Positions 1 to 64,000 of a stretch of 64,000 nt of DNA are shown piece by piece. Source of the DNA: Rhizobium sp. BK418 (GTDB lineage Bacteria > Pseudomonadota > Alphaproteobacteria > Rhizobiales > Rhizobiaceae); contig NZ_SLZK01000003.1 of NCBI RefSeq assembly GCF_004341105.1, positions 806,001 through 870,000 of the forward strand, read 5' to 3'. The position numbers and the translations under genes are program-made. Every line of letters starts with the position of its first letter. Position 1 is the stretch's first letter. Under the pieces are notes generated by a model, which saw nothing but the letters and a program-made list of their open reading frames with translations, did not search any database and had not been told where the DNA came from.

Positions 1-1
1 T

Positions 2-382
2 ATGCGCGGCGTCGGCAGCGCGCGCCTGAGCGAGATCGAAGCCGCGCTGCGCTATGGCAGCCATCTCGTTACCGCCCGCGAAATCCGCGCCGCCGGCGTC
101 GAAGCCGCCTTGCTGCATATTCCTGAGGGCGCGCGCGTGGTCGTCACTCTCGATTGCGACGGCCTCGATCCCTCCATCATGCCGGGGGTGGCAGCGCGCA
201 CACCGGGCGGGCTCACCTACACGCAGGTGATCGACCTGATCGCCGGCCTTGGCAGGCGGGCGCGCATTGCCGGCTTCGACCTCGTGGAGCTCTATCCTCA
301 GGCCGACATTGACGGCCTGTCGGCGCTGACGGCATCCCGCCTGCTCGTCAATGCGATCGGCGCCATCGTCCGGCAGGACTGA
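2..382 (+). CDS. Agmatinase/arginase-family ureohydrolase, C-terminal part (cut by window edge)
   Basis: The 126 visible residues are the C-terminal part of a ureohydrolase, a family of Mn-dependent enzymes that release urea from agmatine, arginine or related guanidino compounds. The metal-binding stretch TLDCDGLDPSIMPGV matches the family pattern of two closely spaced Asp residues followed by DPxxxPG. The later segment with GFDLVELYP matches the conserved end of the fold. The reading frame is open to the first base, so the true start and the first metal-binding His/Asp motifs lie outside the window. The substrate cannot be told from this fragment. Confidence 0.85.
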   Translation: MRGVGSARLSEIEAALRYGSHLVTAREIRAAGVEAALLHIPEGARVVVTLDCDGLDPSIMPGVAARTPGGLTYTQVIDLIAGLGRRARIAGFDLVELYPQADIDGLSALTASRLLVNAIGAIVRQD

Positions 383-454
383 GACCAGGTGTTCTCTTGA
401 GGCATTTACCACTTCGCCGCCGCAAGGTTTCAACCGCATCTGAAAATCTCTAGG

Positions 455-1966
455 ATGCGCGCCATGCAGGGAGCGCGCTTCGCCTTTGGTCCGTTTGTGC
501 TTGATCCGAAAGCGGGAACGCTGCTTCGGGATGATGATCCCGTTGGCGTCGGTCATCGCGGGATAAAGCTGCTTGCCGCGCTCGTCGGGCGGCCCGGCGA
601 AATCCTCGGCAAGGCCGAGTTGATGGACGCGGCCTGGCCGGGCATGGCTGTCGAAGAAGGCAACCTCACCGTCCAGATCGCTCAGCTGCGCAAGGTTCTG
701 GGGCCTGCCGAGAATGGTGGGGAATGGATTTCCACGGTTCCGCGCATCGGTTATCGCTTCACCGGGACGATCAGGCAGCTTGCCGAAGCAAAGCGAAAAT
801 CCCTGCCGCTGCCCGACAAGCCGTCGATTGCGGTGCTGCCCTTCATTGGCAGCGATCCCGAGCAGAACTTCTTTGCGGACGGGCTAACCGAGGATCTGAT
901 CACCGATCTCTCGCGCATATCGGGCCTGTTCGTCATCGCCCGCAATTCGGCCTTTGCCTATAAGGGGAAGGCGATGGATGTGCGTGATATCGCTGAGGAG
1001 CTTGGCGTGCGCTACCTGCTCGACGGCAGCGCAAGGCGCGCGGCCGGACGTGTGCGTATCAATGCCCGGCTGGTCGACGCGCGCACGGGCGAGCATCTCT
1101 GGGCAGAGCGTTATGATCGCAGCCTGGACGATATATTTGCCGTCCAGGACGAGGTGACCGGCAGGATCGTCGAGGCACTGCTAGGGCGGCTGCGTCCGCT
1201 GCCGCCCCGCAATCGACCCAAGAACCTCGAAGCTTATGATCTCTGCGTACGGGCACGCACGCTGATGGACGATGCGCCGCAGACCGCGCGGGAAACGCAG
1301 CTGATGTTGACGCGGGCGATTACGCTCGATCCCGATTATGCCGAGGCCCATCGCTGGCTTGCGCTGAACCAGTGGATGGGCTGGGTGCATTCCGGCGGGC
1401 CATCGCAGGCCGATCGCGGGACAGCGCTGGAATTGGCGCGAAAGGCTGTCGCGCTTGATCCCAACGATGCCGGCTGCCGCTGGGTTCTGGCTTACCTGCT
1501 TGCCTATGAGCGCCATTTTGCCGAGGCCGATGCGGAATTTGAAAAAGCCATCGAACTCGATCCAAACGAGGCCGATACCTGGGCGGCCATGTCGGACATC
1601 GCGGTGCTCGCCGGGCGGATCGATGAGGGCCTTGCACATATCGGCAAGGCCTTCCGGCTGAACCCGTTTCCGGCCAGCTGGTATTACCTGACGCTCGGAC
1701 AGGCGCAATATGCCGCCCGCGACTACGAAGCCGTTGTGGAGACGCTGCGTCGAGAGGAGACCTATCGTACGAGTTCACGCCGGTTCCTGGCAGCCGGCCT
1801 TGCGCAGCTCGGCCGGTTTGACGAGGCGCGCGTGGAGGCGGATCTGTTCCTCGTTGCCAATCCGCAATTTTCGATCAGCCATTGGGCTGAGATGGAACCA
1901 TTCCGCGACGCTGCAACCCTTGCGCATTTCGTCGACGGATACCGCAAGGCCGGTTTTCCGGAGTGA
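455..1966 (+). CDS. Winged-helix regulator fused to TolB-like and TPR domains
   Basis: A 503-residue multidomain protein. Residues about 8-105 form an OmpR/CadC-type winged helix, with a wing region ending in TVPRIGYRF. Residues about 120-245 match the TolB-like N-terminal domain often found in this architecture (KPSIAVLPF, FADGLTEDLITDLSRI, ARLVDARTGEHLWAERYD). The rest is tetratricopeptide-like, with AxxxAxxLDPNxA repeats between about 280 and 480. No receiver domain or membrane segment is visible, so it is probably a soluble one-component regulator that senses through protein contacts. Target genes are unknown. An ATG three codons inside (464) is an alternative start. Confidence 0.85.
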   Translation: MRAMQGARFAFGPFVLDPKAGTLLRDDDPVGVGHRGIKLLAALVGRPGEILGKAELMDAAWPGMAVEEGNLTVQIAQLRKVLGPAENGGEWISTVPRIGYRFTGTIRQLAEAKRKSLPLPDKPSIAVLPFIGSDPEQNFFADGLTEDLITDLSRISGLFVIARNSAFAYKGKAMDVRDIAEELGVRYLLDGSARRAAGRVRINARLVDARTGEHLWAERYDRSLDDIFAVQDEVTGRIVEALLGRLRPLPPRNRPKNLEAYDLCVRARTLMDDAPQTARETQLMLTRAITLDPDYAEAHRWLALNQWMGWVHSGGPSQADRGTALELARKAVALDPNDAGCRWVLAYLLAYERHFAEADAEFEKAIELDPNEADTWAAMSDIAVLAGRIDEGLAHIGKAFRLNPFPASWYYLTLGQAQYAARDYEAVVETLRREETYRTSSRRFLAAGLAQLGRFDEARVEADLFLVANPQFSISHWAEMEPFRDAATLAHFVDGYRKAGFPE

Positions 1967-2100
1967 CATTTCGTGCCGCAGTTCGCCCTCATCTTTAAAA
2001 ATGTGATTACCATTCGTCTTAAAACAAAATAGGAAGTATTGCCGTAGTCTCTTCTCGTTGGCGAAAACAAGCCTTTTAAAGATTCGACAAAGGGACGATC

Positions 2101-2529
2101 ATGAAGACGTTTTTAGCGGCTGCGACCGCAGTATTATTATTGCAGTTTTCTCCCGTTGCTGCCGAGGCGGCAACGCTGGTCGCCAATATCAGCCTCAGCA
2201 AGCAGACGATGACCGTTACCGAGGACGGCTGGGTGAAATATCGCTGGAAGGTCTCGACGGCGCGCAAGGGTTACTACACGCCGACCGGTTCGTGGGGTGC
2301 GAAGTGGCTGTCGCGCGATCACCGCTCCAGGAAATACGACAATGCGCCGATGCCCTTCGCCGTCTTCTTCAACGGCGGTTATGCCGTGCACGGCACCTTC
2401 GACCGCAAGCGGCTCGGCACGCCGGCTTCGCATGGCTGTGTTCGTCTCGATCCCAATAATGCGGCGCAATTCTTCTCGCTGACGCAGGAAAACGGCCTTG
2501 CCAATACCCGCGTTGTGATCACGCAGTGA
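2101..2529 (+). CDS. Small periplasmic L,D-transpeptidase (YkuD/ErfK family)
   Basis: A 142-residue protein with an N-terminal signal peptide (residues 1 to about 23, cleavage near VAAEA). The remainder is one YkuD catalytic domain. The catalytic signature runs from HGTFDRKRLGTPASHGCVRL, with the Cys in SHGCVRL as nucleophile. Such enzymes form 3-3 cross-links in peptidoglycan or attach proteins to it. It is short for the family and lacks a separate substrate-binding domain. It stands alone, convergent with fnrN, with only 5 bases between the stop codons. Confidence 0.9.
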   Translation: MKTFLAAATAVLLLQFSPVAAEAATLVANISLSKQTMTVTEDGWVKYRWKVSTARKGYYTPTGSWGAKWLSRDHRSRKYDNAPMPFAVFFNGGYAVHGTFDRKRLGTPASHGCVRLDPNNAAQFFSLTQENGLANTRVVITQ

Positions 2530-2534
2530 TCAAA

Positions 2535-3257
2535 TCACATGGTAATCAGGCGCTCCAGGTCATCCATGTCGGGCACGACGATATGACGGTTATGCTCAAT
2601 GCGGATGATGCCAAGCTTGCGCAGCTTCGTCATCTGGCGGCTGACGGTCTCGATCGTCAGCCCCAGGAAATCGGCGATTTCGGCGCGTGAGAGTGGCAGG
2701 TCGAAGGCGGTGCCGTAGGTCGTTTCCGGCTCTGCATTCGTGGCGATGAGAAAAAGAAGGCTTGCGACCTTTTCCTGGGCCGTGCGGCGGCCGAGCGTCA
2801 GCATCCATTCCCGGGCAGCATCCAGCTCCTTCAGCGCCTGAGCATGCAGGTTATGCTGCAGGTCGGGCGTATCCGCTATCATCCGGTCAAGCAGCCGGCG
2901 AGGGAAGACGCAGATTTCGGTCGGCGTGGCGGCTTCGGCAGACAGTGTGCTCTCATGGACGAAGGGACGGCCGATGAAATCGGGGGCAAATTGAAGGCCG
3001 ACGATCTGCTGGCGCCCGTCCGGCATCACCTTGCAGAGCTTCACCACCCCGTTCACGATGTTGGAATAGGAGGAGACATCTTCGCCTTGGGCAAGGATCT
3101 CGCTGCCGGCGTCGAGCTTTCGGCGCATCGAATGCCTGCAGAGCTCGCGCAGCTGTGCCGACGTCAGCGCGCTGCAGACGACGCCATGACGCGCCTCGCA
3201 AATGCGGCAGGTCGCCGGAATTGTAATGTCAGGATCTTCACTGCGCGCGATATCCAT
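2535..3257 (-). CDS. fnrN: FnrN-type oxygen-responsive Crp/Fnr regulator
   Basis: A 240-residue Crp/Fnr-family activator. Cys17, Cys20 and Cys28 near the N-terminus plus Cys116 match the spacing of the four ligands of the oxygen-labile 4Fe-4S cluster in FNR, so this is FnrN rather than a cysteine-poor FixK. A cyclic-nucleotide-type beta-roll (about 45-140) is followed by a dimer helix and a C-terminal helix-turn-helix with ETVSRQMTKL, the recognition helix that reads TTGAT half-sites. In rhizobia FnrN activates microaerobic genes such as fixNOQP. Two anaeroboxes upstream predict autoregulation. A low-oxygen role next to lipid A genes would suit symbiosis, but that link is inference. Confidence 0.93.
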   Translation of the reverse strand: MDIARSEDPDITIPATCRICEARHGVVCSALTSAQLRELCRHSMRRKLDAGSEILAQGEDVSSYSNIVNGVVKLCKVMPDGRQQIVGLQFAPDFIGRPFVHESTLSAEAATPTEICVFPRRLLDRMIADTPDLQHNLHAQALKELDAAREWMLTLGRRTAQEKVASLLFLIATNAEPETTYGTAFDLPLSRAEIADFLGLTIETVSRQMTKLRKLGIIRIEHNRHIVVPDMDDLERLITM

Positions 3258-3341
3258 GTTCGATGCCTCTATCCCATATGGCCTGCCTGCGTGTTACGCC
3301 GCGGCCCTGTCGTCATCTATCCCGATTTCTTGCGTTGCATC

Positions 3342-3355
3342 TTGATGTTTATCAA
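3342..3355. promoter_or_regulatory. Anaerobox 1 (FnrN/FixK site), fnrN-proximal
   Basis: TTGATGTTTATCAA is a perfect match to the TTGAT-N4-ATCAA site bound by FNR/FixK/FnrN proteins. Its centre is about 91 bases upstream of the fnrN start. It is the closer of two such sites, and in Rhizobium leguminosarum the proximal site of a similar pair mediates repression. Confidence 0.88.
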
Positions 3356-3362
3356 TTTCGAC

Positions 3363-3396
3363 GGAAGCCAGTTTGATCCAGATCAAACTGGCTTCC
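3363..3396. promoter_or_regulatory. Anaerobox 2 inside a perfect 34-base palindrome
   Basis: The core TTGATCCAGATCAA (3373-3386) is a second perfect anaerobox, 31 bases centre to centre from the first. It lies within a much longer perfect inverted repeat: 16-base arms 3363-3378 and 3381-3396 around a 2-base spacer. The distal position relative to fnrN suggests the activating site. The extra 10 bases of symmetry on each side are not needed for FnrN binding as known. Confidence 0.88.
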
Positions 3397-3543
3397 GATA
3401 TCAGAGGCGCGCAACGTTGCAGTCTGGATCAGGGCGGTCTCGGCGCCATCGAGGAGGCCGCAAAAGCCTTTAGCCGGGTGGTCGCTTCGCGCTTCGATGC
3501 CTATCTGGTGCGGGCCAAAGGGCGTCATTCCATTGCTGTTTAG
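3373..3543 (+). CDS. Possible short ORF or gene remnant
   Basis: A reading frame open from 3346 to a TAG at 3541-3543 encodes a protein-like tail containing LDQGGLGAIEEAAKAF and VVASRFDAYLVRAKGRH. The only plausible start in the frame is TTG at 3373, inside the anaerobox palindrome, with no clear ribosome-binding site. The composition resembles the C-terminus of a real protein, so it may be a remnant or a small gene. No family was recognised. Confidence 0.25.
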   Translation: MIQIKLASDIRGAQRCSLDQGGLGAIEEAAKAFSRVVASRFDAYLVRAKGRHSIAV

Positions 3544-3649
3544 GCAACACTTTCGCGCCAATTTGGCTTGCAAGCGGGACGAAAGCATTGGCTTTTGAAA
3601 TGGATTTGCCTATGAGGGGGAGAATCTTCATTTCCAAGAGGTAGAGCGA

Positions 3650-3928
3650 GTGACCGCTACATTCGATAAAGTTGCCGACATCATTGCTGAAACCAGCGAG
3701 ATCGACCGCGCAACGATCACGCCGGAAAGCCATACGATCGACGACCTCGGTATCGACAGCCTCGACTTCCTCGATATCGTTTTTGCCATCGACAAGGAAT
3801 TCGGCATCAAGATTCCGCTCGAGAAGTGGACGCAGGAAGTCAACGAGGGCAAGGTTTCCACCGAAGAGTATTTCGTGCTGAAGAACCTCTGTGCCAAGAT
3901 CGACGAGCTGCGCGCCGCAAAGGCTTGA
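3650..3928 (+). CDS. acpXL: Acyl carrier protein AcpXL for very-long-chain fatty acid synthesis
   Basis: A 92-residue acyl carrier protein, first gene of the rhizobial VLCFA-lipid A set. The phosphopantetheine-attachment motif is DSLDFLD with Ser37 as modified residue. It is longer at the C-terminus than housekeeping AcpP (about 78 residues), as is typical for AcpXL. It carries the growing chain, up to 27-hydroxyoctacosanoate in rhizobia, that LpxXL later transfers to lipid A. The start is GTG at 3650, preceded by an AGAGGT ribosome-binding site. A strong hairpin separates it from the next gene. Confidence 0.95.
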
Positions 3929-3951
3929 AGCAACATCATCGGTTTTTTTCA

Positions 3952-3983
3952 CGCCCTGCCGCCGTTGATATGGCGGCCGGGCG
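3952..3983 (+). terminator. Hairpin between acpXL and fabZ-like gene (partial terminator or processing stem)
   Basis: CGCCC-t-GCCGCC (3952-3963) can pair with GGCGGC-c-GGGCG (3972-3983) around an 8-base loop, followed by ATTTTGTT. It lies 24 bases after the acpXL stop and 58 bases before the next start. It probably lets acpXL transcripts outnumber the enzyme genes, which suits a stoichiometric carrier protein. This is inferred from the sequence only. Confidence 0.6.
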
Positions 3984-4041
3984 ATTTTGTTCCTAAGTAG
4001 GCCTTCCGACGGGCTTTTGCGCGTCGCGCCGGAGAAGACTG

Positions 4042-4536
4042 ATGCTGCTGGAATATTTCCAGATGATTGACCGCGTCGAGGCGGTGCACCTCGAGAAGCG
4101 CACGCTGGTTGCGCGCTCGGTCGTGCCGGCCAAGAGCCCCGTTTTCGAGGGGCATTTTCCAGGCATGCCGCTCGTTCCCGGCGTGCTTCTTATCGAAACC
4201 ATGGCGCAGGCCTCCGGCATGCTGGTGCTGGCGGCGACCGATTTTACATCCATGCCCTTCCTGATGTCGGTCGATGGCGCCAAGATGCGCACCTTCGTCG
4301 AGCCGGAAGCGGTGCTCGACATCGAGGCTTTTCTCGAACACGACGGCTCCGGTTTTGCCGTCACCAAGGCAAAGATTACCAGCGGCGGCAAGAAGGTTTG
4401 CGATGCACAGCTCAAGCTGCGCACCATGCCTTTCAGTGAGGTTCCGCTCGGCGATATCGTTAGGAAACGTGCTGAAGAGGTGGGCCTCATGGCCGCCATC
4501 GCTCAGCAGGGGGCCAAGGCCCAGGGGAGTGAATAG
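4042..4536 (+). CDS. FabZ-like 3-hydroxyacyl-ACP dehydratase of the VLCFA pathway
   Basis: A 164-residue hot-dog-fold dehydratase. The FabZ signature HFPGMPLVPGVLLIETMAQ is intact, with His38 and Glu52 as predicted catalytic residues. It would dehydrate 3-hydroxyacyl intermediates bound to AcpXL. Its stop codon directly abuts the fabF2 start (4536/4537), which implies translational coupling. The position between acpXL and two ketosynthase genes is the conserved rhizobial order. Confidence 0.92.
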   Translation: MLLEYFQMIDRVEAVHLEKRTLVARSVVPAKSPVFEGHFPGMPLVPGVLLIETMAQASGMLVLAATDFTSMPFLMSVDGAKMRTFVEPEAVLDIEAFLEHDGSGFAVTKAKITSGGKKVCDAQLKLRTMPFSEVPLGDIVRKRAEEVGLMAAIAQQGAKAQGSE

Positions 4537-5742
4537 ATGAGCAAGGCCGCCAATGACGTCGTCATCACCGGCATCGGCATCGTGACCTGTCAGGGTGTCG
4601 GCAAGGATGCGCATATCGCGCTACTGACAGCCGATGCCGCGCCGAAGCCTGTCGTCGAAACCGAGAAATTCAAGCCCTATCCTGTTCATCCGCTGCCTGA
4701 GATCGACTGGTCGCAGCAGATCGCCAAGCGTGGCGACCAGCGCCAGATGGAAAACTGGCAGCGCATCGGCGTTTTCGCAGCCGGTCTGGCGCTCGACGAT
4801 GCCGGCTTCAAGGACGATCTGGAAGCCTGCGGCACGATGGACATGATCGTGGCGGCCGGCGGCGGCGAGCGCGACATCAATGTCGATACGCTGATCGTCG
4901 ACGAGGGCCTGAAGCGCAATGACCGCGAACTGCTGCTGAATGAGAAACTGACGACGGAACTGCGTCCGACGCTGTTCCTAGCGCAGCTGTCCAACCTGCT
5001 CGCAGGCAATATTTCCATCGTTCACAAGGTCACCGGCTCCTCGCGCACCTTCATGGGTGAAGAAGCCTCCGGCGTTTCCGCCGTCGAGACGGCTTTCTGG
5101 CGCATCAAGTCCGGTGAATCCACCCATGCGCTTGTCGGAGGTGCCTTTGCTGCCGAGCGTCCGGACATGATCCTGCTGACGGAAGCAATCGGCGCCCATA
5201 CGCGCGGCGACTGGGCGCCACTCTGGTCGCGCTCCGGCCTCGAAGGCGGCGGCATGATCACCGGTTCGGCCGGCGCCTTTCTGGTGCTGGAATCGCGCAA
5301 GCATGCTGAAGAGCGCGGCGCGCATATCTATGCGACAATCGACGCTGTCGAGGGCGATCGCGGCAATCGCGGCGCTGGGAATTTCGAAAAGCGCATGGAG
5401 CGGCTTCTGAAGCCTGCCGCCGACCTTGCGGCTGAAACCACGGCGATCTTCTCCGGCTCGACCGGCATGCATGAGATTGCGGCCCGTGAAAAGGCGGTGC
5501 TGGAGCATCAGCTTCCGGGAGCTGCGATCCGCGGCTTCGGCGGCGTTTCCGGCCACACGATCGAGGCGCAGTTCACGCTTGGTCTCGCGCTGGCAGCCCT
5601 TGCCGTTGATGTCGCGGCCAAGGTTCCGCCCTTCGATGCCGCGAGTGAGGCACCGATGACGGCCGGCGCGAAGGCCGCCGTCGTCACGACCGTTGGCCAT
5701 CAGCGCGGCGAAGGCGTCGCCGTTCTTTCCGCAGAAGCGTGA
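4537..5742 (+). CDS. Ketosynthase-like protein FabF2 lacking the catalytic cysteine
   Basis: A 401-residue thiolase-fold protein related to beta-ketoacyl-ACP synthase II. In true synthases the nucleophile lies in TACASG. Here the aligned stretch is MGEEASGVSAV, placing Glu176 at the Cys position. The first catalytic His motif (HGTxTxxxD) is also replaced, by FSGSTGMHE, while a GH resembling the second His is kept in GGVSGHTIEAQ. It therefore should not condense by itself. Immediately followed by an intact FabF1, it resembles the ketosynthase/chain-length-factor pairs of type II polyketide synthases. That role is inference. Confidence 0.88.
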   Translation: MSKAANDVVITGIGIVTCQGVGKDAHIALLTADAAPKPVVETEKFKPYPVHPLPEIDWSQQIAKRGDQRQMENWQRIGVFAAGLALDDAGFKDDLEACGTMDMIVAAGGGERDINVDTLIVDEGLKRNDRELLLNEKLTTELRPTLFLAQLSNLLAGNISIVHKVTGSSRTFMGEEASGVSAVETAFWRIKSGESTHALVGGAFAAERPDMILLTEAIGAHTRGDWAPLWSRSGLEGGGMITGSAGAFLVLESRKHAEERGAHIYATIDAVEGDRGNRGAGNFEKRMERLLKPAADLAAETTAIFSGSTGMHEIAAREKAVLEHQLPGAAIRGFGGVSGHTIEAQFTLGLALAALAVDVAAKVPPFDAASEAPMTAGAKAAVVTTVGHQRGEGVAVLSAEA

Positions 5743-5754
5743 GGAGTGACTGAA

Positions 5755-7041
5755 ATGACAGCGTCCGCTTACAGGGATCATCTCGGCCGGCCAATCGTTG
5801 CGGTCACCGGCATGGGCATCATTACTTCGCTCGGTCAGGGCTTGAAGGACAATTGGGCAGCTCTTTCGTCCGGCACGTCCGGCATCCATGAGATCAGCCG
5901 CTTCCCGACCGAGGGGCTTTCGACGCGCATCGCCGGCACGGTCGATTTCATCGACATTCCCGCGCCGAACGCCGTCGAGCGGTCCTATGCCTTTGCCCGC
6001 GAAACAACGATCGAAGCGCTCGCCGATGCCGGAATTTCCGGCGATTTCAACGGCCCGCTGTTCCTGGCCGCACCGCCGATCGAGCCGGAATGGAGCGCTC
6101 GTTTCGAACTTGCCGACCGTTCGCCGGCCGCCGACCATCCGGGCGATGCCTATGAGCGGTTCCTGGCTGCCATGCGCCAGCGTCCCGATCCCGCTTTCCA
6201 TGAGGCAGCACTTTTCGGCGCGATCTCCGAGCGTCTGTCCGACCGTTTCGGCACGCGTGGCCTGCCGGTCACACTGTCGACGGCCTGCGCATCGGGTGTG
6301 ACGGCGATTCAGCTCGGCATCGAGGCGATCCGCCAGGGCCGCACCGACCGGGCGCTGACGGTTGCGACCGATGGTTCGCTGAGCGCGGAAGCGCTGATCC
6401 GCTTTTCGCTGCTGTCTGCTCTCTCCACGCAGAACGATCCGCCGACCAAGGCCTCCAAGCCTTTCAGCAAGGATCGCGACGGTTTCGTCATCGCCGAGGG
6501 CGCGGCGACGCTGGTGCTGGAATCGCTGGAATCGGCAATTGCCCGCGGCGCCAAGGTGCTCGGCATCATGAAGGGGGCAGGCGACAAGGCCGATAGCTTC
6601 CACCGCACGCGTTCTTCGCCCGACGGCGGTCCAGCGATTGCGACGATCCGCGCGGCGCTTGCCGATGCCGGCATGAGCGAGGACGATATCGGCTATATCA
6701 ATGCGCACGGCACCTCGACGCCCGAGAACGATAAGATGGAATATGGTTCCATGTCTGCCGTTTTCGGTGAGAAGCTGGTCGGCATCCCAGTCTCCTCGAA
6801 CAAGTCGATGATCGGCCATACGCTGACGGCGGCAGGAGCCGTCGAGGCCGTCTTTTCGCTGCAGACGATGCTGACCGGCACGCTGCCGCCGACGATCAAC
6901 TACAACAATCCCGACCCGTCGATCGTTCTCGATGTCGTGCCGAACAAGAAACGGGAAACCCAGGTTTCGGCCGTGCTTTCCAACTCTTTCGGCTTCGGCG
7001 GACAGAACGCCAGCCTTGTCATGGCGCTCGAACCGGCATAA
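5755..7041 (+). CDS. Beta-ketoacyl-ACP synthase II FabF1 of the VLCFA pathway
   Basis: About 428 residues with all ketosynthase hallmarks: the nucleophile Cys in STACASGVTAI (codon 6286-6288), a first His in NAHGTSTPENDK and a second in NKSMIGHTLTAAG. It should elongate AcpXL-bound chains. ATG at 5755 is preferred because GAGGAG at 5741-5746 is correctly spaced. An in-frame GTG at 5746 would overlap that site. The gene starts 12 bases after fabF2, consistent with one operon and with a heterodimer of the two products. Confidence 0.93.
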   Translation: MTASAYRDHLGRPIVAVTGMGIITSLGQGLKDNWAALSSGTSGIHEISRFPTEGLSTRIAGTVDFIDIPAPNAVERSYAFARETTIEALADAGISGDFNGPLFLAAPPIEPEWSARFELADRSPAADHPGDAYERFLAAMRQRPDPAFHEAALFGAISERLSDRFGTRGLPVTLSTACASGVTAIQLGIEAIRQGRTDRALTVATDGSLSAEALIRFSLLSALSTQNDPPTKASKPFSKDRDGFVIAEGAATLVLESLESAIARGAKVLGIMKGAGDKADSFHRTRSSPDGGPAIATIRAALADAGMSEDDIGYINAHGTSTPENDKMEYGSMSAVFGEKLVGIPVSSNKSMIGHTLTAAGAVEAVFSLQTMLTGTLPPTINYNNPDPSIVLDVVPNKKRETQVSAVLSNSFGFGGQNASLVMALEPA

Positions 7042-7097
7042 GCGGTTCCCGACAACACTGAGACAAAAAGAACGCCTTCAAGGCGAGAGGTTTTGCC

Positions 7098-8126
7098 ATG
7101 CGCGCTTTGCAACTGATCGATGACCGCAAGCTTGAGATCACCGACCTGCCGGAACCGGAGGCGCCTGCCGCCGGCGAAGTGACGCTGCGCGTCAAGGCGG
7201 TTGCGCTGAACCATATCGATGTCTGGGGCTGGCGCGGCATGGCTTTCGCCAAGCGCAAGATGCCGCTCGTCATCGGTGCCGAAGCCTCCGGCGTGGTCGA
7301 AGCGATTGGTCCCGGCGTGGCGAACGTTCTGCCCGGGCAGCTCGTGTCGATCTATGGCGCGCGCACCTGCGGCCTCTGCCGTCCGTGCCGCGAAGGCCGC
7401 GACAATCTCTGCGAACATGTCTCCGGCGTACACGGCTTCCATCTGGATGGCTTTGCGCAGGAGAAGGTGAACCTGCCGGCGCGGCTGCTCGTCCCGGCTC
7501 CTCCCGGCGTCGATGCGATCGGTGCAGCACTTGCGCCGGTCACCTTCGGCACGGTCGAACATATGCTCTTCGACAACGCCAAGCTCGAGCCCGGTGAAAC
7601 CATTCTCGTGCATGCCGGCGGCTCCGGCATTGGCACGGCAGCGATCCAGCTTGCCAAGAAGATCGGCTGCACCGTGATCACCACCGTCGGCTCCGACGAC
7701 AAGATCGAAAAGGCGAAGGCGCTCGGCGCCGATCACGTCATCAATTACCGCACCGACCGCTTCGAGGGCGTGGTGCGCAAGCTCACCAAGAAGAAGGGCG
7801 TCGACGTCGTCTTCGAACACGTGGGCAAGGATACCTGGGCAGGCTCGATGCTCTGCATGAAGCGGGGCGGGCGTCTCGTCACCTGCGGTTCGACCTCTGG
7901 TGTCTCTACCGAGATGAACCTGATGATGCTTTTCCAACAGCAGTTGAAGCTGCTCGGCTCCTTCGGCTGCCGCATGGAGAACATGGCTGACGCCATGCAG
8001 AAGATGGGCCGTGGCCTCGTTCATCCCGTCATCGATACGGAAGTCGGCTTCGACGATATCGACCGCGCGCTGGAGCGCATGGAAGGCCGGCAAATCTTCG
8101 GCAAGATCATCCTGAAGATGGACTGA
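7098..8126 (+). CDS. MDR-family zinc-type dehydrogenase/reductase of the VLCFA operon
   Basis: A 342-residue medium-chain dehydrogenase/reductase. The structural-zinc lobe is present, with four Cys in CGLCRPCREGRDNLC, and so is the NAD(P)-binding HAGGSGIGTAAIQLAK. The catalytic-zinc Cys of alcohol dehydrogenases is missing: the segment reads LNHIDVWGWRG, as in quinone and enoyl reductases. Since the operon holds a dehydratase and ketosynthases but no FabI or FabG, this protein is a good candidate for the enoyl-ACP reductase of the pathway (inference). It ends 5 bases before lpxXL. Confidence 0.88.
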   Translation: MRALQLIDDRKLEITDLPEPEAPAAGEVTLRVKAVALNHIDVWGWRGMAFAKRKMPLVIGAEASGVVEAIGPGVANVLPGQLVSIYGARTCGLCRPCREGRDNLCEHVSGVHGFHLDGFAQEKVNLPARLLVPAPPGVDAIGAALAPVTFGTVEHMLFDNAKLEPGETILVHAGGSGIGTAAIQLAKKIGCTVITTVGSDDKIEKAKALGADHVINYRTDRFEGVVRKLTKKKGVDVVFEHVGKDTWAGSMLCMKRGGRLVTCGSTSGVSTEMNLMMLFQQQLKLLGSFGCRMENMADAMQKMGRGLVHPVIDTEVGFDDIDRALERMEGRQIFGKIILKMD

Positions 8127-8131
8127 TCGGC

Positions 8132-9067
8132 GTGAAGCTTTTCATTACCAGGATCGTTCTGGCGCTGCGCCATTTCCAGCAATGGCTGGTGGCGCAGCTG
8201 ATGTTCGGCTTCCTGAACTTCCTGAAGCTGTTTCCGGCCGATGGCGCTATGCGCTTCGCCGACTGGATGACGCGCCAGATTGGCAAGCGGCTGAAGCGCC
8301 ACAAGCTGATGCTCTATAATCTGCGCCGGGCTTTCCCGGAAAAGAGCGATGCCGAGCTGGAAGAGATTGCGCTGGAGAGTTGGGGCAATATGGGCCGGCT
8401 TGCGGCCGAATATGTCTTCCTCGACCAGCTCTTCGATTTCGATCCTGAAAGCTCCGAGCCGGGCAGGGTGGAAGTGTCCGGCATTCCGATCTTCCTGGAG
8501 CTGCGCGACAATCCGCGCCCCTTCATCGTCTTTACCGGCCATACCGGCAATTTCGAGCTGCTGCCGGTTGCGGGCAATGCCTTCGGTCTCAGCGTGACTG
8601 TGCTCTTCCGGCCGCCGAACAATCCTTACGTGGCCCAGAAGGTCTTCGATTTCCGCAGCGGCCGTATGGGCAAGCTGGTACCCTCGCATGCGGGTTCTTC
8701 CTTTGCGCTGGCGCGGCAGCTCGAGGTAGGGCAGGGCGTCGGCGTGCTCGTCGACCAGAAGTTTGGCCGCGGATTGAAGACGACGTTCTTCGGGCTCGAC
8801 ACCAAAACCAACCCGCTGCTGCCAAAGTTGGTGCGGCAATTCAATTGCGAGGTCTATCCGGCCCGCTGCATCCGTTTGCCCGGCAATCGTTATCGGCTGG
8901 AGATCGAGCCGAAGATGGAGATGCCGCGCGACGCGAAGGGCAATCTGGACCTTACCGCCACGGCGCAGATGATGAATGACAAGGTGGAAAGCTGGGTGCG
9001 CGAATACCCGGCTCAATGGCTGTGGTATCACGACCGTTGGGATATCAAGCGTTCCGTCAGCCTATAA
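8132..9067 (+). CDS. lpxXL: LpxXL, acyltransferase adding the very-long-chain acyl group to lipid A
   Basis: A 311-residue member of the HtrB/LpxL/MsbB lipid A acyltransferase family. A membrane anchor lies near residues 10-35. The catalytic H-x4-E motif is HTGNFE, in FIVFTGHTGNFELLP, and the conserved end reads QWLWYHDRW. Context at the end of the acpXL operon identifies it as the enzyme that moves the C28-type chain from AcpXL to the secondary acyl position. The start is GTG at 8132 with a weak ribosome-binding site, so coupling to the upstream gene is likely. Confidence 0.93.
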   Translation: MKLFITRIVLALRHFQQWLVAQLMFGFLNFLKLFPADGAMRFADWMTRQIGKRLKRHKLMLYNLRRAFPEKSDAELEEIALESWGNMGRLAAEYVFLDQLFDFDPESSEPGRVEVSGIPIFLELRDNPRPFIVFTGHTGNFELLPVAGNAFGLSVTVLFRPPNNPYVAQKVFDFRSGRMGKLVPSHAGSSFALARQLEVGQGVGVLVDQKFGRGLKTTFFGLDTKTNPLLPKLVRQFNCEVYPARCIRLPGNRYRLEIEPKMEMPRDAKGNLDLTATAQMMNDKVESWVREYPAQWLWYHDRWDIKRSVSL

Positions 9068-9149
9068 GATTGTGCCTGCAAGATTTTGCTCCCGATTTAT
9101 GATCGGTGAAAAGCGACAGGTCTGCTTTGGTTGAAACGATTAGCAGTCC

Positions 9150-10055
9150 ATGTTACGCGTCTCTACTAGGGCGCGCAAAGCGTCAACCGTAAGGCGTAAT
9201 CTTGTTAAGCATAGGCCTCGACCGGTTTCGGAACGTTTCTCAGGAAATGGATATGGGGGTATCTTGCTTGAGCTGTTCAGGGCCTTTTCCTTGCGCTGTG
9301 CGCAGATTGAGGAAGCGATAAGGCTAGGGGATGATGAGCGCGTGGCGGCGCTCGACGGCGATATCCAGCCGTTGGTCGAGGCGATTCTCGCATGCAGGGC
9401 GTCCAGCCTCGTTGAAGTATATATGCAGCTTCAATTTGTAAGCTACCTCATCGGCCAGGATGCCGATGACGGGGCTTTCGTGGCGCAATATGCCGCTGTG
9501 CTCTCCTACCTGCTCGATCGTTATTTCGGCGCCCATGCACCGGACTGGCGCGTGCCGTTGCCGGACATGAAGCTCAGGCAGCCGCCCGCCTATATTCCCG
9601 ACACCGATAACGGTCAGTTCCTCAATGCGGCGATCCTGCAGACGCTGCCGGATCGCGTGGCGGTGCTGACGAAGGATTATCGTTATCTCTATTCCAATCC
9701 CGCCAATTGCGCCCATCTCGGCAAGAATGCCATGCAGCTCATCGGCCGCCATATCGTCGAATTCATCGGCGAAAAGCGCTTTGCCGACGGGGTGAAGGAA
9801 AAGCTCGATGCCTGTTTTGGCGGAGCGGCGATCGATTACGTCTACGAGCACAATGAGCGGCGTAACCGCTGCCGTATGGTGCCGCTCAACGACGCATCGA
9901 ACAAGGTGCTGGGAGCGCTCATCACCATCCAGATTTCGGCGGCCCGGCAGCGGCTGACGCCTGACCGGGGAGGTTCTAATCCTTGCTCCAGACGGCGAGC
10001 TCGTAGCCGTCCTTGTCCAGGAAATGGAAGCGGCGGCCGCCGGGGAAGGGCGTGA
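9150..10055 (+). CDS. PAS-domain protein of unknown function
   Basis: The central part (about 160-265) is a PAS fold with LPDRVAVLTKDYRYLYSN and GRHIVEFIGEKRF. The region before it is largely helical. No kinase, cyclase or receiver domain follows, so it may be a sensory adaptor. The first 38 residues are basic and low in protein character. TTG at 9264, with GGGGG just upstream, is a plausible alternative start. The last 30 residues are Arg/Gly/Ser-rich and overlap the opposite-strand VOC gene by 80 bases, so the 3' end may have been extended by a mutation. Confidence 0.7.
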   Translation: MLRVSTRARKASTVRRNLVKHRPRPVSERFSGNGYGGILLELFRAFSLRCAQIEEAIRLGDDERVAALDGDIQPLVEAILACRASSLVEVYMQLQFVSYLIGQDADDGAFVAQYAAVLSYLLDRYFGAHAPDWRVPLPDMKLRQPPAYIPDTDNGQFLNAAILQTLPDRVAVLTKDYRYLYSNPANCAHLGKNAMQLIGRHIVEFIGEKRFADGVKEKLDACFGGAAIDYVYEHNERRNRCRMVPLNDASNKVLGALITIQISAARQRLTPDRGGSNPCSRRRARSRPCPGNGSGGRRGRA

Positions 10056-10338
10056 TCGGCTTGGCGATCGTGCCGCCGGCTTTTTCGACGCCCGCAAGAA
10101 CGTCTTCCAGCTTCTCCGCGTAGAGGATGACGAGCGGGCCGCCCGATGTGCGCACCGGGCCGAGGGTGGTGAAGCCGCCTTTCAGCCTGCCATCGTCGAA
10201 CTCGCAGTATTCCTCGCCATAATCGGTGAAGCGCCAGCCGAAGGCAGCGCCATAAAAGGCCTTGGTTGCGGCGATATCGCTAACGTTAAACTCGACATAG
10301 TCGATACGGCGGTCATTTTCAGCGTCGTTGCTGGCCAT
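9976..10338 (-). CDS. VOC (glyoxalase/bleomycin-resistance fold) protein
   Basis: A 120-residue protein with the paired beta-alpha-beta-beta-beta modules of the vicinal-oxygen-chelate superfamily. It contains YVEFNVSDIAATKAFYGAAFGW near the N-terminus and FHFLDKDGYELAVWS at the end, as in many small VOC proteins. Substrate and metal cannot be read from sequence. Its start lies one base after the end of the downstream-strand SRPBCC gene, so the two are probably cotranscribed with the AraC regulator. Confidence 0.85.
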   Translation of the reverse strand: MASNDAENDRRIDYVEFNVSDIAATKAFYGAAFGWRFTDYGEEYCEFDDGRLKGGFTTLGPVRTSGGPLVILYAEKLEDVLAGVEKAGGTIAKPITPFPGGRRFHFLDKDGYELAVWSKD

Positions 10339-10339
10339 C

Positions 10340-10729
10340 TTATTTCTCCATCATCGATTTCAGCGTCGCCAGGTCCTTCTGCACATGGGCGGCATCGGCG
10401 GCGAATTGATCGTCGGTCATGCCGGGTAGGCGAAGCAGCGTGAACATCACCTCGCAGCCATCGCCATTCGGCACGATACGCAGTGCGTTATAGACGCGCA
10501 GGCCGGATTCGATCATCACGGTATGGTCGATAATGCCGAACTCGTTTGCCGGTACGAAACTCACACGGATCGTGCCGAGAGGCCCTTCGGCAATCCAGTC
10601 CTCACCGTCAGGTTTGAGGCCGGTCGCAAGGCCGGATGCCCAGAGCGGCATGTTTTCCGGTCTGCCGGCGAAGTCATAGACATCGCGCCAGTCTCTATCG
10701 ATCGAGATGTGAACGATACGGGCGGGCAT
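10340..10729 (-). CDS. SRPBCC (START-like) family protein
   Basis: About 129 residues beginning MPARIVHISIDRDW, with the helix-grip pattern of polyketide-cyclase/START-like proteins (VYDFAGRPENMPLWASG, then antiparallel strands and a C-terminal helix ending LATLKSMMEK). The family binds hydrophobic ligands. The frame is open further upstream to 10822, but the preferred ATG at 10729 keeps the overlap with the AraC gene to 35 bases. ATG at 10738 is an alternative. The ligand is unknown. Confidence 0.8.
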   Translation of the reverse strand: MPARIVHISIDRDWRDVYDFAGRPENMPLWASGLATGLKPDGEDWIAEGPLGTIRVSFVPANEFGIIDHTVMIESGLRVYNALRIVPNGDGCEVMFTLLRLPGMTDDQFAADAAHVQKDLATLKSMMEK

Positions 10730-11597
10730 TGTGGTCATCGGTCTGTCCATTATTCTGTGCCAGACTAGCAGGCCCGTTCCTTGCGTCTTGAACGAAACGG
10801 TCAGCGGCCGGACAGTTGCCAATCAGTTGATTATGCATGGCGGCGGGCGTCAACGTCGTCAGGTCGGCGATCTCACGAGTCATGTGCGCCTGATCGGAAA
10901 AGCCGGCTTCGAGGGCGAGGACGGCGAGCGGCAGGCTCTTGTCAGCCCGGCAGAGCGCCATGAAACGCTGCAGGCGGCGCACGCGCTCCAGCGTCTTGAT
11001 GCCATAGCCGAAATGATGGTGGGCGCGACGGCGCAATTGCCGCTCGCCGATATCGAGCCTCTGCTGCAGATCCCGTATGCGGCCCGCTCCGCTATCGGCA
11101 GCGGCAAAGATCAGGCGAGCTTCGGGCTCGGCTTCTCTTTCATCTCGTGCCAGCTCGGTCAGCAGGCTGGCGAAGAGCGAACGCGCTGCGGCTCCATCCA
11201 CACAGTCGGACAGGCGCGATTCGAGAAAGACGGCCTTTTCAGGCGCGAGATCACGCAAGGGAATGGAGAGGCCGGTGATTTCGGAGAGCGGGACCGTCAG
11301 CCAGTTGGCACCGGCACCCGGCGCAAAACGGGCACCAAGAACATGCATGCCCGGCGCAATCGGGGGAAAGGCAGCCGTGCGATCCGGTCCGGCAACATAT
11401 ATCCTGCCATCGACGAGGAGCAGATCGCAATAGCCGTCCGGGACGATGGCGAGCGGGCCTGCTGTCAGCAGCTCGTGTGACCAGAGACAGCGAAAATGCG
11501 GAGCAAGGGCGGACGAAGGCGCGTATTCGCGGTAGCGCCCGGCTGTCTTTGCCAAGAGCGGCCTGATATCGCTTTGCATGGCAGTGCTGACCGTCAT
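10695..11597 (-). CDS. AraC-family transcriptional regulator
   Basis: About 300 residues from the ATG at 11597. The N-terminal domain contains PDGYCDLLLVDGRIYVAGP, typical of the DUF6597-like sensor domain of AraC proteins. The C-terminal part is a double helix-turn-helix with LERVRRLQRFMAL and LALEAGFSDQAHMTREI. The frame is open to 11735, but the extra residues lie in the divergent gnd promoter region and look non-coding. It heads a probable AraC-SRPBCC-VOC operon and may regulate it. Confidence 0.85.
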   Translation of the reverse strand: MTVSTAMQSDIRPLLAKTAGRYREYAPSSALAPHFRCLWSHELLTAGPLAIVPDGYCDLLLVDGRIYVAGPDRTAAFPPIAPGMHVLGARFAPGAGANWLTVPLSEITGLSIPLRDLAPEKAVFLESRLSDCVDGAAARSLFASLLTELARDEREAEPEARLIFAAADSGAGRIRDLQQRLDIGERQLRRRAHHHFGYGIKTLERVRRLQRFMALCRADKSLPLAVLALEAGFSDQAHMTREIADLTTLTPAAMHNQLIGNCPAADRFVQDARNGPASLAQNNGQTDDHNARPYRSHLDR

Positions 11598-11751
11598 TCC
11601 GGCCTCCCAAACTGCATCATATGGTGCTGTGAAGGCCATTCGAAAAGCCTGTTCCGACTGCCTTTTTCGACCCGAATCGCCATTGGCGACCTTGCCGTTT
11701 GGCCGAGAGAGTGCCACAACATCGCACCATTTCACTCATCGGAGGTTTGTC

Positions 11752-13182
11752 GTGGAAAAGGCAGAAATCGGACTGATCGGCCTTGCCGTCATGGGTTCCA
11801 ACCTGGCGCTCAATATTGCGGAAAAAGGCAACAAGATCGCGGTTTTCAACCGCACTCCTGAAAAAACGGATGAATTCTACGAAAGCGCCGGCGATCTGAA
11901 GAAACAGATCATTCCCTGCAAGACGATCGAGGAGTTCGTCGAGGCGATCCGCCCGCCGCGTCCGATCATCATCATGATCAAGGCCGGCGATCCGGTTGAC
12001 CAGCAGATGGAGGCGCTGCGCCCGCATCTGGAAAAGAACGACATCATGATCGATGCCGGCAATGCCAACTTCCGCGATACGGTTGCCCGCTTCGACCGCC
12101 TCAAGGATACGGGCCTGACCTTCATCGGCATGGGTGTTTCCGGCGGTGAGGAAGGTGCCCGCCACGGTCCGTCGATCATGGTCGGCGGCACGGAAGAGTC
12201 CTGGAAGCGCGTCGAGAAGGTTCTGACCTCGATCGCCGCCAAGTACAATGGCGATCCCTGCGTCGCCTGGCTCGGCAATGACGGCGCTGGGCACTTCGTC
12301 AAGACGATCCATAATGGCATCGAATATGCCGACATGCAGATGATCGCCGAAATTTACGGCATCCTGCGCGATGGCCTCGGCAAGAGCGCTTCGGAAATCT
12401 CCGGCATCTTCGGCGAATGGAACAAGGGCCGCCTGAACTCCTACCTGATCGAAATCTCAGAGAAGGTTCTGGCCGCCACCGATCCGATCTCCAAAACGCC
12501 GATGGTCGACATGATCCTCGACAAGGCCGGCCAGAAGGGCACCGGCAAGTGGTCGGCGATCGAAGCGCAGAACATGGGCATTCCGGCAACCGGCATCGAA
12601 GCCGCGGTTGCCGCCCGCAGCCTGTCGTCGATGAAGGAACAGCGCGAAGCCGCCCAGAAGATCTTCGGCGATCTTGGTGCGGCTTTTCCCGTCGCCTATG
12701 GCCCTGACTTCAACAAGGATCTGGAACTGGCGCTCTTTGCCGGCAAGATCGGCGCCTATGCGCAGGGCTTTGCTGTCATGGCCGAAGCCTCCAAGGAGTT
12801 CAACTGGTCGCTGCCGATGCCGACGATCGCCCGCATCTGGCGTGCCGGCTGCATCATCCGCTCGCAGTTCCTCGACGAGATCACCAAGGCGTTCACCGAT
12901 GCGCCCGATGCGGCAAACCTCATCGTCACGCCGGCCTTCTCTTCTATGGTCAAGGAATCGATCCCGGCGCTTCGCCGCGTCGTGACTGCAGCGCTTACCG
13001 CCGGCCTGCCGGTTCCGGCGCTGACCTCGGCGCTCACCTATTTCGACGCCTACCGCCAGGCCCGCGGCACTGCCAACCTGATTCAGGCGCAGCGCGACTT
13101 CTTCGGCGCCCATGGCTTCGACCGCCTCGACGGCAAGGACTTCCACCACGGCCCGTGGGGCAGCGGTGCATCGACCTTCTGA
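11752..13182 (+). CDS. gnd: 6-phosphogluconate dehydrogenase (decarboxylating)
   Basis: 476 residues, the usual length of the long-form enzyme. It oxidises and decarboxylates 6-phosphogluconate to ribulose 5-phosphate with NADP in the cytoplasm. It has the Rossmann motif GLAVMGSNLALNIAEKG, the substrate-binding VSGGEEGARHGPSIM and the catalytic-Lys region FVKTIHNGIEYADMQ. The start is GTG at 11752, seven bases after a clear GGAGG (11741-11745). Longer in-frame starts back to 11578 would run into the AraC gene and are rejected. A Rho-independent terminator follows. Confidence 0.97.
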   Translation: MEKAEIGLIGLAVMGSNLALNIAEKGNKIAVFNRTPEKTDEFYESAGDLKKQIIPCKTIEEFVEAIRPPRPIIIMIKAGDPVDQQMEALRPHLEKNDIMIDAGNANFRDTVARFDRLKDTGLTFIGMGVSGGEEGARHGPSIMVGGTEESWKRVEKVLTSIAAKYNGDPCVAWLGNDGAGHFVKTIHNGIEYADMQMIAEIYGILRDGLGKSASEISGIFGEWNKGRLNSYLIEISEKVLAATDPISKTPMVDMILDKAGQKGTGKWSAIEAQNMGIPATGIEAAVAARSLSSMKEQREAAQKIFGDLGAAFPVAYGPDFNKDLELALFAGKIGAYAQGFAVMAEASKEFNWSLPMPTIARIWRAGCIIRSQFLDEITKAFTDAPDAANLIVTPAFSSMVKESIPALRRVVTAALTAGLPVPALTSALTYFDAYRQARGTANLIQAQRDFFGAHGFDRLDGKDFHHGPWGSGASTF

Positions 13183-13205
13183 GGTTTGCGATAATGGAGA
13201 TGAAG

Positions 13206-13231
13206 AGCCCGGCCATAGTGTCGGGCTTTTT
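13206..13231 (+). terminator. Rho-independent terminator after gnd
   Basis: AGCCCG (13206-13211) pairs with CGGGCT (13222-13227) around a 10-base loop and runs into TTTTT. It begins 24 bases after the gnd stop. Confidence 0.8.
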
Positions 13232-13266
13232 GTTATAAGGCTAATGGCGAACGGGAGGTTTTCGAC

Positions 13267-13665
13267 ATGCTTCACCACGCTTCCTTCGGGGTGACCGATA
13301 TCGAGCGGGCGGCACGGTTTTACGATGCTGCGCTTGGCGCGCTCGGCTATATCAGAGTCTGGGAGGATCTGCGGCCGGGCGAGACCGGACAGGCTGTTGG
13401 TTATGGACCGCCGGGTGGCGGAGACAAGCTGGCGATCAAGTTGGTCGAGGCGGGCCAGGCAGCACCGGGTGCAGGTTTTCACCTTGCCTTTGCGGCGCCT
13501 GACCGGCAGTCGGTGATTGGATTTCATGCGGCGGCGCTTGCGCATGACGGTGTCGACAATGGTGCGCCGGGGCTGAGGCAGCATTATGGACCGAACTATT
13601 TTGCAGCTTTCGTCATCGATCCGGATGGGTATCGGATCGAGGCGGCATTCAATCAGGCGATCTGA
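13267..13665 (+). CDS. VOC-family (glyoxalase-like) protein
   Basis: A 132-residue single-chain VOC protein. LHHASFGVTDIERAARFYDAAL at the N-terminus gives the first metal-side His, and YFAAFVIDPDGYRIEAAF near the C-terminus supplies the conserved DPDGxxIE pattern. GGGAGG lies 12 bases ahead of the ATG. It differs from the other VOC protein in the window and its substrate is unknown. Confidence 0.88.
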   Translation: MLHHASFGVTDIERAARFYDAALGALGYIRVWEDLRPGETGQAVGYGPPGGGDKLAIKLVEAGQAAPGAGFHLAFAAPDRQSVIGFHAAALAHDGVDNGAPGLRQHYGPNYFAAFVIDPDGYRIEAAFNQAI

Positions 13666-13689
13666 GTAAAGTTGACTCTGGAGAACAGG

Positions 13690-13800
13690 CCCCTCGGGCA
13701 CCTTCTCCTCGCTGGCGAGAAAGCGTATGCAGCGAGTGTCTCCGCAATCTCAAAGATCTCGTGCGGAAAGTCCCCTCTCTACCGGGCGGGGAGGGGTTAG
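13690..13800. repeat. Cluster of short GC-rich palindromes
   Basis: Several imperfect dyads follow the VOC gene: CTTCTC/GAGAAAG near 13702-13724, TCCGCA (13741-13746) with TGCGGA (13762-13767), and CCCCTCTC (13772-13779) with GGGGAGGGG (13788-13796). The last has the same CCCCTC/GAGGGG core as dyads near 20345, 28480, 55348 and 55432, so these appear to be one family of small intergenic repeats. Confidence 0.5.
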
Positions 13801-13840
13801 GGGTGCACGCACTCAAGCGCCTCGCCCCGAGAACACCCGT

Positions 13841-14350
13841 TCACGGCAAGATCGGCGGAATGTGATAGACGACGCAACCATATTTAGGCTTCTGGCGGCG
13901 TTCTTTGACCTCGCCGCCGTAAGCCTCGGCAATCCGCCTGCTGGCAACGTTTTCCTCGGCAACCGGATATTCGAAATATCGGACCGGCTGCGTCTTGCTC
14001 ACCCATCTCGCCACGGCACCGATCAGCTCATGGCCGAACCGCTTGCCATGCACATCGCGGCGCAGCCAGATTCCAAGCTCTGGGGTCTCGGAGTTGATGG
14101 CGTGCACGCCGAGAATGCCAAGGCACCGGCGATCATCACGGCTGCGGGGGACGAGCGTGAGTTCCGATCCATCTTCCATTGCAGGCAGCCAGTTTTGCCA
14201 GACTTCGGCAAAGGCTTCCTCGCTCGTTGGCGCCTTCCAGGCGGTGAAGCGGGTGATCTCGGGGGAGATGCAGGCAAAGACTTCGCTGGCATCCTCCGGC
14301 CTGAAGGAGCGGAGGATCGTGCGTGCCGTCGGTATTTCGATTTCCCGCAT
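13841..14350 (-). CDS. GNAT N-acetyltransferase (RimJ/RimL type)
   Basis: A 169-residue GCN5-related acetyltransferase. The N-terminal TARTILRSFRPEDASEVF and the acetyl-CoA-binding core ELGIWLRRDVHGKRFGHELI match RimJ/RimL-like enzymes that acetylate protein N-termini or small molecules. The C-terminal PVAEENVASRRIAEAYGG is the usual NxxSxxxxEKxGF-like element. It is convergent with the VOC gene and stands between two regulators. The acceptor is not predictable. Confidence 0.88.
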   Translation of the reverse strand: MREIEIPTARTILRSFRPEDASEVFACISPEITRFTAWKAPTSEEAFAEVWQNWLPAMEDGSELTLVPRSRDDRRCLGILGVHAINSETPELGIWLRRDVHGKRFGHELIGAVARWVSKTQPVRYFEYPVAEENVASRRIAEAYGGEVKERRQKPKYGCVVYHIPPILP

Positions 14351-14389
14351 GTGTTCTCGCGCTTGAACGCCAAACGGCAGTTCGGATGC

Positions 14390-15430
14390 TTACCGCCCCG
14401 CAGGCCATTCCGGTTTGCTGATACTCTGTAGCAGCTCCGCATCCACCCCATCGATCCGCGCGATCACCTGTTTTGCCATCTCGCGGCCGGCGTGGCGCAC
14501 GTCTTCGTAGGCGGCGATGATTTCCGGGCGAATCCAGTTGAGAATCGGGGCGGATTGTTTGGAGACGAGATCGACGTCATGGCCGAGGCGCTTGCCGGCG
14601 GCCTCGATGCCGGCGTTGACGGCGATGGTGGCGCTGCCAGCGGACGAGACGATACCGTCAGGCGCACCCGGCGAGCGCATCAGCTGCTCTACGGCGTCAC
14701 GGATTTCGGCAAGCGGAGCATCGATGTTGACGCGCAGCGGCACTTCTTCCGCGCCGTAGTCATGCAAGCCAGTCTGAAAGCCGATGCGGGTATGGGTGTA
14801 GTAGGTGAGTTTGCTTGGCGGCTGGAGCAGAGCGACACGCTTACGGCCGCGGTTGACGAGCTTTTCCACTGCCTGATGGGCGTAAGCCTCGTTGTCGAAG
14901 TCGTGATAGGGGTGCGAGAGCCCGCCATCGGTGCGGCCGTGGGTGGTGAACGGCATGCCGCTCTCGGCAAGCAGGCGCACGCGCGGATCGTCGGGCTCGA
15001 CGCGCGAGATGATAACGCCGTCGGCCGAACCCGTTTCCAGGATATAGCGCACCGGCAGCATGGGATCCTTGCTGTGTGAATGCGGGGTGACGACGATATG
15101 GTAGGGCGTGCCGGTCAGAACTTCCGAAATGCCGAAGACCATCTGGCTGGAAAAGCCCATGATCTCCTCGTCGATGCTGAGGACCAGCGCAATGACGTTG
15201 GTCTTGCCGGTTCTGAGGCGTACGCCGGCCCTGTTCGGCTGATAGCCGAGCTGACGGGCGACCATGCGCACCCGTTCCTTCGTTTCAGCGCCAATATCCG
15301 GTGCATCTTTCAGTGCCCGCGACACTGTCGTCACGCCAAGGCCGGTCATGAAGGCAATCGTCTTCAATGTCGGGCGCTCGCGTTGAATGGAACCGGACGC
15401 CGCTCCCCCGAAATTTCCGTTGTTTTCCAT
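14390..15430 (-). CDS. LacI-family repressor of the sugar locus
   Basis: 346 residues. The LacI helix-turn-helix lies at about 21-45 ([20 protein letters not shown]), with hinge-helix region [16 protein letters not shown] periplasmic-binding-protein-like sensor domain follows (about 75-335). It is transcribed away from the ABC importer operon across a 455-base intergenic region, the usual arrangement for a repressor of that operon. A candidate operator with a central CG lies at 15535-15548. The inducer is presumably a manno- or xylo-oligosaccharide (inference from the linked hydrolases). Confidence 0.92.
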
Positions 15431-15534
15431 CCCTCTAGGCCTGCCTCGCGCGATTTGCTTCGCCTTATAGAAGCTTTTTGGTGCGCTGTAAGTACGCCGG
15501 CGCCGAAAAAGCTCTCCTCCCTAAGCGAGCCAAT

Positions 15535-15548
15535 CTGTAACGATACAG
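15535..15548. promoter_or_regulatory. Candidate LacI-family operator
   Basis: CTGTAACGATACAG is symmetric except for one position on each side of a central CG, the design typical of LacI/GalR-family operators. It lies about 105 bases upstream of the divergent LacI gene. Confidence 0.5.
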
Positions 15549-15603
15549 GATAAATGTCGAGCCTTTTTTCTGGCCGGGATTGCTTAGCAACCCTCTGCGG
15601 TTG

Positions 15604-15630
15604 AATCGTCAATCCGGCTGACGATTTTTT
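15604..15630 (+). terminator. Terminator-like hairpin in the leader region
   Basis: AATCGTCA (15604-15611) pairs with TGACGATT (15619-15626) and runs into TTTT. No gene ends just upstream on this strand, so it may end a small RNA or attenuate the operon leader. Confidence 0.4.
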
Positions 15631-15885
15631 GCAATTGCGAAATTTACGAAGATTGAAATTGTCGGATTGATTGAAAATTAATCCGCGAAAACAGGCATAT
15701 AGATAAAAATGGCAGTTGCAAAACCGCTTGCTTGTACTTCTCTTATTGAGCAAAGATGGAACAGATGATTACCCGCAAAGGCTGCAATGCCGCCTTTCGA
15801 AGAAAATTTTGCGAGCGGGCGGTTGCGCGGATAAATCGATTGCTCTAAGTTTTTCCGGCAACGTTTCAGTGAGGGAGGAGAACTC

Positions 15886-17121
15886 ATGAAAATTCGTATG
15901 ATGGCGGCCGTGCTTGCCGCTTCCGTCGCGCTTCCGTTCGGCGCCGCCAACTCTACCGATCTCGAAGTCACACACTGGTGGACCTCGGGCGGTGAATCCG
16001 CTGCAGTCGCCGAGCTGGCAAAGGCATTCGACGCCACCGGCAACCACTGGGTCGATGGCGCTATCGCCGGTTCCGGGGGCACCGCCCGCCCGATCATGAT
16101 CAGCCGCATCACCGGCGGCGATCCAATGGGCGCCACCCAGTTCAACCATGGCCGCCAGGCCGAGGAACTCGTCCAGGCTGGCCTGATGCGCGACCTGACC
16201 GACGTGGCGACCGCAGAGCACTGGAAGGACATTGTTCGTCCGTCGAGCCTGCTCGATTCCTGCACCATCGATGGCAAGATCTATTGCGCGCCGGTGAACA
16301 TCCACTCCTGGCAGTGGCTGTGGCTTTCGAATGCGGCCTTCAAGAAGGCTGGCGTTGAAGTTCCGAAAAACTGGGACGAGTTCGTCGCCGCTGCTCCGGC
16401 TCTCGAAAAGGCAGGCATCATTCCTCTCGCAGTGGGCGGTCAGCCCTGGCAGGCCGCTGGTGCCTTTGACGTGCTGATGGTTGCCATTGCGGGCAAAGAT
16501 ACCTTCAACAAGGTCTTCAAGGACAAGGATGCGGAAGCTGCCGCCGGTCCCGAGATCGCCAAGGTCTTCAAGGCTGCCGACGATGCCCGCCGCATGTCCA
16601 AGGGCAGCAACGTTCAGGATTGGAACCAGGCGACCAACCTCGTCATCACGGGCAAGGCCGGCGGCCAGATCATGGGTGACTGGGCGCAAGGCGAATTCGC
16701 GCTTGCCGGGCAAAAGGCTGGCACTGACTATACCTGCCTGCCCGGCCTCGGTGTGAACGAGATCATCTCGACCGGCGGCGATGCCTTCTATTTCCCGCTC
16801 CTGAAGGACGCGGAGAAGTCCAAGGCTCAGGCCGTGCTCGCCAAGACCCTGCTCGATCCCAAGACCCAGGTTGCCTTCAACCTGAAAAAAGGCTCTCTGC
16901 CGGTTCGCGGCGACGTCGATCTTGCTGCCGCCAACGACTGCATGAAGAAGGGTCTCGATATCCTGGCGAAGGGCAACGTCATCGAGGGCACCGATCAGCT
17001 GCTCTCGGCCGACAGCCAGAAGCAGAAGGAGGATCTCTTCTCCGAATTCTTCGCTAATCCGTCGATGACGCCGGAAGCTGCGCAGAAGCGTTTCGCCGAG
17101 ATCATCGCTTCGGCTGACTGA
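15886..17121 (+). CDS. Carbohydrate ABC transporter substrate-binding protein
   Basis: 411 residues: signal peptide (1 to about 23) and a family-1 (COG1653) extracellular sugar-binding protein. The N-terminal LEVTHWWTSGGESAAVAELA and later SWQWLWLSN and GGDAFYFPLL are characteristic of binding proteins for glucose, mannose or short oligosaccharides. It delivers ligand to the two permeases encoded next. Linked beta-mannosidase and beta-xylosidase genes suggest plant hemicellulose fragments, but the ligand is not proven. ATG at 15886 follows a strong GGGAGGAG. Confidence 0.92.
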   Translation: MKIRMMAAVLAASVALPFGAANSTDLEVTHWWTSGGESAAVAELAKAFDATGNHWVDGAIAGSGGTARPIMISRITGGDPMGATQFNHGRQAEELVQAGLMRDLTDVATAEHWKDIVRPSSLLDSCTIDGKIYCAPVNIHSWQWLWLSNAAFKKAGVEVPKNWDEFVAAAPALEKAGIIPLAVGGQPWQAAGAFDVLMVAIAGKDTFNKVFKDKDAEAAAGPEIAKVFKAADDARRMSKGSNVQDWNQATNLVITGKAGGQIMGDWAQGEFALAGQKAGTDYTCLPGLGVNEIISTGGDAFYFPLLKDAEKSKAQAVLAKTLLDPKTQVAFNLKKGSLPVRGDVDLAAANDCMKKGLDILAKGNVIEGTDQLLSADSQKQKEDLFSEFFANPSMTPEAAQKRFAEIIASAD

Positions 17122-17143
17122 TCGATAGATTCGCTGCCTTTGC

Positions 17144-17168
17144 GATCCGGCTCCGCAAGAGCCGGATC
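17144..17168 (+). other. Stable stem-loop between binding-protein and permease genes
   Basis: A perfect 10-base stem, GATCCGGCTC (17144-17153) and GAGCCGGATC (17159-17168), with a 5-base loop and no T-run. Such elements after binding-protein genes commonly stabilise the upstream transcript so the binding protein is made in excess over the permeases. Confidence 0.6.
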
Positions 17169-17291
17169 CTTCCCGATGAATGGGCGGATGGCGGCGTCTC
17201 TGCGGCGTCCCGGTAAATCCGGGGCAGGGATGGCAGACGGCCTCATGCCGTTCTGCCGCGGGTCGCAGTTGCGATTTGAGGAGAAGTGTTC

Positions 17292-18197
17292 ATGACGGGT
17301 CAAGCGCAAGCAGGCCGGCCAATCAAGTTACTGCGCAATCTGAATGCCAAGATTGCATCCATACCGATGATCCTGACAGCGCTGGTGATTTTTGTCGGCG
17401 GCACGTTGTGGACGGTCGTTTATTCCTTCACCAATTCCAAGCTGCTTCCACGGTTGAGCTTCGTCGGTCTCGACCAGTATCATCGTCTCTGGGCAGCGCC
17501 CCGCTGGGTGACGGCGATCGAGAACCTCGCCGTTTACGGCATTCTCTCCCTGATCTTCAGCCTGGTCATCGGTTTCGTGCTCGCTGCGCTGATGGATCAG
17601 AAGATCCGTTTCGAAAACACTTTCCGCACTATCTTCCTTTACCCTTTCGCGCTGTCCTTCATCGTGACTGGCCTTGTCTGGCAGTGGGTTCTGAACCCGG
17701 AATTCGGCATTCAGTCGGTGGTGCGCTCGCTCGGCTGGACGAGCTTTACCTTCAATCCGCTCTATACGCCCGAAATCGTCATCTACGGCATTCTGATCGC
17801 GGCGCTGTGGCAGGGAACCGGGCTCGTGATGTGCCTGATGCTTGCCGGCCTGCGCGGCATCGACGAGGATATCTGGAAAGCAGCGCGCGTCGATGGAATC
17901 CCGATGTGGAAGACGTATCTGCTCGTCGTCATTCCGATGATGCGGCCGGTCTTCATCACGACGATCGTCATCATCGCTTCCGGGATCGTCAAGGTTTACG
18001 ACCTCGTCGTGGCGCAGACATCGGGCGGCCCCGGTATCTCGTCGGAAGTGCCAGCAAAATACGTCTACGACTACATGTTCCAGGCGCAGAATCTGGGTCA
18101 GGGCTTCGCCGCATCGACAATGATGCTCGTTACGGTCGCGATCATTGTCGTTCCCTGGGCCTACCTGGAATTCGGAGGAGGGCGCAAGCGTGGCTAA
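17292..18197 (+). CDS. Sugar ABC transporter permease 1 (MalF/GtsB type)
   Basis: About 301 residues with six predicted membrane helices. The EAA loop that contacts the ATPase reads LRGIDEDIWKAARVDGI, with the conserved AARVDG. ATG at 17292 is favoured by a GAGGAG 8-9 bases upstream over the in-frame GTG at 17286. Its stop overlaps the second permease start by 8 bases. It forms the inner-membrane channel together with that permease. Confidence 0.92.
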   Translation: MTGQAQAGRPIKLLRNLNAKIASIPMILTALVIFVGGTLWTVVYSFTNSKLLPRLSFVGLDQYHRLWAAPRWVTAIENLAVYGILSLIFSLVIGFVLAALMDQKIRFENTFRTIFLYPFALSFIVTGLVWQWVLNPEFGIQSVVRSLGWTSFTFNPLYTPEIVIYGILIAALWQGTGLVMCLMLAGLRGIDEDIWKAARVDGIPMWKTYLLVVIPMMRPVFITTIVIIASGIVKVYDLVVAQTSGGPGISSEVPAKYVYDYMFQAQNLGQGFAASTMMLVTVAIIVVPWAYLEFGGGRKRG

Positions 18198-19134
18198 TAT
18201 AGGAACTCTCAACACTACCGCCGCCGGCATCGATGCGGTCTCGTCAAGGCTCGGCGATGGCCCGAGCGGGCCGAAGCCGCGCCCGACGCTGTCGGCACGC
18301 AATATCATGCTCTACGGAACGTTGATCGTCGCGGCGCTCTATTACCTGCTGCCGCTCTACGTGATGGTCGTGACATCGCTGAAGGGCATGCCGGAGATCC
18401 GCCTCGGCAACATTTTCTCGCCGCCGATGGAGATCACTTTCGAACCTTGGGTGAAAGCCTGGGCTGAAGCCTGCACCGGGCTCAATTGCGACGGCCTGTC
18501 GCGTGGGTTCTGGAATTCGGTGCGCATTACCGTGCCGTCGGTGATCATCTCGATCGCCATCGCCTCGGTGAACGGCTATGCGCTTGCAAACTGGCGCTTC
18601 AAGGGATCCGAGTTTTTCTTCTCTATCCTCATCATCGGCGCGTTCATTCCGTATCAGGTGATGATCTATCCGATCGTCATCATCCTGCGCGAGATCGGCA
18701 TCTACGGCACGCTGACCGGCCTCGTCATCGTCCATTCGATCTTCGGCATGCCGATCCTGACGCTGCTCTTCCGCAACTATTTCGTCTCGCTGCCGGAGGA
18801 ACTGTTCAAGGCGGCGCGCGTCGACGGGGCGGGCTTCTGGCAGATCTTCCTGAAGATCATGCTGCCTATGTCTCTGCCGATCTTCGTCGTGGCGATGATC
18901 CTGCAGGTGACCGGCATCTGGAATGACTTCCTGTTCGGCGTGGTCTTCACCCGGCCGGATACCTACCCAATGACCGTGCAGCTCAACAACATCGTCAATT
19001 CCGTCCAGGGTGTGAAGGAATACAACGTCAACATGGCAGCAACGATCCTTACCGGCCTGGTGCCGCTGATCGTCTATTTCGTCTCCGGGCGGCTTTTCGT
19101 TCGCGGTATCGCCGCCGGCGCAGTGAAGGGGTGA
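18190..19134 (+). CDS. Sugar ABC transporter permease 2 (MalG type)
   Basis: About 314 residues. A cytoplasmic N-terminal segment is followed by six membrane helices. The EAA motif is LPEELFKAARVDGAGFWQIF. GTG at 18190 is chosen because a strong GGAGGAGGG (about 18175-18183) precedes it and the 8-base overlap with permease 1 implies coupling. The helix 3 region contains a CTGLNCDG pair of cysteines in a periplasmic loop that could form a disulfide. Confidence 0.92.
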   Translation: MANIGTLNTTAAGIDAVSSRLGDGPSGPKPRPTLSARNIMLYGTLIVAALYYLLPLYVMVVTSLKGMPEIRLGNIFSPPMEITFEPWVKAWAEACTGLNCDGLSRGFWNSVRITVPSVIISIAIASVNGYALANWRFKGSEFFFSILIIGAFIPYQVMIYPIVIILREIGIYGTLTGLVIVHSIFGMPILTLLFRNYFVSLPEELFKAARVDGAGFWQIFLKIMLPMSLPIFVVAMILQVTGIWNDFLFGVVFTRPDTYPMTVQLNNIVNSVQGVKEYNVNMAATILTGLVPLIVYFVSGRLFVRGIAAGAVKG

Positions 19135-19138
19135 TCAC

Positions 19139-20245
19139 ATGAACATGAATTCAACTGTCTCCAATTCGAGCGTCTCCATCAAGGATCTATCGCTGAATTT
19201 CGGATCGGTCAGCGTGCTGAAGGATCTCAACCTCGACATCAACGACGGCGAATTCCTGGTGTTGCTCGGCTCCTCCGGCTGTGGCAAGTCGACCTTGCTC
19301 AACTGCATCGCCGGCCTGCTCGATGCTTCTGAAGGCCAGATCTTCATCAAGGGCAAGAACGTCACCTGGGAGGAGCCGAAGGACCGCGGCATCGGCATGG
19401 TCTTCCAGTCCTACGCGCTCTATCCTCAGATGACCGTCGAAAAGAACCTCTCCTTCGGGCTTCGCGTCGCCAAGGTGCCGCAGGCCGAGATCGACAAGCG
19501 GGTGGCGCGTGCCTCCGAGATCCTGCAGATCCAGCCGCTTCTGAAGCGCAAGCCGGCCGAGCTTTCCGGCGGTCAGCGCCAGCGTGTGGCGATCGGCCGT
19601 GCCCTCGTGCGCGATGTCGACGTCTTCCTCTTCGACGAGCCGCTGTCGAACCTCGACGCCAAGCTGCGCTCGGAATTGCGCGTCGAAATCAAGCGTCTGC
19701 ACCAGTCGCTGAAGAACACCATGATCTATGTCACGCACGACCAGATCGAGGCACTGACGCTTGCTGACCGTATCGCCATCATGAAGAGCGGCATCATTCA
19801 GCAGCTCGACGATCCGACGACGATCTACAACAGGCCGCGCAATCTGTTCGTCGCCGGCTTCATCGGCTCGCCGTCGATGAACTTCCTGCGCGGCGAATTG
19901 GTCAGCATGGGCGGCGGGATGGCCTTTACGGCCAACGGCGTCAATTTCTCGCTCGCCGGCTACGACGCCGGTGAAACGCTGCAGCCCGGCCGCAAGGTGG
20001 TGCTCGGCGTTCGCCCCGAGCACATCAAGGTCAACGAGAATACGGGTGGTGAAGAACATGATGCCACCGTCGATATCGAGGAACCCATGGGCGCGGATAA
20101 TCTGCTCTGGCTGAAGCACGCCGGCCACACGATGTCGGTGCGCGTCAACGGTGCGCGACGCTTCAATGTCGGCGCCAAGGTGAAGCTCAATTTCGACATG
20201 TCGCTTGCGTCACTTTTCGACGCGACGACGGAAAACCGCATCTGA
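19139..20245 (+). CDS. Sugar ABC transporter ATP-binding protein (MsmK/UgpC type)
   Basis: 368 residues. Walker A GSSGCGKST, signature LSGGQRQRV, Walker B VFLFDEPLSNLDA and H-loop YVTHDQ are all intact. The C-terminal 130 residues form the MalK-type regulatory (TOBE) domain. The gene begins 4 bases after permease 2 and completes a four-gene importer. A 235-base gap with a palindromic repeat then separates it from the beta-mannosidase gene. Confidence 0.95.
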   Translation: MNMNSTVSNSSVSIKDLSLNFGSVSVLKDLNLDINDGEFLVLLGSSGCGKSTLLNCIAGLLDASEGQIFIKGKNVTWEEPKDRGIGMVFQSYALYPQMTVEKNLSFGLRVAKVPQAEIDKRVARASEILQIQPLLKRKPAELSGGQRQRVAIGRALVRDVDVFLFDEPLSNLDAKLRSELRVEIKRLHQSLKNTMIYVTHDQIEALTLADRIAIMKSGIIQQLDDPTTIYNRPRNLFVAGFIGSPSMNFLRGELVSMGGGMAFTANGVNFSLAGYDAGETLQPGRKVVLGVRPEHIKVNENTGGEEHDATVDIEEPMGADNLLWLKHAGHTMSVRVNGARRFNVGAKVKLNFDMSLASLFDATTENRI

Positions 20246-20344
20246 GACCTTGACCAGAGCCTAGTGAAGGCGAGGGTGGTGGCATCTTCGCCTGAGTCCG
20301 CCGACACTGCCCGGCCTGGCGGCAACGCAGAATGAAAAGACCAT

Positions 20345-20382
20345 CCTCTCCCCACCGGCCTATGCCGGCTCACGGGGAGGGG
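20345..20382. repeat. Nested GC-rich palindrome
   Basis: Outer arms CCTCTCCCC (20345-20353) and GGGGAGGGG (20374-20382) enclose an inner CCGGC/GCCGG hairpin (20355-20359, 20364-20368). It belongs to the same CCCCTC/GAGGGG palindrome family seen elsewhere in the window. Confidence 0.55.
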
Positions 20383-20480
20383 CAGGGTGCGGGACTTGCT
20401 CCGGCACCGGCGGGGACATCCTCTGTTCCGGCTCAATCATCAGGAGGGCGCCGTCCCTCGTCCAAGATCGAGATCAAGCA

Positions 20481-22937
20481 ATGACCCAGTCCACGACCTC
20501 CATTGACCTATCTGGCTCCTGGCAACTCTCTTCCGGCGACGGCGAAGCGAAATGCGCGATCACGCTTCCGGGCGACGTGCATACGGCGCTGCACCGGGCC
20601 AATCTCATTCCCGATCCCTATTTCGGGCGCAATGAGCAGGTGGTCCAATGGGTGGCGCATCGCGAATGGATCGTCGAGCGGAACTTTACGCTTGTTGATG
20701 CAGAGGGTGACTGGTATCTCGACATCGACTATCTCGACACGGTCGCCAGCGTCTACGTCAACGGCTTTCTGGCGCTCGAAGCCGATAACAGCTTCCGTCG
20801 CTACCGGCCCGATGTGTCGAGCATGCTGAAATCAGGCGACAATTCGATACGCATCGTCTTTGCCTCGAACGTTGCCGTTGGTGCTGCGCGGCAGAAGCAG
20901 CAGCCTTTCTACATTCCCTACAGCACGGGTAACTCGCCGATCCCTGATGGTAACATGCTGCGCAAGCCGCAGTGCCATTTCGGTTGGGACTGGAATATCG
21001 CCATTGCGCCGCTCGGCCTTTACGGCACGATTGCGGTGAAGAAGCTGGAAACGGCGCGCATCGAGCATGTGCTGACGCGCCAGACGCATAATGCCGACGG
21101 TTCGGTAGAGCTACAGGTCACGGCAACGCTCTTTGCTAGGGATCCCGGCATCGCCCAGCTGCATTTCGATCTCGATGGCGAGCGCGTGCGGCTCGATGTC
21201 GGCGTCGCTACTGGCGAGACGAATGTCAATCACGTCTTCCAGATCGATAATCCGCGCCTCTGGTGGCCTTCGGGCAGCGGCGAGCAGGCGCTCTACACGC
21301 TGACCGTGGAACTGCCGTCCGACAGCGTGACGAAGCAGATCGGCCTCAGGACCATCGAACTCATCACCACGCCGGACGCTGCCGGCAGTCGTTTTGCCTT
21401 CAAGGTCAACGGACACGAAATCTTCTGCCGCGGCGCCAACTGGATCCCGGCCGATGCGCTCTTCTCGCTATCGTCTCAGGAAAAGACCGAGGATCTGCTG
21501 CAGTCGGCCAAGGCCGCCAACATGAACATGATCCGTGTCTGGGGCGGCGGGTTCTACGAGCACGACTGGTTCTACGATATCTGCGACCGGCTCGGCCTGA
21601 TGGTCTGGCAGGACTTCATGTTCGCCTGCAACCTCTATCCCTCGACCGACGACTTCCTGGAGAATGTTGCCGTCGAGGTGGATTACCAGGTTCGCCGCTT
21701 GTCCTCGCATGCCTCGATCGCGCTCTGGTGCGGCGATAACGAGCTGGTCGGCGCGCTGACATGGTTCGAGGAGTCCCGTAGGGATCGCGATCGCTATCTC
21801 GTTTCCTACGACCGCCTGAACCGCACGATCGAACAGGCGGTGAAGAAGGCGCTGCCGGGCGCCATCTGGTGGCCGTCCAGCCCGGCTTCCGGCTATCTCG
21901 ATTTCGGCGATGCCTGGCATGCCGATGGTTCCGGCGACATGCACTACTGGTCGGTTTGGCACGAAAACAAGTCGTTCGACAATTACCGCTCGGTGCGTCC
22001 GCGCTTCTGCTCGGAATTCGGCTTCCAGTCCTATACGTCGTTGCCGGTCATCAAGACCTATGCCGACCCGAAGGACATGAACGTGGCATCGCCCGTCATG
22101 GAATTGCACCAGAAGAACGCCGGCGGCAATGAGCGCATTGCCGGCACGATGTTCCGCTACTTCCGCTTCCCCAAGGATTTTCCGAATTTCGTCTATCTCT
22201 CTCAGATCCAGCAGGGCCTGGCGATCAAGACGGCCGTGGAATATTGGCGATCGCTCAAACCCCATTGCATGGGCACGATCTACTGGCAGCTCAACGATAC
22301 CTGGCCGGTCGCCTCCTGGTCGAGCCTCGATTACGGCGGTCGCTGGAAGGCGATGCACTATCTCGTCAAGCGCTTCTTCCAGCCGGTGGCAGTTGCCGCG
22401 ATCCCCTCCGATGACGGCAAGTCGATCCGCTTCTCGCTGGTCAACGATACGCTTGCCGATGTCAGCGTCGATCTCGCAATTTCCATCCTGACGATGAAGG
22501 GCGAGCGCAAGCATCTGAAGAACGTCCAGGCCATGTGCGCGCCGGATGCGGCTTGCACTGCAGCGACGCTCGACATGTCCGAGATACCCGAGGGCACGCT
22601 GCTTGCCTGGCACTTCACCGCGTCCAACGGCATGGGCGGCGAGGGACATTATGTCAACGGCACCTACAAGGCTCTGGAACTGGAGCCGGCGGGTCTCTCG
22701 GTGATCCGCGAATTTGTCGAGGAGAACGGCTCAGTCGATCTCACCGTCACCGCTAAGGGACTGGCGCTCTTCGTGATGATCGAGACCGATACGGACGGCA
22801 AATATTCCGACAATGCTTTCGACCTTGCGGCGGGCGAAAGCCGCCGCATCACCTTTACCCCGGCAAAGCCCCTAGAGGGGGATAAGCTGCCGGAATTCCG
22901 CTTCTACGACCTGCATTCCTGCCAGTCGGCAGATTGA
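20481..22937 (+). CDS. Beta-mannosidase (glycoside hydrolase family 2)
   Basis: 818 residues. An N-terminal GH2 sugar-binding domain (about 1-180, with LPGDVHTALHRANLIPDPYFG) and an immunoglobulin-like domain precede the TIM-barrel catalytic domain. Predicted acid/base is Glu421 in WCGDNELVG and nucleophile Glu512 in FCSEFGFQS. It also contains RVWGGGFYEHDWFYDICD, typical of beta-mannosidases. There is no signal peptide, so it should cleave imported beta-mannosyl oligosaccharides in the cytoplasm. The operon position after the ABC importer supports this. Confidence 0.93.
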   Translation: MTQSTTSIDLSGSWQLSSGDGEAKCAITLPGDVHTALHRANLIPDPYFGRNEQVVQWVAHREWIVERNFTLVDAEGDWYLDIDYLDTVASVYVNGFLALEADNSFRRYRPDVSSMLKSGDNSIRIVFASNVAVGAARQKQQPFYIPYSTGNSPIPDGNMLRKPQCHFGWDWNIAIAPLGLYGTIAVKKLETARIEHVLTRQTHNADGSVELQVTATLFARDPGIAQLHFDLDGERVRLDVGVATGETNVNHVFQIDNPRLWWPSGSGEQALYTLTVELPSDSVTKQIGLRTIELITTPDAAGSRFAFKVNGHEIFCRGANWIPADALFSLSSQEKTEDLLQSAKAANMNMIRVWGGGFYEHDWFYDICDRLGLMVWQDFMFACNLYPSTDDFLENVAVEVDYQVRRLSSHASIALWCGDNELVGALTWFEESRRDRDRYLVSYDRLNRTIEQAVKKALPGAIWWPSSPASGYLDFGDAWHADGSGDMHYWSVWHENKSFDNYRSVRPRFCSEFGFQSYTSLPVIKTYADPKDMNVASPVMELHQKNAGGNERIAGTMFRYFRFPKDFPNFVYLSQIQQGLAIKTAVEYWRSLKPHCMGTIYWQLNDTWPVASWSSLDYGGRWKAMHYLVKRFFQPVAVAAIPSDDGKSIRFSLVNDTLADVSVDLAISILTMKGERKHLKNVQAMCAPDAACTAATLDMSEIPEGTLLAWHFTASNGMGGEGHYVNGTYKALELEPAGLSVIREFVEENGSVDLTVTAKGLALFVMIETDTDGKYSDNAFDLAAGESRRITFTPAKPLEGDKLPEFRFYDLHSCQSAD

Positions 22938-22976
22938 TCTTACGTGAGAACGGGCACGAGGCCCGAGGAGGATGAC

Positions 22977-23741
22977 ATGACCAAGCTCAGCTATCAGCTC
23001 TATAGCGCCCGCAATTTCCCGCCGCTGTCGGCGATTTTCGAAAAGCTCGGCAAGGCCGGTTATGCCGAAGTCGAAGGTTTCGGCGGCATCTATGCCGAAC
23101 TGGACGAGGCCGGCCTGAAGGGCCTGCGCGCGGATCTCGACAAGAACGGCCTCGTGATGGCAACCGGCCATTTCAGCCCCGACTTCCTCGAGGGCAGCGT
23201 CGAGAAGTCGCTGCAGATTGCCAAGATTCTCGGCATGGATTCGATTTATGCGCCGCACCTGATGCCCGACCAGCGCCCGACGGATGCGGCCGGCTGGCTC
23301 GCCTTTGGCAAGCGCCTGCAGGAAATGAGCAAGCCCTACAAGGATGCGGGTTATGAGTTCGGCTGGCACAATCACGACTTCGAATTCGTGAAGCTCTCCG
23401 ACGGGTCGCTGCCGATCGAGCGCATCTTCGAGGGCGCGCCGGATATTTCCTGGGAAGCGGATATCGCCTGGGTCGTTCGCGGCGGTGCGGACCCCTATGC
23501 ATGGGTCGAGAAGCTTGGGCCCCGCATCAGCGCAGTCCACGTCAAGGACATCGCGCCGGCAGGCGAAGCGACCGACGAAGGCGGCTGGGCCGATGTGGGC
23601 CACGGCACGATCGGCTGGGCGAAACTGCTTCCGGTGGTCAAGGCAAAGACTAAGGCCCGGCATTTCGTCGTCGAGCACGACAATCCCAACGATATCGACC
23701 GTAACATCACGCGCTCGATCGCTTCCTTCAAGAGCTACTGA
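22977..23741 (+). CDS. Sugar phosphate isomerase/epimerase (TIM-barrel, IolE/xylose-isomerase-like)
   Basis: 254 residues of the AP-endonuclease-2-like TIM barrel. Metal-binding segments include FGWHNHDFEF, WEADIAWVVRGG, HVKDI and a C-terminal VVEHDNP. ATG at 22977, directly behind GAGGAGG, is used rather than an in-frame GTG at 22944. It forms a tight pair with the following oxidoreductase, a combination common in rhizobial pathways for unusual sugars or inositols. The reaction itself is not predictable. Confidence 0.88.
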   Translation: MTKLSYQLYSARNFPPLSAIFEKLGKAGYAEVEGFGGIYAELDEAGLKGLRADLDKNGLVMATGHFSPDFLEGSVEKSLQIAKILGMDSIYAPHLMPDQRPTDAAGWLAFGKRLQEMSKPYKDAGYEFGWHNHDFEFVKLSDGSLPIERIFEGAPDISWEADIAWVVRGGADPYAWVEKLGPRISAVHVKDIAPAGEATDEGGWADVGHGTIGWAKLLPVVKAKTKARHFVVEHDNPNDIDRNITRSIASFKSY

Positions 23742-23749
23742 GGCAGACC

Positions 23750-24883
23750 ATGACCAAGGAACTTGGCGTCGGCATCATTGGATGCGGCAATATCTCCACC
23801 ACCTATTTTTCGCTGGCACCGCTCTTCAAGGGGCTGAAGGTGCTCGCCTGCGCCGATATCAACGCGCAGGCAGCCAAGCTTCGCGCCGAAGAATATGGCG
23901 TGACGGCACAGACGATTGAAGAGCTTCTTGCTAATGACGAGATCGACGTCGTCGTCAACCTGACGATCCCGGACGCGCATTATCCGGTATCGAAAGCAGC
24001 GCTCGAAGCCGGCAAGCACGTCTATTCGGAAAAGCCGCTCGTACTGTCGCTGGAGCAGGGCGAAGACCTTCGCCGCATCGCGAAGGAAAAGGGGCTCGCC
24101 GTCGGCTGCGCGCCGGATACTTTCCTCGGCGGCGCGCATCAGCTTGCCCGCAAGTTCGTCGATGACGGCGGTATCGGCCGCATCACGTCTGGCGCCTGCT
24201 ATGTCATGGGTCCGGGCATGGAAATGTGGCACCCGAACCCTGACTTCTTCTTCCTGCCGGGCGGCGGCCCGATTCTCGACATGGGTCCCTATTACATCGC
24301 CAACCTGATCAACCTGATCGGACCGGTGAAGCGCGTCGGCGCCATGACCTCGATGGCGTCGGAAACCCGCACCATCACCAGCCAGCCGCGCAACGGCGAG
24401 GTGATCCCGGTCAAGACGCCGACGACGATCCAGGCGCTGCTCGAATTCGTCTCGGGCGCCACGGTCACGCTGACGGCGAGCTGGGATGTCTGGTCACACC
24501 GCCATGCCAATATGGAGCTCTACGGCACCGATGGTTCTCTCTACGTGCCGGACCCGAACTTTTTCGGCGGTGTCGTCGAGGCCAGCGGCCGCAACAAGGA
24601 CATCAAAGAGGTCACTGGCTGGGATCACCCCTTCGGCAAGTTCAACCAGGAAAGCCCAAATGGCCCGCGCGCCAATTACCGCACGGCCGGTCTTGCCGAC
24701 ATGGCCATGTCGCTGATCGAGGGCCGCGATGCACGCTGCTCGCTCGACCGTACGCTTCATGGCGTCGATATCATGACCTCGATCCTGAAGTCGGGCGCGG
24801 AAGGCCGGTTCGTCGATCTGACGACCACCTGCACGCAGCCGGCCGCTCTCGGTATCGAAGAGGCTCTGGCGCTGTTGAAGTAA
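23750..24883 (+). CDS. Gfo/Idh/MocA-family oxidoreductase
   Basis: 377 residues. The N-terminal Rossmann domain has GIIGCGNISTTYF. The family's active-site EKP motif is present in HVYSEKPLVLSLEQG. The C-terminal alpha/beta domain contains GGGPILDMGPYYI. It should oxidise or reduce a sugar or cyclitol with NAD(P). It starts 8 bases after the isomerase gene and is probably in the same transcript as the ABC importer and mannosidase. Confidence 0.9.
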   Translation: MTKELGVGIIGCGNISTTYFSLAPLFKGLKVLACADINAQAAKLRAEEYGVTAQTIEELLANDEIDVVVNLTIPDAHYPVSKAALEAGKHVYSEKPLVLSLEQGEDLRRIAKEKGLAVGCAPDTFLGGAHQLARKFVDDGGIGRITSGACYVMGPGMEMWHPNPDFFFLPGGGPILDMGPYYIANLINLIGPVKRVGAMTSMASETRTITSQPRNGEVIPVKTPTTIQALLEFVSGATVTLTASWDVWSHRHANMELYGTDGSLYVPDPNFFGGVVEASGRNKDIKEVTGWDHPFGKFNQESPNGPRANYRTAGLADMAMSLIEGRDARCSLDRTLHGVDIMTSILKSGAEGRFVDLTTTCTQPAALGIEEALALLK

Positions 24884-25234
24884 GGCGAGGAGTGCGCCGT
24901 ATGCTTGTCGTGCGGCGCGCTTGCTCAATGGTCTCGTCATCCTCGGGCTTGTCTTTGACATCTGCCGAGGGCTCAGCACATGCTCGGCACAGGGCCGAGC
25001 ATGACGGCATATGCGGACAGGGCTTGCCCAGACATGACGGCGTGTGAGGGCAGGGCCCAACGTCTTACGTGAAGTCGTCGAGAACACGCGCTACGCGCTT
25101 GCCGTATCGGCGTGCTTGATCCAATAGTGCCGTCGCGCCCGGCCCCACACGAGGGGCAGCGACGTTTTCAGCTTTCGACCGCCGCCCCGCGCGGATACGG
25201 AAGAGAAGCACTTTATAGGTTGAGGAGACCTAAG
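24884..25234. other. 351-base intergenic region with a strong palindrome
   Basis: No gene is supported here. A perfect inverted repeat, CATGCTCGGC (24979-24988) and GCCGAGCATG (24994-25003) around 5 bases, could act as a terminator or processing stem after the oxidoreductase gene. The in-frame extension of the next gene to 25112 has no ribosome-binding site and a non-protein-like composition. Confidence 0.5.
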
Positions 25235-26266
<1,032 letters not shown>

Positions 26267-26271
26267 GTTTC

Positions 26272-26300
26272 AACGCCCGGGGCAAAACCCCGGGCGTTTT
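26272..26300 (+). terminator. Rho-independent terminator after the aldo/keto reductase
   Basis: A perfect 11-base stem, AACGCCCGGGG (26272-26282) and CCCCGGGCGTT (26288-26298), with a CAAAA loop and TTTT at the 3' side. Confidence 0.75.
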
Positions 26301-26356
26301 CCAGGTATAATTTGATGTACGTGCAGCAGAAACTGTTGCTCAGAGGAGGAGCCGCC

Positions 26357-27970
26357 ATGATCCGCAATCCCATCTTGCCCGGATTCAACCCCGATCCGTC
26401 CATTTGCCGCGTCGGCGATGATTATTACATCGCGACTTCCACCTTCGAATGGTATCCTGGCGTGCAGATCCATCATTCGCGCGATCTGGTGAACTGGAAG
26501 CTGGTGCGCCGGCCGCTGGAGCGCGCTTCGCAGCTCGACATGCGCGGCAACCCCGACAGCTGCGGCATCTGGGCGCCATGTCTTTCCTATGCGGACGGAC
26601 AGTTCTGGCTGGTCTATACCGACGTGAAGCGTTTCGACGGCAACTTCAAGGATGCGCATAATTACATCGTGACCTCGCCCACTATCGAGGGTGAATGGTC
26701 GGAGCCGGTCTATGTCAATTCCTCGGGCTTCGACCCGTCGCTCTTCCATGACGATGACGGGCGCAAATGGTTCATTAACATGCAGTGGAACCACCGCACG
26801 GAAAGCTATGGCGGCTCGCCGAAGTCGCCGGCTTTCGACGGCATCCTCCTGCAGGAATGGGATGCTCAGACAAAGTCGCTGAAAGGCCCGATCAAGAACA
26901 TCTTCGCCGGCAGCCCGCTCGGTCTCGTCGAAGGCCCGCATCTGTTCAAGAAGAACGGCTGGTACTACCTGACGACCGCCGAAGGCGGCACCGGCTACGA
27001 CCACGCAGTCACGATGGCGCGCTCCCGCAATATCGACGGCCCCTATGAACTGCATCCGAACCGGCATCTGATCACCTCAAAAGATCATCCGGAAGCGGTG
27101 CTGCAGCGGGCAGGGCATGGGCAATATGTCGAGACGCCCGATGGCCAGGTCTATCACACGCATCTCTGCGGCCGGCCGCTGCCGCCGAAGCGCCGCTGCA
27201 CGCTGGGGCGCGAAACCGCGCTGCAGAAGTGTCAGTGGCGCGAGGATGGGTGGCTCTATCTGGAAAACGGAACTGTTGTTCCCGATGTCGAGGTGCCGGG
27301 TCTCGGCGGTGCCGAGCGGACCGAAAAGCCTGTTCGCAGCGAGTATAATTTCGATGGCGGCACGCTGCCGGCCGATTTCCAGTGGCTGCGCACGCCGCAG
27401 CCCGAGCGCATCTTCAACCTGACGGAGCGTCCCGGCCACCTGCGCCTGATCGGCCGTGAAAGCATCGGCTCCTGGTTCGAACAGGCGCTGGTCGCCCGCC
27501 GGCAGGAACACCACAGTTTCCGTGCCGAGACGGTGGTCGAGTTCACGCCGGATACCTATCAGCAGGTGGCCGGCCTGACACATTACTATAATCGCCACAA
27601 GTTCCATGCCGTCGTCGTGACGCTGCATGAGAAGCTCGGCCGCTGTGTCACGATCTTCTCCTGCGATGGCGACTATCCGAACGGACGGATGACCTTTCCG
27701 GCGGATGCCGGCGTGGCGATCCCGGCCGATGGCCGCGTGCAGCTGGCCATGGAAATCCGCGACAACGACCTGCAATTCTTCTGGCAGACGGAGGGCAAGG
27801 GCGCCTGGCAGCCGATCGGCCCGGTGCTCGACGCCGGCGTCGTCTCGGATGAGGGCGGGCGCGGCGAGCATGGCTCGTTTACCGGCGCCTTTGCCGGCGT
27901 CTTCGCCTTCGATACGTCGGGCCGGGCAAGGACGGCCGATTTCGACTGGTTCAACTACGAGGAACTGTGA
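26357..27970 (+). CDS. Beta-xylosidase (glycoside hydrolase family 43, XynB-like)
   Basis: 537 residues. The five-bladed propeller begins at NPILPGFNPDPS, with Asp13 as the likely base. Asp126 in GFDPSLFHDDDG is the pKa modulator and Glu192 in LVEGPHLFKK the acid. The C-terminal beta-sandwich (about 330-537) is typical of the GH43 xylosidase subgroup. No signal peptide, so it is cytoplasmic and probably acts on imported xylo-oligosaccharides. ATG at 26357 follows GAGGAG. The upstream extension to 26312 is rejected. Confidence 0.93.
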   Translation: MIRNPILPGFNPDPSICRVGDDYYIATSTFEWYPGVQIHHSRDLVNWKLVRRPLERASQLDMRGNPDSCGIWAPCLSYADGQFWLVYTDVKRFDGNFKDAHNYIVTSPTIEGEWSEPVYVNSSGFDPSLFHDDDGRKWFINMQWNHRTESYGGSPKSPAFDGILLQEWDAQTKSLKGPIKNIFAGSPLGLVEGPHLFKKNGWYYLTTAEGGTGYDHAVTMARSRNIDGPYELHPNRHLITSKDHPEAVLQRAGHGQYVETPDGQVYHTHLCGRPLPPKRRCTLGRETALQKCQWREDGWLYLENGTVVPDVEVPGLGGAERTEKPVRSEYNFDGGTLPADFQWLRTPQPERIFNLTERPGHLRLIGRESIGSWFEQALVARRQEHHSFRAETVVEFTPDTYQQVAGLTHYYNRHKFHAVVVTLHEKLGRCVTIFSCDGDYPNGRMTFPADAGVAIPADGRVQLAMEIRDNDLQFFWQTEGKGAWQPIGPVLDAGVVSDEGGRGEHGSFTGAFAGVFAFDTSGRARTADFDWFNYEEL

Positions 27971-27978
27971 GAAGGGCG

Positions 27979-28476
27979 ATGGACGATATCCGTATCGAGC
28001 GGATGACCGAAGCACATATCGAGAGCTTTCACCGGGCTCTCGATATCGTAGCGCGGGAGCGGAAATACCTGACCCTGCTGGAAGCCCCGCCGCTTGAGGA
28101 CACACGCAAGTTCGCGTTGTCGTCGATGGCGAACGGCAACGTGCATCTCGTCGCTCTCGATGGCGACGCGCTGGTCGGCTGGTGCGATATCCGCCGGCAT
28201 TTCTTTCCCTCGCGTGCCCATTGCGGCTCTCTCGGCATGGGCTTGCTGTCGGATTATCGCGAGAAAGGGCTCGGCCGGCGGCTGATCGAGGCGGCGATAG
28301 AGGCGGCGCGGGAAGCAGGTATGATCCGCATCGAATTGGGCGTGCATGCGGATAATGTGCGGGCAATCCGGCTCTATGAGAGGGTGGGTTTCGTGCGGGA
28401 AGGGGTGAGCCGCGATGCTTTCTGCGTCGAGGGGCACTATACCGACGTCATCAATATGGCGATGATCTTTTGGTGA
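27979..28476 (+). CDS. GNAT N-acetyltransferase
   Basis: 165 residues. It has an acetyl-CoA-binding P-loop of the form YREKGLGRRLIEAA and the following ELGVHADNVRAIRLYERVGFVREG, both diagnostic of GNAT proteins. ATG at 27979 is preferred over an overlapping GTG at 27967 because GAAGGG precedes it. It follows the xylosidase gene closely. Its acceptor may be a sugar or a protein and is not identifiable. Confidence 0.88.
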   Translation: MDDIRIERMTEAHIESFHRALDIVARERKYLTLLEAPPLEDTRKFALSSMANGNVHLVALDGDALVGWCDIRRHFFPSRAHCGSLGMGLLSDYREKGLGRRLIEAAIEAAREAGMIRIELGVHADNVRAIRLYERVGFVREGVSRDAFCVEGHYTDVINMAMIFW

Positions 28477-28479
28477 TCT

Positions 28480-28504
28480 CCCTTCTCCCCGCTGGGGAGA
28501 AGGG
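28480..28504. repeat. Perfect 11-base palindrome behind the GNAT gene
   Basis: CCCTTCTCCCC (28480-28490) and GGGGAGAAGGG (28494-28504) with a 3-base loop. It probably acts as a transcript-ending or stabilising stem and resembles the other CCCC/GGGG-type intergenic dyads in the window. The following 200 bases are AT-rich and hold no gene. Confidence 0.6.
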
Positions 28505-28718
28505 ACGCTGCGCCGCCTCTGTCGAATCCTCATCACGACCAATTACGCAGATGTGATCCCCGATGCCATGATGTCACCACGCTTCGTTAGCCCGCGATTA
28601 TAACTTTAGAAAATAGTAATAAGATACCGATTCTGTTACATATTTTTAATTTTATTTTCAGTTTTCGTTCATTTTCGTAGGCGTAATTTCGGGCTGTGTT
28701 CAACACGAGGAACCCCTC

Positions 28719-29051
28719 ATGAAAAAGATTTTTGCAGCTCTTCTTTCCGCTTCTTTCCTGCTCTCGCCGATTATCGCATCGCAGGCCAGCGCCGCCGATC
28801 ATCATCGTCCGCCGGTCGTGGTCCACAAGAAGGTCGTCCATGAGAAGGTCGTGGTCCGTCCGCATCATTGGTCGAAGGGCTACCGCATGTCGGCTGCCGA
28901 GCGCGGCCGCTACGGCGAAGTTCGCGACTACCGTCGCTACCGCCTGGCACCGCCGCCGCGCGGCTATCATTGGGTGAAGGCCGATAACGACTATCTTCTC
29001 GTCGGCGTCGCCACCGGCCTGATCACCAGCATCATCGCCGCCAATCACTGA
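28719..29051 (+). CDS. RcnB-family small periplasmic protein
   Basis: 110 residues with a signal peptide (1-25, ending QASA). The mature part is rich in His, Lys and Val (VVVHKKVVHEKVVV) and then shows the RcnB-like end RRYRLAPPPRGYHWVKADND, followed by a hydrophobic stretch. RcnB-family proteins affect nickel/cobalt homeostasis in enterobacteria, but most rhizobial members are uncharacterised. The preceding AT-rich region is a likely promoter. Confidence 0.8.
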   Translation: MKKIFAALLSASFLLSPIIASQASAADHHRPPVVVHKKVVHEKVVVRPHHWSKGYRMSAAERGRYGEVRDYRRYRLAPPPRGYHWVKADNDYLLVGVATGLITSIIAANH

Positions 29052-29109
29052 TCTCACGCGAGACCCGGAGAGGGCGGGTACGGCCGCCCTTTGGCCCGCC
29101 GGTCCGACC

Positions 29110-29262
29110 GGCAGGGCGACAGATCCGGGCTCGGCAGTTCGAAGGGTACCGGCCGGAGGTCTCGGGGTTTCCCGAACCGAAATAATAGCCGACGATGGTG
29201 CCGAAGACGCCGAGCAGCAGCGAGAGCACTTCCTTCGCCCGCTGGAAGCGCTCGAGACGCCG
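29110..29262 (-). pseudogene. Fragment of a small membrane protein gene
   Basis: On the minus strand an open stretch reads AKEVLSLLLGVFGTIVGYYFGSG, with the character of a membrane-protein C-terminus. Upstream it meets an inverted repeat, and no start, ribosome-binding site or upstream domain is present. It looks like a leftover of a larger gene. The family was not recognised. Confidence 0.35.
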
Positions 29263-29297
29263 AGATCATGGACCACTTGTCGACAGTCCATGATCTC
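29262..29297. repeat. 12-base inverted repeat
   Basis: GAGATCATGGAC (29262-29273) and GTCCATGATCTC (29286-29297) are perfect complements around a 12-base spacer containing TGTCGACA. It lies between the membrane-protein fragment and the 3' end of the RibD-like gene, so it may mark a rearrangement or act as a bidirectional terminator. Confidence 0.6.
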
Positions 29298-29310
29298 AGC
29301 AAGTCACGGG

Positions 29311-29952
29311 TTAGCGTTGGAAGGTAATGTGGATGACGCCGCTCGGCGCCGTTTCCGATCTGACTGTGTAGCCAATTTCCAAGCCACGCAGATCGTTCCA
29401 CAGGCATATGCCGCGCCCAAGCAGAATCGGCGTGATTGCAACATGCAGGCGGTCGACAAGACCTGCTTTCAGAAAATCGCGAACGACTGTTGGGCCGCCG
29501 CCAATGCGCACGTCTTTGCCGCCCGCCACTTTAGCAGCCTGTTGCAGCGCCTCAGCCGGAGTGGTGTTGATGAAATGGAAAGTCGTGCCACCAGCCATCT
29601 CTATGGAGGGGCGAGCTTTATGGGTGAGAACGAAGACCGGAACCCGAAAGGGCGGCTCTTCGCCCCACCATCCGCGCCAGTTCGGATCGTCGGGGAAATT
29701 GTGGAGGCCAAACATGCCGGCGCCCATGATCTCGGCACCCACATTAGCGAAGTAGTCTCTCGCGTAATCGTCATCGAGACCGGTGGTCCCAGCCCTGCTG
29801 GTATCCTTGAATACCCGCTCCCGGAACGTTCGCGTTGCGACATAGGCACCGACGAGACGCGGCCAATCCTCGCCGAACGGGACTTCAGGGGTCTGGTCCG
29901 TCGTTGTTGCGAAACCATCGAGCGAAATCATTAGATCAACACGTACTGCCAT
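29311..29952 (-). CDS. Dihydrofolate-reductase-like (RibD C-terminal domain) protein
   Basis: 213 residues of the RibD-C/DHFR-like reductase family. It begins VRVDLMISLDGFATTTD, contains EIMGAGMFGLHNFPDDPNW and the cofactor-binding VRIGGGPTVVRDFL, and ends near LVDRLHVAITPILLG. These proteins bind NADPH and are frequently linked to small ArsR or AHSA1 regulators, as here. It is divergent from the ArsR gene across a 126-base region with two operator-like dyads. A second, distinct paralogue is encoded at 45823-46476. Confidence 0.88.
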   Translation of the reverse strand: MAVRVDLMISLDGFATTTDQTPEVPFGEDWPRLVGAYVATRTFRERVFKDTSRAGTTGLDDDYARDYFANVGAEIMGAGMFGLHNFPDDPNWRGWWGEEPPFRVPVFVLTHKARPSIEMAGGTTFHFINTTPAEALQQAAKVAGGKDVRIGGGPTVVRDFLKAGLVDRLHVAITPILLGRGICLWNDLRGLEIGYTVRSETAPSGVIHITFQR

Positions 29953-29990
29953 TGAAACTCTCCTTAGGAGGGTTGGTCGGGGTCGATACT

Positions 29991-30004
29991 AAGGTAAGTG
30001 CCTT
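29991..30004. promoter_or_regulatory. Operator-like dyad 1 (ArsR region)
   Basis: AAGGTAAGTGCCTT, preceded by ACT, is an AAGG/CCTT dyad in the divergent promoter region. It recurs 33 bases downstream as AAGGCAACTACCTT. It is a likely binding site for the adjacent ArsR regulator. Confidence 0.6.
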
Positions 30005-30023
30005 TATATCGAGTTTCGACACT

Positions 30024-30037
30024 AAGGCAACTACCTT
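30024..30037. promoter_or_regulatory. Operator-like dyad 2 (ArsR region)
   Basis: AAGGCAACTACCTT, again preceded by ACT, repeats dyad 1 at three helical turns. It ends 7 bases before a possible -35 (TTGACC, 30045-30050) of the ArsR gene, which suits repression. Confidence 0.6.
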
Positions 30038-30078
30038 ATTGTCCTTGACCCGCGGCTGAACTCGTTTTAATAGATCAC

Positions 30079-30435
30079 ATGCCTCACCACTCGACTCCCC
30101 TCGACCTTGCCTTTCATGCTCTTAGCGACCCGACCCGCCGCGCGGTGGTGTCGCGGCTGGCTGAGGGCGAGGTGCCGGTCAGCGTCCTGGCCGAGCCTTT
30201 CGACATGGCGCTGCCCTCCTTCGCCCAGCATCTCAAGGTGCTGGAGGACTGCGGGCTGATCGCCAGCGAGAAGCGCGGACGTAGCCGCTGGTGCCGGCTG
30301 GTGCAGGCGCGATTCGACGAGGCGGCGGACTGGATGCTAGCGGAGCGGCGGCGCTGGACCGAGCGGCTGGATCGGCTGGAAGCCTATCTGGACAAGACCG
30401 AAGAGGATGATGAAGGACATGGCAAACCTGTTTGA
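30079..30435 (+). CDS. ArsR-family winged-helix regulator
   Basis: 118 residues. The fold is the ArsR/SmtB winged helix, with HALSDPTRRAVVSRLAEGE and recognition helix FDMALPSFAQHLKVLEDCGLI. There is no metal-binding CxC pair in the helix, so it belongs to the group paired with AHSA1 proteins rather than the metal sensors. Its 3' end overlaps the AHSA1 gene (ATGATG at 30407-30412), a coupling typical for this toxin-like or detoxification-like gene pair of unclear function. Confidence 0.9.
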   Translation: MPHHSTPLDLAFHALSDPTRRAVVSRLAEGEVPVSVLAEPFDMALPSFAQHLKVLEDCGLIASEKRGRSRWCRLVQARFDEAADWMLAERRRWTERLDRLEAYLDKTEEDDEGHGKPV

Positions 30436-30898
30436 CACCTGGTCGCTCGATCGCGAGATCGTGCTGGTCAAGCTGCTGAATCACCCACGCGAGAAGGTTT
30501 TCGCGGCCTGGATGGATCCCAAGGCGCTTGCCGAATGGTACGGCCCGACCGGCCTTGGAATCGAGAGCCACGAAGCCGATATCCGCGAAGGTGGGATCTG
30601 GCGCTTCGATATGGTGGGCGTGTTCGAGGGCCAGGAGAGGCGCTTCCCGAACCTCATGCGCTTTCGGGAGATCGTGCCGAACGAGCGGATCGTGATGGAC
30701 TATGGCACGCCCGATCCCAACGACCCCGACCGTTTCCGTGTCACGGTCACTTTCGATGAGCAGTCCGACGGCAAGACGGTGCTGACCATGCGCCAGCTTC
30801 ATCCCAGCCCCGAGCGGCGCCGGTTCGTCATCGGCTTCGGCGCGGTCGAATACGGGCTGCAGACGCTGGATGGCCTCGAAGCTTGGCTGGATTGCTGA
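30407..30898 (+). CDS. AHSA1/SRPBCC-domain protein coupled to ArsR
   Basis: 163 residues with the Bet v1-like helix-grip fold of AHSA1 (activator of Hsp90 ATPase) family proteins. It contains LNHPREKVFAAWMDPKALAEWYGP and ends LQTLDGLEAWL. In many bacteria such genes are the immediate partner of ArsR regulators, and a regulatory or ligand-binding role is assumed. Translation is coupled through a 29-base overlap. Starts at 30407, 30410 or 30419 are all possible. Confidence 0.88.
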   Translation: MMKDMANLFDTWSLDREIVLVKLLNHPREKVFAAWMDPKALAEWYGPTGLGIESHEADIREGGIWRFDMVGVFEGQERRFPNLMRFREIVPNERIVMDYGTPDPNDPDRFRVTVTFDEQSDGKTVLTMRQLHPSPERRRFVIGFGAVEYGLQTLDGLEAWLDC

Positions 30899-31086
30899 CT
30901 GCCCCAATCCGCTGCGCGCAGTTGGTGATGGCTGCGGCGGAGAGAAGCTTCCTCGCCGTCATCTCCGTCGACGCAACACAGCCAGATCCAATGTTGGGAA
31001 AATCAGGAGTTTTGCGGCAGTCGCCGAGAATTCTGGCAATCGCGAAACGACGGATTGCCGGTGTATACCCGGGGCGCTAACGTCAC

Positions 31087-31650
31087 ATGATGAAGATACT
31101 TGCGATTTCCGGCAGTGCGCGACACGCGTCCACCAACACGGCATTGTTGAGGGCAATGCAAACCATTGCCCCTGACGACATCACCATCGATGTTTTCGAC
31201 GGTGTCGGCGATTTGCCCGTGTTTTCGCCTGATCTGGAAGGACCCGATCTGCCCGACAGCGTTCGGACCTTCATGCGAATGATTTCCGACTGTGACGGAC
31301 TTCTCATCTCCAGCCCCGAATATGTTCGCAGCATTCCCGGCGGTCTGAAAAATGCGATTGACTGGCTCGTTTCCGGAGATCAGGTCGTGGGCAAGCCGAT
31401 CGCTCTCGCGCACGCCTCCCACCGGGGAGACGACATGCTGACCATTCTGCGAACCGTGCTTTCGACCATCAGCGCCAATTTCAACGAAAACCTGTTCTTC
31501 CGACTTCCCGTCATGAACGAGACGCCGGAATCGATCCGGGAGATTCTAAATCGTCCCGCCAACCGGTACGCCGCCGAACGCTTCCTCCGGGATTTCGTTT
31601 CCTTCTGTCGAACGCAGGGAAACGACCGGCCGGATTCCATCGTCCTCTAA
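31087..31650 (+). CDS. NADPH-dependent FMN reductase
   Basis: 187 residues of the flavodoxin-like NAD(P)H:FMN oxidoreductase family. The FMN-phosphate loop is GSARHASTNTALL, and SPEYVRSIPGGLKNAIDW matches the conserved flavin-binding motif with one change (VRS for NGS). It transfers hydride from NADPH to flavin or quinone-like acceptors in the cytoplasm. The 188 bases before it hold no convincing gene. Confidence 0.9.
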   Translation: MMKILAISGSARHASTNTALLRAMQTIAPDDITIDVFDGVGDLPVFSPDLEGPDLPDSVRTFMRMISDCDGLLISSPEYVRSIPGGLKNAIDWLVSGDQVVGKPIALAHASHRGDDMLTILRTVLSTISANFNENLFFRLPVMNETPESIREILNRPANRYAAERFLRDFVSFCRTQGNDRPDSIVL

Positions 31651-31803
31651 GCCCATATTCAAGGCGTCTGGTTCGTCTTTCTGCATCCGGCTGCTTGACC
31701 GGAAGAAGTTTTCACTTCCTGCGACGATTTTGAACGCTTCCGCGATTGCGATCATTCTCCATTTTGGAATATTGGATGAATTCGTTCATCAAGCGAGATC
31801 GAT

Positions 31804-32700
31804 GTGGATCTGTCTTCCCTGGAAATTTTCCTTGTCGTTGCCGAAGAGGCCAGCGTCACGCGCGCGGCCAAGCGGCTTTCGCGTGCGCCGTCCAATGTGA
31901 CGACCCGTATTCAGGCCCTGGAAGGGCAGATGCATGCCGTGCTCTTCAGCCGCGATGGCAAGCGCATGACGTTGACGCCCGAAGGGCAGCTCTTCCTCTC
32001 CTATGCGAAGCGGCTGACGGCGCTGGCGGAAGAAGCGCGGCTTGCCCTGAAGAGCGCCCGCCCGCAGCCGATCTTACGTCTCGGCACGATGGAAAGCACG
32101 GCGGCGAGCCGGCTTCCGCCCGTGCTTGCCCGCTTCAACGACGAGAACCCCGATATTTCCCTGAAGCTCACACTCGGCGCCACGCGGGAGCTGACAAAAG
32201 CCGTCATATCCGGCGAGCTCGATTGCGCGCTGATTGCGACACCACAGGGCGAGCCCGGCTGGCTATCGTCTGCCGGGGTCGACGCCGATGACCTGCATCG
32301 GGCGCGCGTCTGCGAGGAGGATCTGCTGCTCGTGCTGCCGCCGCATCATGCCTCCGTCGCCGCACCGCAGGATATCCGTCTTCCGGCGCTTGCAGCGCTC
32401 GAGCCTGGCTGCACCTACCGGCAGATTGCCGAGCGATGGATCAGGGCCGGCGCGAGCCTGCCGACGGTGGAAATGACCTCCTATCATGCGATCCTGGCGC
32501 AAGTCGTCGCCGGCAATGCCGTCGGCGTCATGCCGCGCTCGGTGCTCGACATGCTGCCCTGGAGAGCCGAGGTCACGATTCATCGGCTCGGTCCCGTCGA
32601 TACTCTGCTGATTTCCCGACGCGAGCGGCGATCCAAGCCGCTGCAGGTCTTCGAGCAGATCATGCTCATGTCCGCCAATCCTCCCGCCACGCTGCAATAG
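31804..32700 (+). CDS. LysR-family transcriptional regulator
   Basis: 298 residues with an N-terminal winged helix (EASVTRAAKRLSRAPSNVTTR) and a periplasmic-binding-protein-like effector domain (about 90-290). The start is GTG at 31804. It ends 45 bases before the HPP-family gene on the same strand and may control it. No effector can be named. Confidence 0.92.
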   Translation: MDLSSLEIFLVVAEEASVTRAAKRLSRAPSNVTTRIQALEGQMHAVLFSRDGKRMTLTPEGQLFLSYAKRLTALAEEARLALKSARPQPILRLGTMESTAASRLPPVLARFNDENPDISLKLTLGATRELTKAVISGELDCALIATPQGEPGWLSSAGVDADDLHRARVCEEDLLLVLPPHHASVAAPQDIRLPALAALEPGCTYRQIAERWIRAGASLPTVEMTSYHAILAQVVAGNAVGVMPRSVLDMLPWRAEVTIHRLGPVDTLLISRRERRSKPLQVFEQIMLMSANPPATLQ

Positions 32701-32745
32701 CGGCGTCCTCCATCCGCCTCCCTAGCCGACTTCAAAGAGTTCTTC

Positions 32746-33870
32746 ATGCGCATACCAAATCCAGACGAGACGCCCCGCCGGCTCTCCATCTCGCGGCTGT
32801 TTCATCCGATCCTTGCGGGCGCGACGCTGCGCGACCGGCTGCTCGCCTGTCTCGGCGCGCTCGTTTCCATTGCGCTGACCGGCTTGCTATGCGGCGCGCT
32901 CTTTGGCGAGGGTTCACATCTGCCGCTGATCGTGGCGCCCATGGGGGCTTCGGCCGTGTTGCTCTTTGCGGTGCCGGCAAGCCCGCTCGCGCAGCCCTGG
33001 TCGATCATCGGCGGCAATACGATTTCGGCGATCATGGGCGTTGCGGCGGCAAGCCTGATCCATGATCCGATTATTGCGACCGGGGTTGGCGTATCGCTGG
33101 CGATTGCCGCCATGTCCTTTACCCGCTGCCTGCATCCTCCGGGCGGGGCGGCGGCGCTGACCGCCGTGCTCGGCGGCCCTGTCGTCGCCAGCTGGGGCAT
33201 GCTCTTTCCCTTCGTGCCGGTGGCGCTCAATTCCTGCCTGCTGGTGGCGCTCGGCCTCGTCTTCCACAAGCTGTCGCGGCACAATTATCCGCATGTGGCG
33301 GCAGCGCCCGTCAACACGCACCAGACGGCGGACCGACCGCCGACTGAACGCGTCGGTTTCCAGGAAGAGGATCTCGATGCGGCACTCGCCAAGTTCAACG
33401 AGACGTTCGATATCGACCGCGCCGATCTCGCCCGGCTGTTGCGCCAGGTGGAATTTGAGGCTGTAGCGCGCTCGAATGCCGAGATTCGCTGCGCCGATAT
33501 CATGTCGCGTGATGTGATCGCCATCGATGCCGATGCGACGGTTGAGCAGGCGCGTTGGCTGCTGTTGAATCACAACATAAGGACTTTGCCGGTTCGCGAT
33601 GAGGCCGGAAAGCTGATCGGTACGGTGGGCTTGAGAGAGCTTGCGCTTGCCTCGGGCTCGGTGGAGCGGCTGGTCTCGCCGGCGACGACGGCCCATGCTG
33701 ATGACGTGGCGATGGGACTGCTGCCGGATCTGACGGACGGGCGCACGCATGCAGTCATTATCGTCGATGAGGAGAGGCGAATCCGGGGGGTAATTTCGCA
33801 GACGGATCTGCTAAGCGCTGTTGCGCGCGCATTGCCGAAGAGCGGCAAGCGGGAGGATGCCGCAGCTTAG
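32746..33870 (+). CDS. HPP-family membrane protein with C-terminal CBS pair
   Basis: 374 residues. An HPP membrane domain of four helices (about 25-180) contains APMGASAVLLFA and CLHPPGGAAALTAV, the motif that names the family. Some HPP proteins are nitrite transporters in plastids and cyanobacteria. The C-terminal part (about 240-365) is a CBS-domain pair (CADIMSRDVIAIDADATVEQA and VDEERRIRGVISQTDLL), probably sensing adenine nucleotides. Confidence 0.9.
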   Translation: MRIPNPDETPRRLSISRLFHPILAGATLRDRLLACLGALVSIALTGLLCGALFGEGSHLPLIVAPMGASAVLLFAVPASPLAQPWSIIGGNTISAIMGVAAASLIHDPIIATGVGVSLAIAAMSFTRCLHPPGGAAALTAVLGGPVVASWGMLFPFVPVALNSCLLVALGLVFHKLSRHNYPHVAAAPVNTHQTADRPPTERVGFQEEDLDAALAKFNETFDIDRADLARLLRQVEFEAVARSNAEIRCADIMSRDVIAIDADATVEQARWLLLNHNIRTLPVRDEAGKLIGTVGLRELALASGSVERLVSPATTAHADDVAMGLLPDLTDGRTHAVIIVDEERRIRGVISQTDLLSAVARALPKSGKREDAAA

Positions 33871-34166
33871 CGCATACTCAGGTACGCGAGAAGGCAGGCG
33901 GCTGCGGCGGCAACGGCGAGCTTTGGCCATCTGTCGTCAAGGATGAAGGCCAGCAACGCTCCACCCGTGAGCGTGACCGCCGCGCTCCAGAATGTCTTGT
34001 CCGAGCAGGTGAGCGCGAGTGCGGCGAGAAACACTGCGCTTGCGACCATTGTCACCGGGGCTGAAGCCCTGACGATGTCATCCTCCACCACATAAGGAAG
34101 GATGAAGCGCCGCAGGCTGAGCGCGAGGGTGGCTGCGAGCAGGAGATCAGTGAGGATAGGCGGCAT
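33867..34166 (-). CDS. Small unidentified membrane protein
   Basis: 99 residues from the ATG at 34166, with about four hydrophobic segments and the motif LRRFILPYVVEDDIVRA in the first loop. Size and layout resemble AzlD-type subunits, but no diagnostic residues were recognised, so no function is assigned. The frame is open to 34292 but the extra part has no membrane character. Its end overlaps the HPP gene stop by 4 bases. Confidence 0.6.
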   Translation of the reverse strand: MPPILTDLLLAATLALSLRRFILPYVVEDDIVRASAPVTMVASAVFLAALALTCSDKTFWSAAVTLTGGALLAFILDDRWPKLAVAAAAACLLAYLSMR

Positions 34167-34549
34167 GGTGCATCCGGTGGTTTTCGGTGAAACCGGTGCA
34201 AGCGGTATGCCAGTCGCGGGAATTGCAGGGGAACCCTGTGATTGCAGGAGATCGGGCCGGCGAGGCATTGGGCTTCGTCTCGCCTTGCCCATTTATTGAA
34301 TTCCGGATGATGAAAAAAAGATCATCAAGCAGAGCTGCATAAAGATTCATCTCGAGAGCGGTTGGGCCGCAATTTCTTAGTCTCGCCCTCGCGACGTTAC
34401 CCGCGCGGCGATAACAGCAAGAAAGCCCTTCGGTTTGCGCGCTTCATCCTGCCTCTCATCTCCATAGGTCAAAGGATGCAGCCCCTCGATCGGCGGCAGG
34501 GGCTCGCACTCTATGCAGAGGCACCGGTAGGGTCGGATCGTTATCGCCT

Positions 34550-35755
34550 TCATGCCGCTTGTCGGCTCCAGCTGACGAAGGGGTCATGCAGGTTACGCCA
34601 GCGCTCGGGCGTGAATGCATCGGCTTCCACCAGACAAGCGTCGAGCTCCGCGTGGATCCAGCTTTCGTCCATCGGATCAGCGCCGATGAAGACGATTTCC
34701 TGGCGGCGGTCGCCCCAGATGGGGTCGAGATAGGGATCGATGGCGCTGAGGAAGCCGGGCGCGTCTGGCCATTGATTCCGCGGCACGGCAGTCCACCAGA
34801 GGCCCATCTTGCCGGTGCGGACGATGGGGCCGGCCTGGCTGATCTCGCCGACATAATGGGGGCGGGTTGCGAGCCAGAAGAAACCTTTGGCGCGCACCAC
34901 GCCCGGCCAGCTCTTGTCGAGGAAGGTCTGCAGTCTTGCCGGGTGGAAGGGACGCCTTTCGCGGTAGACGAAGGAGCGGATGCCGTATTCCTCGGTTTCC
35001 GGAACATGGTCCCTGAAGCCGTGCAGTTCCTTGTACCAGAGCGGATGCGTCTCGGCCCTTTCGATATCGAAGCTGTTGGTGCCGAGCACGTCCTTCAGCG
35101 CCACCATGCCGAAATCGGTCTCGATGATGCGGGCATCCGGGTTGAGGCCGGTGATGATCCTCCGGGCGGCGGCGTGCTGGTCTTCGCTCGCGGTGCTGAC
35201 CTTGTTCAGCACGACGATATCGGCGAACTCGATCTGTTCGACGAGGAGATCGACGATGGTTCTGTTGTCGCCGTCGCCGGCGATTTCGCCGCGGTCGGCA
35301 AGGAAATCGGCGGAAGCATAATCGGCGAGCAGGTTGGCCGCATCGACGACGGTGACCATCGTATCGAGGCGAGCGATGTCGGAGAGGCTGTGGCCATTCT
35401 CATCTCGGAATTCGAACGTGGTGGCAACGGGCAGCGGCTCGGCAATACCAGTGGATTCGATCAGCAGGTAGTCGAAGCGGCCCTGTTCGACGAGCTGGCG
35501 CACTTCCTTCAACAGATCATCGCGCAGCGTGCAGCAGATGCAGCCATTGGTCATTTCCACCAGCTGCTCTTCGGTGCGCGAGAGATTGGCGCCGCCATCG
35601 CGCACGAGCGCCGCATCGATATTCACCTCGCTCATGTCGTTGACGATGACGGCGACGCGCAGACCTTCGCGGTTGGAGAGGACGTGGTTGAGCAGCGTCG
35701 TCTTGCCGGCGCCGAGGAAGCCGGAGAGGACGGTGACGGGAAGTCGCTTATCCAT
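34550..35755 (-). CDS. COG0523 GTPase of the zinc-scarcity type (ZigA-like)
   Basis: 401 residues. Walker [11 protein letters not shown], the metal-binding GCICCTLR of COG0523 proteins, the GTPase motif VVLNKVS and a C-terminal CobW domain are all present. Such proteins act as zinc metallochaperones when zinc is limiting. Placement next to znuA/znuCB/zur and a Zur-like site just upstream (35770-35786) support this. It is longer than CobW or HypB and lacks their pathway context. Confidence 0.92.
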
Positions 35756-35769
35756 GATATGCTCCTATT

Positions 35770-35786
35770 ATGTTATAACGTAACAT
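35770..35786. promoter_or_regulatory. Zur-like box upstream of the GTPase gene
   Basis: ATGTTATAACGTAACAT is a near-perfect inverted repeat (ATGTTA/TAACAT) 14 bases upstream of the start. The GTTAT/ATAAC-type core matches the sites in the znuA-znuC intergenic region. Confidence 0.75.
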
Positions 35787-35928
35787 GCTTATTTGACAAA
35801 AAAGGCGGTACGGGGGTGTCACCGCCTTCTTTCGCCGCAGCGCTCGCGGGGAGGCTGCAAGTTCGGCAGGTCGCGCCGAGGCATCCTCGCCAACTGGTGC
35901 CGGCTCCTTTCGGAAAACCGGCCTCCGA

Positions 35929-36912
35929 TCAGGCAGCCCTGGAGAGGCAATCCTTCATGCTGGCGGCAATGCCACGCATGAGGGTGAAATAGAGATCCGG
36001 GCCGGCGGGCAGGGTGGCGGCTTCCGGGTCCAGCACGCCCGACTTGGCCTTGGTGCCCTCGATGACGACGTTGACGAGGCGTGGTTGGAATTGCGGTTCG
36101 GCAAAGACGCAGGTCGCGCCGAGATCGCCGATCTTCTTGTGGATTTCCGAGACGCGCTCGGCGCCCGGAATGGTCTCGGGACTGACGGTGATCGAGCCGG
36201 CGACGCGGATATGGTAGCGGTGCTCGAAATATTGATAGGCATCATGGAAGACGACAAAGGGCTTGTCCTTCACCGGTGACACGGTGGCGGCGATTTCCTT
36301 GTCGAGCGCGTCGAGCCTGTCATCCAGCGCCTTGGCATTGGCCTCATAGGTCAGCGCATTCTCCGGGTCGGCGGCGACCAGCGTCGTGGTGATCTCGGTT
36401 GCCATCGCCTCGGCATTCATGGGGTCGAGCCAGAGATGAGTGTCGAAGGCGCCGTGCTCATGATCGTGGTCATGTCCGGCTTCGGCCGTTTCATGATCGT
36501 GATCGTGATCGGCCTCAGCATGTTCATCGGCATCATCATGAGCCTCGAAAGCCCCGCCTTCGCGGAAGGGCAGCTTCACCAGACCCGGGGCTTCGTCGAG
36601 CCGAGCGACAATCGCGTCGGAACCCAGCGATTGCAGCGGTTTTTCGAGGAAGGCTTCGAGGCCCGGGCCGACCCAGAAAATGACCTTGGCATCCTGCAGG
36701 GCGCGGGCATTGGAGGGTTTCAGATTATAAGTGTGCGGGGAGGCGGCGCCATCGACGATCAGTTCCGGCTTGCCAACGCCTTCCATGATGGCTGAGACCA
36801 GCGAATGGACCGGCTTAATCGAGGTGACGACGACAGGGGCATCGGCCGCCTGGAGAGACCCGGCGAAAAGAAGAGCCGGAATTGCGAGGGTAAGGCCCGT
36901 CGCCAGTTTCAT
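35929..36912 (-). CDS. znuA: Zinc ABC transporter substrate-binding protein ZnuA
   Basis: 327 residues with a signal peptide (1 to about 22). It belongs to the cluster-A-I metal-binding proteins. Metal ligands are predicted in SIKPVHSLVSAI, in THLWLDPMNAEAMA, in the FVVFHDAYQYFEHRY segment and in a late acidic residue. A His/Asp-rich loop at about 125-160 with about nine His is characteristic of zinc-specific members. It captures Zn in the periplasm for ZnuBC and is divergent from znuC. Confidence 0.95.
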   Translation of the reverse strand: MKLATGLTLAIPALLFAGSLQAADAPVVVTSIKPVHSLVSAIMEGVGKPELIVDGAASPHTYNLKPSNARALQDAKVIFWVGPGLEAFLEKPLQSLGSDAIVARLDEAPGLVKLPFREGGAFEAHDDADEHAEADHDHDHETAEAGHDHDHEHGAFDTHLWLDPMNAEAMATEITTTLVAADPENALTYEANAKALDDRLDALDKEIAATVSPVKDKPFVVFHDAYQYFEHRYHIRVAGSITVSPETIPGAERVSEIHKKIGDLGATCVFAEPQFQPRLVNVVIEGTKAKSGVLDPEAATLPAGPDLYFTLMRGIAASMKDCLSRAA

Positions 36913-36938
36913 CAGAATGCTCCGCTTGAATTGCAGTC

Positions 36939-36976
36939 GTTATGTTATTACATCAATTGCGTTATGCTATAACGTG
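36939..36976. promoter_or_regulatory. Two Zur-like sites between znuA and znuC
   Basis: TATGTTATTACAT (36941-36953) lies beside znuA, and GTTATGCTATAAC (36961-36973), an inverted repeat with 3-base spacer, lies beside znuC. Both share the GTTAT core with the site upstream of the COG0523 GTPase gene. One Zur dimer or dimer pair per promoter would allow joint repression of both transcripts under zinc sufficiency. Confidence 0.72.
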
Positions 36977-37014
36977 TGCAATAGCAGGACGCAACAGCAC
37001 TTTCGGAAAATTTG

Positions 37015-38013
37015 ATGCTCTCTCCCGCAAATAGTCCCGACAATAGCAGGGCCGAAACGCTGGTTTCGCTCGAGAATGTCGGTGTGCGCCGCGGTGGCCG
37101 CTGGCTGGTGCGCGGTGTGGATTTCTCCGTTTCGCGCGGCGAGATCGTCACGCTGATCGGCCCGAACGGTTCCGGCAAATCGACGAGTGCGAAAGCCGCG
37201 ATCGGCGTGTTGAAGGCCGATGAGGGCAAGGTGATGAGAAAGGCCGGCCTCAAGGTCGGTTATGTGCCGCAGAAGCTCGCGATCGACTGGACTTTGCCGC
37301 TTTCCGTGCGCCGGCTGATGACGCTGACCGGGCCGCTGCCCGAGGCGGATATCATGGCGGCACTCGAAGCGTCCGGTATGGCGCATATGCTGGATGCCCA
37401 GGTGCAGCACCTCTCCGGTGGCGAATTCCAGCGGGCGCTGATGGCGCGCGCCATTGCTCGCAAGCCGGATCTTCTGGTTCTCGACGAGCCGGTGCAGGGC
37501 GTGGATTTTGCCGGCGAGATCGCGCTCTATGACCTCATCAAGTCGATCCGCAATACGACCGGCTGCGGCATCCTGCTGATCTCGCACGACCTGCATGTGG
37601 TGATGGCCGAGACGGATACCGTCATCTGTCTCAATGGCCATGTCTGCTGCCGCGGCACACCGCAGACGGTGAGCCAGAGCCCGGAATATGTCCGCCTTTT
37701 CGGCAGCCGCGCGGCGCAGACGCTTGCGGTCTACAGCCACCATCACGACCATACGCATCTGCCCGACGGGCGCGTGCTGCATGAAGATGGATCGGTGACC
37801 GATCATTGCCATCCCGAGGATGGGCATCACCACGATCACGATCACGATCATGAACATGATCACCCGCATGCGCATGCGCACGATCATGCCGAGGCCCATG
37901 CTCGCGCTGATGCCGACGTCAATCATTCCGAGCATGCGCATGCAGAAGCGCACGCCCATACGCACACGCATTTCCAGAGCGGGGCCAAAAGCGGGGAGGA
38001 CAGTCGTGCTTGA
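37015..38013 (+). CDS. znuC: Zinc ABC transporter ATP-binding protein ZnuC with long His-rich tail
   Basis: About 332 residues. Walker A is GPNGSGKST, signature LSGGEFQRA, Walker B LLVLDEPVQGVD and H-loop LISHDLH. Residues after about 240 form a His/Asp/Ala-rich tail with about 28 His (runs of HDHDHDH and HAHAH), absent from short ZnuC proteins. The tail may buffer Zn in the cytoplasm or sense it. ATG at 37015 or the preceding TTG at 37012 can serve as start. It overlaps znuB by 8 bases. Confidence 0.95.
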   Translation: MLSPANSPDNSRAETLVSLENVGVRRGGRWLVRGVDFSVSRGEIVTLIGPNGSGKSTSAKAAIGVLKADEGKVMRKAGLKVGYVPQKLAIDWTLPLSVRRLMTLTGPLPEADIMAALEASGMAHMLDAQVQHLSGGEFQRALMARAIARKPDLLVLDEPVQGVDFAGEIALYDLIKSIRNTTGCGILLISHDLHVVMAETDTVICLNGHVCCRGTPQTVSQSPEYVRLFGSRAAQTLAVYSHHHDHTHLPDGRVLHEDGSVTDHCHPEDGHHHDHDHDHEHDHPHAHAHDHAEAHARADADVNHSEHAHAEAHAHTHTHFQSGAKSGEDSRA

Positions 38014-38821
38014 CGATTTCTTCGTGCGCGCGATCCTCGCCGGCGTCGGCCTGGCTCTAACGACGGGGCCGCTCGGCTGCTTCATCATCTGGCGGCGCAT
38101 GGCCTATTTCGGCGATACGATCGCCCATTCGGCATTGCTGGGCGTGGCGCTTTCATTGCTCTTTGAACTCAACTTGACGCTGGCCGTCTTCGTCGTTGCG
38201 GCTGTTGTCTCGATCCTGCTGCTCTTCCTGCAGAAGCGTCAGGCGCTATCGGCCGATGCGCTGCTCGGCATTCTCTCGCATGCGACGCTGGCGATCGGTC
38301 TCGTCATGGTCGCCTTCATGACCTGGGTGCGCATCGATCTCATTGCCTTCCTGTTCGGCGATATCCTCGCCGTCTCGACAACCGATATCGCGCTCATCTG
38401 GGGCGGCGGCATCTTCGTACTGGCGGCGATCGCCTGGCTGTGGCGGCCGCTGCTGGCCGCCACCGTCAATCCGGAACTCGCCGAAGCCGAAGGCTTGCGG
38501 CCGGAGCGGGCGCGGCTGTTCTTCATGCTTCTGATGGCCGTCGTCATCGCCATTGCCATGAAGATCGTCGGCATCATGTTGATCACATCGCTTCTCATCA
38601 TTCCGGCAGCGACCGCCCGGCGCTTCTCCTCGACGCCGGAGCTGATGGCCGTGCTCGCTTCGCTGATCGGCGCGGTTGCCGTTGTCGGCGGGCTGTTCGG
38701 CTCGCTGACCTATGATACGCCCTCCGGCCCGTCGATCGTGGTGGCCGCCCTCATTCTCTTCATTCTGAGCCTGCTTCCCGCCTGGCGCGGGCGCAGGAAC
38801 CTGCAAGGACAAGGCTCATGA
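38006..38821 (+). CDS. znuB: Zinc ABC transporter permease ZnuB
   Basis: 271 residues with about eight hydrophobic helices of the ABC-3 permease family. It contains TTGPLGCFIIWRRMAYFGD, typical of the N-terminal region, and IIPAATARRFSSTPELM near the C-terminal helices. GTG at 38006 is chosen because GGGGAGGA (37993-38000) precedes it. Longer frames upstream only read the His-rich znuC region out of phase. Its stop overlaps the zur start as ATGA. Confidence 0.94.
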   Translation: MLDDFFVRAILAGVGLALTTGPLGCFIIWRRMAYFGDTIAHSALLGVALSLLFELNLTLAVFVVAAVVSILLLFLQKRQALSADALLGILSHATLAIGLVMVAFMTWVRIDLIAFLFGDILAVSTTDIALIWGGGIFVLAAIAWLWRPLLAATVNPELAEAEGLRPERARLFFMLLMAVVIAIAMKIVGIMLITSLLIIPAATARRFSSTPELMAVLASLIGAVAVVGGLFGSLTYDTPSGPSIVVAALILFILSLLPAWRGRRNLQGQGS

Positions 38822-39216
38822 ACGCACCTCAACTCACTCGCAATCAGGCGCTCGTTTTCGATGTGCTGGAGAAAGCCGAGGGGCCGCTCAGCGCCTACAC
38901 GATCCTCGACAAATTGCGCGACCAGGGTTTTCGCGCACCGCTGCAGGTCTACCGGGCGCTGGACAAGCTGCTGGAATATGGCGTCGTGCATCGGCTGGAA
39001 AGCATCAACTCCTTCGTCGCCTGCGCCCATCCGGGCGAAGACTGCCACAGCCACGGCATCGTTGCCTTCGCGATCTGCGAAAGCTGCGGACAGGTGATCG
39101 AATTCCACGATCATGAAGTGGATCACCGCCTGATGGGCTGGGTGCGCAGCCAAAAGTTCAAGCCGGCGAAGACGACGATCGAAATCCGCGGCACCTGCGA
39201 AGCTTGTGCGGCTTGA
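38818..39216 (+). CDS. zur: Zinc uptake regulator Zur (Fur family)
   Basis: 132 residues with the Fur-family winged helix (YTILDKLRDQGFRAPLQVYRALDKL) and C-terminal dimer domain. Structural-zinc cysteines are visible as ICESC and TCEACAA, and a His-rich stretch (HSHGIV, EFHDHEVDH) supplies regulatory ligands. Translation is coupled to znuB through ATGA. With Zn bound it should repress znuA, znuCB-zur and the COG0523 GTPase gene through the sites described here, giving an autoregulated loop. Confidence 0.94.
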   Translation: MNAPQLTRNQALVFDVLEKAEGPLSAYTILDKLRDQGFRAPLQVYRALDKLLEYGVVHRLESINSFVACAHPGEDCHSHGIVAFAICESCGQVIEFHDHEVDHRLMGWVRSQKFKPAKTTIEIRGTCEACAA

Positions 39217-39384
39217 CGCTGTTCCGCGTTGTTATCGCCTAGTGCGCTCGTCGAGTTCAAGTTTCTGGCCTATGCCGCCGCCCAGAAGATATTGTCGGCA
39301 GTATTCGATCTTCTCAAGACAGCTATCAAGAATGTAACCGGCCTCAGTCTTGCATTCTGACCAAATTCGGAAGCGACGATCTGC

Positions 39385-40131
39385 CTATCCGCAAGCGGGC
39401 GCCAGCGCCGCAAGGTGCAGCAGGTCCTCGTTTTCCTCAGGCACATTCTCGGCAAGGCGGGCGGCGGCGATGACCGGCAACCAGGTGAAGATCTCGTCCG
39501 AGGTCAACTCGGCCGCCTTGGCATAAGTGACGACATAGGCTTCGGCGATTGCCGGCAGCACACGGCGCATCAGGAGATAGGTGCGGCAGACATCGGCGGC
39601 AGGGTTGCCGCTGCAGGCATCCAGCCAGTCGACGATCACAGTGTCTTGGCCGGAGCCGAGGATATTCCAGGGGTGGAAATCGCCGTGGCAGACGCAGTTG
39701 TCATCAGGCAGGGCGGCAAGTGTCAGAAGCAGCCGGTCGCGCAGGTCCGATGACAGGACTTCGGCGCTTTCGATATTGGCCGATAGTCTCGATTTCAGCG
39801 AGGGCAGGCCGGTGCCCGGTTCGCGGTGCAGGCGCAGGTGGAGGGCGGCCATCTCCTTGATGGCGGTGAGCGGCGGTTCCGGCGTCATCTCATCGGCAAG
39901 GCTCGAGCCGGTCGCGCGGTCCATCAGCAGGCCCCAGCGGCCGTGGTAATCGCCGACGACGTGAATCCGGGGCGCGGGTAGGGAAAGCCGCTCGACGATT
40001 GCCAGATTGGCGGCCTCGCGGAAGGCCGGGGCCTTCGGCCGGCCAGGCCTGTAAAGCTTCAGCGCCAGCGTCCCATGTTCATAGACTTCCGCTTCCTTGC
40101 CGGCGCCGAGCAGACGGCCGATTTCGCTCAT
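39385..40131 (-). CDS. Aminoglycoside-phosphotransferase-like kinase
   Basis: 248 residues of the APH/choline-kinase-like fold. The catalytic loop is CHGDFHPWNIL, followed by the metal-binding VIVDWLDA. The N-terminal lobe is short and contains EAEVYEHGTLALKLY with the ATP-binding Lys. The family phosphorylates small molecules or drugs. Nothing indicates that this one confers resistance. The 168 bases between zur and its stop hold no gene. Confidence 0.85.
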   Translation of the reverse strand: MSEIGRLLGAGKEAEVYEHGTLALKLYRPGRPKAPAFREAANLAIVERLSLPAPRIHVVGDYHGRWGLLMDRATGSSLADEMTPEPPLTAIKEMAALHLRLHREPGTGLPSLKSRLSANIESAEVLSSDLRDRLLLTLAALPDDNCVCHGDFHPWNILGSGQDTVIVDWLDACSGNPAADVCRTYLLMRRVLPAIAEAYVVTYAKAAELTSDEIFTWLPVIAAARLAENVPEENEDLLHLAALAPACG

Positions 40132-40356
40132 GTCAGTTCCCCCGCCTCATGGTTGTATTCAGAGCGATGTGGTGCTGATTTCGGGAACGGAAAGTGTAGC
40201 CGCCTGCTCAGGAACGACAAGATCATCGGACCCGATTGTTCCGGTAATGGAGACAGTGTGTCCGTGGCGGCCGGCTTTATTCCGCGCGCGAGGCATGGAT
40301 GATGGCGGCAGAACGGAGCCATGGCTGATGTCCCTGGCCCAGGGAATCGGAGTGTC

Positions 40357-41097
40357 ATGACCGTCAATACCAAAACCTGCGATGCCATCGCCTGCTGCGG
40401 CGAGGAAATCCTTTCACGTGAGCTGCTGCTGAGCGGCACCTTTGCCGGCTTGCTTGCCACGGAAGCGCCGACGCTCCGCCTGTTGAGTGACGAGGAGCGA
40501 CAGGCATCCCTCGCATCGATACTTGCCGAACGGCCGGCGGGCGATGTCTGGATTTTTGCGTATGGGTCGCTGATCTGGAATCCGATCATTCTCAGCGTGG
40601 AGAGCCGGAAAGCCCGCATCGAGGGCTGGAGCCGGTCCTTCTGCCTGACCACCGTTTCCGGGAGGGGTTCGCCGGACAATCCAGGTCTCGTGCTCGGGCT
40701 TGATGCCGGCGGGAGCTGTGATGGCGTTGCCCTGCGCCTGGAAGAGGAGGGTCTTCTGCACGAACTCGAGCTGCTGTGGCGGCGGGAGATGGTGGCCGAG
40801 GCCTATATTCCCCGTTGGGTCGATTTGCTTGATCAGGAGGGCGCGCCTTTTGGACGGGGCATCACGTTCACCATGAACCCGCTTGCAAATACCTATGCCG
40901 GCGGGCTTTCCCGGGAGGTGATCATTCAACGGCTTGCCACGGCTTCGGGCAGCATCGGCAGTTCGGCCGACTACCTGTTTCGGACTCGAGAAGGCTTGAG
41001 GGCGCTCGATATGTGGGACGAGCGCCTGGAAGAACTCGCCACCGAGGTGGAGGAGGCGCAACGCAAGCTGCAGCGATTGACTGGCGAAGGGGCTTGA
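40357..41097 (+). CDS. ChaC-like gamma-glutamylcyclotransferase
   Basis: About 246 residues. FAYGSLIWNP is the substrate-binding loop of the ChaC/GGCT family, and the Glu in REMVAEAYIPRWV is the expected catalytic acid. Such enzymes split gamma-glutamyl compounds such as glutathione to 5-oxoproline. The first 60 residues are less conserved. ATG at 40357 is used, with an in-frame ATG at 40321 as alternative. Confidence 0.88.
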   Translation: MTVNTKTCDAIACCGEEILSRELLLSGTFAGLLATEAPTLRLLSDEERQASLASILAERPAGDVWIFAYGSLIWNPIILSVESRKARIEGWSRSFCLTTVSGRGSPDNPGLVLGLDAGGSCDGVALRLEEEGLLHELELLWRREMVAEAYIPRWVDLLDQEGAPFGRGITFTMNPLANTYAGGLSREVIIQRLATASGSIGSSADYLFRTREGLRALDMWDERLEELATEVEEAQRKLQRLTGEGA

Positions 41098-41228
41098 TTC
41101 GCCATCCTCGGCAGAAGCCGCTTCCCCGGACCCGCTCGGCTCCCGAAGAGGCGTATTGGTCTCGACTATGTTGCCGATGTGCTGAAGGCCCCGCGGGAAT
41201 AGCGGCGCCTTCGATGCTGTCTTGCCGA

Positions 41229-42260
41229 TCAGGCGGCGGCGCGCTCGGCGGGCGGGCGGCGGCGCAAGCTCGCGGTTTGGATTGCCGGGGGCCGGTAGTT
41301 GGCCTCCAGCGGGCCGGTCTCGGTGCCTGGCGGCACGATGGCGTCGATGGCATCGAGCAGTTCGTCGCTCAGCCGCACCTGCGCGCCGGCCAGGAGATCA
41401 TCGAGCTGTTCCATGGTGCGCGGCCCAAGGATGGCCGACGTGACGCCCGGATGTGCAATGACGAAGGCAAGCGCCATGTGGGTGAGCGAGATGCCGGCGC
41501 CTTCCGCGATCGGGATGAGCTGCTCAACGGCATCGAGACTGTTTTCGTTCGACATCTGCTTCGGGAAATAGGCAACGCGGCCGCTCTCGGGGAGTGCTGC
41601 ATTGCGGCGATAGCGGCCGGTGAGCATGCCCATGGCAAGCGGGCTCCAGACCAGCGCGCCCATGCCGTAGCGTTCGAGGGCCGGCAGGACTTCGCGTTCG
41701 ATGCCACGGTGCAGGATGGAATAGGGGGGCTGCTCGGTGCGGAAGCGGGCGAGCCCGCGCTTTTCGGCCACCCATTGCGCCTCGATGATCTCGGAGACAG
41801 GGAAGGTGGAGGAGCCGATAGCGCGGATCTTGCCCTGGCGCATCAGGTCTGTCAGCGCCGACAGCGTTTCCTCGATATCGGTATCGGGGGCGGGGCGATG
41901 CATCTGGAAGAGATCGATATAATCGGTCTGCAGACGGCGCAATGAGTCCTCGACCGCGCGATAGATCCAGCGGCGCGAGCTGCCCTGCTGGTTCGGATCC
42001 TGGCCCATTGGGATGAAGCATTTGGTGGCGAGCACGACATTGTCGCGCCGGCCCTTTAGCGCCTTGCCGACGATTTCCTCGGATTCGCCGTGGCTATACA
42101 TGTCGGCGGTGTCGATGAAGTTGATGCCGGTATCAAGTGCCTTATGGATGATGCGGATGGAATCGTCATGATCGGCATTGCCGATCGCGCCGAACATCAT
42201 GGCGCCAAGGCAATAGGGGCTGACCTTGATGCCAGTGCGGCCAAGGGGACGGTATTGCAT
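41229..42260 (-). CDS. Aldo/keto reductase (YajO/Tas-like)
   Basis: 343 residues of the TIM-barrel AKR superfamily. The catalytic tetrad is seen as Asp and Tyr in FIDTADMYSHGESE, Lys in VVLATKCF and His in DLFQMHRPAPD. It should reduce aldehydes or ketones with NADPH. It is divergent from a TetR-family gene across a region holding two strong dyads, so it is the probable target of that regulator. Confidence 0.92.
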   Translation of the reverse strand: MQYRPLGRTGIKVSPYCLGAMMFGAIGNADHDDSIRIIHKALDTGINFIDTADMYSHGESEEIVGKALKGRRDNVVLATKCFIPMGQDPNQQGSSRRWIYRAVEDSLRRLQTDYIDLFQMHRPAPDTDIEETLSALTDLMRQGKIRAIGSSTFPVSEIIEAQWVAEKRGLARFRTEQPPYSILHRGIEREVLPALERYGMGALVWSPLAMGMLTGRYRRNAALPESGRVAYFPKQMSNENSLDAVEQLIPIAEGAGISLTHMALAFVIAHPGVTSAILGPRTMEQLDDLLAGAQVRLSDELLDAIDAIVPPGTETGPLEANYRPPAIQTASLRRRPPAERAAA

Positions 42261-42377
42261 CTTCGTTTCCTTTTGAACGCGCTACCCTCGCGGGCAGGTT
42301 TTTGAATCGGGTAAAAGCCCCGGCGGACAGGCCTTGCCACTGGCAAAGACCTGCCGAACAGGGTATAAAAGCGCATC

Positions 42378-42392
42378 CGGAACGCGGTTCCG
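42378..42392. promoter_or_regulatory. TetR-type operator copy 1
   Basis: CGGAACGCGGTTCCG is a perfect CGGAAC-N3-GTTCCG dyad in the divergent promoter region. An identical-architecture copy starts 21 bases downstream. Confidence 0.75.
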
Positions 42393-42398
42393 TTTATA

Positions 42399-42413
42399 CG
42401 GAACAATGTTCCG
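42399..42413. promoter_or_regulatory. TetR-type operator copy 2
   Basis: CGGAACAATGTTCCG repeats the CGGAAC-N3-GTTCCG dyad exactly two helical turns from copy 1, 23 bases upstream of the TetR gene. Confidence 0.75.
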
Positions 42414-42435
42414 CTTTGCAAGGGGTGTTGATGTG

Positions 42436-43053
42436 ATGGACGGGATGGACAGCCCGGGCGAGGCGCGTGAGGCCGATGGCGGCCATGAAAGGCCGGTGCG
42501 GGCGGATGCGCGGCGCAATCTGGATCTGCTCTTGAAGGCCGCCCTGGCGGTATTTGCGACATCGGGCGTGGATGCGCCGGTGCGCGAGATCGCGGAGAAA
42601 GCCGGCGTCGGCGTCGGCACGGTCTACCGCCACTTTCCGCAGCGCTCCGATCTCATCAAGGCGGTAATGCGCAACGAGGTGGATGCCTGCGCCGATGCAG
42701 CTACGACGCTTGCGGCCGAACATGAGCCCGGCGAGGCGCTGTCGCGCTGGATGCAGCGCTTTGCCGATTTCATCATGGCCAAGCGCGGCCTTGCCGCGGC
42801 ACTCCACTCCGGCGATCCGGCCTATCAGGCGCTGCCGGCCTATTTTGATGAGCGCATGATCCCCGCCTTGCAGGGACTGCTGGATCGAGCCGTTGCGGCT
42901 GGATCTGCACGCGGCGATGTGGAGGCGAGCGAACTCTTGCGCGCCGGCGCGCAGCTTTCCAATCTCGGGCAGGGGGATGATCCGGCGACGACGCGGCGGA
43001 TGATCGCGCTCCTGGTGGACGGGCTGCGTTATGGGGCGGGGGCGAAAGACTAG
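42436..43053 (+). CDS. TetR-family transcriptional regulator
   Basis: About 205 residues from the ATG at 42436. The helix-turn-helix is VREIAEKAGVGVGTVYRHFPQRSDLIKAVM. The C-terminal domain has AAALHSGDPAYQALPAYFDERM, similar to the sub-family often named SbtR or TetR_C_33. It likely represses itself and the divergent aldo/keto reductase through the two upstream dyads. Translating the dyads as coding (frame open to 42334) is rejected. Confidence 0.9.
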   Translation: MDGMDSPGEAREADGGHERPVRADARRNLDLLLKAALAVFATSGVDAPVREIAEKAGVGVGTVYRHFPQRSDLIKAVMRNEVDACADAATTLAAEHEPGEALSRWMQRFADFIMAKRGLAAALHSGDPAYQALPAYFDERMIPALQGLLDRAVAAGSARGDVEASELLRAGAQLSNLGQGDDPATTRRMIALLVDGLRYGAGAKD

Positions 43054-43071
43054 GGTTTGCGCGCGCCGCCT

Positions 43072-44039
43072 TCAGGCGGCGGCTGCGGCCTTCGTCTTCG
43101 GCTTCAGCAGAATAATCAGCAGCAGTCCGGCGATGATGAGGACCGCACCTTCGAGGTGGTAGGTCTGCAGCTTTTCACCGAGGATGAAATAGGCGAGCAC
43201 GGCAATAAAGATCGTCTGGATGTAGAGCAGCACGCCGGCGCGGGCGGCACCAAGCGCCTCGATGCTGCGATTGAAGAGGTAATACATCAGCGCGCCGCCG
43301 GGGATCGCGACGTAGGCGAGTGCGATGAGGCCGCCGGCGTTGAGCGTCGAGCGTTCGTCGGAGGCGAGTTCGTAGAGATAGAAGGGAAGAGCAGTCACTG
43401 CGGCGGCGCCGAGAAGCAGGCCAGCAGGGCCAGGCGATTCAGATCGAACTTCGCGCGGCGCAGCAGCACGGTGTAGAGGCTGAAGCAGAAGGCGCCGGCG
43501 ACGATCCAGAGTTCGCCGGGATTGAGATCGAGGCGCAGCAACACGTCCGGGCTGCCCTTGACGATGATGACGACGATGCCGAGGAAGGCGAGGATCGAGC
43601 CAGCCACCTGCCAGCTTCCCATCGGCTCTGAGAGCATCAGGCGAGCGAGGATCATGGTGATGATCGGGATCAGCGCGATGATGATGCCGGCGGTGGTGGC
43701 ATCGGCATGCTGGAGGCCGACGAAGATCAGGCCCTGGCAGACGGCCAGGCCCATGCCACCGATAAAAAGCAGCTCCAGGCCGCGGTTTCGCACCAGCGCA
43801 AGCATATCGGAAAAATGGTGATGCACGATCGGCAGCAGGATTGCGAAGGCGATCAGTACGCGCCAGAAGCAGAGCGCCCAGGGCGGCATTTCTGCGGAAA
43901 CCCATTTGGCGGCGATGTAAACCCCGGCCGACAGCAGCCAACAGAGGACACCTACGGAATAGGCTCCTGCAAGCGAACCGCCTGCCGCCTGTTCCGTCCC
44001 GACAGTATCACGATGGACTGCCAAGACATGGATCGCCAT
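43072..44039 (-). pseudogene. EamA/DMT-family transporter interrupted by a frameshift
   Basis: Two overlapping frames together encode one ten-helix DMT permease. The N-terminal part (44039 down to about 43429) contains WALCFWRVLIAFAILLP and a first EamA repeat. The C-terminal part (about 43429 down to 43072) has PFYLYELASDERSTLN and a second repeat ending with a Lys/Ala-rich tail. The break falls where RLALL should continue into LLLGAAAVTALPF. One missing base restores an intact protein of about 320 residues. This is either a true pseudogene or a sequencing error. Confidence 0.85.
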
Positions 44040-44094
44040 TGGCTAGTTATGCCACAGTTTTCGGGCGCCGCACAGGTGAGGGTTCCGTCTAAGA

Positions 44095-45579
44095 TTACGT
44101 CCGGCTCGCGGTCGTTGCCGAAATCGCGTTCAGCGTCTGCGCATCGCGGCCATAGATATCGTCGAAATAGTGGATGACGCCGTCATCCGTCGGCCAGGCG
44201 GTGAAATAGGAGACGTAGACAGGCACCTCTTCCGGCACCGGCATGTCCTTCTTGACGCCATCGGAGATCTGCTGATCGACGAATTCGACCGGAGCCTTCA
44301 GAACCGCAGCGGCCATGGCCTTCGGATTCTCCAGGCGCACGCATCCGTGGCTGAACATGCGGTCCTGCGAGGCGAACTTACCGCGTGCCGGTGTATCGTG
44401 CATGTAGATGTCGTGCGAATTCGGGAAGAGGATCTTCAACTGGCCGAGCGCATTGTCCGGGCCTGGGGGCTGGACGACGCCGATATTCTCAAGCGGCTGC
44501 GACCAGTCCACCTTGGCTGACGGCATGGTCTTGCCCTTGACCGAGACGACGTAGCCTTCCTTGTCCAGATAGGCGGGGTCGCGCTTCAGATGCGGCAGCA
44601 TCTCGTTACGGATGATCGATTGCGGCACGCCCCAGTCCGGATTGAATTCCACCGTCTTGATCGAGGCGTCGAAGAAATTCGTCTGGTGGTCCTGCTGGCC
44701 GATCACGGCCTTCATCGAGAGCGTCAGCGTACCGTTTTCATAATAATAGGCCATGTAGGCCGGCTGGTTGATGAAGACGTATCGCTCCGGAAATTCCTGC
44801 GGCAGCCAGCGCATTTCCTCCATCGCCACGATCACCTTGTTGATATTGGCGGAGTTACCGCCGCCCTGGCCTGACGTGCGCAGGTAGTGCAGTTCGGCGG
44901 CGAGCTGGGCGAATTTCGGGTTGCTCGGCAGCAGGCGGTCGAAGACCACCATCAAGTCCGGCGTGGCGGCGAGCTGGGCAATGGTGCCCTTCAGGTCGAC
45001 CGGCTTGCGCTTGAAATCATAGTAGTTGGAGAGCTTGTTGGGATCGATGCGGCCCCGGAAATTATCCTGAAGGAACATCAGCATCTTGCTGGAAAGAGAC
45101 ACTTCGAACGCAGCGAGAGCCTTGCCGCGGTCGCCTCCCTGAGGAGGGGCAACGGCGTAATCGCCGGCATTCAATCCCCAGTCATCGGCCTGTTTCAGGA
45201 GGTCGAGGGCCTGTGCGGCCTTCGCTGTCGGCCCCTTACCATTGACCCAGATGAGCTTCGCTTTAGGCTGGGCATAATAAGCCTCGACCGCCTCGGCGAT
45301 GTCGTTGTTCATCGAGATCTGGAGGCTGTCCATTTCGTTCAGCACTTTGGCCTGATTGCCGCTGGCTGAATCAAAAAAAGCCGACAGCGACGTGCCCGTA
45401 TCCTGTCGGACGATATGGACGGGGCGACGGGCGGGAACCGTGTAGCCGGGCTTCGGGCTTGCCTGAGTGACCGGTGGGGCCGCCGGCTGCGGCTCGGCGC
45501 GCACGGCAATTGCACTCCCCGAGAGCACCAGAAGACCGGCCAGCGGCGCAATCCAGCGGGAAGATGGTCTAAGCGGCAT
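44095..45579 (-). CDS. YcbB-type periplasmic L,D-transpeptidase
   Basis: 494 residues with a signal peptide (1 to about 27) from the ATG at 45579. A domain with peptidoglycan-binding character (about 80-280) precedes the YkuD catalytic domain. Catalytic residues lie in YMHDTPARGKFASQDRMFSHGCVRLENP, here split as MHDTP (His) and SHGCVRL (Cys). LdtD/YcbB-class enzymes make 3-3 cross-links and support cell-wall repair. In-frame extension to 45696 lacks a secretion signal at the right place. Confidence 0.92.
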   Translation of the reverse strand: MPLRPSSRWIAPLAGLLVLSGSAIAVRAEPQPAAPPVTQASPKPGYTVPARRPVHIVRQDTGTSLSAFFDSASGNQAKVLNEMDSLQISMNNDIAEAVEAYYAQPKAKLIWVNGKGPTAKAAQALDLLKQADDWGLNAGDYAVAPPQGGDRGKALAAFEVSLSSKMLMFLQDNFRGRIDPNKLSNYYDFKRKPVDLKGTIAQLAATPDLMVVFDRLLPSNPKFAQLAAELHYLRTSGQGGGNSANINKVIVAMEEMRWLPQEFPERYVFINQPAYMAYYYENGTLTLSMKAVIGQQDHQTNFFDASIKTVEFNPDWGVPQSIIRNEMLPHLKRDPAYLDKEGYVVSVKGKTMPSAKVDWSQPLENIGVVQPPGPDNALGQLKILFPNSHDIYMHDTPARGKFASQDRMFSHGCVRLENPKAMAAAVLKAPVEFVDQQISDGVKKDMPVPEEVPVYVSYFTAWPTDDGVIHYFDDIYGRDAQTLNAISATTASRT

Positions 45580-45822
45580 TCTGATGTCCTCGAAACTCGA
45601 TAAAAATACTGTCGCGGCGCGCATTTTGCCCGGTGTGGGCAATCCTTGTGGGTGAAGCCCGACTAGAACCCCAACATTCGGGCAGAAGATGGGCATTCAT
45701 CGTCTCTGGCAAGCCCACGGATGACAGAAGCTGTTGGAACGAAATCACTTTTTCGACAGCAGTGGCATCATTCCGACAGCGGCGGGATCGAGCTACCCGC
45801 CGCTGCTGCGATCAGGGCATGG

Positions 45823-46476
45823 CTAGTGCCAGTTCCGACGGCGTTCGAGTTCGGCCTCGGACGGCTGATCATCGGCAAACGAACCCGTCGGCACTTCGCC
45901 GTTCCGCTCATAGGTCGCGACGATGACGCCCTTGCTCGATATCAGCGATCTGGTGAGATGGAGCGCGCGCGGCATCGCGCTGCCGTCGGCAAACAGCCGT
46001 TTGCCCTTGCCGAGGAGCAGCGGAAAGGTCAGCACGGTCATTTCGTCGATCAGATCATTGGCAAGCAGGGTCTGGATGAGATCGCCGGAGCCCTGGATCA
46101 GCAGGTCAGGCCCGTTTTCCTGTTTTATTTTCTTGAGACTTGCGACGATGTCGGGGCCGAGCGCATGGCTGTTCTGCCAGGTCAGCGAGTCCGGGCGGTG
46201 TGTTGCCACATATTTCGTTGCCGGATTGAAGGCCTTGGCGATGTCGTCGTTCTGATAGGGCCAGTAGGCGGCGAAGATGTCGTAGGTTCTGCGGCCGAGC
46301 AGCAGGGCAAAGGGCTTTGCGAAGAGCTCGTTGATCACGGCTCCCGTTGCCTCGTCCCAGTAGTGGAATACCCAGCCACCGAACCTGAAACCGTTGACGG
46401 GATCCTCGTGAGGGCCGCCGGGTGCCTGCATGACGCCGTCGAGGCTGACGAACGTGGAGGCGATGATCTTTCTCAT
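45823..46476 (-). CDS. RibD-C/DHFR-like reductase
   Basis: 217 residues. MRKIIASTFVSLDGVMQAPGG and LLGRRTYDIFAAYWP, then DLLIQGSGDLIQTLL, give the usual order of the DHFR-like reductase family. The enzyme probably uses NADPH. The native substrate is unknown. It is only distantly similar to the other RibD-C protein in this window (29311-29952). Confidence 0.9.
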   Translation of the reverse strand: MRKIIASTFVSLDGVMQAPGGPHEDPVNGFRFGGWVFHYWDEATGAVINELFAKPFALLLGRRTYDIFAAYWPYQNDDIAKAFNPATKYVATHRPDSLTWQNSHALGPDIVASLKKIKQENGPDLLIQGSGDLIQTLLANDLIDEMTVLTFPLLLGKGKRLFADGSAMPRALHLTRSLISSKGVIVATYERNGEVPTGSFADDQPSEAELERRRNWH

Positions 46477-46667
46477 GGATGTTTCTCCTCTTGGCGATCC
46501 GCGCCATCAGGGCTGGATCTCGACCTGAGGACGAAGCACGCGACAGTATGCCGACAAATTCCCAGGGAATTTATGGAAGACTTGCCGGTTTCGACGTGCG
46601 ATTTTCTCCAATCTGGAGGGAGGAGAGGCTGGCCGGTGGCGCGCCTCCTGCCTGAGATGCGAAGGAT

Positions 46668-47417
46668 GTGACGCGACATCTCATCGACAGGGGCGACGGG
46701 GCGAGTGTGGAGCTTTTTCAAGCGCGGCCTGAGAGTGAAACGCCGGTTGGAGCGATCCTCTTTGTCCACGGCAATCAGGGCGGTCGGCTCATTGGCGCGA
46801 AGGAGGCCGTCGATGCTGGCGCGCTGGTTCGGTTCTGCTCCGGTTTGAAGATTACCGCGGCGGCGGTCTCGCAACCGGGTTTCGGAGGTTCTGATGGACC
46901 GGCGGATTTCTGCGGCCCGGACACGCAGCGGGCGATCGTCGCGGCGCTCTCCTTCCTGCGGGAGCAGCCTGCTGTCGATCCGTCCCGCATCGTTCTCTAC
47001 GGCAACAGCAGGGGAGCGGTCGCTTCGGCAATGGTGGCGACCCAGGCTCCCGATCTCAGGGCCGTCATTCTGCGCAGCGGCGTCTACGATCTCAAGGCTG
47101 CCTATGAGACCGGTTCGAAAGGTCTGCGGTGGGCGATCGAGCAGGAAGCCGGTCTTACGAGCGACGCCTTTCTCGCCCGCTCGGCCCTGTATCACGCACA
47201 GAGGATGCGGGCAGAAACCCTGTTGCTGCACGGCAGGCTCGACGAGCGAGCGCCCGTTGCCCAGGCCGAACGGTTCTCGGATGCGCTCTCTGAGGCCGGA
47301 GTGCCGGTGACGCTCCACGTGTTCGAATGCGGGCACGACATTCCCCGGGAATATGCGCAGATGGCGCAGCGCTCCTTTCTGCAAAGGATGTTCGATCCCA
47401 TCGTGACATTCCACTAA
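46668..47417 (+). CDS. Alpha/beta hydrolase (dienelactone hydrolase or peptidase-like)
   Basis: 249 residues of the alpha/beta-hydrolase fold. The nucleophile elbow is YGNSRGAVA with Ser, the acid Asp is in HGRLDERAP and the His in ECGHDIPREY. AILFVHGNQGG forms the oxyanion-hole region. It is cytoplasmic with no secretion signal. The start is GTG at 46668. The substrate is unknown. Confidence 0.85.
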   Translation: MTRHLIDRGDGASVELFQARPESETPVGAILFVHGNQGGRLIGAKEAVDAGALVRFCSGLKITAAAVSQPGFGGSDGPADFCGPDTQRAIVAALSFLREQPAVDPSRIVLYGNSRGAVASAMVATQAPDLRAVILRSGVYDLKAAYETGSKGLRWAIEQEAGLTSDAFLARSALYHAQRMRAETLLLHGRLDERAPVAQAERFSDALSEAGVPVTLHVFECGHDIPREYAQMAQRSFLQRMFDPIVTFH

Positions 47418-47433
47418 GCCAGCGTGATGGGCC

Positions 47434-48936
47434 TCAATGGCCGAGTGGCTGCCCCTCGGGCTGGCTGGGCTGGCTGGGCTGGCTGGGCGGGCGGCGGACG
47501 TAGAAGGATGCGACAACGGCCGCCAGCGAAATCAGCGCGCCGACGAAGAAGGCGGACTGCATGCCGCCGACGGTTGCCGTTGCGGCATCTGCTTTCCCTT
47601 GAGTCAGGATTCCGGCACGCCAGGTCATGATGGCGACATAGAGCGTCGTGCCGGCGGCGCCGGCGACCTGTTGGGTGGTGCCGATGATGGCGCTGCCGTG
47701 GGAATAGAGTTTCGGCGGCAGCGAGCCGAGGCTGACGGTAAAGAGCGGCGTGAACATCAGCGCAAGGCCGATGCTGAGCACGATGTGGATGGCGAGGACC
47801 ATCCAGACCGGGGTCGTCGTGGAGATGAAGGTCAGGCTCCACATGACGCCGCTGAAGAGGACGGCGCCGGGAATGACGAGGCGGGCAGGCCCGTAGCGGT
47901 CGAAGAGCCTGCCGACGAAGGGGGCGCAGAGGCCCATGATGAGGCCGCCCGGCAGCAGGAGGAGGCCGGTCGTGAGCGTCGTCTGGCCGAGCACCGACAG
48001 AAGATAAATCGGCAGCAGGATGAAGACCCCGAACATCGACATCATCAGGATCGCCATCATGCCCGCAGCGATCGTGAAGGTCTTCGTCTGCAGGGTGCGC
48101 AGATCGAGCAGTGCCCGCTCACGCTTCTGCAGATGGATCTGCCGCCAGACGAAGATGGCGATAACGGCGGCACCGGCAAGAAGCATGACGCGCGGATCGA
48201 ATGGCGTCGCACCCGCTTCGGGCGGGGCGCCGAGTTCGCTGACGCCGAAGACGAAACTGCCGAAGCCGATGGCCGACAGCACGACGGAGACAACATCGAG
48301 CGGCGCCTTTGACGGCACGGTGACGTTTTCGATTTTCGCCGCACCAAGCGCAAGGGCCGCAAGCGCGATCGGCAGCACCAGAAGGAAGAGCCAGCGCCAG
48401 TCGAGCGTGGAGAGGATGAGGCCGGAGATCGTCGGGCCGATGGCAGGCGCCACCGAGATGACGATGGAGATATTGCCCATTGTCCGGCCGCGCGAATGCG
48501 GCGGAACGAGATTCATGATTGTCGTCATCAGGAGCGGCATCATGATCGCCGTGCCGGATGCCTGGACAATGCGGCCGACGACCAAGAAGGGAAAGCCGGG
48601 AGCGAGGGCGGAGACCAGCGTACCGGCGGAAAAGAGCGACATGGCGAGGATGAAGACCGGCCGCGTGTTCAGCCGCTGCAAGAGAAAGCCCGTCACGGGT
48701 ATGACGACGGCCATTGTCAGCATGAAGGCGGAGGTCAGCCATTGGGCGGAGCTAGCCGGAATCTTCAGATCGTTCATCAGGTGCGGGATCGCCACACCCA
48801 TGATGGTTTCGTTGAGAATGACCACGAAGGCGGAGACGAGCAGCAGGCCGATCACCAGCCGGTTACGGGCGCTATGGTCTTCGACCGGCAGTTCGGCCTG
48901 TTCTTCAATCTCTGAAAGCAAGGGTTCACTGGTCAT
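47434..48936 (-). CDS. DHA2-family MFS multidrug exporter
   Basis: 500 residues with about 14 hydrophobic helices. The first helix contains FVVILNETIMGVAIPHLMND and the third loop QASGTAIMMPLLMTTI, as in DHA2 drug:proton antiporters (EmrB-like), and the motif-C-like APAIGPTISGLI is present. The C-terminal tail carries PSQPSQPSQP, encoded by three 9-base tandem repeats (47461-47487). No membrane-fusion partner is adjacent. Confidence 0.93.
   Translation of the reverse strand: MTSEPLLSEIEEQAELPVEDHSARNRLVIGLLLVSAFVVILNETIMGVAIPHLMNDLKIPASSAQWLTSAFMLTMAVVIPVTGFLLQRLNTRPVFILAMSLFSAGTLVSALAPGFPFLVVGRIVQASGTAIMMPLLMTTIMNLVPPHSRGRTMGNISIVISVAPAIGPTISGLILSTLDWRWLFLLVLPIALAALALGAAKIENVTVPSKAPLDVVSVVLSAIGFGSFVFGVSELGAPPEAGATPFDPRVMLLAGAAVIAIFVWRQIHLQKRERALLDLRTLQTKTFTIAAGMMAILMMSMFGVFILLPIYLLSVLGQTTLTTGLLLLPGGLIMGLCAPFVGRLFDRYGPARLVIPGAVLFSGVMWSLTFISTTTPVWMVLAIHIVLSIGLALMFTPLFTVSLGSLPPKLYSHGSAIIGTTQQVAGAAGTTLYVAIMTWRAGILTQGKADAATATVGGMQSAFFVGALISLAAVVASFYVRRPPSQPSQPSQPEGQPLGH
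47461..47487. repeat. Three 9-base tandem repeats within the exporter gene
   Basis: CTGGCTGGG occurs three times without interruption and encodes Ser-Gln-Pro repeats on the minus strand near the C-terminus of the exporter. Copy number could vary by slippage without breaking the frame. Confidence 0.8.
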
Positions 48937-49147
48937 GGTGTTCCTGTATCCATGTCTGAAAGAAGTGGTTCTGCCTTAAGACGAACGTGCCGCGCCTTTT
49001 GCGACAGGCGGCATGGTTATTTTCTATGTCTTCATGCGGTCGGTAGGATGCAAGGCGATTTTTGCGGGGAGGCACGGAAAATGGGTGCGTTCGCGCCGCC
49101 GGAGATGGAGGCTTCGCCCGGAAATTACCGCAGCTATGCCTTTGGCT

Positions 49148-49411
49148 TCAATGAACGATGGTCAACGCGGCAATGCCCGCCTCATCGGCGGCGCGCAAAA
49201 ATGCCTCACGGAACTTCTCCGGGGCAACCTCTCCGGTGATGGCGTCGATACACGCCTTGACGGCGATCATATATTCTTCTCCGTCATCAAAAGGCCAGTC
49301 CTTTATCAGCAGATATGCCGCATCGCCGAGCGTACGCACGACCGTGTGCGTTTCCCGACCGCGCAAAACCAGCCCGACCGGCGCGAATGCCGACGATGTG
49401 TTCCAGCTCAT
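49148..49411 (-). CDS. DUF982 small protein
   Basis: 87 residues matching the DUF982 pattern of Rhizobiales: WPFDDGEEYMIAVKACIDAITG followed by AREAF-like FREAFLRAADEAGI. The function is unknown. Members are often small soluble proteins near symbiosis or stress genes. It reads away from a 569-base gene-free region. Confidence 0.85.
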   Translation of the reverse strand: MSWNTSSAFAPVGLVLRGRETHTVVRTLGDAAYLLIKDWPFDDGEEYMIAVKACIDAITGEVAPEKFREAFLRAADEAGIAALTIVH

Positions 49412-49980
49412 TGTCCTGGACCCCTCAAGGCACGGAGATTAAGACCCGTAAACACACTATACGCGCGAATTATGAAATTCGGAATTGCGGAATGCGTGAA
49501 TGTTGAGCAAGTGACTTATTTGTTCCTGCGGACGGCGGGCGGCTGGACCCGAGGATGGTATCTGGAACGAAATGGCAACCTCCGACGCCAAATTGCGCCT
49601 CCACGGATTTCGATCCACACTATTTCCACAGGTTATCCACAGGTATTGCTGAATTCTCCCCCAACGCTTTCAACGACATATGCTTCTAAGTGGTCGGTCT
49701 GCCCCAGATGGGTGATGTGACCGCCCGATGACACCAGGGATATCTTCCGGGAAACTGACCTAACGGCCACAATGCCCGGCTATCTTGTCCCTCCCTCCTT
49801 GAGCGCTGGGCGGCGGACGCTCGGAGGTGGGAGGCGGCAGGCATTCATGAGGGCCTGCCGCCTTCATCGCCCGGAATGAAAGGCAAATCGGCAGCTGGCG
49901 TTCTCTCCAACAAAAAGGACCCGCTCACCAGGGAGCGGGCCTCAGGGGTGCCCGGAGTCGGACGGGCATAGGAAAAACGC
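49412..49980. other. 569-base gene-poor region with a DnaA-box-like tandem
   Basis: No gene is supported. TTATCCACA (49633-49641), a perfect DnaA 9-mer, follows ATTTCCACA (49622-49630) as an 11-base tandem of the CCACAGG type. A minus-strand terminator for the next small gene lies at 49911-49941. The remainder looks unconstrained. Confidence 0.5.
49911..49941 (-). terminator. Rho-independent terminator of the 66-residue protein gene
   Basis: On the minus strand GAGCGGG pairs with CCCGCTC (49920-49926 and 49933-49939), followed by TCC and TTTTT. It ends the gene at 49981-50181. Confidence 0.7.
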
Positions 49981-50181
49981 TTAGATATGGGCCGCCGCAT
50001 CAAGGTTCCAGCTGTCCGGCCTCTTCGGGAGCGCAAAGCTCCTGTCGCTTGCTGGACGGGCGTTCTGACGGACCGCCGTGTCGAGCAGGTTCGCAAATGA
50101 GGCCAGGCTGACCTTGTCGGCATGAAGCATCTGGCGGATCAACGGATCTCTCAGCATTTCCGATGGGGTCATCTCGTGCAT
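49981..50181 (-). CDS. Hypothetical 66-residue protein
   Basis: MHEMTPSEMLRDPLIRQML begins a small, mainly helical, soluble protein with a basic centre. GGAGG sits 7 bases before the ATG and a terminator follows, which together support a real gene. No family or function was recognised. Confidence 0.65.
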   Translation of the reverse strand: MHEMTPSEMLRDPLIRQMLHADKVSLASFANLLDTAVRQNARPASDRSFALPKRPDSWNLDAAAHI

Positions 50182-50371
50182 GGTTGTCCTCCGGTGACTG
50201 GTTTCCGACGCTTGCGGTACTTTACATCTGTAATGCTATGAATGCATGTCGCGGCGATGGCGAAAAGACGGCAAACGAGGTTCATTCGGGCTAGCTCCAA
50301 TGTGGCATTGGCCTGCCAATTTATCGGATGCTAGCCTGACAGCCGGGAGAACCACAGCGGAGGACGGGCAG

Positions 50372-50557
50372 ATGGAAGCCAGAATGTTCGACGAGATCAC
50401 GGTGGAGCCGGCCGCGCTCAAAGCCGAGATTGCCGCGATCAACGCCCGGCCGCTGCCTCTCATGGACCTGAAATATGCGCAGGCAGAACTGAAGGCCAGG
50501 CCGGGCAAGATCCGCAAGCATTTCGGCAAGACGAGAGCGACGAAACCGGATGTGTAA
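50372..50557 (+). CDS. Hypothetical 61-residue protein
   Basis: From the ATG at 50372 (GCGGAGG about 9 bases upstream) the product is small and helical, with EPAALKAEIAAINARPLPL and a Lys/Arg-rich end. The frame is open upstream to 50246 without good starts. No family was recognised. It may be expressed, but this is uncertain. Confidence 0.45.
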   Translation: MEARMFDEITVEPAALKAEIAAINARPLPLMDLKYAQAELKARPGKIRKHFGKTRATKPDV

Positions 50558-50688
50558 TATCAGGCTTGGCAACGCTATTTTGACCATGACTGCATTTTCT
50601 GACGTTTGCTCACATTTTGCCGATTGCATGTGAATGAGAAAGCCGCTCTTTTGTCGTCCATATCCCTAATTTAGAGATCCTGACCGCC

Positions 50689-50919
50689 ATGAACCGTTAC
50701 GACATCGAGCGCCGGAACGAAGACGACTGGATTGTGATCGACCGCCAGACCGGCGCGCCCGTGCCGCATCTGCCGGAAAAACTCGGAAGCAGGCTCGAAG
50801 CCCAGGCACTTGCCGATTTCCGCAACCGGCTCGCCATCCCGCAACAGGAGCGCATTCGCTCCCGCCTCGATACGCTGCGGTTTGCCTGGCAGGCGCTGAC
50901 GGGAAAGCGGACGCGCTAA
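50689..50919 (+). CDS. Hypothetical 76-residue protein
   Basis: MNRYDIERRNEDDWIVIDRQ opens a short charged protein with strands then helices. The Arg-rich end (ALTGKRTR) and the following strong terminator (50989-51021) support a gene. No family was recognised. Confidence 0.5.
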   Translation: MNRYDIERRNEDDWIVIDRQTGAPVPHLPEKLGSRLEAQALADFRNRLAIPQQERIRSRLDTLRFAWQALTGKRTR

Positions 50920-50988
50920 AGCGTGTCGCGATCGCCAGGTCTTTGTGTCGACATGATTGCGCATGGGCTCCGGTCACAGAGGCAAAAA

Positions 50989-51021
50989 GGCCCGCCGAAG
51001 CGGGCCAAATTGCTGTTTTTT
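50989..51021 (+). terminator. Rho-independent terminator
   Basis: GGCCCGC (50989-50995) and GCGGGCC (51000-51006) form a 7-base stem with CGAA loop, and TTTTTT follows at about 51016-51021. Confidence 0.75.
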
Positions 51022-51207
51022 GGGTAATACAGGCTGGACCGCATGACGCGCCGTGAGGTGCATGGTTCCGTCAAAGGAAGTGCGCCGTACGGTCCGCATG
51101 CCAGACTGAAATCGAGATCAAAAGTTCCCGCAGCCTGATGAATATTCTGCTCTTGTTCCGCCGGCTTCCTCCTGGGCGGGGAATATCGATATCGGCGATA
51201 ACCGGCG

Positions 51208-51843
51208 CTACCAGCGAAGGATTTTTCGGCCAAGGAGAAATCCCGCCGCGGTCGCGACCAATATGCCGATCGAATACCATGTCGCCAGAAACAACGGGCT
51301 GTCGTCCGGGCAGTGCCAGGCGTAGATGGCGGCTGCAATACCGCCGGCGGCAAGGCCCGCGACAGCACCTGCCGTGCCCGGATTTTCCGGGGCGCCCTGG
51401 CGGACGGAATAGAGGATCGCCGCAAGCGGGGCAATCGACAGCGTGGGGACGAAGAACAGGCAGAAGGCGGAGAAATGGCCCTCCATGCTGCTTGCCCAGG
51501 CTGCCTGGGGCACGACGAGCAGTTCGGTGGCGATGCCGATGACCAGAACCGCCAGCGGCAGGGCGAGCGTCATGGCCGCCGAGCGCAGCGACACGCCGGG
51601 CTTGCCGATCAGGAAGGCGAGGCGGGTGGCTGATATGGCGAGCAACAGGGTGATGCCGAGCTTGAAGAGGACGCGCGGCGTCTCGATCATTTCGGCCATA
51701 TTTCTGCGAATGCCGATGGTGGAGAGCAGCAGGCCGGCGGAGAACACCACGCCGATGGCAAGCGCGATCAGAAAGACGCGACCGAAGCGGACGCGCACGC
51801 GCGCATCTTTTGTCAGCAGGTTGATCAGGTCATCCGTTTTCAC
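51208..51843 (-). CDS. nrsF: NrsF-type (DUF1109) membrane anti-sigma factor
   Basis: 211 residues with six predicted membrane helices and a short N-terminal cytoplasmic segment beginning MKTDDLINLLTKDARV, as in NrsF/DUF1109 proteins. In Caulobacter NrsF holds SigF inactive until metal or oxidant stress. Its start overlaps the sigma gene by 14 bases. Cys in its C-terminal half (HCPDDSP, FSAFCLFF) could take part in sensing, but that is inference. Confidence 0.9.
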   Translation of the reverse strand: MKTDDLINLLTKDARVRVRFGRVFLIALAIGVVFSAGLLLSTIGIRRNMAEMIETPRVLFKLGITLLLAISATRLAFLIGKPGVSLRSAAMTLALPLAVLVIGIATELLVVPQAAWASSMEGHFSAFCLFFVPTLSIAPLAAILYSVRQGAPENPGTAGAVAGLAAGGIAAAIYAWHCPDDSPLFLATWYSIGILVATAAGFLLGRKILRW

Positions 51844-52396
51844 GCGTATTGCTCCGATAGAGGGCCGCCAATCCTTTGAGTGCCCTGTGCAGCGCCACTC
51901 GCACGGCGCCTTCCGTCATATGTAACTTCTCGGCGGTTTCGCGGATACCGGCGCCGCCGAGCGAGATCGAGCGGACGATTTCGCGCTGCGGATCGCGCAG
52001 GCCTTCCAGCATGCGGTCGACATCGATCCGATCGGCGCCGTCTTCCTGGCGGTCGGCTTCCAGCGTTTCCATCACGTCCTCGATCGGCACGCTGACATGA
52101 CGGCCGCGCCGGCGCAGGCTGTCGATCAGCTTGTTGCGCACGATGGTCGAAAGCCACGGGCCGATCGGCCGGGACATATCCCAGGTGCCGCGCTTCAGGT
52201 GCACAGCCAGCAGAACTTCCTGCACCACGTCTTCCACCTCGCTCGGCGGGGCACCGAACTGGTCGCAGCGCCGGCGCGCGATCGACCGCAGATAGGGTGT
52301 CACGGCCTTCAGGAAACGGTCATAGGCCAGCGCGTCGCCGGCGATTGCCGCGCGCATCCAGGCCGCCCATTCCTCTTCGCGGGCCGAATATTTCAT
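51830..52396 (-). CDS. ECF sigma factor (SigF-like) paired with NrsF
   Basis: 188 residues. Region 2 contains VEDVVQEVLLAVHLKRGTWD and WLSTIVRNKLIDSLRRRGR, and region 4 contains LHMTEGAVRVALHRALKGLA. No sensor extension is present. Pairing with NrsF places it in the SigF-type ECF group. It follows the bufferin-type operon on the same strand, and a promoter-like sequence resembling the one before the precursor gene lies 13 bases upstream of its start, so it may activate both. Confidence 0.92.
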   Translation of the reverse strand: MKYSAREEEWAAWMRAAIAGDALAYDRFLKAVTPYLRSIARRRCDQFGAPPSEVEDVVQEVLLAVHLKRGTWDMSRPIGPWLSTIVRNKLIDSLRRRGRHVSVPIEDVMETLEADRQEDGADRIDVDRMLEGLRDPQREIVRSISLGGAGIRETAEKLHMTEGAVRVALHRALKGLAALYRSNTRENG

Positions 52397-52408
52397 CCGC
52401 CACTATCC

Positions 52409-52436
52409 TCTACGCACGGACCCACGTGTTTATTAC
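52409..52436 (-). promoter_or_regulatory. Candidate ECF-type promoter of the sigma gene
   Basis: On the minus strand GTAATA (complement of 52431-52436), a 16-base spacer and CGTAGA (complement of 52409-52414). Spacing equals that of the candidate promoter of the precursor gene. The match to a GTAAC-N16-CGAA consensus is weaker here. Confidence 0.45.
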
Positions 52437-52548
52437 CGTCATCCTGAGAATTTTGATGACGCGGCACGTGAGGCAAGGCCGGCGTCGGCGCCTATTGAGC
52501 GCATCGGCGGGCAAACGGCAAGAGTAGTGCGGCAACAAAGCGCAAAAG

Positions 52549-52576
52549 CCGCCCGGCTCGATGCGGAGCCGGGCGG
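52549..52576. terminator. Hairpin after the DoxX gene
   Basis: An 11-base perfect stem, CCGCCCGGCTC (52549-52559) and GAGCCGGGCGG (52566-52576), with a 6-base loop. It lies between the DoxX stop and the sigma gene and should separate the two transcripts. Confidence 0.65.
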
Positions 52577-52607
52577 GCGTTCGTGTCGATGACTGCTGCT
52601 ATGTGTT

Positions 52608-53135
52608 CTAGCGGTTGGCAGCGCCTGACATCCGCGCAATCAGATGGTCGAGCGATAGGCGGCCCGGCCCATAGCGCATGATGGCAAGTGCCATCGCCGC
52701 CCAGGTGATGTGGATGGGCCAGCCATCGGGCACGGTGAGTTCCACGATGAGCGTCATGAAGAGCAGGCCGAGACCGGCAAAACGGGTGGCGAGACCGAGC
52801 ACAAGAAGGATCGGAAAGGTGATCTCGCCGCAGCCGGAGAGGAAGGCCATCACCGCCGGCATGGGGAAGGGATAGGGGCCGCCCGGCAGATGCAGCATGA
52901 ATTCCTGCGTGAAGAGATCGATCGCCGTATCATTGAGCTGCAGGAAGCCATCCCATTTCAGGATGCCTGAGCGCCAGAAGGGAACGGCGAGCGCCACGCG
53001 GATGACGGCCTGGACGAAATCGGGTTGGGCGACGGCGCGGACAAGTCCGTCAGCCGCCGCCACAAGCCTCGCGAGCGGGGAGAGAGCGCCGTTGCGAGGC
53101 CCATTGCGAGGTACGGAGTCGAGCATATCAGACAT
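52608..53135 (-). CDS. DoxX-family membrane protein of the bufferin-type operon
   Basis: 175 residues with four membrane helices of the DoxX family, including FWRSGILKWDGF and FLSGCGEITFPILLVLGLATRFA. Many MNIO/DUF2282 operons carry such a gene as last member, often with a redox or quinone role proposed. Its ATG overlaps the preceding DUF2063 gene stop by 8 bases, so it is cotranscribed. Confidence 0.88.
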   Translation of the reverse strand: MSDMLDSVPRNGPRNGALSPLARLVAAADGLVRAVAQPDFVQAVIRVALAVPFWRSGILKWDGFLQLNDTAIDLFTQEFMLHLPGGPYPFPMPAVMAFLSGCGEITFPILLVLGLATRFAGLGLLFMTLIVELTVPDGWPIHITWAAMALAIMRYGPGRLSLDHLIARMSGAANR

Positions 53136-53931
53136 TGGAAATCTCCGGTTCGATAGCGGAACAGGCGCCCGATGCGATCATCTCGCCGATGGCGGCTGAG
53201 AGATCGAATGCGGGGCAGGTGTCGAGCCCGGCTGCGACGGCGGCGGCAAGGCATTCGCCTGACAGAAGCGCGTTGAAGAAAGCGGCTCCGCCAGGCGGCA
53301 GGAGGCGCACCGTGACCTCGTCGTCGGCGCGAGTGATCAGTCCGTCTTCAGGGCGATCCTCGACGCGACCGATTGGGCCTGGGCCGCGATTCATGGCGAA
53401 GATAGTGACGGCGGGATGGTCAGATGAAATCACCCGCGTCGCCGGGTGCGGGCGGAAGATCACCGCACCGAGATCTTCCTGCGGCACGGCGGCGAGCGCT
53501 TCGGCGCGGAAGGCCGGTGCATCGGCCGCGTGATAGGCGTCCAGCCAGGCACGCTCGATCCTCGCCACATCCGAAAGCCAGGGCATATCGGCGGCATATT
53601 CGTAACGGTCGATGAAATCGGCGAAGTCGCGTCCGTATTCGAAGAGGAGCGGCGAGGCAGGCGGCGTCTCGCGCACGTGGAAACGGGCCATGGCGCGAAA
53701 GAAATCCGTGCCCGTAATGCGCTCGACTGCCGGGAAGATCGAAGAAAGCGCCGCAATCAGGCTGACGGTGACATTATTGCGGTAGACATTGTAGCGCTTC
53801 TCGGCCCGCTTGCCGCGCGGGCCGGTTACCAGATCAGGGGCGGGGGCATCGGGGGAAAGCAGGGCTGCGGAAAATTGCCCGGCGAAATTTGATGCCATTG
53901 GCCGGATCGGCAGGATGTCAGCCGAGTGCAT
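53128..53931 (-). CDS. DUF2063 partner protein (BufC/HvfC-like)
   Basis: About 267 residues. The N-terminal part (about 15-110) is the DUF2063 domain with [18 protein letters not shown] and [13 protein letters not shown]. It is the usual partner of DUF692 MNIO enzymes in RiPP operons and is thought to present the precursor to the enzyme. ATG at 53931 is used because AGGAAG precedes it. It overlaps the DUF692 gene by 14 bases. Confidence 0.88.
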
Positions 53932-54859
53932 GGGATGTCTTCCTGTCGCTCGCATGGCGATCGAGAATGGCTTGCGCCGCCAGCGCTTCGGCGCGCAGCA
54001 CCGGCCAGTCGGGAATCTTGCTGTCCCATTCGATCAGCGTCGGGATCGGGCCACAGCGGGCGATCACGATCTTATAGAGCTGCCAGACGGCATCGGCGAC
54101 CGGGCCGTCATGGCTGTCGATCAACAGCAGCTCGCCTTCGTCATCCTCCTGTTCGGCATGGCCGGCGAGATGGATCTCGCCGACTTTCGCCAGGGGAAAA
54201 TCGCGCAGATATTCCAGCGCCGAGAAGCCGTGATTGGTGGCGGAAACAAAGACATTGTTGATGTCGAGCAGCAAACCGCAGCCCGTACGTCTCGATATCT
54301 CGCGGATGAAATCCGTCTCACTGATGGAGGATTCCGCAAAGAGCACATAGGTGGAGGGATTTTCGAGCAGGATCGGCCGGCCGATGGCATTCTGCATCTC
54401 GTCGATGTGATCGCAGACATGGGCCAGTGTCGCCGCCGTATAGGGCAATGGCAGCAGGTCGTTCAGATAGGTATCGACATGGGTCGACCAGGCGAGATGT
54501 TCGGAGACCAGCGCCGGCTCATAGCGGTCGACGAGGCTTTTGAAACGCCCGAGATGCTCGCGGTCGAGCGGCTGCGGGCCGCCGAGCGACATGCACACGC
54601 CATGCAGAGAAATCGGGTGGTCGCGGCGCACGCGTTCCAGCGCGCGATGCGGCGGGCCGCCGGCGCCCATATAATTTTCGGCGTGGATTTCGAAGAAATT
54701 CCGGGGACCCAATGCTTGGGGCCCGGTCTGCGCAGCAATGGCCGCCAGATGCTCCGGCTTGAAGCTGGTGCCGGCCTGGCCGGCGAGTGAATATGTCGGG
54801 AAGCGGAGGGTGCTTTCCGTCTCCATCAGAAGGTTGGTCGTCAAGGTGACGTTTGCCAT
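53918..54859 (-). CDS. DUF692 multinuclear iron oxidative enzyme (MNIO, BufB-like)
   Basis: 313 residues with the DUF692 TIM-barrel fold. Likely Fe ligands occur in [52 protein letters not shown] and EIHLAGH. MNIO enzymes modify Cys or Asn residues of precursor peptides (for bufferins, Cys to 5-thiooxazole). It follows the DUF2282 precursor by 39 bases and overlaps its DUF2063 partner, which fixes its role as the maturation enzyme. Confidence 0.93.
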
Positions 54860-54898
54860 AGGCGCCTCCGCTTTCCTGATATCAGCCCGATTTTCGGC

Positions 54899-55213
54899 TT
54901 AGATGTCGCGCGTCAGCGGCTTCAGCGAGCCGTGACGGCCGCCCGGCAGCTCAAGCGAGGCGCAGGTGCCGCCCTGGACGAATTTCCAGGAATTGCCCTG
55001 GAAGTCCTTCACGGAGGTTCCCTGGCAGGTCGTGCCCGGGCCGGCGGCGCAATCGTTCTGGCCCTTCAGTGCGACGCCGAAGCACTTTTCCTTGTGGGCG
55101 GCGATGGCAGCATTGGCCTCGGCCTTGGTCAGCGGGGCGGCACTTGCCATCGTGGCAAGAGCGGATGTGATTGCGCCGGCAAGAAGGGCGGTGCTGATGG
55201 AAGTCTTCAACAT
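54899..55213 (-). CDS. DUF2282 RiPP precursor with signal peptide (bufferin-type, BufA1-like)
   Basis: 104 residues from the ATG at 55213. A signal peptide (1 to about 25) is followed by a mature part with exactly four Cys: Cys44 in [14 protein letters not shown], Cys55, Cys63 in [14 protein letters not shown] and Cys84 in [12 protein letters not shown]. This is the DUF2282 pattern of bufferins, periplasmic peptides whose central Cys pair is oxidised by the MNIO enzyme and which bind copper. Longer starts to 55360 do not change the signal peptide. Copper binding here is inferred, not shown. Confidence 0.88.
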
Positions 55214-55263
55214 TGGTAGTCTCCGTTGCTTGAAACGCCCCTGTTTCAGCGGGGCACGTCGGG

Positions 55264-55291
55264 TATTCGCAACGGGAAAGCGGGTTGTTAC
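55264..55291 (-). promoter_or_regulatory. Candidate SigF-type promoter of the precursor operon
   Basis: On the minus strand TGTAACA (complement of 55286-55292) as -35, then a 16-base spacer from GTAACA, then CGAATA (complement of 55264-55269) as -10. From memory, Caulobacter SigF promoters follow GTAACC-N16-CGAA. The element lies 51 bases ahead of the precursor ATG. Confidence 0.6.
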
Positions 55292-55347
55292 AGACGTGGT
55301 GGTAACGAAGGCGTGATGGAGATTGGAGACAGAAGACCCCACCCCAA

Positions 55348-55369
55348 CCCCTCCCCACAAGGGGAGGGG
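55348..55369. repeat. Perfect 9-base palindrome CCCCTCCCC/GGGGAGGGG
   Basis: Arms 55348-55356 and 55361-55369 with ACAA loop. A looser relative, CCCTCC...GGAGAGGGG, follows at about 55440-55460. Both belong to the small GC-rich palindrome family of this window. Confidence 0.6.
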
Positions 55370-55485
55370 CTTAACCTGCCGCGCCTGGCTTTCCAGATCT
55401 TCGATGTTTCAAAAGGAGCGAGGTGGTGCTCCAGCTTAGGCCCTCCCTCTTTGGAGAGGGGTTTATTGCCCTCAGCCACTGCGAT

Positions 55486-56225
55486 TTACCGTTCAATCGC
55501 CATATCAAACACCAGCAACCCCGGCACTTCCAACGGCAACTGCGCCACCACTTCTCCCGCCGGGTTCAACACCGCCGTCGGCCCCCAGGAAATGCGGCCC
55601 TCGCGTTCTCCCGTCACATCGGCCGATATCAGCCACAGACCGTCTCCCGGCAGCGTTCGCCTCTCGCAGCATTGTGTATGTCCCTGAATTCCTCGGCATT
55701 GGCGCGCGGCATCATGTTGTTGGCGCAGCAGACGAGCAGGGATGCGCCTGTGAGTGCGACCTTGCGGGCGGCCTCGGGGAAGCCGGTGTCGTAGCAGATG
55801 TTGATGCCGAAGCGCAGGCCATCGACCGTGAAGACTGGCGTCTCGGTTCCCGGCTGGAAGAAACTTTCTCCCTTGAGCAGATGCGCCTTGCGATATCGGC
55901 CGATCAGCTTGCCTTTTTCGATGACGACGGCGGTGTTGAACAGTGCTTCGCCTTCAGCCTCGATCATGCCCATGACGATCATGGGGGCGGCATCGGCGAG
56001 CCGGCTTTTGACGGCGGCGAATGCCAGGGATCCGAGATCCATGGCGGCTCTTCGTGCCGCTCCGGCCTCCGTCAGATAACCCTGCAGAAAACCTTCGGGA
56101 AAGATGAGGAGGCGGGCGCCTTCAGCTTCGGCGTGACGGATCACATCGAGCGCGTATGTCAGGGCGGCCTCGACATTTTCGCGATATTCCAAGGTCTGGG
56201 CGGCGGCGATGCGGACGGTTTTCAT
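55486..56225 (-). pseudogene. Carbon-nitrogen hydrolase (nitrilase superfamily) with a frameshift
   Basis: From 56225 the N-terminal two-thirds is intact and carries the triad: Glu in LLIFPEGFLQGY, Lys in GRYRKAHLL and Cys in GINICYDTGFPEA. After NAARGERCRETV the frame stops early. One base away the expected end continues (GLWLISADVTGEREG, then LPLEVPGLLVFDMAIER) to a stop at 55486. Restoring a single base near 55640 gives a normal protein of about 246 residues. A pseudogene or a sequencing error are both possible. Confidence 0.85.
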
Positions 56226-56627
56226 TCAGGGTTCCGGTTATTGTCGCTATTGTCCGTGTCCAAAAGGCAATATCCGTCGGCCGTATCATCGATGACCACC
56301 TCATCGAGATAAACCCCGCTCCCGATCACGACGGCTCTGCAGGCCTTCGGTGTGGAGATTTACACCGTCATTCGACTCGGATCACCTCCCAGCATGCGGA
56401 GGCCGGTGAGATTGTCCAGCTGCTGATATCGCCAGGCGCGGCGGCGCTCTTGAGGGCCGAGGGCATCGATATCGATGCGGAGGGCCGATCCAGTTTCTTG
56501 TCACCCGCTTTCCGGGGGATCGAGTGGAACTGCTCGTCTGAGCAGCATTTTGACGGCTGCGGGTATCATCGGGAACCTCGGGCTTCTTCGTCCGTTTGCG
56601 GAGAGGATGACATCGAGGAGGAGTCCC
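56226..56627. other. 402-base region without a convincing gene
   Basis: A plus-strand frame is open here and reads AEAGEIVQLLISPGAAALL and GIDIDAEGRS, which looks faintly like a domain end but has no start signal and no recognised family. It could be a worn remnant. A strong GAGGAGGAG ribosome-binding site for the next gene closes the region. Confidence 0.4.
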
Positions 56628-57251
56628 ATGAGCAATCTCCATAACGACAGCGCCCCCGAATTTTCAGGCGGCGAGGGCCGCAGCACGCTGACTGCTTTCT
56701 TCGACAGCCGTGATGATGCGGAGAATGCTATCGACCGGCTGAGGAATTTGGGCATCACCAGCGTCAGAATGATGCCGGGATATGAGGCGGATAGCGACAA
56801 GGCCGGTGTTGCCGGCGACGACCGTGGCGGTTTCTGGGCGAAGCTGGAGGATTGGCTTTTTCCGGATGAGGACCGCTCTGTATATGCCGAAGGCCTGCGC
56901 CGTGGCGGCTTTCTGATCTCCGTCGAGGTCGACGACGCGACCTACGGCATCGCCCATGACATTCTCGACGACGAAGGCTCGATCGACATGGACGAGCGTG
57001 CAGACCTCTGGCGGGCGGAGGGCTGGGATGCCCGGAAGTCGAACGAAGCTCTCGCAGCATCGCGATATAGAACTCGTGGCTACGATCTCGATGAGGAGCC
57101 GCTGCTCGATCCGGAACTGCGTGACGATATCCTGCCGACCGGCCACCACCGCACGGTGGACGAAGCCAACGAAGATGCCGAGCGGGAGCTCCGTCGGGCA
57201 CAAGATGTCGACGCGATGAAGCAGGACCAGACTATACCGCGTGGCCGATAA
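56628..57251 (+). CDS. Stress-type hypothetical protein (YflT-like N-terminus)
   Basis: 207 residues from the ATG at 56628 (GAGGAGGAG upstream). The N-terminal part (about 18-110) has LTAFFDSRDDAENAIDRL and a following Gly-rich turn, as in general-stress proteins of the YflT/YlaJ type, often with repeated domains. The C-terminal part is charged and rich in Asp/Arg with no known domain. Function unknown. Confidence 0.75.
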   Translation: MSNLHNDSAPEFSGGEGRSTLTAFFDSRDDAENAIDRLRNLGITSVRMMPGYEADSDKAGVAGDDRGGFWAKLEDWLFPDEDRSVYAEGLRRGGFLISVEVDDATYGIAHDILDDEGSIDMDERADLWRAEGWDARKSNEALAASRYRTRGYDLDEEPLLDPELRDDILPTGHHRTVDEANEDAERELRRAQDVDAMKQDQTIPRGR

Positions 57252-57365
57252 CGGGCTGAAATCAGCAACGGTATGAAACAGAGGCGTCGGGGCCTCCGGC
57301 GCTTCAGGTTTTTATCGAGCATCGGATGCTCCGCCAAACCGCGGCACATTTTTGCGCGACATGCT

Positions 57366-58118
57366 TTAATGCGCCGTGCTGTCGACGATGACGTGGTCAT
57401 AATCCATAGAGCATTTCTCGATACGAGCGTGGATTCTGTAGACCTCGCGCAGCATGTCGACGGTGACGACATCGCGCGGCTTGCCGCAGGCGCGCATGCG
57501 GCCGTTCTGGATCACCAGCACCTTGTCTGCGAAACGCAGCGCCTGGTTCAGGTCGTGGATGGCAATCAGCACGATCATGCCGCGCTTGCGGGCTTGGCGC
57601 TGCATGAAATCCAAAACCTCCACCTGGCGGTGAAGATCGAGCGCGCTGGTCGGCTCGTCCATCAGCATGATCTCGGGCTCGCGCACCAGCGCCTGGGCGA
57701 TGGAGACGAGCTGGCGCTGGCCGCCCGAGAGCGCGCCGAGATCGCGGAAGGCGATCGCCTCGATGTTCAGCGCCTTCATGATATCGTCGATCAGCCTGAG
57801 ATCCTGATCGCCGACGCCCCAGGACTGGCCCTGCTTGCGGGCAAGCAGGATCGATTCATAGACCGTCAGCACGGCGTTGGCCGAAGTATCCTGCGGCATG
57901 TAGCTGATGGCGTTTCTGGTCTTCGCGCCCTCGACCAGCACGTTTCCCGGGCCTTTCAGGAGGCCGGTAATGCGCTTGAAGAGGGTGGACTTGCCGGCGG
58001 CGTTGGGGCCAATGACGGCGACGAGCTCGCCGGCACTCAGTTTCGGGGTCGATACGCCTTCGACGAAGAGCTTGCGGCCGTGATAGGCACCGACCGATTG
58101 CAGCTGAAGCGCTACCAT
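57366..58118 (-). CDS. Fe-siderophore/heme-type ABC transporter ATP-binding protein (FecE-like)
   Basis: 250 residues. Walker A GPNAAGKST (Ala in place of Gly), signature LSGGQRQLV, Walker B IMLMDEPTSALD and H-loop IAIHDLN are present. It powers the BtuC/FecCD-type permease encoded upstream, whose stop codon it overlaps by 7 bases. Substrate is likely a ferric siderophore, or heme or cobalamin, from the family and an IRO-like box. Confidence 0.92.
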   Translation of the reverse strand: MVALQLQSVGAYHGRKLFVEGVSTPKLSAGELVAVIGPNAAGKSTLFKRITGLLKGPGNVLVEGAKTRNAISYMPQDTSANAVLTVYESILLARKQGQSWGVGDQDLRLIDDIMKALNIEAIAFRDLGALSGGQRQLVSIAQALVREPEIMLMDEPTSALDLHRQVEVLDFMQRQARKRGMIVLIAIHDLNQALRFADKVLVIQNGRMRACGKPRDVVTVDMLREVYRIHARIEKCSMDYDHVIVDSTAH

Positions 58119-59182
58119 GAGCGGCTCCTGTTCGAGAGGATGAGCGAGAAGAAGAAGGGCACGCCGACGAGCGCGGTGATGATGCCGATCGGGAAAACGA
58201 CGCCCGGAATGATCGACTTCGAGACGACCGAGGTCAGCGAGAGCAGCAGCGCGCCCGAAAGGATCGAGCCGGGCAGGAAGAAGCGCTGGTCTTCGCCGAG
58301 GATCATTCGGGCGATATGGGGGCCGACGAGGCCGACGAAGCCAATCGTGCCAACGAAACTGACGGGAACGGCTGCCAGCAGCGAGATGATCAGCATGGTC
58401 TCCAGCCGGATGCGGCGCACGTTGACGCCGAAGCTTGCCGCCTTGTCCTCGCCGAGGCGGATTGCCGTCAGCGCCCAGGCGTGGCGGGCAAACAGCGGCA
58501 GGGAAATCAGGAGCACGGTAAGCGTGATCCAGATCTTCGGCCAGGTGGCCTTGGTCAGGCTGCCCATGGTCCAGAAGACGACGGCCGAAAGTGCCTGTTC
58601 GGAGGCGAGATATTGCAGGAAGGCGAGAGCCGCATTGAAGGTGAAGACCAGCGCGATGCCGAGCAGCACGACCGTCTGCACCGAAACGCCGCGCGCCTGC
58701 GAGATGAAATGGATGAAGAGGGTGGCGATCAGCGCCATGACGAAGGCGTTGACCGGTACCAGCAGGCCGGCGGCGACGGGCAGGATCGGCACGCTGGTGA
58801 CGATCGCAAGGGCCGCGCCGAAGCTTGCGGCGGCGGAAATGCCTAAGGTGAAGGGGCTTGCCAGCGGATTGGCAAGGATCGTCTGCATCTGCGCGCCGGC
58901 AACGGAGAGCGAGGCGCCGACGACGATCGCCATGACGGCGACCGGCATGCGAATATCCCAGACGACGGCGCGGATCTGCGCCGAGACGGAGTCGGGATCG
59001 AAGAGGGCCGTGACGACCTCGTCGAGGCCGTAGCGGGCCGGCCCCCAGGCGAGATCGACGGCGAAGGACAGGCAGAGCGCTGCCGTCATGGCAAAGAGAA
59101 TCACAAGCTTGCGGCGGGCGAGGGCGCGATAGCGCGCCCTGCCTTCCTCGGCTTCGATCGGCATGGCGGCGATCTCTGCCAT
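58112..59182 (-). CDS. FecCD/BtuC-family iron-chelate ABC permease
   Basis: 356 residues with about ten membrane helices. Segments GAQMQTILANPLASPFTLGIS and FVGLVGPHIARMILGEDQR are classic for FecCD/BtuC permeases. It carries the ferric-chelate across the inner membrane. ATG at 59182 is used. The frame is open further, but that would lie inside the binding-protein gene. It starts 5 bases after that gene's stop. Confidence 0.93.
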   Translation of the reverse strand: MAEIAAMPIEAEEGRARYRALARRKLVILFAMTAALCLSFAVDLAWGPARYGLDEVVTALFDPDSVSAQIRAVVWDIRMPVAVMAIVVGASLSVAGAQMQTILANPLASPFTLGISAAASFGAALAIVTSVPILPVAAGLLVPVNAFVMALIATLFIHFISQARGVSVQTVVLLGIALVFTFNAALAFLQYLASEQALSAVVFWTMGSLTKATWPKIWITLTVLLISLPLFARHAWALTAIRLGEDKAASFGVNVRRIRLETMLIISLLAAVPVSFVGTIGFVGLVGPHIARMILGEDQRFFLPGSILSGALLLSLTSVVSKSIIPGVVFPIGIITALVGVPFFFSLILSNRSRSW

Positions 59183-59187
59183 TGATC

Positions 59188-60324
59188 TTACTTTCCAGCC
59201 TTGGCGTCGACCCAGTAACCCGGCTGATAGGCGACGGGCAGGAATTTTTCGTGGAATTCCTTGAAGGTGGCATCCGGGTCGAGGTCGGCAAAGAGATCCG
59301 GGTGGAACCACTTGGCCAGTTGCTGGACGGCGACGAACTGGTAGGGGCTTGTGTAGAACTGGTGCCAGATCGCATGCACATTGCCATCGGCAACGGCCTC
59401 GGAGCCGGTGAAGGCCGGGTTCTGCATCAGCGCATCGAGCGCCTTGCGGCTGTCGTCGATCGTGCCAGCGGCAGCGGGGCCGACATTGACATAGTCCTTG
59501 GCGTCCTTGGTCTGGCTCCAGTTCGAGCCTGTCACGACGACGACATCGGGATTGGAGGCGACGACCTGTTCGGCATTGATCGAGCCGGTATAGCCCGGCA
59601 GGAAATCGGAGCCGAGATTGTGGCCGCCGGCCCAATCCACCATCAGGCCGAAATTATCAGGGCCGAAGGTACCGCAGCATTCGACGAGGCCGGCGGCGCG
59701 ATACATGAAGACGTTTGGTTTCCTGGGGTTGGCTTCCTTCAGCTTGTCGGTAACGCGCGCCATCTGCTCTTTCCAATAGGCGGCGACGGCTTCGGCGCGG
59801 TCTTCGTGGCCGAAGAGCTTGCCGAGGATTTTCAGGCTCGGCTCGGTATTGGCGAGAATGTGCTCGCGGAAATCGATATAGACGATCTTCACGTCGATCT
59901 TGTTCAGCATGTCCTCGAGCTTCACCTCGTCGGCGGCCTGTTTGTTGCCGATCGGCAGCAGCATGAGGTCGGGGTGGAGTGCTACGACCGTTTCGGTCTG
60001 CAGCGTGCCATCGGTCAGGTTGCCGAGGAAGGGTAGGTCCTTGGCCTTGGGAAACTTTTCGACATAGGCGTTGAAACCGTCCTTGTCGGTCGTCCAGAGG
60101 TCGTTGCGCCAACCGACGATCTTGGCGAAGGGATCATCCTTCTCGATCGGGGCGACGGCATAGAGCATGCGGCCTTCGCCGAGAATCACGCGCTCGACCG
60201 GCTTCTCGAAAGTCACTTCGCGGCCGGCGACATCCTTGATGGTGAAGGGATCGGCAGAGACCGAGAACGGCAACAGTACCGCAACTGCGGCGGCGATTAG
60301 CGCAAGCAATTTCATAAAATTCAT
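59188..60324 (-). CDS. Iron-chelate ABC transporter substrate-binding protein (FecB-like)
   Basis: 378 residues with a signal peptide (1 to about 24) from the ATG at 60324, behind GGGGAG. Class III (FecB/BtuF) fold with AGREVTFEKPVERVIL and GSDFLPGYTGSINAEQVVASNPD. An unusual paired CC occurs in AAGLVECCGTFG and may help bind a metal or form a disulfide. It is the first gene of a three-gene operon and is divergent from a methyltransferase. Confidence 0.92.
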   Translation of the reverse strand: MNFMKLLALIAAAVAVLLPFSVSADPFTIKDVAGREVTFEKPVERVILGEGRMLYAVAPIEKDDPFAKIVGWRNDLWTTDKDGFNAYVEKFPKAKDLPFLGNLTDGTLQTETVVALHPDLMLLPIGNKQAADEVKLEDMLNKIDVKIVYIDFREHILANTEPSLKILGKLFGHEDRAEAVAAYWKEQMARVTDKLKEANPRKPNVFMYRAAGLVECCGTFGPDNFGLMVDWAGGHNLGSDFLPGYTGSINAEQVVASNPDVVVVTGSNWSQTKDAKDYVNVGPAAAGTIDDSRKALDALMQNPAFTGSEAVADGNVHAIWHQFYTSPYQFVAVQQLAKWFHPDLFADLDPDATFKEFHEKFLPVAYQPGYWVDAKAGK

Positions 60325-60371
60325 CTGGAAACTCTCCCCGTCCTCGGTTATTTCCCGAGGCATAGAAAAAC

Positions 60372-60386
60372 TGAGTTTTGGAATCA
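60372..60386. promoter_or_regulatory. IRO-type box TGA-N9-TCA
   Basis: TGAGTTTTGGAATCA fits the TGA-N9-TCA iron-responsive operator bound by RirA in Rhizobium. It lies between the iron-chelate importer and the divergent methyltransferase. Six fixed bases occur by chance often, so position is the main support. Confidence 0.5.
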
Positions 60387-60436
60387 AGTTTTATGTTTTA
60401 GAGCTTTTCCAAAGTAAGTCTGGTGCCGGGGTGAAG

Positions 60437-61228
60437 ATGATGAATACGATGAACACGAATTACTCCATTCGCGATGAAATCCGGGATTTCTGGTCGGAAA
60501 GGGCGGCGACGTTCGACGAGAGTGTCGGCCACGAAATATTTTCCGAAGCGGAACGAAAAGGCTGGCAGCGCCTGATCCGCAAGCATCTCGGCGAGGGACA
60601 GGGGCGTGCGGCGCTCGATCTTGCTTGTGGCACGGCGGTCATTTCCCATCTCATGAATGGAGCAGGCTTCAAGGTGACGGGGCTCGACTGGTCGGATGCG
60701 ATGCTGGCGCAGGCGCGCGCCAAGGCGAAGAAGCGCGGCACCGATATCCGCTTCGTCTCAGGCGATGCGGAAAACACCATGGAGCCGAAAGAAAGCTACG
60801 ACGTGATCACCAACCGGCACCTCGTCTGGACGCTGGTCGATCCGCCCTCGGCCTTCCGCGAATGGTTTTCCGTGCTGAAGCCCGGCGGCAAGGTGCTGAT
60901 CGTCGACGGCAACATGGGCAAGGAGACCTGGGTGAAGGGATTGCAGAAGCTCTGGACGAAGCTGACGGGCAAGGCGCCAGCGAGCCACATGAAGCCGGAG
61001 ATGATGGCCCGCCATCAGGCCATTCGCTCGCGCGTCTATTTCTCCGACCAGATGCCGGCCGAAGCGATCGTCGAGCTGCTGCGGCAGGCCGGCTTCGACA
61101 ATATCGTCGTCGACCGCAAGCTCTCGGATATCCATTGGGCGCAGGCGCGCAAGATGCCTTTCCTGCGCGGACTGGAGCGGATGGTGCAGGATCGTTTTGC
61201 GATCTGTGCGACGAAGCCTCTGGCTTAG
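60437..61228 (+). CDS. Class I SAM-dependent methyltransferase
   Basis: About 263 residues. Motif I is ALDLACGTAVISHLMNGAG, followed by GLDWSDAML, post-motif III LKPGGKVLIVDG. Typical of UbiE/COQ5-like small-molecule methyltransferases. It is divergent from an iron-chelate importer and shares its promoter region, which suggests a link to siderophore or metal metabolism (inference). Starts at 60437 or 60440 are equally likely. A diverged copy of its 3' end is found at 62061-62108. Confidence 0.88.
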   Translation: MMNTMNTNYSIRDEIRDFWSERAATFDESVGHEIFSEAERKGWQRLIRKHLGEGQGRAALDLACGTAVISHLMNGAGFKVTGLDWSDAMLAQARAKAKKRGTDIRFVSGDAENTMEPKESYDVITNRHLVWTLVDPPSAFREWFSVLKPGGKVLIVDGNMGKETWVKGLQKLWTKLTGKAPASHMKPEMMARHQAIRSRVYFSDQMPAEAIVELLRQAGFDNIVVDRKLSDIHWAQARKMPFLRGLERMVQDRFAICATKPLA

Positions 61229-61389
61229 GTTTTCCGCTGAAGGCGCGGAACTGCGTTACCCGCGCCCGCGGTCATCGAAGTGCCTGATGCCCCTTGAGGC
61301 TTGCGAGCAATCCGGCTATTTCGCGGGAATCGGCAGGCTTTGATGCCAGCGGCACCTTTGAGAGACGCGACCGACACGCAGCGCGTCTT
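61229..61389. other. Intergenic stretch before the decayed kinase gene
   Basis: No gene is supported between the methyltransferase stop and the CheR-like remnant. Short reading frames here lack protein-like composition. Confidence 0.5.
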
Positions 61390-61632
61390 GGGGCTGCGCA
61401 ACGGGCGAGGAAGTCTACTCGATCGCCATTTTCATGGGCGAGCACATGGAGAGACTGTCACGGCTACCGAGAGTAAAGATATTTGCAACCGATAGCAGTC
61501 CGACTGTCAAGAAACCGCAGGCGGATGGAATGTCCTTGATGCCCGGGGAAATTGGTTCGGCTCGGTGAACAGGTTGAAACTAATTTCGCTACCGCCGGTT
61601 TGACCGTCAATCTCTCTTTCCCGGTCAACTAG
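61390..61632 (+). pseudogene. Remnant of a CheR-domain/histidine-kinase fusion gene
   Basis: Two fragments in different frames. The first encodes GCATGEEVYSIAIFMGEH and VKIFATD, which are the SAM-binding elements of CheR domains, and ends in a TGA after GSAR. The second (about 61560-61632) encodes LGEQVETNFATAGLTVNLSF plus PVN and a stop, resembling the end of a histidine-kinase ATPase domain of the HWE or HisKA_2 type. Most of the gene between is gone. The receiver gene directly behind it was probably its partner. Confidence 0.6.
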
Positions 61633-61652
61633 CAACTAGGTGGAATGAGCCG

Positions 61653-62042
61653 TTGAAATCCAGCTTTCCCCACAGTTCCCTCTTTGCCGGAAAGCGCGTG
61701 CTCGTCGTCGAGGATGAGTTTCTGCTCGCAGAGGAAGCCCGCGCGGAGCTTACGAAGCTCGGCGCGATCGTGATCGGTCCGACACCACGCGTCGACCATG
61801 CGCTCTCCCTGATCGAAGATGAGCAGATCGACGCTGCCATCCTCGATGTTTTCTTGTCAGACACGCTGGTATTTCCCGTGGCAGAGCGCCTCCAAGAGCT
61901 CGACATACCCTTCGTGTTCGCCACCGCTTACGATCCCTCCGTCATCCCGGGGCGGTTCGGCGGCTATATTCTCTGCGAAAAACCGATCGAGCTGGAGAAT
62001 ATCGCTCAGGGCCTTTTCGGCCCGCCGGCATCGGATGCGTGA
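61653..62042 (+). CDS. Single-domain response regulator (CheY-like receiver)
   Basis: 129 residues. The acidic pocket is VVEDEFLL (Glu20, Asp21), the phosphorylation site Asp65 in AAILDVFLSD and the conserved Lys in ILCEKPIE. There is no output domain. Start is TTG at 61653 with AGGTGG upstream, since the only nearby ATG is out of frame. With its kinase decayed it may be an orphan. Confidence 0.85.
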   Translation: MKSSFPHSSLFAGKRVLVVEDEFLLAEEARAELTKLGAIVIGPTPRVDHALSLIEDEQIDAAILDVFLSDTLVFPVAERLQELDIPFVFATAYDPSVIPGRFGGYILCEKPIELENIAQGLFGPPASDA

Positions 62043-62060
62043 TCGCCGAATTGCCGCGGC

Positions 62061-62108
62061 ATGATGCAGGACCGCTTCGCGATCTGCGCGACAGAGCCTC
62101 CGGCTTAG
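62061..62108 (+). pseudogene. Duplicated 3' end of the methyltransferase gene
   Basis: Forty of 48 bases match 61181-61228, the end of the methyltransferase gene, including the stop. The encoded MMQDRFAICATEPPA differs from MVQDRFAICATKPLA at three positions, and most base changes are silent. The rest of this second copy is missing. Confidence 0.8.
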
Positions 62109-62211
62109 GGTTTTGCGGAGGCTTTCGCCCCGTTGCAATTCTATTTTAAGAGACATAGTGCAGATCGCTCAGGCCGTAGCTTGCTTAATTCAACCTTGCC
62201 TGGAGAGATCC

Positions 62212-63144
62212 GTGACCTCCATATCAACCGCAATGCGTTTCGCCCCGGATGCAGCGAAGGTTTTGACCGTCGAAGCCATTGTGGAAAATCGCCTTTATGC
62301 GTTCGCCTTAAGGGATGCCGCGCTGAAGCTCATTGCCATGCACGACGCCGCGCCTCGTATCGTCCGCTATACCGCAGATATGAAACGATGGCTGCTGACG
62401 CAGTCGATTGTGGCTTTTCATTTTCAGCGCGTTACATCGCCGTCTCATCCGGGCCTTACGGCCGCCAAGCTGAACGCCCTCATCGCCGAGAGCGAAGTTG
62501 CCTCAAAGAACACGGCGTTCGCGCATCTCGCAGAGATGCGCAATTACGGTCTCCTGGTTGATACTCATGAAAGCGGAGACAGGCGCGTTCGCCAGCTCAG
62601 AATTTCCGACACCGCCGAAGCCTTGATCCGCGAATGGTTCGACGAACATCTGAAATCACTCGACATGCTCGATCGGGGCACGCGATTCTCACGATCATCG
62701 GCCGATCGGCGCCTGCTCTGGTATGCGCAGCCAAGAATGTCGGAGAGCCTCTTTCACGATCCAGACTGGGCCAGCCCGCCGCAAACGGTGGATGCTTTCG
62801 TTCGAACTGCTTCCGGCAGCAACATCCTGCACGATCTGATGTCTCGAGTTTCGCCGGAGCAAGAGCTGGAAACGCGCATGTCTGTTGGCCCTTTGCGCAT
62901 CGGAGAATTCTTCAAGCGATACGCCATCTCCCGAACCCACGCGCGGCGCCTTTTCGATCGCGCTCAGCTGCTTGAGGCTTGTGGATGGGACCTCGCCGGT
63001 GAGCGCAGTGGTTTCTGGATTGGGGCAGGGCTGATCCGTGACTATCGACATTGGCAGGCGGTCAAGTTTGCCGCCATCGACGAAGCGTTCGAATGGGCCT
63101 GTCGTCAAGTATCCGAGCCGGCCGGTCGGCAACGAGAGGCTTGA
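62212..63144 (+). CDS. Unidentified protein with winged-helix-like region
   Basis: About 310 residues from GTG at 62212 (GGAGAG upstream). The stretch LNALIAESEVASKNTAFAHLAEMRNYGLL and the following basic RRVRQLRISD resemble a MarR-like winged helix. The C-terminal half has a second helical segment (IGEFFKRYAISRTHARRLFDRAQLL) that may be another helix-turn-helix. No family was recognised. A DNA-binding role is only a suggestion. Confidence 0.65.
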   Translation: MTSISTAMRFAPDAAKVLTVEAIVENRLYAFALRDAALKLIAMHDAAPRIVRYTADMKRWLLTQSIVAFHFQRVTSPSHPGLTAAKLNALIAESEVASKNTAFAHLAEMRNYGLLVDTHESGDRRVRQLRISDTAEALIREWFDEHLKSLDMLDRGTRFSRSSADRRLLWYAQPRMSESLFHDPDWASPPQTVDAFVRTASGSNILHDLMSRVSPEQELETRMSVGPLRIGEFFKRYAISRTHARRLFDRAQLLEACGWDLAGERSGFWIGAGLIRDYRHWQAVKFAAIDEAFEWACRQVSEPAGRQREA

Positions 63145-63168
63145 TCCCCCGGCGTCCGCTGCCATGTG

Positions 63169-64000
<832 letters not shown>

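Follow-up and report, generated by a model that had tools for sequence, protein, structure and literature searches.

A Buf1-type bufferin operon with an ECF16-type sigma/NrsF pair in Rhizobium sp. BK418, and a conserved dyad upstream of its promoter

Genes and features of the locus

The window (the whole 64,000-nucleotide stretch of Rhizobium sp. BK418 that was analysed) carries on its minus strand six genes in the order bufA, bufB, bufC, DoxX, ECF sigma and NrsF. From upstream to downstream, the features are:

55302..55317, minus strand: dyad ATCACG-N4-CGTTAC upstream of the -35 element, kept at near-fixed spacing across genera
55265..55292, minus strand: ECF16-type promoter of bufA, TGTAAC-N17-CGAAT, sole exact match in the 6.38-Mb genome
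54899..55213, minus strand: bufA, DUF2282 (Buf1) precursor, 104 aa (PF10048, 75.1 bits, cut-off 22.4)
53918..54859, minus strand: bufB, MNIO (DUF692) bufferin maturase, 313 aa (PF05114, 342.9 bits, cut-off 25)
53128..53931, minus strand: bufC, DUF2063 partner of PME type 1 (PF09836, 85.9 bits, cut-off 27.2)
52608..53135, minus strand: DoxX-family membrane protein (PF07681, 56.8 bits, cut-off 23.6)
52550..52575, minus strand: terminator-like hairpin between DoxX and sigma (the 71-nt stretch folds with z -3.89)
52410..52437, minus strand: promoter-like site of the sigma unit, GGTAAT-N17-CGTAG (GGTAAC in most relatives)
51830..52396, minus strand: ECF sigma of ECF16/SigF type (NF009165, 282.4 bits, cut-off 198)
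51208..51843, minus strand: NrsF-family anti-sigma with a GTG start (PF06532, 179.5 bits, cut-off 26.8)

The sequence-only reading of this DNA had named these six families, and all six genes do match their Pfam families in profile searches; Pfam and NCBIfam matches together also uphold its broader description of a bufferin operon, here of Buf1 type, accompanied by an ECF sigma and an anti-sigma of the NrsF family. Some details need amending. The operon was described as four overlapping genes; bufB/bufC and bufC/DoxX do overlap (as do sigma and NrsF), whereas 39 nt separate bufA from bufB, and overlap therefore does not run through all four genes. The operon is real, but its upstream end had been set at 55292, whereas bufA begins with the ATG at 55213; position 55292 is noncoding, being where the -35 element begins. 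The start of bufC is most likely 53931 rather than 53955, judging from an AGGA ahead of the ATG.

The N-terminus of the bufA product resembles a signal peptide (by reading of the translation), and the four cysteines of the precursor, C44, C55, C63 and C84, are kept in all 99 aligned bufA-like ORFs, which come from 91 loci. The precursor stays under the cut-off of the Buf2 (BufA2) model of NCBIfam, NF050166 (22.2 bits vs 60), and a bufferin-type MNIO gene sits directly 3' of bufA, which is the arrangement of Buf1. This bufB product scores 375.1 bits against NCBIfam MNIO_BufB, NF050167 (cut-off 310), matches 3bww (E 4e-38) and carries Asp279 of an EWD motif, present in 92/92 aligned relatives. 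BufC is below the cut-off of the NCBIfam HvfC equivalog (35.8 vs 142). Its predicted model (mean pLDDT 90.6) has three PDB matches below E 0.001, namely TglI (8hi7 and 8hci) and NGO1945 (3dee); the latter was formerly predicted to be a transcription factor. DUF2282, NrsF and MNIO each have a single match in the whole genome (E 0.001), and the nearest named loci belong mostly to Rhizobium or Rhizobiales. As far as gene families can tell, the locus is a rhizobial addition to an already known bufferin class.

The sigma factor has both region 2 (PF04542, 48.9 bits, cut-off 24) and region 4 (PF08281, 40.3 bits, cut-off 25.7), and NF009165 is what we take as the marker of the ECF16 type. Its partner falls under the cut-off of the NCBIfam equivalog NF042994 (97.2 vs 300), and is thus a member of the Pfam family outside the equivalog; its Cys128 is found in 47/47 and its Cys178 in 45/47 aligned relatives. 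Between DoxX and sigma lies a gap of 211 nt with the hairpin, which the terminator scan did not list and which has similar counterparts (by eye) in 8 of 11 aligned window-type relatives. Sigma and NrsF appear to form a unit of their own beyond the hairpin, and its promoter-like site differs by one base from that of most relatives.

The bufA promoter and the signal read by the sigma pair

The bufA promoter lies 51 nt before the bufA start and has the same pattern as the promoter of SMb20530 in Sinorhizobium meliloti (PMC6180224). The consensus reported for ECF16, tGTAACc-N16-CGAA (PMC3420878), is found here, and this supports control of bufA by the sigma factor. By the rule used, the promoter is recognised in 57 of the 79 named bufA loci, including 12/12 window-type ones, and is missing from the remaining 22; counted over all 91 loci, 69 have it. 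A wider regulon was sought in the genome and rejected: allowing up to one mismatch gave 25 matches where the reversed control gave 35, which marks the one-mismatch set as noise, and KGTAAC-N17-CGWAK gave 12 matches (control 24), with only bufA recognised among the surrounding ORFs.

In published descriptions (PMC3511200, PMC8224329), the Caulobacter bufferin 1 operon likewise combines DUF2282, DUF692, DUF2063-type and DoxX genes beside SigF/NrsF, and shares SigF-type promoters and two conserved NrsF cysteines with the window. The Caulobacter regulon, as presented in PMC8224329, adds a second bufferin operon and MsrPQ, whereas the window genome has one bufA and one exact promoter. The same source describes the regulon as induced by copper and a sigF mutant as copper-sensitive; according to PMC3511200, sigF, CC2906 and CC3255 are dispensable for survival under dichromate or cadmium. 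Closer at hand, the published counterpart is RpoE7/EcfR7 with SMb20530-20527 of S. meliloti 1021 (L162; PMC6180224), which has the same operon content, an MNIO 69% identical to that of the window and the same bufA promoter pattern. Overexpression of RpoE7 is reported there to raise the expression of SMb20530-20527. We think, with a probability of about 0.8, that the locus encodes a Buf1 bufferin under ECF16/NrsF control.

The signal of the sigma pair may not be a metal, since ECF16 relatives respond to H2O2, singlet oxygen or HOCl. The pair could be chiefly a reactive-oxygen or reactive-chlorine switch, with the bufferin acting as a thiol sink or as a guard against copper freed by oxidation. 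This idea draws on Bradyrhizobium EcfF/OsrA, reported to respond to H2O2 and singlet oxygen (PMC3420878), on Brucella BcrS/AbcS, reported to respond to HOCl (PMC8315932), and on the placing of MsrPQ under Caulobacter SigF (PMC8224329). In L151 and L157, two loci of the genus, an ECF sigma/NrsF pair adjoins genes whose translations read as a Met-rich peptide (no Pfam match), a cytochrome b and a protein resembling MsrP, and at L155 such a pair, with a sigma 68% identical to that of the window, adjoins a chlorite-dismutase-like gene. However, the L151/L157 pair is distant from the one studied here (38% for sigma, 33-34% for NrsF), and in the window genome the sole NrsF adjoins the bufferin genes, with no second exact match to the promoter. 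The same genome contains three PF00174 genes (the MsrP family query). According to PMC6180224, whose passages on these reporters do not mention copper, neither H2O2 nor cadmium nor chromate gave a response in the RpoE7 reporters of S. meliloti. All in all, we consider an oxidant switch rather unlikely.

A dyad upstream of the bufA promoter

Upstream of the ECF promoter of bufA, a dyad of the general form TCACG-N4-CGTGA-like recurs in several genera of Rhizobiales. It was noticed first in window-type loci and in S. meliloti (at the same spacing), then in 6/6 Mesorhizobium and 16/17 Bradyrhizobium promoters. After merging of identical upstream stretches (which leaves 68 in the shuffle test, and 69 with the longer stretches of the group counts), 49 of 68 distinct bufA promoters have it, against a mean of 0.22 and a maximum of 3 in single-base shuffles. 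The distance to the -35 element is 12 nt in 36 of the 49, 13 nt in eight, 11 nt in four and 7 nt in one. An information-content measure taken on sequences picked by the dyad is circular and carries no weight here. We did not find this dyad described in the open-access PMC literature searched.

A blind search for the composite of dyad and promoter gave 25 sites in 25 of 394 family genomes, with 12 in the reversed control; the other 369 genomes, counted regardless of their bufA content, are without it. The count alone is thus only twofold that of the control, and the weight rests on location: 23 of the 25 sites, spread over 12 genera, are followed within 900 nt by bufA and bufB ORFs. This test is only partly independent, since some of the sites recur from the discovery set (that of the window, and sites equal to those of L057, L019 and L027). 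The strict form ATCACG-N4-CGTKAY has four matches in the window genome, one of them at bufA. CTCACG-N4-CGTGAG occurs zero to three times per genome in 12 Bradyrhizobium genomes, 11 of which have it and carry this form at their bufA sites; there are six further sites, and the genes adjoining the four inspected are, by reading, unrelated to bufferin.

We lean somewhat towards regarding the dyad as the candidate site of a regulator, given its conservation. It could instead be an extended upstream element of sigma recognition; its near-fixed spacing fits this, as does the fact that we saw no regulator gene adjoining the window operon. Yet no dyad lies near the window's own sigma promoter, and it is found in loci whose own sigma belongs to a different lineage (Sinorhizobium) and in loci that have none (Bradyrhizobium, Mesorhizobium). 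The tandem-bufA loci (L154, from the window's genus, L082, L067, L068 and L064) also speak against such an element. They differ from the window in having two bufA-like ORFs and a divergent sigma, and lack the dyad (0/5; it is absent from 17 of 19 'other' promoters, these five included), despite a sigma 78-79% identical to that of the window at two of them (L154, L082). We hold this explanation to be unlikely. A divergent sigma promoter within the dyad was also considered and rejected, a -10 element at the right distance being absent (by eye).

The dyad bears on another claim of the sequence-only reading, that of a self-contained system. The operon does have its own sigma and NrsF, but the conserved dyad suggests a further factor, and no such factor is seen encoded beside it, which makes the claim doubtful. 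For 22 composite loci, the best-scoring upstream ORF matches the sigma profile in eight cases and the NrsF profile in three. In S. meliloti, RpoE7 overexpression alone raises the operon, so a factor on the dyad would not be strictly required there.

Separate histories, and what the locus may do

The sigma/NrsF pair and the bufABCD genes differ in history. AU tests reject the MNIO grouping in the sigma tree and vice versa, on trees with long branches and modest inner support and with groups named after identities had been seen. In S. meliloti the pair is divergent and upstream of the operon, and 43% (sigma) and 36% (NrsF) identical to that of the window, which lies 3' of DoxX on the same strand; with this 43% identity and the AU test, the window sigma is not the nearest to the sigma driving this operon type in Sinorhizobium. 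In the tandem loci L064, L067, L068 and L082, the MNIO is 61-63% identical to that of the window. Promoters show the same split as the trees: that of the sigma unit is TGTAAC-N16-CGAAT in 7/8 Sinorhizobium-type loci, against GGTAAY-N17-CGTAG in the window and GGTAAC-N17-CGTAG in 5/5 tandem loci. The company of a Bosea locus (L014) depends on the tree: by its sigma it groups with the window and tandem types, by its MNIO with the window and Sinorhizobium types. We did not find such a mosaic described in the open-access PMC literature searched. Given this mosaic, proximity alone does not mark the sigma as the operon's ancestral regulator.

The operon retains dyad and promoter where the sigma pair is absent, lies elsewhere or is of another bufferin lineage. 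Rhizobial bufferin operons may thus be under a two-part module, made of an exchangeable ECF16 sigma/anti-sigma pair and a further factor acting on a near-fixed dyad, a proposal for which we find the odds about even. Since strict forms of the dyad turned up only rarely in the searched genomes, this factor may be dedicated to bufferin. One tentative candidate, from the predicted fold and its relative NGO1945, would be BufC itself.

If the Buf1 reading is right, the product would be a periplasmic copper-buffering RiPP. BufA would be exported through a Sec-type signal, and its central cysteines 55 and 63 would be oxidised by the MNIO BufB and its partner BufC, probably to 5-thiooxazoles. PMC12452194 describes the central cysteines of Buf1 as modification targets and the outer ones as a disulphide, and thiooxazole chemistry is proposed in PMC12668002 for the captophorin class, bufferins included. 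Captophorins (fontiphorin, gonophorin, oxazolin) have an MNIO and a PME1 partner like the window, with precursors of EGKCG type there and of DUF2282 type here (PMC12668002). C44 and C84 would pair, and the exported peptide would chelate copper. NrsF would keep the ECF16-type sigma at the membrane until perturbation of Cys128/178 released it to read TGTAAC-N17-CGAAT at bufA and a weaker site in front of its own gene, while a further factor would adjust the bufA promoter by way of the dyad, whose centre lies some 17 nt upstream of the -35. Another soft metal (Au, Ag, Hg or Cd) as chief ligand is quite improbable: the homologous gig cluster is reported in PMC8224329 to respond to Au, Ag and Cu, and MerC-bufferin fusions are known (PMC12452194), but bufferins are described as periplasmic copper sequesterers (PMC12452194), on a point where the window sequence does not separate metals.

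Bufferins are a widespread class of copper-buffering RiPPs, and in the open-access PMC literature searched we came across little about how they are controlled in organisms other than Caulobacter, and no copper induction of such a system in a rhizobium. The use against host copper proposed in the sequence-only reading is likewise unsupported here. The S. meliloti counterpart was silent under the stresses applied to it. An additional conserved site before the sigma promoter gives a concrete reason to seek another input, and the question raised by the dyad is one that can be tested in an ordinary laboratory rhizobium.

The bufferin locus and its gene families

The six genes bufA-bufB-bufC-DoxX-sigma-NrsF, which the sequence-only reading had placed on one strand at 51208-55292, are borne out as a set on the minus strand, and the profile search for DUF2282, DUF692 and DUF2063 that it proposed as a check gave matches above the Pfam cut-off for all three.

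Features of the locus
54899-55213, minus: bufA, DUF2282 precursor, above the Pfam cut-off
53918-54859, minus: bufB, MNIO, above the Pfam and NCBIfam bufferin-maturase cut-offs
53128-53931, minus: bufC, DUF2063 partner, above the Pfam cut-off
52608-53135, minus: DoxX, above the Pfam cut-off
51830-52396, minus: ECF sigma, above the Pfam cut-off
51208-51843, minus: NrsF anti-sigma, above the Pfam cut-off
55265-55292, minus: bufA promoter TGTAAC-N17-CGAAT, 51 nt before bufA

We assign the precursor to the Buf1 type on its sequence, because it matches DUF2282 and scores only 22.2 bits against the NCBIfam BufA2 model (cut-off 60). Its cysteines C44, C55, C63 and C84 are kept in 99/99 aligned relatives, and NrsF has Cys128 in 47/47 and Cys178 in 45/47. 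BufB Asp279, part of an EWD motif and kept in 92/92 aligned relatives, would be the equivalent of FonB Asp249, the catalytic base proposed in an excerpt of PMC12668002. A model of BufC built from 34 sequences (mean pLDDT 90.6) resembles, among PDB matches at E < 0.001, only TglI (8hi7, 8hci) and NGO1945 (3dee); for partners of PME type 1, NGO1945 is the reference (PMC12452194, in excerpt).

The genome (6.38 Mb, 21 contigs) has one DUF2282, one MNIO and one NrsF match at E 0.001, all within this locus, and no second NrsF at that threshold. The closest named loci are from Rhizobium and Rhizobiales (MNIO identity up to 90%); within the genus, DUF2282 is present in 105 of 148 genomes and NrsF in 147. 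One genus member (locus L155) has eight NrsF matches and no DUF2282; there a chlorite-dismutase-like gene is flanked by sigma and NrsF on one side and by a further NrsF on the other. In two further loci of the genus (L151, L157), an ECF sigma/NrsF pair has as neighbours what read as genes for a small, Met-rich protein, for a cytochrome b and for a protein like MsrP, sets that resemble HOCl-responsive systems. Adjoining the operon, a carbon-nitrogen hydrolase (55629-56225) matches profile positions 1-178 of 256 and may be truncated.

Promoters and an upstream dyad

SMb20530-20527, the S. meliloti counterpart of the operon, is raised by RpoE7 overexpression, and its listed promoter stretch begins AATGTAACATCGCTCCCGGTGGCTGCGAATGACGG (PMC6180224, in excerpt); the same pattern, TGTAAC-N17-CGAAT, has a single exact match in the window's genome, before bufA. 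With two mismatches at most, this promoter is recognised in 57 of the 79 named loci that have a bufA, and not in the other 22.

Further upstream lies an inverted repeat, ATCACG-N4-CGTTAC, kept, with variants in a few, in relatives whose sigma/NrsF follow the operon on its own strand (window type) and in which the sequence beyond the repeat diverges. In these, 12 nt separate the end of CGT from TGTAAC; in S. meliloti the spacing is kept and the dyad reads CTCACGAAAGCGTGTA. CACG-N4-CGT occurs within 40 nt upstream in 49 of 68 distinct promoters (spacing 12 nt in 36, 13 in 8, 11 in 4 and 7 in 1), while in 2000 single-base shuffles, which leave the relatedness among the 68 sequences in place, such occurrences averaged 0.22 and never exceeded 3. 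By group, the dyad is found in 17/19 window-type, 8/8 Sinorhizobium, 6/6 Mesorhizobium, 16/17 Bradyrhizobium and 2/19 other promoters; in two Bradyrhizobium loci (L039, L041) it is a perfect 16-nt palindrome. A gene-blind search of 394 family genomes for dyad plus promoter gave 25 sites in 25 genomes (reversed control, 12). At 23 of the 25 sites, from 12 genera, ORFs for bufA and bufB follow within 900 nt; at the other two they do not. About 17 nt lie between the dyad centre and the -35; this would place the centre at roughly -53, provided that the sequence given in the excerpted table of PMC6180224 ends at the start site. No regulator gene was recognised beside the window operon.

Two bufA promoters of the tandem type (two bufA-like ORFs, divergent sigma; L082, L154) have no dyad; at a comparable position they carry an A/T-rich stretch, which in L082 holds a TCGAAA...TTTCGA palindrome. 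Of the four places where the genome matches the dyad pattern, one (locus L148) is some 150 nt upstream of an RpoH-like gene, presumably that of the heat-shock sigma RpoH.

Separate histories of sigma and operon

The sigma promoter GGTAAC-N17-CGTAG is present in 14 of 19 window-type loci; of the other five, three are one base off, among them the window's own (GGTAAT), and the last two give no match. A GC-rich hairpin (folding z -3.89) sits in the gap from DoxX to sigma; it is similar by eye in 8 of 11 aligned relatives and absent from the list of a terminator scan. From this promoter and hairpin we infer that the bufABCD operon and the sigma unit are probably two transcription units, and that autoregulation of sigma may be weakened in this strain. 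In Rhizobium sp. BK316 (L009 8283-12881; L146) about 5.4 kb separate DoxX from sigma; two ORFs without PADLOC match and a type IIG restriction-modification-like gene (1155 bits) occupy the interval.

Across the fetched stretches of 80 named loci, sigma/NrsF is divergent upstream in Sinorhizobium and some further loci, follows the operon on its own strand in the window type, was not found in any Mesorhizobium or Bradyrhizobium locus or in some others, and is otherwise arranged in a few. The window sigma is 78-79% identical to those of the tandem loci L154 and L082 and 43% to that of S. meliloti; the window MNIO is closer to its S. meliloti counterpart (69% identity) than to those of L064, L067, L068 and L082 (61-63%). 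With the 26 loci that have both genes, AU tests on sigma reject a single clade of window-type and Sinorhizobium loci (p-AU 0.0014) and not one of window-type and tandem loci (0.42); on MNIO they reject window-type plus tandem (0.00018) and not window-type plus Sinorhizobium (0.16). The promoters are split likewise: the 5/5 tandem loci share GGTAAC-N17-CGTAG before sigma with most window-type loci, Sinorhizobium-type loci having TGTAAC-N16-CGAAT (7/8), whereas bufA promoters end in CGAAT (14/19) or CGAGT (5/19) in the window type, CGAAN in Sinorhizobium and CGTAG in the tandem type. Sigma pair and operon thus have separate histories; the Bosea locus is compatible with a change in either lineage.

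Signal and meaning

In Caulobacter the SigF regulon is copper-induced and a sigF mutant copper-sensitive (PMC8224329); it had earlier been tied to chromium and cadmium, sigF loss not lowering survival (PMC3511200). S. meliloti RpoE7 reporters did not respond to H2O2, cadmium or chromate (PMC6180224), and other ECF16 members respond to oxidants (PMC3420878, PMC8315932), all as reported in excerpts of these articles. Copper is therefore only our best guess as the inducing signal.

With bufABCD and sigma/NrsF, the locus adds a new rhizobial member to a class already described. Relative to the open PMC articles searched, in which we found neither, what is new is the conserved dyad and the apparent exchange of the sigma factor.
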